Shown piece by piece: positions 1 through 32,612 of a stretch of 32,612 nt of DNA. This DNA comes from a virus. Each line of letters begins with the position of its first letter. Within the stretch, counting starts at the first letter, position 1. The notes beneath the pieces are model-generated. The model was not told where the DNA came from, searched no databases, and saw nothing but the letters and a program-made list of their open reading frames with translations. Location: IMG/VR virus record IMGVR_UViG_3300031565_000210, positions 1-32,612 of that record. The stretch is one strand, 5' to 3'. Made by a program: the position numbers and the translations under genes.

Positions 1-93
1 TTTTCTTTGGTCAGAAAAATTGGGATTTTTTTCATATTTCGCATTTAGAATATTATTTATTCTATCAATAGCATTTTCAACTTTAGGATTCAT
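1..93 (-). CDS. Partial unknown small protein, cut by left window edge
   Basis: The first 31 codons of a gene that runs off the left edge without a stop. It begins MNPKVENAIDRINNILNAKY and continues with Lys and Asn. Its ATG overlaps the stop of the preceding 59-residue gene in a TAATG arrangement, which is typical of translational coupling, and that gene's end supplies a GGAGGA ribosome binding site. It is the most distal visible gene of the operon driven from near 3350. The short N-terminus looks helical and charged. I cannot assign a function. Confidence 0.6.
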   Translation of the reverse strand, partial: MNPKVENAIDRINNILNAKYEKNPNFSDQRK

Positions 94-272
94 TATTTAT
101 GCTCCTCCTTTAGCTCTCTATAGTTTTTCATAATATAGATGCAATCTCCTCTGGTTAGTTCTACATCAAAAATCTTATCAGCTGCTTCTATTACATTTGG
201 AATATTAAACATATTGGTTATGCTCGACTTCTGCACTTTTACATAGGCCCTAAATTTTTCTTTACTTACCAT
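93..272 (-). CDS. Small early phage protein, 59 aa, 'YVKVQKS' family
   Basis: A 59-residue protein starting MVSKEKFRAYVKVQKSSITN and ending in IMKNYRELKEEHK. The pattern of Tyr-x3-Gln-x-Ser, then NMF, a central Val/Ile stretch and a final NY-x-EL resembles a small protein common in the early or replication regions of Firmicutes phages, whose function is not known to me. It overlaps its upstream neighbour by a few bases and shares the stop/start with the downstream partial gene. The C-terminal half of the gene at 2784-3092 looks paralogous and, from its internal start, would also be 59 residues. It is probably a helical, possibly DNA- or protein-binding factor. Confidence 0.7.
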   Translation of the reverse strand: MVSKEKFRAYVKVQKSSITNMFNIPNVIEAADKIFDVELTRGDCIYIMKNYRELKEEHK

Positions 273-595
273 CTTAGTTTTCCTCCCCTTCTTTCTCTTC
301 TTTTAAATTTTAAAAAATCTTTTTTTATCTCGTTAACAGGAACCCCGATTATTGCCGGGTCCTCTGGCCAGCTAAATTCATAATGCTTCTTTAATTTCTC
401 CATAGTATCTTTTACATAAGAATAACTACCGGTTAAGAAGGCCAGCAAAGAATCAGATTCCATATAGCAGAAGGTGAATCCCAAATTTTTTAAGATCTCG
501 TAAAGTTCTTCTCCTTCTCTTTTTTCCAGGTCAAAGCAGTGGACATCTAATCGGGTCTCTTCTTCACTTCTTATAAACTGGGTAAATTTTCTCAT
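266..595 (-). CDS. Hypothetical early protein, 109 aa
   Basis: A 109-residue soluble protein with no signal peptide or membrane segment. It has an acidic N-terminal half, a central Phe-Cys-Tyr-containing stretch and a very basic C-terminus (about residues 92-109, rich in Lys and Arg), which suggests nucleic acid contact. It overlaps the next upstream gene by four bases (start/stop ATGA) and the following 59-residue gene by seven, so it is translated as part of the early operon. I do not recognise the family. Confidence 0.65.
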   Translation of the reverse strand: MRKFTQFIRSEEETRLDVHCFDLEKREGEELYEILKNLGFTFCYMESDSLLAFLTGSYSYVKDTMEKLKKHYEFSWPEDPAIIGVPVNEIKKDFLKFKRRERRGGKLRW

Positions 596-837
596 TTTAA
601 AAAATCCTCCATAATACTCTGTTTTTGTCTTTTGCAGGCAGCAACGATTTTACTATCTTTTAAACCTGCATTGATTATCTGGGCAACTTCAAATTCTAAT
701 AACTCTACGATGCATTGACTCTTCCCAGAATCAAAATCCATTTTTAACCAAAATATATCGTTGGTAGTATCTACTGTCATAATACCTTTAACCTGTGAAT
801 ATTCCGGTATCTTTTTACCTCTGGTTATTATTTTCAT
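592..837 (-). CDS. Hypothetical early protein, 81 aa
   Basis: A small soluble protein beginning MKIITRGKKIPEYSQVKG. The reading frame is open three codons further, to an ATG at 846, but the AAAGGAG ribosome binding site lies about nine bases before the ATG at 837 and touches the earlier one, so I chose 837. The gene starts inside the 3' end of the ArdC gene. Predicted strands alternate with a C-terminal helix containing two Cys residues. No family is recognised. Confidence 0.65.
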   Translation of the reverse strand: MKIITRGKKIPEYSQVKGIMTVDTTNDIFWLKMDFDSGKSQCIVELLEFEVAQIINAGLKDSKIVAACKRQKQSIMEDFLK

Positions 838-1690
838 ATATTCCATCTCCTTTAGTTCCCAGTATATAATCTACCGCCTTCTGCGCCTGGGCCGAAGCGG
901 AAATTATTAAGGTCGAATCATTGTTGAGCCTCTTTAGCCAGCCCTGGATGTAGGCAGCAGAATTATTGATAGTCTTATTCTCTATTCCGCATAAGGCACA
1001 GAGGAAGCTCGCCCCTATCTCCGCGACCAGTTCCTCTTTGCTGTATTTTTCGCTGCTAAAACCGTTTCCCTTGAAGTCTTTCCTATTAAGTCTTGTTTCG
1101 TGTCCGGTAGAATGAACCAGCTCGTGAAATATAGAGGAATAGTATTTCTCTCTATCTTTGAATTCTCTACTCGATGGAATGCTTAGCGCATCCAGGGCGG
1201 GATTATAAGCAGCTACATTCCCGCCTTCCTCGATTGCCGGAAGGTTTTTTAAATTTTGGAGAATATCCTCGCATTTCTTTGATCGCTTACCATTGCCATA
1301 ATCCGGTAACTGAATAGTAGTTTGATCCAGGTTAAAAACATTGTAGTATCTTAAAGCGAATCTTGGTTCCTTCTTAGGCTCTCTGGTCTTTTCATCGAAC
1401 TCGAGATTACCCTCTTTATCCCGGGCTTCTACTTCATAGCGTCTAAAAAATATCACCATATCGGCCCGGCTTCCTTTATTCACACTCTCTTTAAGCCCTC
1501 TGACCTGCCTGAAGGTCACGAATTCGCTTGATTGGTGCTTCTCCATGCTGAGCAGTAAAAGATTTATGCCGTGGTATTCTCGTTTGGTTAGGTAGTTTCG
1601 CAGGCCTATCCAGGGCTTCTCCCAGGGGATTATCCCTTGGTTTAGCTTATCGATAATTTTTTGGGTTACGATCTTATAGACTTTATTCAC
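815..1690 (-). CDS. ardC: ArdC-like antirestriction protein with zincin domain
   Basis: A 291-residue protein with the two-part architecture of ArdC. The N-terminal domain (about residues 1-125) starts with a helix followed by IIPWEKPW and continues through a conserved RQVRG and an RYYNVFNLDQT segment, as in the ssDNA-binding domain of ArdC and TraC primases. The C-terminal half is a zincin-like metallopeptidase, with HELVHSTGH at about 189-197 and the third ligand region KEELVAEIGASF at about 219-229. ArdC proteins of plasmids and phages protect incoming DNA from restriction. The start is GTG with AGGAGATGA upstream, inside the end of the preceding gene. Length and motifs are complete, so it looks active. 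The zincin substrate is unknown. Confidence 0.92.
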   Translation of the reverse strand: MNKVYKIVTQKIIDKLNQGIIPWEKPWIGLRNYLTKREYHGINLLLLSMEKHQSSEFVTFRQVRGLKESVNKGSRADMVIFFRRYEVEARDKEGNLEFDEKTREPKKEPRFALRYYNVFNLDQTTIQLPDYGNGKRSKKCEDILQNLKNLPAIEEGGNVAAYNPALDALSIPSSREFKDREKYYSSIFHELVHSTGHETRLNRKDFKGNGFSSEKYSKEELVAEIGASFLCALCGIENKTINNSAAYIQGWLKRLNNDSTLIISASAQAQKAVDYILGTKGDGIYENNNQR

Positions 1691-1696
1691 TTTAAA

Positions 1697-2167
1697 TCAT
1701 CTCCTAAATACTTTATTACAAAGACTATTTAACATAGCTCCTGTTCTCTTTCCTCTTTTTGCTAATTTCTGGCATTCGGTTTTATCGGGCATTTCCTTTT
1801 CTGCTTCTTTCTTTGTCTTGGCTTTTATTATAGATTTGGGATTGAAATCTCTTAAAGTTGCTGGTTCAAATTTTCTCCAACTCGTTGCCAGTAATAGTCT
1901 ATGCTCTTTTTTCAGGTTCTCGATAGAAGTCTCTATCTTTTCTAATTCCTCATCGATGTCTTTGCTTATCACTTTTACATTCTTAAGGTCGGTATTATAC
2001 ATCCCCCATATCCTTACTCCATGGTGTCTGATGTGCGGACCGTAAGGTGGCCTACTAGACATCGAAATACATTCGTATCCCTCTGTCTCTACTATAATTT
2101 TCATTCTCGAATCTAATACTTTTATATTCAGTATCCTTCCTGTCCTTTGAGCTACAGCATATCTCAT
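1697..2167 (-). CDS. Hypothetical early protein, 156 aa
   Basis: A basic soluble protein. The frame is open to 2227, but the ATG at 2167 (MRYAVAQRTGRILNIKVLD) has a perfect AAAGGAGG site eight to nine bases upstream and overlaps the previous gene's stop as ATGA, so I start it there. The N-terminal half (to about residue 60) is predicted beta-rich and contains HIRHHGVRIWGMYN. A helical stretch at about 70-95 (EELEKIETSIENLKKEH) is coiled-coil-like, and the C-terminus is rich in Lys and Arg. Its end carries the ribosome binding site for ArdC. No family is recognised. Confidence 0.7.
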   Translation of the reverse strand: MRYAVAQRTGRILNIKVLDSRMKIIVETEGYECISMSSRPPYGPHIRHHGVRIWGMYNTDLKNVKVISKDIDEELEKIETSIENLKKEHRLLLATSWRKFEPATLRDFNPKSIIKAKTKKEAEKEMPDKTECQKLAKRGKRTGAMLNSLCNKVFRR

Positions 2168-2445
2168 ATTCTTTTTTCCTCCTTTATAATCTGAATAGAT
2201 TCCCTCTTTCGTTTGGCTTCTTCGCAAACTATTGCTTCCTCTAAATGCTTCACCATTTCTGTATATCGCTCTTCAGTTATTCTTTTAGACCTGAATAGCC
2301 CGCAAGCATAACCTGAATAATAACAATGTGTTCCGTGTAAATCACTAACCTTCTTTTCTATTTCACCTTTAAATTCGTTCCAAAATTCTTTCCTTAAGGT
2401 TATGCTCTTCGTGCCGTCATTTTTTCTCCTGGGATAATCGGTCAT
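2164..2445 (-). CDS. Hypothetical early protein, 93 aa
   Basis: A 93-residue soluble, Lys/Glu-rich, mostly helical protein. It contains HCYYSGYACGLFRSKRITEE in the centre, a stretch seen in small phage proteins of unknown role, where the two Cys and one His could bind a metal. It overlaps both neighbours by four bases (ATGA), so it is translationally coupled within the early operon. No catalytic motif is visible. Confidence 0.65.
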   Translation of the reverse strand: MTDYPRRKNDGTKSITLRKEFWNEFKGEIEKKVSDLHGTHCYYSGYACGLFRSKRITEERYTEMVKHLEEAIVCEEAKRKRESIQIIKEEKRI

Positions 2446-2702
2446 TTTGTATACCCTCCATTAAATTTGAAACTCGGAGTCTTTCCTTCGTCTAAGGTAA
2501 AAGATAAGTCTATTAATTTTCTGGTCTTATCTAATCCATAAGCATCTTTTAGCCCTTCTAAATAATAGTTGTATTTTGCATTCGCTACATCTACCTCTTT
2601 ACAATCCTTATTTTCTTTAAGTGTTTGCCTGGCATCGTCTAATAATTTTTTTATCTTCCGGGCTATTCTTCTATCCTTGTTTTCTAAAACCTCATTTGTC
2701 AT
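2442..2702 (-). CDS. Hypothetical early protein, 86 aa
   Basis: A small helical, charged protein starting MTNEVLENKDRRIARKIKKL. The frame extends ten codons upstream to 2732, but GGAGGATTTAAA just before the ATG at 2702 marks the likely start. It has no membrane segment and no Cys pair. The gap before it contains an unusual GC-rich block with a small inverted repeat (2737-2780). It overlaps the next gene as ATGA. Function unknown. Confidence 0.65.
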   Translation of the reverse strand: MTNEVLENKDRRIARKIKKLLDDARQTLKENKDCKEVDVANAKYNYYLEGLKDAYGLDKTRKLIDLSFTLDEGKTPSFKFNGGYTK

Positions 2703-2736
2703 TTTAAATCCTCCTTTATCAGCCATTCTCATCAGT

Positions 2737-2780
2737 ACGGACTGGCCAACTTCCGCAGACCCGGCGCTACCCGGGTTTCG
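2737..2780. other. GC-rich block with 6-bp inverted repeat
   Basis: A 44-base stretch about two-thirds G+C inside strongly AT-rich DNA, lying between the stop of the 102-residue gene and the start of the 86-residue gene. It contains ACCCGG-CGCTAC-CCGGGT (2759-2776), a 6-bp stem with a 6-base loop. There is no T-run, so it is not a typical terminator. It could be an intercistronic mRNA hairpin or a scar of recombination. Confidence 0.4.
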
Positions 2781-2783
2781 ATT

Positions 2784-3092
2784 TTAGTCTCTTATAAACT
2801 TAAACCGTCTGCTCACTTCCCGGTATCTATTTGCGATGTTGCGCACCTTATCTTTGCTCAATCCTGAGAGCTTTGATACCAGGGTTATATTTGACATGTC
2901 GATAGCGCCACTTCTCTGAATCCTAGCATAGGCTTCAAAATCCTCTTTGCTTATCTTAGTCATCTCTGGAATTCCTCCATTTCCATTTTTTAATTTCCGG
3001 TCCTTCTGTCTATACAGATATAGTCTTCTGGTAAAATTTTCTAAGTCTTTCTTATCTATTGATTTGTTTAAGGATCTTATTTCAACTTGCAT
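2784..3092 (-). CDS. Small early protein, 102 aa, with a possible internal 59-aa start
   Basis: The full frame gives 102 residues from an ATG preceded by AAAGGAGGAATAGAG. A second strong site (GGAGGA, about nine bases before the ATG at 2963) lies before Met44, which would give a 59-residue product starting MTKISKEDFEAYARIQRSG. That C-terminal part resembles the 59-residue protein at 93-272: both show SKE-x-F-x-AY-x3-Q-x-S, then a helix and a final NxYRE. The N-terminal 43 residues are basic and helical. The gene may make two in-frame products, or the two parts may be an old fusion of neighbours. Function unknown; regulatory or DNA-binding is a guess. Confidence 0.65.
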   Translation of the reverse strand: MQVEIRSLNKSIDKKDLENFTRRLYLYRQKDRKLKNGNGGIPEMTKISKEDFEAYARIQRSGAIDMSNITLVSKLSGLSKDKVRNIANRYREVSRRFKFIRD

Positions 3093-3094
3093 CT

Positions 3095-3307
3095 CTATTC
3101 CTCCTTTATTTTTAAACTCTCTAATTCCTCGAGTTCGTCTTCCTTATCCGATAACTCAAGAGCCTTCTCGTATTCTCTTACTTGTTCTTGAGCATTAAAT
3201 TTGACATTATATAATGTGCTTCTGTTTGGTCCACTCTCCCTAAGCGTCCTTCTTAGTTTTTCTATGTCCCTTTTTAGTTCTCCTATCTTTCTTTCTGTGT
3301 TTGTCAT
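3095..3307 (-). CDS. Coiled-coil small protein, first gene of early operon
   Basis: A 70-residue, almost wholly helical and highly charged protein with heptad-like spacing (residues 5-30 and 42-70), so a coiled coil is likely. It is the first gene after the consensus promoter at 3345-3374, with a leader of about 30 bases and an AAGAAGGGAAC site before the ATG. It is a candidate regulator by position, but no DNA-binding motif is evident. Confidence 0.7.
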   Translation of the reverse strand: MTNTERKIGELKRDIEKLRRTLRESGPNRSTLYNVKFNAQEQVREYEKALELSDKEDELEELESLKIKEE

Positions 3308-3344
3308 TTCCGTTCCCTTCTTATTTCTCTATCTTCCTAATTAC

Positions 3345-3374
3345 ATTATAAGCGTTTGCATAGTCGTTTGTCAA
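3345..3374 (-). promoter_or_regulatory. Consensus sigma-70-type promoter of the early operon
   Basis: Read on the minus strand, TTGACA (3369-3374) and TATAAT (3345-3350) are both perfect and are separated by 18 bases. Transcription should start near 3337, about 30 bases before the first gene. Two direct copies of CAAACG, 12 bases apart (3353-3358 and 3365-3370), sit between and over the -35 box and could be a binding site for a regulator. Confidence 0.85.
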
Positions 3375-3443
3375 GTCTTTTATCGAAAATAATGCATATT
3401 TATCAACATTCTCCGAATATTTTATCATTTCGCTTATTTTCTC

Positions 3444-3608
3444 TTATTTAAGCAGTCCGGGAAAATTTAGGCCTTCAAATTTCGCTTTTAAGCCCCCTCT
3501 TTTGCCCGGCCATAGCCAATGATACCAGCCCCTTCCAAATAATCGCACAGGGGGCGTTCTGGCGCGTTTCCAAAAATCGCTATAACCCTTATAAACAAAG
3601 GCTTTCAT
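3444..3608 (-). CDS. Possible 54-aa basic, Trp-rich protein
   Basis: An open frame starting MKAFVYKGYSDFWKRARTPP, with four Trp residues and many Lys and Arg, ending GLNFPGLLK. Its ATG overlaps the TGA of a 13-codon frame (MKTIFEVIFGENQ). The ribosome binding site is weak and I see no clear promoter, and the base composition is richer in G+C than neighbouring genes. It may be a real small basic protein or chance. Confidence 0.3.
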   Translation of the reverse strand: MKAFVYKGYSDFWKRARTPPVRLFGRGWYHWLWPGKRGGLKAKFEGLNFPGLLK

Positions 3609-3693
3609 TGATTTTCGCCGAAAATGACCTCAAAAATCGTCTTCATTAGACTGAAATATCTGGAGGATCCTTTGATTTTTTAGCAGAATAAAT

Positions 3694-3733
3694 AAAAAAA
3701 AGCTACCGGGGATACTTAAATCCCGGTAGCTTT
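3694..3733 (-). terminator. Intrinsic terminator at end of lysis operon
   Basis: A perfect 12-bp stem, AAAGCTACCGGG paired with CCCGGTAGCTTT (3699-3710 and 3722-3733), with an 11-base loop. On the minus strand it is followed by a run of eight T. It lies about 85 bases after the last lysis-region gene and ends the long late transcript. Confidence 0.92.
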
Positions 3734-3818
3734 CGGAGAAATTAATGGAGAAAATACTAAACAGGCAGTTGATATCATTCCTTTATTTAAGAATATCCGG
3801 ACATACAAATTCTTTTTT

Positions 3819-4070
3819 TCAGAAAAATTCTTTAAGACATTCGTTAATTTGATCTTTATTTATTGAATTAATACTTTCCCGGATATCTCCTAATACTAAG
3901 TCTATGTAAGTCTTATAGCGTTCACCATGAATGTAACTGCGGTATTCGTCGTGATAATCCTTATTGTAAATTCCTAATATCTTGAATAGATTTTCCCATT
4001 TAGAAATGGTCTTTTTTTCTAACTCGGAATCGCCTAGGAACTGACGATAGGGTTTCCATGTTTGAACCAT
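3819..4070 (-). CDS. Hypothetical protein, 83 aa, overlapping the holin-like gene
   Basis: A soluble, mostly helical protein containing KWENLFKILGIYNKDYHDEY. It overlaps the 3' end of the holin-like gene by 37 bases and has no clear ribosome binding site at its ATG, so the start is uncertain or translation depends on coupling. It is the last gene before the terminator at 3694-3733. Function unknown. Confidence 0.5.
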   Translation of the reverse strand: MVQTWKPYRQFLGDSELEKKTISKWENLFKILGIYNKDYHDEYRSYIHGERYKTYIDLVLGDIRESINSINKDQINECLKEFF

Positions 4071-4312
4071 CCGACTAAGTTAAAGAATGCTACTGCGATA
4101 TTAATGAAGTCCCCGGCAATACCTAATAACTTTTCTTTAGTCATAGGCAAGGTATTACCTTCAGCTAATTTATCATAGAACAAGGCAATGGCATCTAATA
4201 TGGCCTTCTTTTTTTCGGCCCCAAAACCAGGGATTTCAAATTCTTTAATTAAAGTTAGAACTATAGGAACGATCCCGCCTATAATACCTAAATATTTTAA
4301 TATGTTAGTCAT
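4034..4312 (-). CDS. Putative holin-like membrane protein, 92 aa
   Basis: Residues 1-25 form a membrane helix (MTNILKYLGIIGGIVPIVLT), followed by an amphipathic middle (EKKKAILDAIALFYDKL) and a second hydrophobic helix near the C-terminus (GIAGDFINIAVAFFNLVGWF). Two membrane segments, small size and a place beside endolysin and lipoprotein genes fit a phage holin. GTG at 4324 is also open, but GGAAGG spacing favours the ATG at 4312. No family signature is decisive; it might be another small membrane protein of the virion or lysis system. Confidence 0.55.
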   Translation of the reverse strand: MTNILKYLGIIGGIVPIVLTLIKEFEIPGFGAEKKKAILDAIALFYDKLAEGNTLPMTKEKLLGIAGDFINIAVAFFNLVGWFKHGNPIVSS

Positions 4313-4349
4313 CTGTTTTTTCACCTTCCTTTCTTATTTTTATCTTAAT

Positions 4350-4439
4350 TTAGAACCAAGGAAAATCTAACCAACCTGAAATAAGCCCTAGAAATATGGC
4401 TAATGCGATGCCAAATATCAGGTGTCCCATCGATCCCAT
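4350..4439 (-). CDS. 29-aa membrane microprotein
   Basis: A very short gene with an excellent AAAGGAGGTGAT site before its ATG. The peptide is MGSMGHLIFGIALAIFLGLI followed by SGWLDFPWF. It is one transmembrane helix of about 18 residues with a short, Trp-rich tail. A second ATG at 4430 would give 26 residues with better spacing from the site. It sits between the 57-residue gene and the holin-like gene. It is a candidate tiny holin, antiholin or membrane-active peptide. Confidence 0.65.
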   Translation of the reverse strand: MGSMGHLIFGIALAIFLGLISGWLDFPWF

Positions 4440-4463
4440 CGATTATCACCTCCTTTTCTTTCT

Positions 4464-4637
4464 TTATTTTAAGAGCATATATCTTCGTTTAATATCTAAA
4501 AAAGTAACTTTAAATTGATTCTCATCTCTTATTGACTCAAGCCACTTTTCATACTCTTCTACAATTTTTTTATAATCATAGTTCGGTTCTTGTGGTATAT
4601 GTTCTTCTTGAGCTTTATCTTTTTCATCTGGTTTCAT
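4464..4637 (-). CDS. Hypothetical 57-aa charged helical protein
   Basis: The frame starts MKPDEKDKAQEEHIPQEPNY and ends IKRRYMLLK. It is very hydrophilic with an acidic N-terminus and a basic C-terminus, predicted helical, with no membrane segment. An AGGTAAG site lies upstream. It is packed between two membrane microprotein frames in the lysis region. Function unknown. Confidence 0.6.
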   Translation of the reverse strand: MKPDEKDKAQEEHIPQEPNYDYKKIVEEYEKWLESIRDENQFKVTFLDIKRRYMLLK

Positions 4638-4670
4638 TATTTTCTTACCTACTTTCCCTTTTTATTTTTC

Positions 4671-4763
4671 TTACTTAAATCCAAAGTAATAAATTAAGTA
4701 ACCAATCACACCAACAATCGCAGCCTTAAAATACTATGCCAAACCAGTTAACCAATCTAACAT
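4671..4763 (-). pseudogene. Small hydrophobic ORF interrupted by an in-frame TAG
   Basis: After a GGAAGGTAAG site the frame reads MLDWLTGLA, then TAG (4734-4736), then YFKAAIVGVIGYLIYYFGFK and TAA. Without the TAG this would be a 30-residue single-helix membrane peptide like its neighbours. TAG is used as a normal stop elsewhere in the window (for example at 25582 and 4811), so this is most simply a point-mutated microgene. A Trp codon TGG would differ by one base. Readthrough cannot be excluded. Confidence 0.5.
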
Positions 4764-4810
4764 ATTATCTTACCTTCCCTTTTTCCTTTATTTTTTTTAC
4801 TAACGCTTAA

Positions 4811-5185
4811 CTATTCCCATAATTCGTAAGTTACATTAATAGAAACAATGTCATGATCTCCACATATCGGACATTCTACTTTTATACATTCCTTAACGAC
4901 GCTTCCCACTTCAAGATTCTCACCAAGTACCACTATGGGCGCAATCGGCTTGTGATACAGAAGATCCGCATCGAAAGTCAATTCATAAAACTTTATGTCA
5001 ATATCTCCGGTGTTCTCAATGTAGCAACAAACGTCGCCAGCTTCGTTCCATTCCACGCCATAAACCTCAGCACCCAGAACGAGTATTGGCTCCTCTGGTG
5101 CCTCGGGAACCACCGGAATGCATCCGGCAGAAAAAATTAGACAAAACAAAATTGCTATTATTAAAAACAAAGACGTAAATTTCAT
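4811..5185 (-). CDS. Predicted lipoprotein, 124 aa
   Basis: The N-terminus has Lys, a hydrophobic segment (residues 4-20) and a lipobox FSAGC, so lipidation at Cys22 is expected. The mature part starts with a Pro/Glu-rich linker and then a small beta-rich domain with YIENTGDIDIKFYELTFDAD, resembling FxLYD or CARDB-like extracellular domains. It also has a CPIC pair near residue 105. The ribosome binding site AAAGGAGGTGAG is ideal. Its place after the endolysin suggests an outer spanin or, equally, a superinfection-exclusion lipoprotein (moron). The sequence does not decide. Confidence 0.75.
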   Translation of the reverse strand: MKFTSLFLIIAILFCLIFSAGCIPVVPEAPEEPILVLGAEVYGVEWNEAGDVCCYIENTGDIDIKFYELTFDADLLYHKPIAPIVVLGENLEVGSVVKECIKVECPICGDHDIVSINVTYELWE

Positions 5186-5213
5186 ATCTTCTCACCTCCT
5201 TTCCAATATCACA

Positions 5214-5282
5214 TTATTTCTTTCTGAGTATGGTAAATACGTAGAATAAGATGGCAACTACTAATACTGGAATGCACCACAT
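5214..5282 (-). CDS. 22-aa membrane microprotein coupled to endolysin
   Basis: The frame MWCIPVLVVAILFYVFTILR then KK begins two bases after the endolysin stop codon, and GGGGAAGAG at the end of that gene serves as its ribosome binding site. The peptide is one hydrophobic helix with a basic C-terminal tip. It lies directly before the lipoprotein gene. It could be a minimal membrane partner of the lysis system. No family can be assigned at this length. Confidence 0.55.
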   Translation of the reverse strand: MWCIPVLVVAILFYVFTILRKK

Positions 5283-5284
5283 AA

Positions 5285-5761
5285 TTACTCTTCCCCACAT
5301 ACTATTTTGTAGAATTTTGCCAAGCTATTATTTTCTATATGATAGGAATAAATAGTTTCCTTCCCCAGGTATATCCAAAACTTACTTGGGCTCGGCGGTC
5401 TCACATCTACATGAATTCCCCATTCAGCTATACCTATTCTAAGTCCGCCCACTTCTTCAGCGATTAAACCTAACTCTATTGGTGTTAGACTATCAACTGT
5501 TATATCTGCCGCATTTCCATCAGGATTCGGTATGTGTTCAGAATTAGGAAAACCATCTATTCTTTTATTTTCTTCTTCGCATCTATTACCACTTAAAACA
5601 ATTACAGGTTTATGAAAATCAAGTCCCCTATCTATAATCGTTATCATCATTTCAAGTTTAAATAATAATAAACTACTTACTCTAACTTTTTTTCTTCTGC
5701 ATTTCGGACAGGGGCATCTAAATTCCCACTTCCAGAAATTAGTTGAAAGATCACCTAACAT
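5285..5761 (-). CDS. M15-type peptidoglycan peptidase (endolysin)
   Basis: A 158-residue protein of the M15A/VanY-like fold. The metal ligands are visible as NSEHIPNPDGNAADI (His76 and Asp86) and GIHVDVR (His117, with Asp119). The N-terminus carries F-x-C-x-C-x2-C (Cys16, 18, 21), often seen in the short phage and prophage M15_3 group. Such enzymes cut D-Ala-containing cross-bridges of peptidoglycan; here it would be the endolysin. There is no signal peptide, so release would need a holin, and candidate holins follow downstream. The GTG/ATG alternatives do not change the domain. Confidence 0.88.
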   Translation of the reverse strand: MLGDLSTNFWKWEFRCPCPKCRRKKVRVSSLLLFKLEMMITIIDRGLDFHKPVIVLSGNRCEEENKRIDGFPNSEHIPNPDGNAADITVDSLTPIELGLIAEEVGGLRIGIAEWGIHVDVRPPSPSKFWIYLGKETIYSYHIENNSLAKFYKIVCGEE

Positions 5762-5780
5762 TTAACTATCCTTTTTCTCT

Positions 5781-5963
5781 TTACAATCTCTTATCGCAAT
5801 ATTTAATCAATTTTAATTTCTGTTTTTCAGTAATTAAATCATTATTAAATAAAGCGACTATATAACCTAAACAGAATGAATGAGTAATCTCAGAGTTGAA
5901 ATTAACAGCCACCTCTTTCTTAAAGAATTTTTTAATATTTTTTATATCTTTATCAGTTTTCAT
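5781..5963 (-). CDS. Hypothetical 60-aa protein
   Basis: A small basic helical protein (MKTDKDIKNIKKFFKKEVAV...), starting after AGGAAGAAGA. It lies 19 bases before the endolysin start. The middle (FCLGYIVALFNNDLIT) is moderately hydrophobic but probably too short and polar for a membrane span. Function unknown. Confidence 0.55.
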   Translation of the reverse strand: MKTDKDIKNIKKFFKKEVAVNFNSEITHSFCLGYIVALFNNDLITEKQKLKLIKYCDKRL

Positions 5964-6025
5964 ATTCTTCTTCCTATATCAATCTTATGGATGACTAGCA
6001 TTTTGCCCTTTATTTTTCAAGGTTT

Positions 6026-6391
6026 CTAATTTAGTTCTTTTTTGGTTTTTTTCTTAAAATTTACCTTATCGGTGCAATTGTTAAAATGATGATTCAGATA
6101 TTCAGTCAAAGAAGTAAATCTATTGGTCAAGGTCCCCAGCATAGCTATACTTTTACGATTTAGCTTTGCATTTATCGTGCTATCTGAATGTAGATCCTTC
6201 AACTCGTTCTGGAACAGCCCCATAATGGTTTTTCTGTCTTCTTCCTGCTGCTTGACGAAAACCTTTCTATCCTCCGTCTGCTGGTTGACATAATGCCTTA
6301 TGAGCCAGATAGCCAGACCTAATAATATCGCACTTACGACGATAGACACTCCATGTTTAGACATTGCTTCAATTATCTGAATTTCTCCCAT
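6026..6391 (-). CDS. Membrane-anchored coiled-coil protein (holin- or i-spanin-like)
   Basis: A 121-residue protein with one N-terminal membrane helix (residues 14-31, VSIVVSAILLGLAIWLI), followed by a highly charged helix with repeated QQ(T/E)EDRK units (about 36-56) and a basic C-terminus. The topology (one N-terminal span and a long coiled coil) fits an inner-membrane spanin or a phage hemolysin/XhlA-type membrane protein. The gene starts after AAGGCGGTGATG and precedes the endolysin. No sequence motif decides between these roles. Confidence 0.6.
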   Translation of the reverse strand: MGEIQIIEAMSKHGVSIVVSAILLGLAIWLIRHYVNQQTEDRKVFVKQQEEDRKTIMGLFQNELKDLHSDSTINAKLNRKSIAMLGTLTNRFTSLTEYLNHHFNNCTDKVNFKKKTKKELN

Positions 6392-6403
6392 ATCATCACC
6401 GCC

Positions 6404-6892
6404 TTAAAATGTCCCGAACCACTTGCGCTTCTTCTCTAGCACCTTCCCCTGCCAATCCTTGATCTCCATATATTTCAAGACGTCGGGAAAGGTATAATGG
6501 CCGGCCTCTATATAATCTTTATAGCCTGTCTTAAATAAATTATTGCTAAATAAAGCCAATTCTCCCTGGTAAGGAAATACACAGATGGCGTGGCACATCA
6601 TCTTATTCCCCCATCGCTTTTTGTCATAGCCGCTATGGATGACAAACCTTGCCTCTTCTATGCTGATTATCCTCACTAAGATATCCACATGCCACCTAGC
6701 CCAATCCTCACAATCTCCACCACCATCATTCATAAACTCAACTGGTGTTTTCCAGTGGTCTCCCTTTTCAGCAATATATTTGAATTTTTGTGAATATTGA
6801 TATAATTTAATTATAGAAGTTAGCCCTTTAACCACTGATAAATATTCCTGGGTTGGCTCAAAAGACTTCCATTTGTTAATAACTATACACAT
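6404..6892 (-). CDS. Transglutaminase-like cysteine peptidase domain protein
   Basis: About 162 residues from the ATG at 6892, which follows AAGGTGG placed just after the upstream stop. The frame is open to 6952 but that start has no binding site. The signature is TPVEFMNDGGGDCEDWA, with the candidate catalytic Cys61, then MMCHAICVF with His101 and an Asn pair near 117-118 as the possible third residue. This is the pattern of small phage-associated transglutaminase/BTLCP-like proteins. Phage members are often encoded between tail fibres and lysis genes. The substrate is unknown; cell-wall hydrolysis or crosslinking is possible. Confidence 0.75.
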   Translation of the reverse strand: MCIVINKWKSFEPTQEYLSVVKGLTSIIKLYQYSQKFKYIAEKGDHWKTPVEFMNDGGGDCEDWARWHVDILVRIISIEEARFVIHSGYDKKRWGNKMMCHAICVFPYQGELALFSNNLFKTGYKDYIEAGHYTFPDVLKYMEIKDWQGKVLEKKRKWFGTF

Positions 6893-6909
6893 CCAAAATA
6901 TCGCCCACC

Positions 6910-7755
6910 TTATTGCGTATTCAGTGGTATCGTTATAGTTATTCCATTCCATTTAGTTATTGTTACGCCGTTCCATTTATGAGTCCAGACAGATTGTGTG
7001 GTAAATTCTACCTCTGAACCATAACCATAGCCAGCAGAATTATAAGCATAAGCCTTTACGTAGTAAAGTACACCTGGGTCTAATCCAGTCATAGATCTGG
7101 TAAAAGCACCAGTTCCAAAAGAACCCGTTTCCTCTGATTTACTATCTGTTATTGTTGGACTTCCTGTGGTATTCCAGCATACCCCCCTTTTAGTGCAATT
7201 TTCCTCACCAGTATCAGTTATATTTCCATTACCAGTGGCAGTAATTTCATCAATATCGGTAACTGCCTGAGTAGTAACTGTAGGAATAACAACAGGTGGA
7301 GTCGCTGTATTAAATTTGACCTCATGTAAATAAGCACTTGAAGCACCAGCATAAATATTATAAAAACTAAATCTGAATTTAGTTATATAATAAGTTCCAC
7401 CTAAAGATTTTACGGTATATGCAAGGTCAGAAAAAGACCCCTGCCAAACATCGTGCCAAGCACCATCATAGTAAACATCAACATCAACCGTCTCTATTCT
7501 ACCATCTATAACATTAGCCCAAAATTCTACACTATCACACCACATACCACTGTGGGTTAATTCGAGAAATGGATTCCAAGCATATTGCGTTGAAATAGTA
7601 TGAGCCGCATAAGTTCCTGTATTATTATCTCGTGCATTAAGAGAATCCTCTCCCCAAGCACCATTATCACCAGTCGGGGTTACCCAACTACAATCACCTA
7701 CTAAAGTAAAAGTTAAAAGCAATATTAAGATTAATGATAATAATAGTTTCTTCAT
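6910..7755 (-). CDS. Exported Fn3 fibre-like protein, 281 aa
   Basis: The start is the ATG at 7755, one base after the upstream stop and following AGGTGAG. The protein begins with a signal peptide (MKKLLLSLILILLLTFTLVG). Residues about 22-150 are a beta-rich domain similar in feel to discoidin/F5-8C domains (WVTPTGDNGAWGE near its start). Residues about 154-252 are an Fn3-like repeat with TKRGVCWNTTGSPT and TGLDPGVLYYVKAYAYNSAG. The C-terminus contains a doubled KWNG(V/I)TIT. It is probably a receptor-binding or host-surface protein. The signal peptide is unusual for a tail protein and could mean a moron. Confidence 0.75.
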   Translation of the reverse strand: MKKLLLSLILILLLTFTLVGDCSWVTPTGDNGAWGEDSLNARDNNTGTYAAHTISTQYAWNPFLELTHSGMWCDSVEFWANVIDGRIETVDVDVYYDGAWHDVWQGSFSDLAYTVKSLGGTYYITKFRFSFYNIYAGASSAYLHEVKFNTATPPVVIPTVTTQAVTDIDEITATGNGNITDTGEENCTKRGVCWNTTGSPTITDSKSEETGSFGTGAFTRSMTGLDPGVLYYVKAYAYNSAGYGYGSEVEFTTQSVWTHKWNGVTITKWNGITITIPLNTQ

Positions 7756-7756
7756 G

Positions 7757-8695
7757 TTATATCTCACCTACATCCTTTCCTGGGTCGAAGAATAAAATGT
7801 CAGCAGACTTTGCTTCTCCAACCACAAAGATTTGGTCTCCACTTTCGGCAGGTGCCGTATCATCACAAGTCCCAAAGGTATCGTCATTTAGGAATACTCT
7901 TGCTGCTCCAAAGTCAAAAGCACTGTCATCTCTTATATAACCTTTAACTAGCATTAAGCAAGTTTCCCCATTTGCTTTAGATTCAAGTGCTATCCTCGTA
8001 GCTTTAGCAGTTCCGAAAGCATCAGCTTTTGCTAACTTCCACTCAACATCAGCCCAGTCGTAATAAAGAAGCTGTCCGAATACTACATTCTCGCCTACAG
8101 GTTGGCTATCCAATTCTCCAGAATACAAATGGTCATCTGCTAAAGCATTATAAAAATCAAACTGAGTATCAGTATTTTGAGTATGTTTCTTTGTTACTGC
8201 ATCTTCAATATCTGCACCAGCAGAAGTTATGTCACTTAAGACATTTACAGTATCTGCTTTCTTAACAAAGGTAGCTTCAAAAGTAGCGTCTAGATCAGTA
8301 TCAGTATTTTGACTATGCTTTTTGGTTACTGCATCAGCCACATCCGTTGCCACTATTCCTGCATCTTTGATGGTTACCACTTCGGCAGAATCATATTCCA
8401 TAAGATTTCCGATAGTAAAAGATCCCGTAACAATAGGTACTGATAGAGTGCCTCCAACTGTGCCATCTTTAGGATATGAATCATCATACTTTGAATGTCC
8501 TAATAAATACCCTAAATCGTTAAGGATTTGCCTAACTTCGTTGGTATCCTCCAGGGCATCGGATTTGTCATCAGTCCCTACATAAAAATTAGTCCCGGAT
8601 TCCTGGGTATATTTGTAATAGGCAAAAACATTTATACTAAATACCAGTAAGATAATTGACAAAATAACTCCTAACCATATTCTTTTTTTAAACAT
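7757..8695 (-). CDS. Exported tail-fibre-like protein with KKH(S/T)QNTDT repeats
   Basis: A 312-residue protein with an N-terminal signal peptide or anchor (MFKKRIWLGVILSIILLVFS, cleavage likely after VFA near residue 25). The central part carries two copies of DAVTKKH(S/T)QNTDT about 44 residues apart, a repeat style found in phage tail fibres. The C-terminal half is beta-rich and resembles fibre/adhesin heads (GQLLYYDWADVEWKLAKAD and following). AGGAGAATATTAAG precedes the ATG. Position after the hub genes supports a fibre role, while the signal peptide hints at export in the infected cell. Confidence 0.7.
   Translation of the reverse strand: MFKKRIWLGVILSIILLVFSINVFAYYKYTQESGTNFYVGTDDKSDALEDTNEVRQILNDLGYLLGHSKYDDSYPKDGTVGGTLSVPIVTGSFTIGNLMEYDSAEVVTIKDAGIVATDVADAVTKKHSQNTDTDLDATFEATFVKKADTVNVLSDITSAGADIEDAVTKKHTQNTDTQFDFYNALADDHLYSGELDSQPVGENVVFGQLLYYDWADVEWKLAKADAFGTAKATRIALESKANGETCLMLVKGYIRDDSAFDFGAARVFLNDDTFGTCDDTAPAESGDQIFVVGEAKSADILFFDPGKDVGEI
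8166..8336 (-). repeat. Direct repeat pair coding for DAVTKKH(S/T)QNTDT
   Basis: Two imperfect copies of about 38 bases (8166-8203 and 8298-8336), 132-133 bases apart, within the tail-fibre-like gene. The spacing is close to a multiple of three and both copies are in frame, so the repeat is a protein unit and not a mobile element. Confidence 0.7.
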
Positions 8696-8747
8696 CTTAA
8701 TATTCTCCTTTCTTTTTATTTAATAAAAAAGCCAGATCAAACATTTA

Positions 8748-9911
8748 TTACCCTTCCAGTTCTATTGTGCCGACAAAATTACCGGCACTAAATCTTAAAT
8801 TAATTTTTCTTATCATCAATCTGCCACGTGAATCAACAGGTTTATAAGGTATCTCGGCTTCTGCTGCAGGTTTATATCCTATTTTAGCATCGGCAGCAGG
8901 TTTATAAGGTATTGAAGCAAGAATACCACCACTTTGCCAAATAGTATCGCCAATTTCATAAGGTAAGGGAATTGGCCGGTCAACTACCATTATTATTTTC
9001 TGATCCTTATATTCAGCCAAATAAGTATTACATATATTTTGAGCAATACTCATATCTTGTATAAGATGATTATTAATGGTCAGTGTCTTTTTGCCTCCCA
9101 CTTTGGCAATATCCTCATCCGAAGCAGTAGCTTCTGCTTTTATCTCAATTTTATTTGACCAGTAAGGAACTGCTGTCCTGAATTGGACATAAGGACCAAA
9201 GGATCTTCCTCTGATATTATCTGCATAGGCTCTAACATAGTAAATAGTATCAGGATCTAATCCAGTTATTTGTAATGAATATACTCCAACGTCAAAAGAT
9301 CCTTCTTCATTGACATCCCAGGTATCCACTTGTGTCAATCCATATTTAAAACCTCTTTTAAGTATTTTTTCATCGCCCTCGCTACCATCATCAGTTACGT
9401 TTCCATTTGCATCTATCTTGGAAGGATCAACCCTTCTTATTCCGGTTACTTCATTTGTAACTACAGAAGGTTTGACGAGAATATAGCCTATTCCACGAAG
9501 ACTCATTGCAAGAGTAGTGGTAGAAACACTAAATACTCTATTTGTACAAGGAATATTATCTCCATCTAAATACCAATTCACATAACGTGGTAAATTAAGT
9601 TCTATCTGTCCGGTTACAAAATATATTCCTATATAATCTCCTGCTTCAACATCAAGATTAACCCCAAAGGTTCTTTTTGCACCAGCAGCGACATTTCCTA
9701 TTGCAACACTATCTCTAGTGGTAAACATATTGGTAGCTACTTTGTGGAAGATAGCAACTTCGCAACCAGTCATACTCGTACGTGCCCAAATTTCTACTGA
9801 AGTTATTTTACCGCTTGCATTCGCAGGTTGAGCTGAACTGGTATATGTTTTATTAGTAGATATAAAATAATGTGTTCCATCAACTGCAGGTGAACCTATA
9901 TAAATTGGCAT
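8748..9911 (-). CDS. Tail hub C-terminal domain with jelly-roll-like and Fn3 insert, 387 aa
   Basis: Three parts are visible. Residues 1-147 are a beta-sandwich-like domain. Residues about 150-246 are an Fn3-like repeat (KILKRGFKYGL and TGLDPDTIYYVRAYADN). Residues 250-387 look like the C-terminal part of a phage tail hub (KKTLTINNHLIQDMSIAQNI and PLPYEIGDTI). The preceding gene ends just where this hub part would be expected to continue, so the two seem to be one hub gene split or invaded by surface domains. Near the C-terminus there are three units of A-x-I-(P/G)-YKP. A good AGGAG site precedes the ATG. Confidence 0.7.
   Translation of the reverse strand: MPIYIGSPAVDGTHYFISTNKTYTSSAQPANASGKITSVEIWARTSMTGCEVAIFHKVATNMFTTRDSVAIGNVAAGAKRTFGVNLDVEAGDYIGIYFVTGQIELNLPRYVNWYLDGDNIPCTNRVFSVSTTTLAMSLRGIGYILVKPSVVTNEVTGIRRVDPSKIDANGNVTDDGSEGDEKILKRGFKYGLTQVDTWDVNEEGSFDVGVYSLQITGLDPDTIYYVRAYADNIRGRSFGPYVQFRTAVPYWSNKIEIKAEATASDEDIAKVGGKKTLTINNHLIQDMSIAQNICNTYLAEYKDQKIIMVVDRPIPLPYEIGDTIWQSGGILASIPYKPAADAKIGYKPAAEAEIPYKPVDSRGRLMIRKINLRFSAGNFVGTIELEG
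8839..8920 (-). repeat. 30-bp tandem repeat, almost three copies
   Basis: Units start at 8839, 8869 and 8899 with GGTTTATA(A/T). They encode A-x-I-x-YKPAA-x repeats of ten residues in the hub C-terminal protein. The loop follows GDTIWQSGGIL and so lies in an exposed hub segment. It is probably variable between relatives. Confidence 0.8.
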
Positions 9912-9936
9912 AAATTATCTCCTATCATTTTTCTTT

Positions 9937-10989
9937 CTAACCTAAAGTCTCTCTTATCTCTCCCAAAACAATAATATTGTTATAAATCTCGTCAATATTT
10001 TCTTCGATTGATTCTACCTCTATATTGCTCTCCTCAAAAATGTCTACTTCTTCCCCCAAAGAGGCTTTCGGTTTAAAAACAGGGTTACCGGCATAATCAA
10101 AATAAAATCTGTATTGTACCACTTCTGCCAGTAATCTTATGGCTTCAAAGGCACTCGTCCCCACATCAAACCAGATCCGGTCAATTGAGTATCCGGTGGC
10201 GCTAACATAACCACTGGCCAACCAGGTATTTTTTTCTGTTTCGTTGGCAAAGATCCCGGCACTTAATAAAATTTGCGCTACCACATTTTCAACTACCTGG
10301 GTTTTGAAATAATATACTTTTAAATTATTTGTTCCATTAAAAGTAGGGACATTCCCAGTTAAAAAGGAAAATTTATTGGTGGATTCCAGATATCCCCATT
10401 CCGAACCTCTATAAATCTCACTCAAGTGGCTTCCGTCGTAAGGGCTAATACTGTCAAGGTAAGCAATATATATCCCCTTACAAGTGGCATCCATAGAATA
10501 TTCTACCTGGTCTGCAACAGTATTAAAGGTTTGGGTTGCTCCCCAGTAAGTATTAGGGGAATATAATTTATAATCTAAAAGGGTCCTCATTAAATCCCGG
10601 CCGGTTATCGTACAGATATTCTCACCTGATCGTTTTCCTAATCCGTACCGGTCAATTCTGCCTAAAATACTTTGGTAATAATAATCAGATCCATTCGACT
10701 TTATTCCGATATATAATTTTATTCTTCTTCCCTGTTTTACCCAATTATAATAATCTGAAATTGTATTATAGGGTGAATAGCGGTCATCAGTATTAAGGCA
10801 GGTTATCGAGAAGGAATAGGCACAAAATCGGCTTACTTCATTTTCAATATTGGTACTAATCGAAAAATCCGTTACATCAGGAAGGGTTTGGAAATTACCC
10901 TCACCATTAGTATCGATTTCTATTTTACTTATAACTATGATTGACGATTCTTTAAAATTCTCCGTAGTCAACGGAGTAATTGTTTGCAT
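9937..10989 (-). CDS. Tail hub / baseplate protein, N-terminal part, 350 aa
   Basis: A beta-rich protein with hub-like features: an N-terminal DFSISTNIENEVSRFCAYSF region, then SILGRIDRYGLGKRSGENIC and ITGRDLMRTLLDYKLY, and an end region FYFDYAGNPVFKPKAS and IYNNIIVLGE. These match the arrangement of siphophage tail hub (gp27-like) proteins, which attach to the distal tail and carry the fibres. The usual C-terminal hub segment is missing here and is found in the next gene. The start follows ATCGAGGTTTAAT. Confidence 0.75.
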   Translation of the reverse strand: MQTITPLTTENFKESSIIVISKIEIDTNGEGNFQTLPDVTDFSISTNIENEVSRFCAYSFSITCLNTDDRYSPYNTISDYYNWVKQGRRIKLYIGIKSNGSDYYYQSILGRIDRYGLGKRSGENICTITGRDLMRTLLDYKLYSPNTYWGATQTFNTVADQVEYSMDATCKGIYIAYLDSISPYDGSHLSEIYRGSEWGYLESTNKFSFLTGNVPTFNGTNNLKVYYFKTQVVENVVAQILLSAGIFANETEKNTWLASGYVSATGYSIDRIWFDVGTSAFEAIRLLAEVVQYRFYFDYAGNPVFKPKASLGEEVDIFEESNIEVESIEENIDEIYNNIIVLGEIRETLG

Positions 10990-10990
10990 A

Positions 10991-11335
10991 TTAAACCTCG
11001 ATTAAAACTATTGATGTACCCCTGTCAGCATTATTTCCTAATACTGGTAAAGACAATTCTCCTATCCATTTCACCGTATAACTGACTTCTTCAATAATTA
11101 AATTCAAAGTTGTACCTTTTAAATATTCTGTCTGTAAGTTTGCAGCATTCGGATGAATTGGATCCCTTACCTTAACAAAGGTTATGTCAAAAACCTTCTT
11201 CATTTCTGGAGCCTCTTGAACTTTATAAGAGCCATCGTTCATTGTATGTTGACTCATTACCTTGGTATCTCTTACAATAACATTCGCAAAATAAAAAGTA
11301 TGTTCATTGTCTAAAGTCCCTAATTTTATCTCCAT
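10991..11335 (-). CDS. Small tail tip protein, 114 aa
   Basis: A small beta-rich protein between the tape measure and hub genes, starting MEIKLGTLDNEHTFYFANVI. This is the position of the distal tail protein or a tail-tip adaptor, but it is short for a full Dit. It also contains FDITFVKVRDPIHPNAANLQ and ends in a strand-rich segment. AAGAGGATAAAAT precedes the ATG. The tail role is inferred from position and fold. Confidence 0.6.
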   Translation of the reverse strand: MEIKLGTLDNEHTFYFANVIVRDTKVMSQHTMNDGSYKVQEAPEMKKVFDITFVKVRDPIHPNAANLQTEYLKGTTLNLIIEEVSYTVKWIGELSLPVLGNNADRGTSIVLIEV

Positions 11336-11338
11336 ATT

Positions 11339-14300
11339 TTATCCTCTTACAAAGACTAGACCTCTATTTTTAGCCTTTCTTTCTATCAAACCGAATAATC
11401 TTTCTCCATCCTGTTCTGAAAATTTAGGAGTTTGTATCGTAATTGCTCCTCTCTCAATCACCAAATGAGTATACATTCTTTGATCATAGTCAGTCACTTC
11501 TCCTCCAGCTTGCATTCCGGGAATTGGAGTTGGACGTCCCGATGCAATTGCTTCTACTAAACCACCAGTTACAATTCCAGTTCTCTTAATAAAATCAGTC
11601 ATCGGTTTTGATATTAAGTACTCCCCAGCAGTAGCCCTTATTAAAACGTTATCTATTCCACCGCCTCTCTGATATCCCTTCTGTAGTCTTCCTATAACTC
11701 CTCCAAATTCAAAACCTACTGTTCCACCTGCTCCGCCTTCCATACTGGCTAATATTTTTTGATATTCTTTCCATCCAAATAAAACAATATCTACTCGTTC
11801 CTTCTGTTCTTTTAAAAGGTCATTAATTTGTCTTTGATAAAATATTTGGAGGGAAGTATAATCTCTTGCACTTAACATGCCTTCAAAAAATGACCGGCTC
11901 ACACTTGCCATAATTTCCCGAAGGTCTAACAATGCAGGGAGAAATTTCATTTTAATAGTGGCAATGGCTGCTGCCACCCCAGCTATAGTAAAATTAGATA
12001 AAGCACTTGTTGCTGTATTAATTGTCTTAACTACCCCACCAAAGGCTTCATTGAGTTGGGCTGCTGTAATACTACTTGATCTTACAGTTTTTTCTCCTGT
12101 TTCCTCTATCGTCTCTCCAAGATCTTCAAGTGCTTCTTTTGTTGAATCTTTACCTAAAATCAAATCATTCATTGCAGTAGTTAAGTCTTTAATTTTAGTT
12201 TCCATGTCTCCTACTGCAGTCGAAGTATCATAATATTCTGTCGATTCTGGTTCTGCCTCTTCTAATTTTGTTTTTAATATCGATAATTGAGAATTAAGTG
12301 TAGATATTTGATCTTTATATCCTCCGACAGTTTGCTTACCTTCTTGGAATTTAGTATTCAAATAATCCAATTTTGAACCTAATCGAGTAAGTTCACTCTC
12401 GGCAATCGTATTACTTAAATCTTTAATTGACTGTTCATTAGCTTCTAAAGCACTATTCCACTTCCACCATTCCTCTGTTTCGGGTAAGGATGCATCTAAT
12501 TTTTGTTTTAATTCTATCGATTTTTCTCCTAAAAGTTTTAATTTCTCAGCATTATCTTCAGACGTATTTCCTAATATAGCCAGTTTTGCATTTATAAGTT
12601 CCAATCCTTCTAACGGTTCTATTAGTCTTGCTAATTCTATATTCATTTCATTTAGTCCTTTTGCATTTTCGGCTATTTCTTCTTGCTTTTGCTTATAAGC
12701 CTCTGTTCCTTTTTCCAGTAACATTAATTCCGTCTGTAAAATTACATCTGTTCTATTATGCAGATCTATCATATCAGTGTAATATGTAATCCTTTCACTT
12801 ATGGCTTGACTGCCTGCACCATATTCTTTAGTTAACAAGCTCATTTCCTGTGCTAAATCTTTAACGGTTGTTACTATTAATTTGGCACCAACTTGCTGTT
12901 CCACTGCTGCAATTGTCCAAACATTTAAGGCGTCGGCATATCCAGGAAATTTATTAGCTAAAGTATCCATCATTTCCGTAACCGATTTGCCTTCTTTCTG
13001 CATCCTAACAAATTCTTGAACTGGTATACCCATTTTTTCGGCAGCTACCAATTGAGCGTTTGATAATCGTATTAATGAATCGGTAACATCATCTTGGGTC
13101 ACCTTAGTGGATTTTGCTACTTCCTGGTATGCACGCCATACCTCCATCCAAATAATGACATTTCCAGCAATTAAGAGAGTCTGTCCTGCCACTCCTGCAA
13201 GAGCTATCTTTACTTTTCCTAAGGCAGCTACTAATCCTGGTGCAACCCCGATTAGTAAATTAACTCCTGAAACTAAACTTGGTAGGGCTATTAAAAGGGG
13301 TCCTGCTACTAACATCAACGCACTAATACCTACTCCCCATTTAGCTATCGTTGCAGTAAGTTTTGGATTAGCCTCTGTCCATTCTTTGACTTTTGTAAGG
13401 ACTCCCATAATTTTTTTAGTAATATCTTCTACAGTGGGAATTAAAGCGGTACCTACAGTAACCTTTATAACATTGAACATCTCTTTCAACTGGCCTAATT
13501 TGAAATTCAAGGTTGCCGATTGTTTCTCGAAGGCTTCTTGAGTCAGGCCAGCAGAATCTAACATTAAAGCATAACTTTTAGCATACCCCTCGGCATCTCC
13601 TAAAGCCGCGGCCATTCCTTTTAAACCTCTGATGTTAGGAAAAATAGCGGCAAGTTGCTCGGCAGTGGCGTCTTTTAATTTGTCCATTACTCCGGTTAGA
13701 CCTTCGGTCTTAAGCGTATTAGTATCAAGGGTAAGTCCAAATTTCGCCGCTGCTTCTTTGGCCTCATCGGTTGGTTTAAGAAATGCTATTAGTACACCAT
13801 TAATAGCAGTCATGGTTTCTTCTGTCCGAATTCCGGCCCTAGTCATGGTTGCAATACAAGCTCCTAAATCGTCAAAGTTCAATCCGGCCATCGAAGCAGT
13901 GGCAGCGACCTTTCCGATTGAAGGTGCTAATTCAGCAAAGGTAGTCTTACCCTCCTTAACGATGGCAAATAGCTTATCACTTACCATGCCCGCCTGATCA
14001 GCACTCATTCCGTAGGAATTTAATATAGTGGTTATGGCATCGGCTGCTACTCCGGTATCGGTAATACCGGCTGCCGCCGCTTTAGCAGAAATCTCCAATA
14101 CACCCAAGGCCTCAGCAGGGGGTATGCTGGCTGAAAGAATATCATAAAGTCCTTTTGAGAGTGTCTCGGTTGATTCTCCAAAATCTACAGATAGGGATTG
14201 TAAACCTTTTCTGTATTCTGGCAAAATTTTCATGGCCGAGGCATCAAGCATGGTGGAGACATTTGCTAACTGTTCTTCAAAATTAGCCGCACTCTTCACA

Positions 14301-14527
14301 CTTAATGCAAAGGCCGCAATGGCAATTCCGCCGAATACGGTCAGATATTTACCGGCCTTTTTTATCTGGGCAGAATGTTGCTCAACATATCCACTAAATT
14401 TAGTAAAAGAGCCTCCCATTTCCGTAGAGGCTCTTTTAGCTTGATCCTGCACCGCCTTAATATCTTTCAAGGCCTTATCTTTATTAATGGCCACAGTTCC
14501 CATTAATTTAAAGATTTCCATTGCCAT
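11339..14527 (-). CDS. Phage tail tape measure protein, 1062 aa
   Basis: A long helical protein with the TP901-type tape measure core near the N-terminus (VKSAANFEEQLANVSTMLDA, then SILNSYG-like and SIGKVAATASMAGLNFDDLG segments). Hydrophobic segments lie at about residues 60-80 and 395-465, long coiled coils at 560-790, and a C-terminal Gly-rich part contains GEYLISKPMTDFIKRTG. It fixes tail length and passes into the cell with DNA. By the usual rule of roughly 0.15 nm per residue the tail would be near 160 nm, an estimate only. The start at AGGAGTTGATAA is clear. The upstream chaperone genes confirm the identity. Confidence 0.93.
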   Translation of the reverse strand: MAMEIFKLMGTVAINKDKALKDIKAVQDQAKRASTEMGGSFTKFSGYVEQHSAQIKKAGKYLTVFGGIAIAAFALSVKSAANFEEQLANVSTMLDASAMKILPEYRKGLQSLSVDFGESTETLSKGLYDILSASIPPAEALGVLEISAKAAAAGITDTGVAADAITTILNSYGMSADQAGMVSDKLFAIVKEGKTTFAELAPSIGKVAATASMAGLNFDDLGACIATMTRAGIRTEETMTAINGVLIAFLKPTDEAKEAAAKFGLTLDTNTLKTEGLTGVMDKLKDATAEQLAAIFPNIRGLKGMAAALGDAEGYAKSYALMLDSAGLTQEAFEKQSATLNFKLGQLKEMFNVIKVTVGTALIPTVEDITKKIMGVLTKVKEWTEANPKLTATIAKWGVGISALMLVAGPLLIALPSLVSGVNLLIGVAPGLVAALGKVKIALAGVAGQTLLIAGNVIIWMEVWRAYQEVAKSTKVTQDDVTDSLIRLSNAQLVAAEKMGIPVQEFVRMQKEGKSVTEMMDTLANKFPGYADALNVWTIAAVEQQVGAKLIVTTVKDLAQEMSLLTKEYGAGSQAISERITYYTDMIDLHNRTDVILQTELMLLEKGTEAYKQKQEEIAENAKGLNEMNIELARLIEPLEGLELINAKLAILGNTSEDNAEKLKLLGEKSIELKQKLDASLPETEEWWKWNSALEANEQSIKDLSNTIAESELTRLGSKLDYLNTKFQEGKQTVGGYKDQISTLNSQLSILKTKLEEAEPESTEYYDTSTAVGDMETKIKDLTTAMNDLILGKDSTKEALEDLGETIEETGEKTVRSSSITAAQLNEAFGGVVKTINTATSALSNFTIAGVAAAIATIKMKFLPALLDLREIMASVSRSFFEGMLSARDYTSLQIFYQRQINDLLKEQKERVDIVLFGWKEYQKILASMEGGAGGTVGFEFGGVIGRLQKGYQRGGGIDNVLIRATAGEYLISKPMTDFIKRTGIVTGGLVEAIASGRPTPIPGMQAGGEVTDYDQRMYTHLVIERGAITIQTPKFSEQDGERLFGLIERKAKNRGLVFVRG

Positions 14528-14533
14528 TATTTA

Positions 14534-14875
14534 TCAACTCCTATGTCTCTTATCCATCTCCACTATTTTTTCAGCTATTGCCAGGGACTTCCTTTTCATT
14601 GCTTCTACATCTTCAATCCTCTCTTTTTTCTCCTTCTCTTCTAATAAACCAAAATTAGTTAGCCATTCCTGGAAGGACATCTTTCGGATTCTTTCAGCAG
14701 TGGGTTGCATTAAATAGATTAACCAGCCCAGATAGGCCTGTTCTCTCATCCTCATTCTCAAGTCGTCAACCTTCTGTTCTGAAGCAACCCTCAAAATCTG
14801 CAAATACCGGGCATAGGGTAATTCTTTAATCTCTCTATCCGTCCAACCGTAACGCTCCTGAATTATATCTAAACC
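14534..14875 (-). CDS. Tail assembly chaperone, second frame (gpT-like) made by -1 frameshift
   Basis: The frame is open from the frameshift site to 14534 and gives 113 residues containing QERYGWTDREIKELPYARYL, the classic start of the second tail chaperone frame. It has no ATG between the upstream stop and the conserved start; the only in-frame start codon (TTG at 14803) would lose the conserved part. It should therefore be made as an extension of the upstream gene by a -1 slip, giving a fusion of about 262 residues like lambda gpGT. The tape measure gene follows at once. Confidence 0.85.
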   Translation of the reverse strand, partial: GLDIIQERYGWTDREIKELPYARYLQILRVASEQKVDDLRMRMREQAYLGWLIYLMQPTAERIRKMSFQEWLTNFGLLEEKEKKERIEDVEAMKRKSLAIAEKIVEMDKRHRS

Positions 14876-15321
14876 TTTTTCGAAAATTCCTTGAATATCG
14901 GAGTCTTTAGAAGTCCTCCTAATTTGGTAAAAAAAGCCTTTACATCTTCGTGCTCTGTCAGAACCTTTAATATGTCAAGTATAGAATCTACTGGGAATAA
15001 TTCAGGATTCTTCAAATCTTCCACCTTCACATTAATGATACTGGCAATGAATTCCATACATTGGTCTTCGGCATAGGGAAAACTTACTATAAGCAGACCT
15101 GCCAGGACACCGGGATTCATCTCTAACTTTCCTACTTCTTTCCCTAAGCCAGCAGCACCTACTGCCAATATCCTCCCCAGTTTAAAAACATCTGCAACTC
15201 CCAAACGCCTCAGTTTATATTGCCTGCCTCTAATAGTCACAGTTGGAGCTTCGCCTACAAAAGCTTCTACCTCATCAAATTCTCTCTTCTCCAGTTTCTT
15301 AATCGGTTTTTCTTCAGGCAT
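14869..15321 (-). CDS. Tail assembly chaperone, first frame (gpG-like), 150 aa
   Basis: The protein starts MPEEKPIKKLEKREFDEVEA and has a small beta part (TVTIRGRQYKLRRLGVADVF) followed by helices, the usual form of gpG-like chaperones that coat the tape measure protein during tail assembly. It ends FKEFSKKV then TAG. The last codons TCG AAA AAG lie at the slip site for the -1 frame. GGAGGGCAATTGA precedes the ATG. Confidence 0.85.
   Translation of the reverse strand: MPEEKPIKKLEKREFDEVEAFVGEAPTVTIRGRQYKLRRLGVADVFKLGRILAVGAAGLGKEVGKLEMNPGVLAGLLIVSFPYAEDQCMEFIASIINVKVEDLKNPELFPVDSILDILKVLTEHEDVKAFFTKLGGLLKTPIFKEFSKKV
14874..14886 (-). promoter_or_regulatory. Programmed -1 frameshift site
   Basis: On the minus strand the sequence is TTTTCGAAAAAGG, read TTT TCG AAA AAG G in the first frame. 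The -1 frame continues GGT TTA GAT into the conserved second chaperone frame. The five-A run allows Lys tRNAs to slip by one base, though the site is not a perfect X-XXY-YYZ heptamer. The first frame stops at TAG five bases later. Confidence 0.75.
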
Positions 15322-15348
15322 TCAATTGCCCTCCTCATTTAATTTCTA

Positions 15349-16677
15349 TTATAAATTCGGCCATCGTACTTCCCAAGGTTCTGTATCTAAATTACCAGGA
15401 TCATAGTGTCCGGTAAATACTATTGCTGGAACTGCTTCATCTCTTGGCGCAGTAGCCAAAGAAAATCCGGCATCAGCAAGAGCATTCTTGACCATGCAAA
15501 TAACTGGTTTATCCTTACCACTTACATTTCCGACAATAGCTACATTGTCAATATAATCCGTATCCCCAATTTCTCCACCAGTAATGGTAGTATGATCTCC
15601 AGCTGTAGCAAGTTCATAAGTGTAATTGACAACGACTTCGTCATCGGTAGTAAGATTAGACATAAATACGATCGAACCCTTTGCTACTCCACCAGCAGCC
15701 GATTTATCTCCTCCGTCCAATTTCACAACATAACCGATTTGACCCGCAATTATTTGAGCAGCGGTAGGATAATCTACTTTCTCAAGTTCAAAAGAATCAA
15801 TATAGATAATATCAGTTTCAACTGGTGCTGTTACAGAAGTTAATGTAATAGTCGCACTTGTTCCACTGGCCAAAAATGTTATAACGTAAACAACCCAATC
15901 TGTAGTTGGAGTAATAGCTTTCGAACCATCATCACAAGCAAGAGTTACAGCACCTCCAGCCCACACATCCATTTTTACTGCAATCTGCAATCGGTAATAT
16001 TCCCCTGCCACTAAATTGGTTAATACCGCTCCATTTGCACCTGCTAAAGTCAAAAAAGTTTTTTCAGTAGTTGAACCAACTTTACCAGTAAATTTCAAAC
16101 AATTCCCAGGATATCCGCCTGTTGCTATTACAGGGGCATCATAGAAAGCATCTTCTGCCCAGTCTCCGATTCCATCAACGAATCCTTTATTATTTGCTGC
16201 CTTAACTCCTACAAATCTTGAAGCATATTTCTTACTCCGATTCTGTAGAACCATCTTCCCTGTTCTCGTTCCGTTTGCTGGCCCTTCTACATAAATCTTT
16301 TCAGAATTTTCTATAATATCATTCTGGTCTAGGTCAAATTCTGCTTGGTCAAGACCGGCTATATGTTCAAGTTCGATATATCCACGATCTGATTGATCCG
16401 CTCCGGCAATAGCTGCAATTAAATTCTCTACAGATAATTCAAGCAAATTAGCTGTGATTTGAGGATTGACTTCTGTGACTCTCTTCATTCCCTTGACCGC
16501 ACCTTTCAAACCATCTGCTTCGATATTCTTAGTAACCCTGTTCAAGTTGAATTCATTACCACCTCGGGTAGCCCCTAGTAATCTTTGGGTTGCCAGACCG
16601 TAGTTCAAATAAACTGCTCCGGCATCGATTACGATTCTCTCCGGAGTTTTACTTGATATTCCTGTTTTAACTGTCAT
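15349..16677 (-). CDS. Major tail protein with inserted carbohydrate-binding-like domain, 442 aa
   Basis: Placed just before the tail chaperones, as major tail (tube) proteins are. Residues 1-150 and about 304-442 form the tube-type protein (RIVIDAGAVYLNYGLATQRL and IVFMSNLTTDDEVVVNYTYE). Between them, at about 165-303, sits a jelly-roll-like domain with GIGDWAEDAF, VLTNLVAGEYYRLQIAVK, GGAVTLACDDGSK and ATITLTSV. A similar domain is inserted in the connector gene at 17889. Inserted domains of this kind decorate the outside of the tube. AACGAGGTGATAAAAA precedes the ATG. Confidence 0.85.
   Translation of the reverse strand: MTVKTGISSKTPERIVIDAGAVYLNYGLATQRLLGATRGGNEFNLNRVTKNIEADGLKGAVKGMKRVTEVNPQITANLLELSVENLIAAIAGADQSDRGYIELEHIAGLDQAEFDLDQNDIIENSEKIYVEGPANGTRTGKMVLQNRSKKYASRFVGVKAANNKGFVDGIGDWAEDAFYDAPVIATGGYPGNCLKFTGKVGSTTEKTFLTLAGANGAVLTNLVAGEYYRLQIAVKMDVWAGGAVTLACDDGSKAITPTTDWVVYVITFLASGTSATITLTSVTAPVETDIIYIDSFELEKVDYPTAAQIIAGQIGYVVKLDGGDKSAAGGVAKGSIVFMSNLTTDDEVVVNYTYELATAGDHTTITGGEIGDTDYIDNVAIVGNVSGKDKPVICMVKNALADAGFSLATAPRDEAVPAIVFTGHYDPGNLDTEPWEVRWPNL
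15769..16185 (-). other. Jelly-roll-like inserted domain (copy in major tail protein)
   Basis: Residues about 165-303 of the major tail protein. It shares the order GDW, LTNL-x2-G-x2-YR, W-x-GG-x-VT-x-(K/A)CD, ATIT and (I/D)(D)(S/T)-x-E with residues 117-257 of the connector protein. The pattern resembles CBM_4_9-type carbohydrate-binding modules. The domain is absent from ordinary major tail proteins. Confidence 0.7.
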
Positions 16678-16704
16678 TTTTTATCACCTCGTTTCTTCTT
16701 TTAA

Positions 16705-17145
16705 TTAAACAGATAAATTTATATTTGTTCTTCTAATATATTTCACGGTATATAAAATAACTAAATGTTGAATGAACTCTTCTTCCTCCTCAATCATGTC
16801 GCTACTATCAAAAAATATTCTCACCCCTTCTGCCTCTTCTCCTGAAAGACTAAACTCATGCAGGTCCATTAGCCAGATTAGCCTATTCCTCATTTTGTTA
16901 ATTCGGGTCATTAGGCTACCCTTATCCCACAAATGGGTCTCCAGAGTCCCGGTTCCTAATAGAGGCATTAGGGGATCTACAAAAGGCCTGATTCCAAAAG
17001 TGATATAAGGGAATACATCTGACCTTAAGGCCCGACCAACCTGGATATTATTGTTGCCCATAATTCCTGCTAAATTACCTTCTAAGGTGTTATCAGCTCT
17101 TAGATAATCGAATATCTCGGCATTTATCGCTGCAATTACATCCAT
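16705..17145 (-). CDS. Tail terminator protein, 146 aa
   Basis: The start is the ATG at 17145 (MDVIAAINAEIFDYLRADNT), one base after the stop of the previous gene and seven to eight bases after AGGAAGAG. An upstream open extension to 17166 lacks a site. The protein has an N-terminal helix, DVFPYITFGIRP in the centre and an HLVILYTVKYI strand near the end, the form of tail terminator / DUF3168-like proteins that cap the tail tube and join it to the head. Position between gp10-like and major tail proteins agrees. Confidence 0.75.
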   Translation of the reverse strand: MDVIAAINAEIFDYLRADNTLEGNLAGIMGNNNIQVGRALRSDVFPYITFGIRPFVDPLMPLLGTGTLETHLWDKGSLMTRINKMRNRLIWLMDLHEFSLSGEEAEGVRIFFDSSDMIEEEEEFIQHLVILYTVKYIRRTNINLSV

Positions 17146-17146
17146 C

Positions 17147-17578
17147 TTAAAACCACTCTTCCTCAAGAAATTTCTTAATCATTGCCCTTGAATTTTCTAA
17201 AGTTACTCCCAGCCAGGGCCGGGCAGCCACATTTTCTGACCCAAACTCCAATTTTTTTCCATATTCTCCTATCTTTCCCCCCGTGCCTACATGCATCAAA
17301 AAGATATTTCCTGTTTCGGTTACTATAAAGAAAATTGAGCCGTGCAACCCACCATGCCAGATAACCGGTGGCTTTCCGGGAGCACTGGCTACGTGAACTC
17401 TGCCTCTTCGTATATATACCTTTCCAGTCCCCAGTTGGGATATTACCTCTCTGATCTCTCTGACTAAAAGCTCTCCTAAATCATTGAGCCGATCATTAGA
17501 AACCCGGTTTATAGCATCTGATACTTCCTTACCCTTCCAGGTTAATTTAAACTCATTCTTTCCTTTCAAATAAATCAA
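17147..17578 (-). CDS. HK97 gp10-like neck protein, 143 aa
   Basis: The central motifs HVASAPGKPPVIWHGGLHGS and FGSENVAARPWLGVTLE are typical of the HK97 gp10 / tail-completion family, which acts at the head-tail junction. The start is not ATG: TTG at 17578, or a second TTG at 17569, both overlap the previous gene's end, so coupling is likely. The N-terminal FKLTWKGKEV and the helix that follows fit the family. Confidence 0.85.
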   Translation of the reverse strand: MIYLKGKNEFKLTWKGKEVSDAINRVSNDRLNDLGELLVREIREVISQLGTGKVYIRRGRVHVASAPGKPPVIWHGGLHGSIFFIVTETGNIFLMHVGTGGKIGEYGKKLEFGSENVAARPWLGVTLENSRAMIKKFLEEEWF

Positions 17579-17876
17579 CTACCATTATCTTATTTTTTAA
17601 GAGCTTGGGATCGACATATTTAACGTCAAAAATTCTACTCGTTCCCTTTAGCTTCACCCGGTGCTTTTCGATAATATTAGGGTGTTCAGTATAAAGACGG
17701 TAATCAGCAATCACCCCGGTCTTGTCGTAAGATATGCCTTCCCTTCCCCTTAAAGAATCAATTACTCCTCCGAACTCATCGGTCTCGGTCCAGGTAATTT
17801 CCTGTCCCTCGGCTGTAACCGCTCCTGCAGTTCTTTCTATCAGAATAAATCTTTTTCGGGGCCCGATAATCCTCAT
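17553..17876 (-). CDS. Head closure / head-tail joining protein, 107 aa
   Basis: A small beta-barrel-like protein starting MRIIGPRKRFILIERTAGAV and containing EITWTETDEFGGVIDSLRGR and VKLKGTSRIFDVKYVDPKLL. Size, strands and place between the connector and gp10-like genes match the head-tail joining (SPP1 gp16-like) family, which closes the head after packaging. AGTGAGGATTAAAA precedes the ATG. Confidence 0.75.
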   Translation of the reverse strand: MRIIGPRKRFILIERTAGAVTAEGQEITWTETDEFGGVIDSLRGREGISYDKTGVIADYRLYTEHPNIIEKHRVKLKGTSRIFDVKYVDPKLLKNKIMVVDLFERKE

Positions 17877-17888
17877 TTTTAATCCTCA

Positions 17889-19253
17889 CTAAGCTACTAA
17901 TATTGGGTTTCGATTAACATAGCGTTTCAGGTATCTATCGCATTCGATGATCCCGCTCAAGTATAATTCTCCTCCCCGGTCATAGGAATAGACCCGGCCC
18001 ATCGATTCCTTTTCAAATTCGTAATGTTCATATAGTGTCGGGTCATTCTCATCTCTGGCCAAGATTATGCAGGCATTTTTAATCGCCTGGGGACAGCTAT
18101 AATGGCCTATCGTACCTTTAATCTCTATATTCCTTTGTCCTTTAGGGAAATAACCGTTAAGATAAAATTCCGACGGCTCCATAAGTGAGCCCGGTTCGTG
18201 TGTAATGCCCAGTGGATTCCGGTAGATGCAATCATCATCGTAGTCCCAGTTGGTTATAATCGATACGACATCCGCCTCTACCAGTGTGGCTTTAAGTGGC
18301 TGCTCTAGAGTAAAGATAGACTTTCCGCTCTCATCGGTTGCAGTATTTCCCAAGATCCTACTGCCCCATAGATTGTTTACTCGTTCTGAGTCGTCTTTGA
18401 TTCCCAGATAATTGTTTTTATAATAATCTGCATTAACAGAAATGGTTAGAGTAACTGTGTATCCCCCTGCTACTCCGGTATATTGGACAAATTCCAGAGT
18501 ATCGATCCATAATTCATCAGCGGGTTCTTCATTCCCTCCTGTTGGAGCAGAAGCACAATCGATAGTTATGGTTGCATCAATGCCAGTTGCTGTAAAATCA
18601 AAAACTGTCTGAACAAATTCTGTAGTTAAATCTGGTAGATCTTTACTTTGCCCATCACACTTTATGGTTACCTTTCCACCATTCCAGCTAGCACCTTTCT
18701 TAGCATAGATTGTGATTCTATACTTCTTTCCTACTTCTAAATTAGTTAAAATAGTCCCTAATTTACCATCCAATTTTAAAAGATTGGTTGAAGGAGTAGC
18801 ACCTACTAAATATTTACCGCCATTTCCAGTTTGGCCACCTTCAGTGCTACTCAAAACGCCACCAGTCAAGGCATCCCAATCACCGATATTAATGGTAAAA
18901 GCCTTATTATCAGCCACATTATCACCAACAAACAAGCTAGCACTCGTTATATCCGTCCCAGTTTTATCTATGGTGGGAATTTCGATTTCGCTTATAGCCA
19001 TATAGTTAATCGATAATATTTTCTGCCTGATGGGAAGAAATAGCCTATCCCTGCCATTCCCATCAAGAAACTCATGAAAGGTCTTAGGATGAAAATAGTC
19101 CTTGGTTATTCGCTCTACCTGGGCTTCCACCTCGTCTATGACTGCCTGCTGTTCTGGATCTCCGTATTCATCGGGCCAGTTATCAACATCATCCTCATGA
19201 ATATAATTTCCCATGGCTGTATGAGTCTTGGGTTTTTTTGGTTTTTTTGGCAT
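17889..19253 (-). CDS. Head-tail connector with inserted jelly-roll-like domain, 454 aa
   Basis: Ordinary connector (gp6-like) proteins are about 100-200 residues. Here the connector core seems to be residues 33-95 (DEVEAQVERITKDYFHPKTF...) and 336-454 (YFPKGQRNIEIKGTIGHYSC and PQAIKNACIILARDEND). Between them lies a jelly-roll-like domain (about 117-257), and a second, smaller beta segment (about 259-335) may be another insert. The first insert resembles the one in the major tail protein. The N-terminus is Lys/Pro-rich. The ribosome binding site is weak (GAGTGATC). The gene follows the strong hairpin at 19298-19332, so it may rely on readthrough or a promoter I cannot see. Confidence 0.78.
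   Translation of the reverse strand: MPKKPKKPKTHTAMGNYIHEDDVDNWPDEYGDPEQQAVIDEVEAQVERITKDYFHPKTFHEFLDGNGRDRLFLPIRQKILSINYMAISEIEIPTIDKTGTDITSASLFVGDNVADNKAFTINIGDWDALTGGVLSSTEGGQTGNGGKYLVGATPSTNLLKLDGKLGTILTNLEVGKKYRITIYAKKGASWNGGKVTIKCDGQSKDLPDLTTEFVQTVFDFTATGIDATITIDCASAPTGGNEEPADELWIDTLEFVQYTGVAGGYTVTLTISVNADYYKNNYLGIKDDSERVNNLWGSRILGNTATDESGKSIFTLEQPLKATLVEADVVSIITNWDYDDDCIYRNPLGITHEPGSLMEPSEFYLNGYFPKGQRNIEIKGTIGHYSCPQAIKNACIILARDENDPTLYEHYEFEKESMGRVYSYDRGGELYLSGIIECDRYLKRYVNRNPILVA
18483..18905 (-). other. Jelly-roll-like inserted domain (copy in connector)
   Basis: Residues about 117-257 of the connector protein: INIGDWDALTGG, GTILTNLEVGKKYRITIYAK, WNGGKVTIKCDGQSK, IDATITIDCA and ELWIDTLEF. 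It matches the insert in the major tail protein in order and spacing and resembles CBM_4_9-type modules. Confidence 0.7.
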
Positions 19254-19297
19254 TTCAGATCACTCGCAATCTATTTAATTCAATCCACTTACAAAAG

Positions 19298-19332
19298 TTT
19301 AAAGGGGCTGTTTTCGGAACAGCCCCTTTAAA
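19298..19332 (-). terminator. Perfect 15-bp hairpin after the capsid gene block
   Basis: TTTAAAGGGGCTGTT (19298-19312) pairs perfectly with AACAGCCCCTTTAAA (19318-19332) around a 5-base loop. On the minus strand it follows the stop of the decoration-like gene by about 13 bases. The T-rich tail is within the stem base and a short TTTT follows, so it can terminate or at least reduce transcription between the head and tail genes. Confidence 0.8.
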
Positions 19333-19344
19333 ATGCCTTTGTTG

Positions 19345-20172
19345 TTATGGACTAATCTGTAACATTACTAAAGCTGCCAACCCCGGAGGGAGAATAAAAC
19401 CAGCTCGCTGTTTATATTTATCATAGTCATCAGTACTACCGAAGACTTGGATTGTCCCATCATACCTAAAGTAAACATCACGATACTGTCCATTACTGGT
19501 ACTCCCTGCCTGAAGGGCGACCCAGACAGGCCCCCAAGTTTGAACCCAAAAGTATTTATCTTTAGCACTGACGTAAGCTGCGGCCAATCCAGCAAAGGAT
19601 TCAGTAGTCCTAGTCCCTAATCTTAAATCACTATATGGATTATGATAAACTTCACAGCCCTGTTCATCATCTACTATTCTTCCTACTGGGCCATCCAAAT
19701 CTAATATGAGATCTGCGGTTTCACAGAGATTATTACCAACAATTAATCTATGTGGACAATCAGCATTATCAGGAGCATCACCAGGATTTCCATAAATGGT
19801 AATATACCCACCTTTTAGAGCATCTTTAGCATAAGCTTTCTCTGCAAATGTAATTTGTGTATCGGTTGCCTTTAAAGCACCCTTACAGTCACTAAAAAAT
19901 GCTATCTCTGGGTAGATGGCGCTTCCTTGACCCGTATAACAAATTCCACCTGATTTTGCATAACGGAATACTCTACCATCGGGGGTTATCCTCCGACTAC
20001 CAATTACATAATTTTGAACATCACTTACTTCATAAAGACCTTGAACAGGCTTGCCTGGAAGCAAACCGCCTTGAATTATGTCACAATCGATCCCATGCTC
20101 AAAAGCTTCCTGGATTATCCTGCTCCAATCTTGTCCTATATCTCTATCTATTGCACTTAGATCCCTTTTCAT
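19345..20172 (-). CDS. Probable capsid decoration or structural protein, 275 aa
   Basis: Residues 50-110 show SRRITPDGRVFRYAKSGGIC, a Gly- and Tyr-rich style seen in unnamed virion proteins that follow major capsid genes in many uncultured phages. The rest is beta-rich with KYFWVQTWGPVWVALQAGS near residue 207 and ends in PPGLAALVMLQISP. There is no signal peptide. The ATG follows GAGGTGAAATAA, and the 91-residue gene ends just before it. A decoration or head-fibre role is inferred from position after the capsid gene. Confidence 0.6.
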   Translation of the reverse strand: MKRDLSAIDRDIGQDWSRIIQEAFEHGIDCDIIQGGLLPGKPVQGLYEVSDVQNYVIGSRRITPDGRVFRYAKSGGICYTGQGSAIYPEIAFFSDCKGALKATDTQITFAEKAYAKDALKGGYITIYGNPGDAPDNADCPHRLIVGNNLCETADLILDLDGPVGRIVDDEQGCEVYHNPYSDLRLGTRTTESFAGLAAAYVSAKDKYFWVQTWGPVWVALQAGSTSNGQYRDVYFRYDGTIQVFGSTDDYDKYKQRAGFILPPGLAALVMLQISP

Positions 20173-20173
20173 T

Positions 20174-20449
20174 TTATTTCACCTCACTTAACCTATTAAT
20201 TAATTCTTTCTTCTTAATATGTTTATCAAATTCGATTCCTTTTTCCTTAGCTATTTTCTTTAGCTTGAAAAAATTCATCACTTCATATTCTGATAAGTCT
20301 TTAACTACACTTATAAAGGGCAGTTTGCCTGCTGCCTCTGCAAATTTAGAATCGGTCGTCTTCCTAATTTCATTTCGAGCGAGATAATACCTTACCCCGC
20401 CCGAAAAAATATCTCGTGAACCTGCCCGGTTGATTATCTTATATCGCAT
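20174..20449 (-). CDS. Small head protein with SAP/HeH-like C-terminus, 91 aa
   Basis: The N-terminal half is beta-rich (MRYKIINRAGSRDIFSGGVR...) and the C-terminal 40 residues form a helix-extended-helix pattern, FFKLKKIAKEKGIEFDKHIK then KKELINRL, resembling SAP/HeH DNA-binding motifs. Such short proteins are common between capsid and connector genes in siphophages. It lies 16 bases after the capsid gene. The role is not known. Confidence 0.65.
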   Translation of the reverse strand: MRYKIINRAGSRDIFSGGVRYYLARNEIRKTTDSKFAEAAGKLPFISVVKDLSEYEVMNFFKLKKIAKEKGIEFDKHIKKKELINRLSEVK

Positions 20450-20465
20450 AGTTATTCCCCTTCAT

Positions 20466-21584
20466 TTAGCCATGAGTCACATTTACCAAGATTACCGCTG
20501 CCTCTGGGTTTTCCACTGCTATGTCTATCTTAAGGTTGTAGAAAACATATTGGCCCTGGTCTTCTGGGGCTCGCTTGCTCTCTAAAGTTAGTTCTTTCTG
20601 GATGCCGATGATAAAATTGTCCTTAGGAGTTAAAATGACATCGGCATATATATTGCCAGCCTCTCCAGCCTCGTAGTCTTCCTGCCCGTCAAGAGTCCCA
20701 TCCACTTTTGCATAGGTAATAGGCATAAGTGGTACTGAGGCAATAGGTACAGTCCTATAGGGGAGATCTACTTCACCCAAAAGGGCTTTATCCCCTAAGA
20801 TAGTTGCTCGATTAGCTAAGGCCTCGGCATAATCATTGGGAATGATATCGTTGCAGAAGAATCTTAGGTTTTTGAGTCCCACTAATTTATACTTGGAAGG
20901 CATAACCGCTAACATCTTGGAAAACTTGAATTCCCAGTCTCCGGTATAAGTACCATCCGCCCCTTCTTTAAGTCTCTCGGCTATCTTACCTTCCATGGTA
21001 AAGTCACCGTCATGCCCAGTTAAGTCAAGGGAAGCATCCAGAAGGGTTGCTTTTTCTGCCGGTAAAACCCCAGACTTGAGGAGCTCGGAATGTCCGACTA
21101 AAAGTTTGTATCTAAAACCTCCCCACAAGCTTCTTATATCCGAATTGGCAAATCCAGGATGGGAACAGTAGGCTGCCTCATCTATCTCATTGGCTACCTT
21201 CTTGGCTATTATCTTCATCAGATGATCCGCAAAGGCCTGTCCTTCGATACCCTCTTCCAGGTCATCATCATAGATTACTACCGCACCCCGCACCTTCTGT
21301 GCTTGCAAGGTGACCTTGCCTTCTGCAAACTCTTTTAGATAGTCTGTAGAAGCGAATTTAGCCGCCGGCTTTAAAAACCTGGTTCCAGCCTTAAACCCCA
21401 GATACCTTAAGTTCTTCTCGACCTTTTCCATCTTCACGATCCGGGCATTGTTCTTCCAAAAGGATTGATCCACTATGTAGTCGATGAACTTATCGGCTTC
21501 TTCTGGAAGCAGATCGATAGCCGGTAAAGCCTTCATGGCTTTCATAAAGTTCTTCTTATTCAATAATTCTTTATTAGTTATCAT
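20466..21584 (-). CDS. Major capsid protein (HK97-fold), 372 aa
   Basis: Full frame 375 residues from GTG at 21593. The ATG at 21584 has better spacing from GAGGTG, so I start there (MITNKELLNKKNFMKAMKAL). Segments RYLGFKAGTRFLKPAAKFAS, KVTLQAQKVRGAVVIYDDDL and KNLRFFCNDIIPNDYAEALA give the usual order of an HK97-fold capsid protein (N-arm, E-loop and spine helix, A-domain). It follows the protease and scaffold-like genes, as expected. An N-terminal scaffold arm seems to be encoded by the separate upstream gene. Confidence 0.88.
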   Translation of the reverse strand: MITNKELLNKKNFMKAMKALPAIDLLPEEADKFIDYIVDQSFWKNNARIVKMEKVEKNLRYLGFKAGTRFLKPAAKFASTDYLKEFAEGKVTLQAQKVRGAVVIYDDDLEEGIEGQAFADHLMKIIAKKVANEIDEAAYCSHPGFANSDIRSLWGGFRYKLLVGHSELLKSGVLPAEKATLLDASLDLTGHDGDFTMEGKIAERLKEGADGTYTGDWEFKFSKMLAVMPSKYKLVGLKNLRFFCNDIIPNDYAEALANRATILGDKALLGEVDLPYRTVPIASVPLMPITYAKVDGTLDGQEDYEAGEAGNIYADVILTPKDNFIIGIQKELTLESKRAPEDQGQYVFYNLKIDIAVENPEAAVILVNVTHG

Positions 21585-21614
21585 TTTTTTCACCTCGATT
21601 CTCTATCGTCGAAA

Positions 21615-22478
21615 TTATTCTTCTTCTTGTCCTATATTTGCGAAAGAAGGCCACGGTTCATCACTTTTCTTGACTTCTCCGTCTCCATCTTCTTCATCCT
21701 GACCCTCTATCTGTTTCTTAGTTCCCTTGGCTTTTTCCAAAGTCTCCAGCCTCTTGGTTAGCTCGGATATGCTCTTATCCTTTTCCCCTAAGTCTTTCCC
21801 CAGTTTTTCTATGGTATCGGTAGCATCTTTTATAGCGCTATCAAACTTTTCTTCTCGCTCTTTTTCCTTATCGGCTCTTTCTTTGTCTTCATCAGACTTT
21901 TTAAGAGCTTTTTTCTCTTCTTCAGAAAGGAGATCAGAAAGGATAGAAATAGCTTTTTTGGTCTCATCTCCCTTAGACAAGGCATCAGAAAGTATTTTGA
22001 TAGCCTTTTTAATCGCCTCCAGAGTGACCTTAGAGATCTTCTTTCCCGCTTTCTCTAAGTCTTCGTCCGATCTCTTTGCGGGATAGGGATAGGGGTAGGG
22101 TTTAGCAGCATATTTAGCCAGTAATGCCACGGCATCCTGTAAATCTTTTGAGAAATCACCTTTGTATTTATTTAAAATATTTAGTGCACCTTTGATGGCA
22201 TTAATGGCCTCGGGAGTAAGCTTCTTCAAAAGCTCAATCTGCTCCTCAGCAAAATTCTCTTGGTCATTGGTTAAACTTTTATAAATTTCTATCAGTTCGT
22301 TCATCTCGAGTTTTCCCTCCTTAATTAAATTTTTGGTATCAGAATCATCCTGGTCTTTATCAGCTGACTTCTGCATATCCTCTTTATCTTTTTTAATAAT
22401 TAGAAATTTTCGTTTTATCGCCGGAATATCAACTAGACTAATTTCGTCCACATCGATATCTATAAGTTGCCTCGGCAT
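21615..22478 (-). CDS. Scaffold-like protein with XkdF C-terminal remnant, 287 aa
   Basis: Residues 1-30 (DVDEISLVDIPAIKRKFLII) match the segment that usually follows the catalytic core of XkdF-type prohead proteases (EISLVD-x-PA). The rest is a long helical, Lys/Glu-rich protein with a PYPYPYP stretch near 127 and a coiled coil at about 190-255, ending acidic. That is the form of a capsid scaffolding protein, which is degraded by the protease during maturation. The start follows GGAAGGTGATTTAG. Upstream is a 367-base untranslated leader with a promoter and two terminators. Confidence 0.75.
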   Translation of the reverse strand: MPRQLIDIDVDEISLVDIPAIKRKFLIIKKDKEDMQKSADKDQDDSDTKNLIKEGKLEMNELIEIYKSLTNDQENFAEEQIELLKKLTPEAINAIKGALNILNKYKGDFSKDLQDAVALLAKYAAKPYPYPYPAKRSDEDLEKAGKKISKVTLEAIKKAIKILSDALSKGDETKKAISILSDLLSEEEKKALKKSDEDKERADKEKEREEKFDSAIKDATDTIEKLGKDLGEKDKSISELTKRLETLEKAKGTKKQIEGQDEEDGDGEVKKSDEPWPSFANIGQEEE

Positions 22479-22510
22479 CTAAATCACCTTCCTATTGACC
22501 AGGTGTCCGC

Positions 22511-22575
22511 AAAAACAAAAAAAAGCGGACGCCCAAGCCAAAATATTTTTCAATTTATCAGCTTAAGCGTCCGCT
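22511..22575 (-). terminator. Second tandem intrinsic terminator in capsid leader
   Basis: AGCGGACGC (22524-22532) pairs with GCGTCCGCT (22567-22575), with an inner AAGC/GCTT continuation, and on the minus strand is followed by a T-rich run. It lies only about 30 bases before the scaffold gene start, leaving no room for a promoter, so the scaffold gene must be reached by readthrough or antitermination. Confidence 0.85.
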
Positions 22576-22623
22576 AAACGAACCTTAACTTACTAAACTT
22601 GCTTAAATATTAGATTTTAAAAT

Positions 22624-22675
22624 AAAAAAAGGCGCTTCAAACTTTCTAATAATTTTAGAAAAGCTTAAAGCGCCT
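22624..22675 (-). terminator. First tandem intrinsic terminator in capsid leader
   Basis: AGGCGCTT (22630-22637) pairs with AAGCGCCT (22668-22675), with an inner imperfect CTTTCT/AGAAAAG stem, followed on the minus strand by seven T. A transcript from the promoter at 22733-22761 would give an RNA of about 100 bases ending here. Confidence 0.85.
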
Positions 22676-22732
22676 CGCTTTAACTTCTGAACATTATCTG
22701 ATTTCACAAGCCGTATTTTATTTTCCGTAATT

Positions 22733-22761
22733 ATAATACTAAATTATCTTTATTTTGTCAA
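22733..22761 (-). promoter_or_regulatory. Sigma-70-type promoter upstream of capsid leader
   Basis: On the minus strand TTGACA (22756-22761) is perfect, the spacer is 17 bases and the -10 box is TATTAT (22733-22738). It lies 85 bases after the protease stop and before both terminators, so it drives the leader RNA and, when the terminators are overcome, the scaffold and capsid genes. Confidence 0.85.
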
Positions 22762-22845
22762 ATAGTCTTGTAATTAAAAGAAGGTATTATTAATATATAA
22801 TATTTTTTCTTCTAACTACCCCACTAAAGTTTACACTAACTGTAA

Positions 22846-25569
22846 TTAAGAGGGGGAGCTCGCCCTCCCGGCCATGCTGAAACCGGTTAGCTCTTTTTTC
22901 AACACTCTTTCCCAAATATCTTTATTTTCCTTATCTCCTAAATAGACAGCAATCCACCAATCTCCTTTTTCCAAAAGATTATTGGGAGACGTGCCACCTT
23001 TATGGTGCTGTTCTTCTACAAAATAATTCTCTATAATGGGGATTTCTCTTTCTTTACCCTCGTGCATCACTTTAAGTTTCTTTTTTTTGAGCATAAAACG
23101 CTTTAGAGCCTTCCAGACTTCCGGAGGCGTGGTCCAATCCGCCTGCGAATCCGTTTTATAACTAAAATAGACCACTCCGCCGACTATATGCTCTACTTCA
23201 TCGATCTTCTTAAAAGTGAATTTAGCTATTTCCTGTCCATCCTTAATTACCTTCTTTCGCCTCTCATCCCATTCTTTAACTTCTCTCTCTGTGGGTGGTT
23301 TAGATTTCATATACTTTCTGGCCTCCCGGTAGCATTCCCAGTAGCTGGCCTTGTATCCTTTATCCCCGATTTTAGGGGACATCACAGGAAAATAGACTGA
23401 GCGAAGGGCGTCAACTATTGCTGCATAGTATTTTAGGGCATCCTCTAATTTCCATTCTCCCCATTTCTTATCCTCTTTAAGCTTGGGATACCCCGAGTTT
23501 CCGATGTATCTTAAATCGGCGAATAATTCCCTGTGTCTTACTGCAGGATTCTTGAGATCATCATCTATTCCCTCTGCTCTAAACTGTTCAAGGTCAAGCT
23601 TCTCAACATCCGTTCCCTGTTTTATTATCCCCTTTTCCCTTAGAATTTCTTTCTCTTTTTTCCAGGCTTCCTCGTCATCAAATTCGTGCTTTTGGTACCA
23701 GCTATCGGGCATGTTACATATTCCACCTACCGGCTCTTCATCACCACATATCAGACAACGTGGGTGTCCGTTAGGATGGGTGTATTTAGCTGATTTAAAT
23801 TCGTGAACTTTTTCAGCTAAAGGTTCCTTTTTATTTTCATTAATAACGGCTGTTTCTTTATCATATTCTTCTATTTGCTTATCTGATAATTTCTTTTTCA
23901 TTTCTTCATCTTTATAGAGTTCCCTCTTTAATTCAGCCCAGATATTTGGATTCCTATTATCTCCAAATTTCTCTGTTGCTATCTTATCTTTCACTTCTTT
24001 AACAGAAATTATCTCACCCTTACCATCACCGGTTGTAGCCCAATCTTTAAAATGCTCTTTACAAAACCAGGCATGACCTATCCCTTCGGCCCATAGACAC
24101 TCATAGACAGGAGGCTTATCACATTCCATACACTTTTCTCTACTATGTTTTTTATTAATCTGGATATTTTTCTCCTGGGCAAATTCTTTCGCCAGTCTTA
24201 AAATCTCAGGAGCAGCAATGTCTTCTAATTCTCCAGAGTCCCGGTCTGCTTTATTATGCACAATCACATACTCTCTAAATTCCTCTATATTAAATTCAGG
24301 ATGTTCCTTAACAAATTTAGAGAAGTGCCCACTCCCAAAATCACAAAATTCCTCATAGTTTTCTTCTTTATAAAACTCTTCGGCAAACTCCGGCTCATTC
24401 ATCTCTCTAATCTCCTGTGGCTGATGGGGCATCAATACTAAGTCCCAGCCGGTCTGGTATCTCCAGTTGGGCCCAAAAGTCGATCCCAGCCATTCTGGAG
24501 TTAACCATTTTCCGGACATCTTTCCCACCCTCTTCTCCAAGATCCTATCTATCTTTAGTCTTAGAGATTTATCTAGAGTTATCGTAAATCTACCGTCCTC
24601 TTCTTTTGCTCTGACTATGATATCGATATCATTAGGCTTCCGATTGCCCTCCCTCTCGTAAAAGAGAGACCCAGCAATATTTATAAACTCAGGGATCCAC
24701 ACAAATGGAGGAAGTTCTTCGATTAAAACTTCATCGCTTTTTGATAAATAGATGTTTTCCTTCTTGAGGGGGAAATTAGAAATAAGGAGTTCCCTTCTGA
24801 ATTCTTGTGTCCCTTCGGTATTAGAAAAACTTTGTAATACCTTAACTTTTTTTATGTGAAAATCTTTAAATACTTCCTTAATTGCCTTGACATCATTAAG
24901 AGAAAGTATAAATTTTCCTTTTATTCTTTTGCAAAAATCATGAAGTTCTATTAGACTAATATTACCACCAATCGTTTTATTCTCGGTGTCAGGGTAGGGT
25001 GGGTCCAGATAATAAAAGGTTTCTTTAGAATCATAATTAATACTTTCTTTATAGTCATTATTCTCTATCTTTACATCTTTTAATCTTTCTTTTATGTTGG
25101 GGAGTGCGGAAGCACAGTCAGCTTCTTGACCTTCGAAAGAACTAACATAATTTTTAAATCTTGAAAATCTCATCATATATGAAAATCTATAAAATCGTTC
25201 TAAATCATTTTCGGGTTTATTTTTTTTAAGGTTCTCAAAATGACTTTTGCTCCCCACCCAATTTTTCTTTTTTAGCTTTTTCAAATCCTCATCACTAATT
25301 TTTTTTATAAACCTATAAGCAAAAGCGATATCCTTATCTAGATCATTTATCACTTCGATCTCACTTGGTTCTTTAGCGAAGAATACTGCCCCGCCTCCCA
25401 TAAAATTCTCAACATAAGTTTTATGCTCTGGGATATAGCTAACAATAGTTTTAGCCAAATACCTTTTGCCACCAGGAGAACCAAAGGCTGGTCTGATCCC
25501 TTTTTCTAAATCTTCTAAATATTCTCCCTCTCCCTGTGCTGTCAATTTTTTTATTTCTTCTAACTCCAT
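22846..25569 (-). CDS. Fusion: Dam-type methyltransferase, NTase-like, Cys-rich and XkdF protease domains, 907 aa
   Basis: Residues 1-268 form a D12-class adenine-N6 methyltransferase: FGSPGGKRYL, NFMGGGAVFF (SAM site) and DPPY at 189-192 (catalytic). Residues about 285-385 look like a nucleotidyltransferase fold, with AGS (299-301) and NDIDIIV (313-319). Cys-rich segments follow at C480-x2-C483...C491...C503-x2-H506 and C605-x2-C608...C618. The C-terminus (about 777-907) is XkdF-like: VGGVVYFSYKTDSQADWTTP, MHEG (His836), IPIIENYFVE and ELTGFSMAGRA (Ser898), so His and Ser of the S78-type protease are candidates. It maturates the capsid and may carry the other domains into the head. It starts after TTTAGGAGATGA, overlapping nothing. 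Confidence 0.88.
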   Translation of the reverse strand: MELEEIKKLTAQGEGEYLEDLEKGIRPAFGSPGGKRYLAKTIVSYIPEHKTYVENFMGGGAVFFAKEPSEIEVINDLDKDIAFAYRFIKKISDEDLKKLKKKNWVGSKSHFENLKKNKPENDLERFYRFSYMMRFSRFKNYVSSFEGQEADCASALPNIKERLKDVKIENNDYKESINYDSKETFYYLDPPYPDTENKTIGGNISLIELHDFCKRIKGKFILSLNDVKAIKEVFKDFHIKKVKVLQSFSNTEGTQEFRRELLISNFPLKKENIYLSKSDEVLIEELPPFVWIPEFINIAGSLFYEREGNRKPNDIDIIVRAKEEDGRFTITLDKSLRLKIDRILEKRVGKMSGKWLTPEWLGSTFGPNWRYQTGWDLVLMPHQPQEIREMNEPEFAEEFYKEENYEEFCDFGSGHFSKFVKEHPEFNIEEFREYVIVHNKADRDSGELEDIAAPEILRLAKEFAQEKNIQINKKHSREKCMECDKPPVYECLWAEGIGHAWFCKEHFKDWATTGDGKGEIISVKEVKDKIATEKFGDNRNPNIWAELKRELYKDEEMKKKLSDKQIEEYDKETAVINENKKEPLAEKVHEFKSAKYTHPNGHPRCLICGDEEPVGGICNMPDSWYQKHEFDDEEAWKKEKEILREKGIIKQGTDVEKLDLEQFRAEGIDDDLKNPAVRHRELFADLRYIGNSGYPKLKEDKKWGEWKLEDALKYYAAIVDALRSVYFPVMSPKIGDKGYKASYWECYREARKYMKSKPPTEREVKEWDERRKKVIKDGQEIAKFTFKKIDEVEHIVGGVVYFSYKTDSQADWTTPPEVWKALKRFMLKKKKLKVMHEGKEREIPIIENYFVEEQHHKGGTSPNNLLEKGDWWIAVYLGDKENKDIWERVLKKELTGFSMAGRASSPS

Positions 25570-25581
25570 TTAAATCATCTC

Positions 25582-28500
25582 CTAAACCGGTTCCTTTCTT
25601 CCGTATCGGTATCGTTCCCGTCCGATCGCTTTAAGGTCCTTGGCAGGTACAAGAACATAATATCCCGAATCCCTATGCTCGATGGGGTCTGCGGGGAATC
25701 CCTCCGTGGCCTTCCAGACCTGCCAATAATTGCCTGCTCCTTTGGGCCTCTTAAAAGCCTTGACCACATATCTCCCTTTTACTAATTCTTTATTTTTTTC
25801 TGGCAAATTCTCACCAGGATAATAGAAATACTCGTGATAATCCTTCCTTCCGATCCCACTCTTAACTTTCCCTCGCCAAATTAATCCCATCCAGGCATAT
25901 CGATAGGAAGTGGAATTCTTCACAAGAAAATTTGAGATCACAAAATTGCTATCTGTATCAATCTCTAAATCATAAATGTGTAGACCTCCTCCCCATCTTT
26001 TATTATTTTGTTCTGCCACAGGAATATAATAGTATTTTTCATCCTCTTCAATCTCTCTCATTTTTTCTTTCTTTCGCTCAAACTGGAATCGTAGACTATA
26101 CATATTATTATGATTAGTGCCTCCATGATAACAAGTAAGAGATGATAAAATTCCAAGTCGTAGTAGTGCATAAAAACTTTGTCCTATAGCATACCGAGAT
26201 GTACTTCCAATTTCTAATAGTGGTTTCTTACCCCTCGCACCATCTGCATCTATATATCCTTCTAACCCAACTCGCAATAACTTTTTAGGAAGATGAATAA
26301 AGAAGTCCGGGAATTTTTTTGTTGCTGAGGGTTTTATGACTTCATTTCTTGAATGATAATAACAATTTTTTGAAAGCCATTTAGCAAGTCCTCTATCATA
26401 AAATCGCAGGCTCACATAACCTCCTAATTTGCCAGGAAATTTCAGACGTGAAATGGATTCTACATTAAAAATTCTTTTAGTCAAGGATTCATATGAGTTT
26501 GCCTCTTCATCATTAGTGCAATCAAGCGAAATTACACCTTTATCATGATTAATGATAGAGCCATCTCCAATAAAAAAACCAATCCATCGAAGGGCATCCT
26601 CTGTTAATTCAACTTCTTTTTTATAAGAGGGCTCTATTTCCAGAATTATTCTATCGATGCTCAGGCTATTTTCCTTTGGTTTCGGGAGAAGGAGCTTATC
26701 AGATTCAGTAATTTCTAATTCAGTTTTTATACCATTTCTCGTAAATACATCATGATTATAGAAAAGACAAGGAAGTCCCATCTTTCCTTTCAGAAGATGT
26801 CTTTCATGAATTATTCCTCTATCCCAAATTCTTTTTATCGGCTTAAATTTTCCTTCTCCTGTATAAACTCTATCACCAATTCTTAAATTTCTTACGAATT
26901 CATATCCAAAATCTGTCAATATAAGATCATTCGCACTTACACATCCAACCTCTCCGGGGGAGATAAAATATGAACCGCTCTTTATCTGTAAATCAGCAAG
27001 TATTTTTGCTCCTTTCTTACTTATGCTCGGTTCCTTTATTTCTTCTATCTTTTTAATCTTTCCCGGTTCCTCGGCACTAGGCTTTACTAAGGCAAAACTC
27101 TTAGCCACATTCTTCATTCCACTTGCCGTCTCTACTAATTCACCTTTCAACATCCGTAAATAACTTTCTACATTGTTATCGGTAATTACCCATTGCACCA
27201 ATCTCTTTAATCCGGAGAAGCTCATCCTATCATCAAGATGTATTGAGTGACCTTCGAAAAGCTCGGCTAAAGTTATCTTTCCCTTCTTGTATTCCTCTAC
27301 TTCCTCCGGCTCCAGACCTCGAATATGGGTCTGTATAAATGCCTCCCCTTCCCGGTAATCACTATAAAATTCCTTAGGGAGTGGTTCATTCTCCTTAGCA
27401 TGCTCTTTATAAATTTCTTTAGGAATCTTTCCCTCCTCTATGCTTATCTTGACATCATCTTTAACCGCCTTCTCCACCAGTCTTTCTCTCCGAGGAGTGA
27501 ATCCGGAGAGTCTTTCCAATACAAATATCTTATCCGGTACATTCTTTTCCGGAACCGGTTGTAACACCACACTGACATAAGCCTTATAATAGGGGTATTT
27601 AGGATCATCGGTCTCATAGCTATTAACATCTTCGCTGGCTACTCTTAGTATCGAACCTATCACTACATCCTGTTTCGTATTATCCGACTTCCCTATATGG
27701 TTATAAAACTTCTCCCTAAATTCTATTACTGCCTTCTTATCTTTTCTGCTTATAGCCTCTGCCCACTCTTTATCAATGGGTCCTACAGCTAATTCATAAT
27801 TCCAATTCCCGGTCTTCTTTCCTTCCCTGATAATTTCCCTTTCCCCCACTACTAAGCAATCAATCTCGTACCTCTCTTTCCATTTGCAAGCACCATGGTC
27901 TTGAGGTGCTTCATAGTGAGTATTGAGTAATTTAATCATCACTCCTTCGGCAATATGTTTGGGATAAGGACCACCTTTATGGGCATAGCCTATTATCTTA
28001 TCTTTAGCCTTTTCGGCCTTCTTAAGATCTCCTAAATCCACAATATAAGATAAGGCTTCTTTTTGTAAATTGGTTGAGCTTCTAACAAAATGAACGTGCT
28101 CAGAGTCTTTGAATTTATTAAGCAATTCTTTGCGCTCCTTGAGGGGCCAGTCCCTAATATTTTTTCCCTCGTGTTCTACAATATCAAAAATGTAAATATG
28201 AGCCTTCTTGCTAGCCTCGGTCGGGTCGAATTTTCCATTTAGAAGTGCATTAGTAGCGGTTCGGTGAAGACATTCATTCTTTTCCTTATCTATCATTATA
28301 ACTTCCGCATCTCCCTCAAAATCTTCCTTCATCTTCTTAAGCTCTTCTACCTGCCAGGGCAATCTTTTAGTCTTAATAGGAGAGCCTTTAATATCTTCGG
28401 GATCACTCATTATAATTACATCTTTGCCTTTCTTTATAATTTTCGTCCTCATTCCATCAAACTTGGCTTCTACAATTGCTTTTCCTTCCTGGAAATGAGG

Positions 28501-29784
28501 AGTATTCTTAAGGTCCTCGAAGGTAAATATTCGATAGGCTGGTTTATTCAAACCCCATCCTTCTCTCTTCGCAAAATCCTTCTCTTCCAAGACATCGCCA
28601 TCATATAGAATCTTACCATTCCATATCTTAAGTCCGGCATTAACTTTCTCTTTATTTTTTAAAATATCTTTTCTTAAATTAGTGAGATATATTGCCTTTG
28701 GTTTCAATTCCTCCGCTAATTGCAGGAGAGAGAGAAAAGAAAGTTTATTCTCCTCTTTCTCCGGCTCTGTCTCATAATCTCCTACTCCACAAATCCAGAT
28801 AGTCCCTTTTACCAGGTCTTTCTGTGCCTTTCCTAATTCTAAGAATTCGGGTAATATTGATATCTTCTTTTTCCCTACATCTAATCTCAAACCTATAGAA
28901 GGAGTCCCGACTGCCGGAGTAGTCTTGATCGGGATAATCTCCAGGCCATCAATCTTTAGCGGTTTTAAGAATAGATGCGTATCCTCACTCTTAGGTAGTC
29001 GGTCAAATATGGCTCCTACCGTATAAACTGGGATATTCTTATATTCCACTAAATATTCCCAGTGATCCTTATCGGCCTGAGTCACAATTATAAAATCTAA
29101 TTCTTCTTTTATTTCTTTTTTATGGACTGCCGGGTCGATAAGAATCCTTTTATCTTTGTGACGAATAAGCAGGGAAAAGTGTCTGCCCTGCGGGGAATCA
29201 AGCTGGGCCATGGTGCCGAGGACCTCGATAAAACCTGTCTCCGGTATATCATCTCTCTTTCTTACTATCTCAATCTTCTCCTTAGGCCTTAGCACCTTTT
29301 CGAATAGCGGGATATATGAATCCCATTCAGTCATATCATAAATAAAATTCAACTTCTTATTTATCTGTTTACCGAAAAGCTTAGTAAGTGCTAATTCTAA
29401 TTTTGGATCCTGTTCATCCCTAATAAGTATATTTATATCCGGTTGGTCTCTTAGAGACTTCTTCGAATCTCTTACAATACTAATAAATTCAGGATCAAGC
29501 ACTATCGAACCTAAACTGGGGGTATCTATTCCTAATTCTTCTTTCTTAAACACTATATCGTCTATGCCGGTCTCAACGTGATTTATTTTTCTCTTATGCA
29601 TCTCCCTGACCAGCAGTTGATATTTCCCGAGAAAATCACCTCTTTTGACCTCTAATTTCGGTTTCGGTTTCTCAAAATATTTCTCCCATAGTTGTGAAAA
29701 TCGTAAGTCCAGAGAATACAGTTCTATATCAGGCGCTTTTCTCAGATTTAATTTGGTTATCTCTTCTATTCTCAATGTTTCCAC
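25582..29784 (-). CDS. Fusion: degenerate MBL fold, ATP-dependent DNA ligase, LigD-like phosphoesterase split by an intein, 1400 aa
   Basis: Residues 10-75 contain a helical segment often at the front of phage fusion proteins. Residues about 110-175 echo the NTase-like domain of the 907-residue protein but lack GS. About 185-400 is a metallo-beta-lactamase fold whose metal motif THxHxDH has become TQADKDH. About 415-745 is an ATP-dependent DNA ligase: KFDGMR (nucleophile Lys441), YIFDIVEHEG, EGVMIK (613-618) and CKWK, plus an OB-like region. From 847 HSIHLDDRM begins a LigD-type 3'-phosphoesterase that resumes after the intein (948-1290). The spliced product would be 1057 residues. The start is GTG, but TTG at 29775 has better site spacing. 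The gene lies in the head module. Confidence 0.85.
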   Translation of the reverse strand: METLRIEEITKLNLRKAPDIELYSLDLRFSQLWEKYFEKPKPKLEVKRGDFLGKYQLLVREMHKRKINHVETGIDDIVFKKEELGIDTPSLGSIVLDPEFISIVRDSKKSLRDQPDINILIRDEQDPKLELALTKLFGKQINKKLNFIYDMTEWDSYIPLFEKVLRPKEKIEIVRKRDDIPETGFIEVLGTMAQLDSPQGRHFSLLIRHKDKRILIDPAVHKKEIKEELDFIIVTQADKDHWEYLVEYKNIPVYTVGAIFDRLPKSEDTHLFLKPLKIDGLEIIPIKTTPAVGTPSIGLRLDVGKKKISILPEFLELGKAQKDLVKGTIWICGVGDYETEPEKEENKLSFLSLLQLAEELKPKAIYLTNLRKDILKNKEKVNAGLKIWNGKILYDGDVLEEKDFAKREGWGLNKPAYRIFTFEDLKNTPHFQEGKAIVEAKFDGMRTKIIKKGKDVIIMSDPEDIKGSPIKTKRLPWQVEELKKMKEDFEGDAEVIMIDKEKNECLHRTATNALLNGKFDPTEASKKAHIYIFDIVEHEGKNIRDWPLKERKELLNKFKDSEHVHFVRSSTNLQKEALSYIVDLGDLKKAEKAKDKIIGYAHKGGPYPKHIAEGVMIKLLNTHYEAPQDHGACKWKERYEIDCLVVGEREIIREGKKTGNWNYELAVGPIDKEWAEAISRKDKKAVIEFREKFYNHIGKSDNTKQDVVIGSILRVASEDVNSYETDDPKYPYYKAYVSVVLQPVPEKNVPDKIFVLERLSGFTPRRERLVEKAVKDDVKISIEEGKIPKEIYKEHAKENEPLPKEFYSDYREGEAFIQTHIRGLEPEEVEEYKKGKITLAELFEGHSIHLDDRMSFSGLKRLVQWVITDNNVESYLRMLKGELVETASGMKNVAKSFALVKPSAEEPGKIKKIEEIKEPSISKKGAKILADLQIKSGSYFISPGEVGCVSANDLILTDFGYEFVRNLRIGDRVYTGEGKFKPIKRIWDRGIIHERHLLKGKMGLPCLFYNHDVFTRNGIKTELEITESDKLLLPKPKENSLSIDRIILEIEPSYKKEVELTEDALRWIGFFIGDGSIINHDKGVISLDCTNDEEANSYESLTKRIFNVESISRLKFPGKLGGYVSLRFYDRGLAKWLSKNCYYHSRNEVIKPSATKKFPDFFIHLPKKLLRVGLEGYIDADGARGKKPLLEIGSTSRYAIGQSFYALLRLGILSSLTCYHGGTNHNNMYSLRFQFERKKEKMREIEEDEKYYYIPVAEQNNKRWGGGLHIYDLEIDTDSNFVISNFLVKNSTSYRYAWMGLIWRGKVKSGIGRKDYHEYFYYPGENLPEKNKELVKGRYVVKAFKRPKGAGNYWQVWKATEGFPADPIEHRDSGYYVLVPAKDLKAIGRERYRYGRKEPV
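25915..26943 (-). other. LAGLIDADG intein, 343 aa, inserted in phosphoesterase domain
   Basis: The intein starts at Cys948 (CVSANDLILTDFGYEF, block A) and ends at Asn1290, followed by Ser (LVKN/S). Block B-like LFYNHDVFTRNG is present, the homing endonuclease shows WIGFFIGDGSI and LEGYIDADGARG, and the end shows IYDLEIDTDSNFVISNFLVK. The flanking sequence SPGEVG/STSYRYAW rejoins a segment like the LigD phosphoesterase motif PEGEYGAG. Odd points: Phe in place of block B Thr, and Lys in place of the penultimate His. Confidence 0.92.
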
Positions 29785-29808
29785 CTACTTATTTTAGTAT
29801 ATTATAAG

Positions 29809-30036
29809 TTATGATTCCTTTCCATATTTTTCTTCTTTAAAGGTCTTTTTATATAATTCATCAGGAGTAAATACATAATCGCCTTCCTGTCCTTTTCTCA
29901 CCTTATTGTGAAATACCTTCTCGTACATTATTTCCTCTGGAATACCTCCGGGATAGGCCTTGCATCTTACCCTGGTGTGAGGATCGCTGGGCAATAAATG
30001 TTCACAAAACTGGCACTTTAAAGTTCTATAACTCAT
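29809..30036 (-). CDS. Small Cys-containing phage protein, 75 aa
   Basis: The protein starts MSYRTLKCQFCEHLLPSDPH and has RVRCKAYPGGIPEEI in the centre. The CxxC and a third Cys may bind zinc. Similar short proteins of unknown role are often encoded beside MuF genes in phages. It is followed by the ligase fusion gene. Its C-terminus is Lys/Glu-rich. Confidence 0.65.
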   Translation of the reverse strand: MSYRTLKCQFCEHLLPSDPHTRVRCKAYPGGIPEEIMYEKVFHNKVRKGQEGDYVFTPDELYKKTFKEEKYGKES

Positions 30037-30051
30037 AACTTTAAACTCCTT

Positions 30052-31677
30052 TTAATCTAAAATGTATTTTCTTATTATTCTGGCTACAAAGTCCATATTT
30101 TCTTTGGGCAAATTCTTTGCCTCGTAGTTACAGAATGCCTCGGCAATAAATTCTGCTGGCTCCTGGTTGGCATATTCTCCGAAGATATTTTTAATGGTTA
30201 TCTTATCAGTCTCACGTAAATATAGCATAACCTCTGGTGTTGATGTAATCTTTTTAGCAATATCCAATACATGTCCATATTCATGTGCTACGACGCCCTT
30301 AAAGGTAGCTAATTTGTGGAAGCCTGTCTCTACACACTTCTCCATTGATTTCTTAAAGAATTCTCTTTTAATGGGGTTAGCCCACCAATATTCATTGAAG
30401 GCAAGAGATGTTTGACGAGTCGCTTTATTATAAATGGTCTGCGCAAAAGTGCTGTTGGAAGTACGAAGACTGTAAAGGTAGTCCACCGTCTTCGTTAAGC
30501 CCTGTGCAGTACCTAAATTACCTAATTTAATCTTATATTTTTCAATCAATCTAAACAGCTCTTTATTAACTATATTTATGCCTTCCAGATCCATTTTACC
30601 ATAATCTACCAGGCCGTATTCTTTAACTAATTCTTTGTGGGCAAATGAATAAGCTTCATTTTTAGTCTTTGCTGGTTGCCAACCTGGCAGTTTTACTTCA
30701 GGTTTTTTGGGGACCTTAGGTTTCTTTACCCTGGGAATTATTACGATCCAATGGCAACGGCAATTAGGGTGTTTTGGAAGGACTCCTCTAGCTTCGGCTC
30801 GCGTGAATTTTTGCCCTGCCAAATCCAGACATTCGGAACAGGCATCACCAGCCGAAGATATCTCTACTTCTTCATACCTACTTCCCTCTAATGAATCTAA
30901 ATAGCCCTCGTTTACACTCCGGTTAACCTCAGTCCTAGCTATTAGCTCACTTCGGTCTCTCTGTAGTCTACTGTAATATTTGTCATATTGCTTTAGATAT
31001 GCTTTTCCTTTTAAACCCTGGTCATATAAGAAATCCCCATATTTTATTAAAGCCCTGGTTTGTGGTCCATTAAGTCCGATCCCGGTGGCTTCGATATCCC
31101 TTGCTATCTGGGTGAGGGTTTTCCCTTTTTTTAATCCATGGGATACTATTGCTCGCAGTCCCGCTTTAGTTTCTTTTCCTACTAAGGTGACCAATTCGGA
31201 GGAATATTTCTCGGCCCATTCCACGGAACGGGGATTTATAACATCAAAAGAGGCCTCGATCCACGCTTGAGTCAGAGATAAATTGCCGGACTTTTCCATT
31301 ATATTAAGATAGGCCGGTTTGATTATGCTCTTTCCTCTATTTTCTATTATCTCCCAGTCCACATAATCTACTACTATCTCAGGTTCGGATTTCTTCCTGA
31401 TTTTTGCTGGGCCTTTACCCGAAATATAAACAACCGAAGCGATCGCCGAAGAATCTCCTGGCTCTACTCCCTTTTTAAGGATTTTCTTTTTTATATCCTT
31501 TATGATCTGTTCCCGGGCTCCTTGCATCCAGTCTCTTATTTTGGGATATAGATAGGCCTCACACTCATCCATCAATTTAAGTACTTGCTTTCTTAGCCTC
31601 TCTTTTCGACCTATCTTTTCAAATAATACATCTATGAGTCTATTCAATTCTTCTACGGTATCACTGGTTAATGGCAT
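30052..31677 (-). CDS. MuF head-morphogenesis protein with C-terminal zincin domain, 541 aa
   Basis: Residues about 140-315 form a MuF (phage Mu protein F-like) region: RSELIARTEVNRSVNEGYL, then GDACSECLDLAGQKF and LPKHPNCRCHW, with Cys280, Cys283, His303, Cys306 and Cys308 as metal ligands. A Lys/Pro linker (316-335) leads to a C-terminal domain with VVAHEYGHVLDI (HEYGH at 465-469) and EPAEFIAEAF (downstream Glu ligand), a zinc metallopeptidase. MuF-linked C-terminal domains are known as polymorphic toxins or delivered effectors of temperate phages. The gene lies between portal and protease genes, so the protein should be inside the head. Confidence 0.9.
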   Translation of the reverse strand: MPLTSDTVEELNRLIDVLFEKIGRKERLRKQVLKLMDECEAYLYPKIRDWMQGAREQIIKDIKKKILKKGVEPGDSSAIASVVYISGKGPAKIRKKSEPEIVVDYVDWEIIENRGKSIIKPAYLNIMEKSGNLSLTQAWIEASFDVINPRSVEWAEKYSSELVTLVGKETKAGLRAIVSHGLKKGKTLTQIARDIEATGIGLNGPQTRALIKYGDFLYDQGLKGKAYLKQYDKYYSRLQRDRSELIARTEVNRSVNEGYLDSLEGSRYEEVEISSAGDACSECLDLAGQKFTRAEARGVLPKHPNCRCHWIVIIPRVKKPKVPKKPEVKLPGWQPAKTKNEAYSFAHKELVKEYGLVDYGKMDLEGINIVNKELFRLIEKYKIKLGNLGTAQGLTKTVDYLYSLRTSNSTFAQTIYNKATRQTSLAFNEYWWANPIKREFFKKSMEKCVETGFHKLATFKGVVAHEYGHVLDIAKKITSTPEVMLYLRETDKITIKNIFGEYANQEPAEFIAEAFCNYEAKNLPKENMDFVARIIRKYILD

Positions 31678-31697
31678 AATTATTTAGCTCCTCATCT

Positions 31698-31844
31698 TCA
31701 TAGCCATAGCTCTTCCGTTATAACGTCAGCAGTTGAACATTCACCTTCCTTATAGCCATATAAAAAGAAAGCACCATCTGTAAAAGACGCAGAACCGTAA
31801 TAATGTATTATTCGGCAATATGCTTTATTATCCATTTCGTTCAT
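31698..31844 (-). CDS. Small protein, 48 aa
   Basis: The frame MNEMDNKAYCRIIHYYGSAS ... ITEELWL starts inside the end of the previous gene, with a GAGG site seven bases before its ATG; a second ATG lies three codons in. It is soluble, with two Cys and several aromatic residues. It sits between the portal-associated gene and the MuF gene. No function can be assigned. Confidence 0.6.
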   Translation of the reverse strand: MNEMDNKAYCRIIHYYGSASFTDGAFFLYGYKEGECSTADVITEELWL

Positions 31845-32022
31845 TATTTTTCCTCGGTGGAGTCCGGCCATCTGCTATTCCCAATTCTATTCTAATGGCT
31901 ATATTGACTCCCGGCATATCTTCTTTAATCTTCCTATCTAACATCTGGACTATCTCCGCCAGGGTCTCCTTGACATAACCTTCTAATTCTATCTTTTTAA
32001 TAAATTTTTCTATGTCTACCAT
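31828..32022 (-). CDS. Hypothetical 64-aa protein after portal gene
   Basis: A helical, charged protein starting MVDIEKFIKKIELEGYVKET, with DMPGVNIAIRIELGIADGRT near the C-terminus. It starts four bases after the portal stop with GAGGACTAAAAG as a site and overlaps the next small gene. It has no recognised motif. Confidence 0.65.
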   Translation of the reverse strand: MVDIEKFIKKIELEGYVKETLAEIVQMLDRKIKEDMPGVNIAIRIELGIADGRTPPRKNNERNG

Positions 32023-32026
32023 GCTT

Positions 32027-32612
32027 TTAGTCCTCTAACTCTCCTTCGTCCTTGCCCACTTCTTTAAGAAAATCACCTCCAGATAATTTGTTGATTCCCT
32101 CTGTAAGTTCTTCCATCGCCTTGATGAATTTGTCTTCTCTCTTCTCTAGTTCCTCTTCTCCCACTACTTCAAGACCGCTCTTCATATAGTACTTATCCCC
32201 ACCTATATACGTCTTCCCTAAACCTAATTTGTTTCTAGCCTGGTTGGGGGTCATCATTGCATGTCCAATATACTTAATATATCTATCCCCTTCCGCATCT
32301 ATATTTCGAATGTCCAGGGTATTAAGCTTAAATACATACTTGTGGCAATTCAAGCCTTCTTCTATAATCTTAGAGTTAACAATATTTTCCATATCTGTCT
32401 GGTAGGGTTCCACTACTGACTCCACGTATATCTTGGTCCCTTCTTCTGTTTCTTTACCTCCACCTAATTTCCCCACTCTGGATCTAATTCCAATCCGTTC
32501 CCCAGGCATATGATAGGCAATAAGTATATCCTCTACTAATGATTCTCGATAAAGCCTGAAACTACCTTCCTTGACATCCACAGATAATTGTTGCCATTGA
32601 AATTTAGCATTC
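32027..32612 (-). CDS. Portal protein, C-terminal part, cut by right window edge
   Basis: The open frame continues to the edge (first visible residues NAKFQWQQLS), so the GTG at 32581 is only an internal codon. The segments EDILIAYHMPGERIG, MENIVNSKIIEEGLN and MMTPNQARNKLGLG are typical of the C-terminal half of HK97-type portal proteins, the dodecameric ring through which DNA is packaged. The terminase genes should lie beyond the edge. The C-terminus is a charged helix. Confidence 0.88.
   Translation of the reverse strand, partial: NAKFQWQQLSVDVKEGSFRLYRESLVEDILIAYHMPGERIGIRSRVGKLGGGKETEEGTKIYVESVVEPYQTDMENIVNSKIIEEGLNCHKYVFKLNTLDIRNIDAEGDRYIKYIGHAMMTPNQARNKLGLGKTYIGGDKYYMKSGLEVVGEEELEKREDKFIKAMEELTEGINKLSGGDFLKEVGKDEGELED

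Follow-up and report, generated by a model that had tools for sequence, protein, structure and literature searches.

Polyvalent proteins, packaged methylases and head proteases

The closest described counterparts of the locus reported here are the polyvalent proteins of Iyer et al. 2017, late multi-domain phage proteins in which enzymes are placed ahead of a capsid-maturation peptidase. This assemblin-like peptidase is always C-terminal and was predicted to help assemble the virion; the accompanying domains include adenine methylases, and the proteins were predicted to be packaged (PMC5512222). Polyvalent proteins with a Pol-beta nucleotidyltransferase (NTase) were stated to occur only in conjugative elements, and the main text makes no mention of DNA ligase (PMC5512222). 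A C-terminal capsid protease on polyvalent phage proteins has been known since 2017. The protein described here, P0001, differs in that its protease belongs to the XkdF family, and its combination of an adenine methylase and an NTase with an XkdF end, joined in related proteins by a ligase, looks new.

A second counterpart is the Dar system of phage P1 (DarB, DdrB). DarB is a methylase-helicase type protein that is packaged in the head and guards incoming DNA against restriction (PMC5512222, PMC9024508). Like P0001 it is a methylase-containing head protein, with packaging known for DarB and predicted for P0001. In contrast to P0001, DarB relies on a short targeting signal at its N terminus, is not fused to a prohead protease and carries a SWI2/SNF2 helicase.

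The protease domain itself is shared with PBSX XkdF, ICP1 gp125 and HHTV-2 gp38, which have the same active-site residues and the same place between the portal/MuF and the scaffold/capsid genes. The cultured-phage XkdF proteases looked at are 134-350 aa long, which leaves no room for the enzymes of P0001; HHTV-2 gp38 has 542 aa. Proteins from Rhizobium, Pseudomonas, Lactococcus and Colwellia phages, considered as an already known DNA methyltransferase/prohead protease, fall in the same range of 134-350 aa and were rejected as too short for both domains. The 'DNA methyltransferase' label belongs to PHROG_1530, which in P0001 matches the XkdF part. XkdF proteins so named occur in PAK_P3, Psxphi15, Colwellia 9A and RHph_Y1_11, and PaP1 ORF48 is likewise labelled DNA methyltransferase (PMC4177049); all are too short to add a methylase. 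Short XkdF genes under this name were seen in L017 (2919-3335), L018 (1481-1933), L013 (3968-4606) and L107 (2941-3345). Widespread misannotation of short XkdF head proteases as DNA methyltransferases is likely, judging from these lengths and domain matches.

The fusion gene

The window, that is the whole stretch of DNA analysed (32,612 nucleotides), is a 32.6 kb record of an uncultured tailed virus, and P0001 is known from this one metagenomic contig plus its relatives. The gene (22846..25569) is a single unbroken frame of 907 aa that begins with ATG and has an AGGAG ribosome-binding site upstream. It lies on the minus strand, a point left unstated in the initial annotation, which had correctly described a multi-domain frame. 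The product, a polyvalent head-protease protein, is ordered as adenine methyltransferase (MTase), NTase, first and second Cys-rich (putative zinc) sites, helical region and XkdF protease. Pfam matches, motifs and gene order agree with the proposal made there that a head protease of the XkdF type is fused to an NTase-type domain and a methylase acting on adenine, and place this fusion within the head gene cluster. The suggested likeness to polyvalent proteins is borne out as well, since several unrelated enzymatic domains share one chain in a late/packaging gene context. Among cultured phages no relative of the whole fusion was found (best coverage 28%), and searching with the window's own XkdF domain gave one weak match to the XkdF part.

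Whether the C terminus matches XkdF proteases had been singled out as a point on which the proposal could fail. Residues 785-904 (22858..23217, minus strand) match the XkdF / Peptidase_S78_2 head-maturation protease family in Pfam (PF14550, E 2.4e-17) with 63.6 bits against a curated cut-off of 24. The predicted catalytic residues His836 (KVMH) and Ser898 (GFSMAG) are conserved in 54 of 54 and 53 of 53 comparable relatives, respectively. In an AlphaFold2 model of the C-terminal region most protease blocks have a pLDDT of about 80-93, and the best solved match is T4 gp21 (5jbl; Z 6.7 over 103 residues), the runner-up for the domain scoring 3.8. A plain Foldseek search of the protease model against the PDB gave nothing significant; against a viral library its matches were XkdF proteins and the prohead protease of HHTV-2. 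The model supports an assemblin-like fold, short of proof. The gene also has the head operon position of an XkdF gene, near those for portal, scaffold and capsid. The C terminus of P0001 is a predicted head-maturation protease that would be proteolytically active.

Residues 32-246 (24832..25476, minus strand) form a D12 class N6-adenine DNA methyltransferase (PF02086 MethyltransfD12, E 2.2e-19; 70.6 bits against a curated cut-off of 22). The SAM-binding motif NFMGGG (FxGxG) at 55 precedes the catalytic DPPY at 189, and both motifs are retained in relatives. The closest solved structures are 7m6b and M.DpnM (2dpm). The full FxGxG and DPPY motifs are common to M.DpnM, Dam and the P0001 domain, but the recognition region of the latter is divergent and its score of 89.3 bits misses the threshold of the Dam subfamily (TIGR00571, 114.85; NCBIfam), so that on its profile score the domain is not assigned to Dam proper. 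GATC counts carry no information on the specificity of the enzyme. The relative L102 (11597-17858) has, besides a fused methylase, two free N6/N4 DNA methylases recognized by Pfam and a third recognized by an SPPY motif, and these free methylases adjoin a PAPS-reductase-like gene.

The segment that follows (residues 286-395; 24385..24714, minus strand) is a putative Pol-beta-type NTase with GS, DxD and the third Asp intact. Its motifs are AGS at 299, NDID at 313 and the third Asp in GWDLVL at 374, which together make up the pattern hG[GS]...DxD...D. Across the 13 sequences of alignment A2 the G, the DxD and the third D vary little or not at all. The P0001 copy alone matched no Pfam family, whereas the NTase of relatives matches DNA_pol_B_palm at E 2e-6. 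A sequence profile of the NTase searched against solved structures returned nothing useful, and the AlphaFold2 model of the segment has a pLDDT of 46, too low for a fold claim. The Pol-beta assignment is accordingly a predicted one, based on motif and transitive homology.

Two Cys-rich sites come next. The first (residues 469-545; 23935..24165, minus strand) is zinc-ribbon-like with a CxxC...CxxH arrangement (CMEC...CKEH at 480-506) and is conserved in 10 XkdF proteins, and the second (residues 591-650; 23620..23799, minus strand) has a CLIC...C arrangement with CLIC at 605 and is conserved in 7. A helical region (residues 656-780; 23230..23604, minus strand) leads into the protease. Immediately ahead of the helical region, L001, L002 and L003 have an extra 'X' domain of ~140 aa that is absent from P0001.

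Conservation of the fusion

That the frame might be a misassembly, or a chance frame joining two genes, had been raised at the outset; in favour of this are the single metagenomic contig and the splitting of the gene in the relative L002. The same fusion was found in independent contigs, intact in the IMG/VR contig L001 (1051 aa, 89% identity in the best segment) and, from residue 130 onward, in L003, which is 5′-truncated (919 aa, 90% identity). The dN/dS between P0001 and these proteins is 0.05-0.18 across every segment where it was computable and is low on both sides of the junctions. An assembly artefact was therefore rejected, and its probability is negligible. As the ratio is low in all comparable segments, the methylase, the NTase, the Cys-rich regions and the protease are all maintained by purifying selection.

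In L002 the methylase and protease halves are both conserved and are divided by a 250-aa ORF. This ORF (7805-8557) is Cys-rich and endonuclease-like and sits within the extra 'X' domain; an Rfam search at the split found no known intron. Since the gene is naturally split with both halves conserved, the covalent linkage of methylase and protease may be dispensable. The split keeps alive the main rival to our proposal, set out below, that the enzymes travel in the head. According to this rival, they act in the producing cell and the fusion merely couples their late expression. The methylase would modify progeny DNA before or during packaging, the ligase and NTase would mend that DNA, and after self-cleavage the N-terminal part would remain outside the head or be degraded. 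The L002 gene suggests that the enzyme can do without attachment to the protease. Many phages have free adenine MTases, and free N6/N4 MTases are also present in G001, a relative of this virus. However, joining an enzyme to a head protease made in few copies would be a strange way of supplying it in free form, and a protease chain that has time and again taken up different DNA enzymes points to a reason of location. We regard this rival as rather unlikely.

Gene neighbourhood and the ligase partner

Read along the minus strand, the cluster comprises portal, MuF, a 1400-aa ligase protein, P0001, a scaffold-like protein, the major capsid protein, and head-tail and tail genes. The portal gene (32027..32611, minus strand) is cut by the contig end. 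The MuF head-morphogenesis protein (30052..31677, minus strand) ends in a HEYGH metallopeptidase-like motif, and the length and sequence of this C terminus vary among relatives. Downstream of P0001 the scaffold-like protein (21615..22478, minus strand) matches the C half of phrog_3017, and the major capsid protein (20466..21593, minus strand) matches phrog_1623, a virion structural protein, at E 2e-42. The gene order of P0001 from MuF onward recurs in L001 and L002. An equivalent order is found in L059 and L088, with one chain in place of P0001 and its neighbour.

This neighbour, P0002 (25582..29784, minus strand), is separated from P0001 by 12 bases. It contains a shared N-terminal domain, a degenerate NTase with DIN in place of DxD, an MBL-fold domain, an ATP-dependent DNA ligase domain (residues 430-626; 27907..28497, minus strand; PF01068, E 3.3e-14) with an intact KFDG motif at 441, a His/Asp/Arg domain and an intein. 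The intein (Hint + LAGLIDADG; residues 948-1290; 25915..26943, minus strand) comes after a conserved GEVG and is lacking in the L001 homologue. By motif, the His/Asp/Arg domain conserved among the ligase chains resembles the LigD phosphoesterase. Profile searches of the domain gave no support for LigD phosphoesterase, and the name, having motif likeness and no profile behind it, was dropped. Elsewhere in the same virus, at 815-1690, lies a gene for an ArdC-type anti-restriction protein (ArdcN + MPTase-PolyVal).

For L088 (5363-7381), a relative with the NTase-XkdF arrangement, the contig is 51.8 kb long and was assigned to the MAG of a Thermoplasmatota archaeon. The source virus encodes an M15 peptidase, and its close relatives a glucosaminidase and DnaB; these genes, peptidoglycan-type hydrolases included, point to a bacterial host, while the binning of L088, taken at face value, would suit an archaeal one.

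Interchangeable modules in related proteins

An alignment of the protease domain gathered 66 viral loci and two in MAG contigs, and domains were mapped in 55 XkdF proteins. The set was collected with patterns from the family of P0001, and the counts describe that group and not XkdF proteins at large. The NTase is present in 31 of the 55, a ligase in seven, a SAM methylase of the small-molecule type in five, and the Zn sites in 7-10. Found in only four, the adenine MTase is an accessory module. The initial annotation had recognized the methylase in the fusion; it missed that this is one interchangeable module, and also the ligase and other modules of the neighbouring gene.

The simplest relatives consist of NTase and XkdF in 277 aa. 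At the other end of the series, L004/L075 and L033 hold NTase, SAM methylase, ligase, Zn and XkdF within one chain, and a 2137-aa chain in L059 (947-7360) combines an NTase, three tandem adenine MTases, a SAM methylase, a ligase and XkdF. The three L059 MTases have intact motifs and are 75-85% identical in the N-terminal core and 26-33% identical in the recognition region. Such a shared core with divergent recognition is as would be expected of protection at multiple sites. A domain of ~85 aa at the N terminus is common to 32 XkdF chains and to separate ligase proteins, and is not present in P0001. Because the modules of P0001 and P0002 also co-occur in single chains of relatives, we infer that the two proteins are functionally linked.

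Some modules may be inactive, given that L059 and L004 have KLNA in place of the ligase motif KxDG. Degenerate copies of the NTase occur too, with L060 and others lacking DxD. A mainly structural or assembly role, in which the modules serve as an extended prohead core or a scaffold anchor and retain little or no enzyme activity, would account for these altered ligases, for the DIN of P0002 and for an NTase so frequent in XkdF proteins and at times devoid of catalytic residues. Such a role is nonetheless improbable, as the MTase motifs are intact in P0001 and in every L059 copy, the recognition region diversifies while the MTase core is kept, and the P0001 lineage keeps the NTase GS...DxD...D just as P0002 keeps the ligase KFDG.

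Proposed role of the fused enzymes

The reading that we prefer is that P0001 is a polyvalent head protein whose C-terminal XkdF serine protease would help to assemble and mature the prohead. Protease and scaffold are located within the prohead, so the enzymes fused N-terminally to the protease would enter along with it. During maturation the protease would cut itself and the fused part loose, leaving free methylase and NTase in the head, where the partner ligase protein P0002 would also be present. These enzymes would be injected with the genome, shield the arriving DNA from restriction by methylating it, and process or close its ends and nicks. Packaging and delivery of the P0001 enzymes are likely; the account as a whole, from prohead entry through self-cleavage and injection to protection and repair, has in our estimate an even chance of being correct. 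A broader idea, put forward tentatively and with some doubt, is that in this virus group the head protease is a loading platform. Between a conserved N-terminal domain and a constant C-terminal protease would lie exchangeable DNA enzymes (adenine methylases, one to three in number, the other methylase, ligase and NTase) that would be cut free in the head and injected as a marking and repair kit.

For annotation, the analysis flags a probable naming error whereby many phage head proteases are called 'DNA methyltransferase' without a methylase domain. If the proposed role is true, a capsid protease also serves as a carrier that brings enzymes of DNA methylation and repair into the head and then releases itself and them. 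This would account for the protection and mending of the DNA of some viruses ahead of any viral gene expression, and would offer a model from nature for filling capsids with enzymes.
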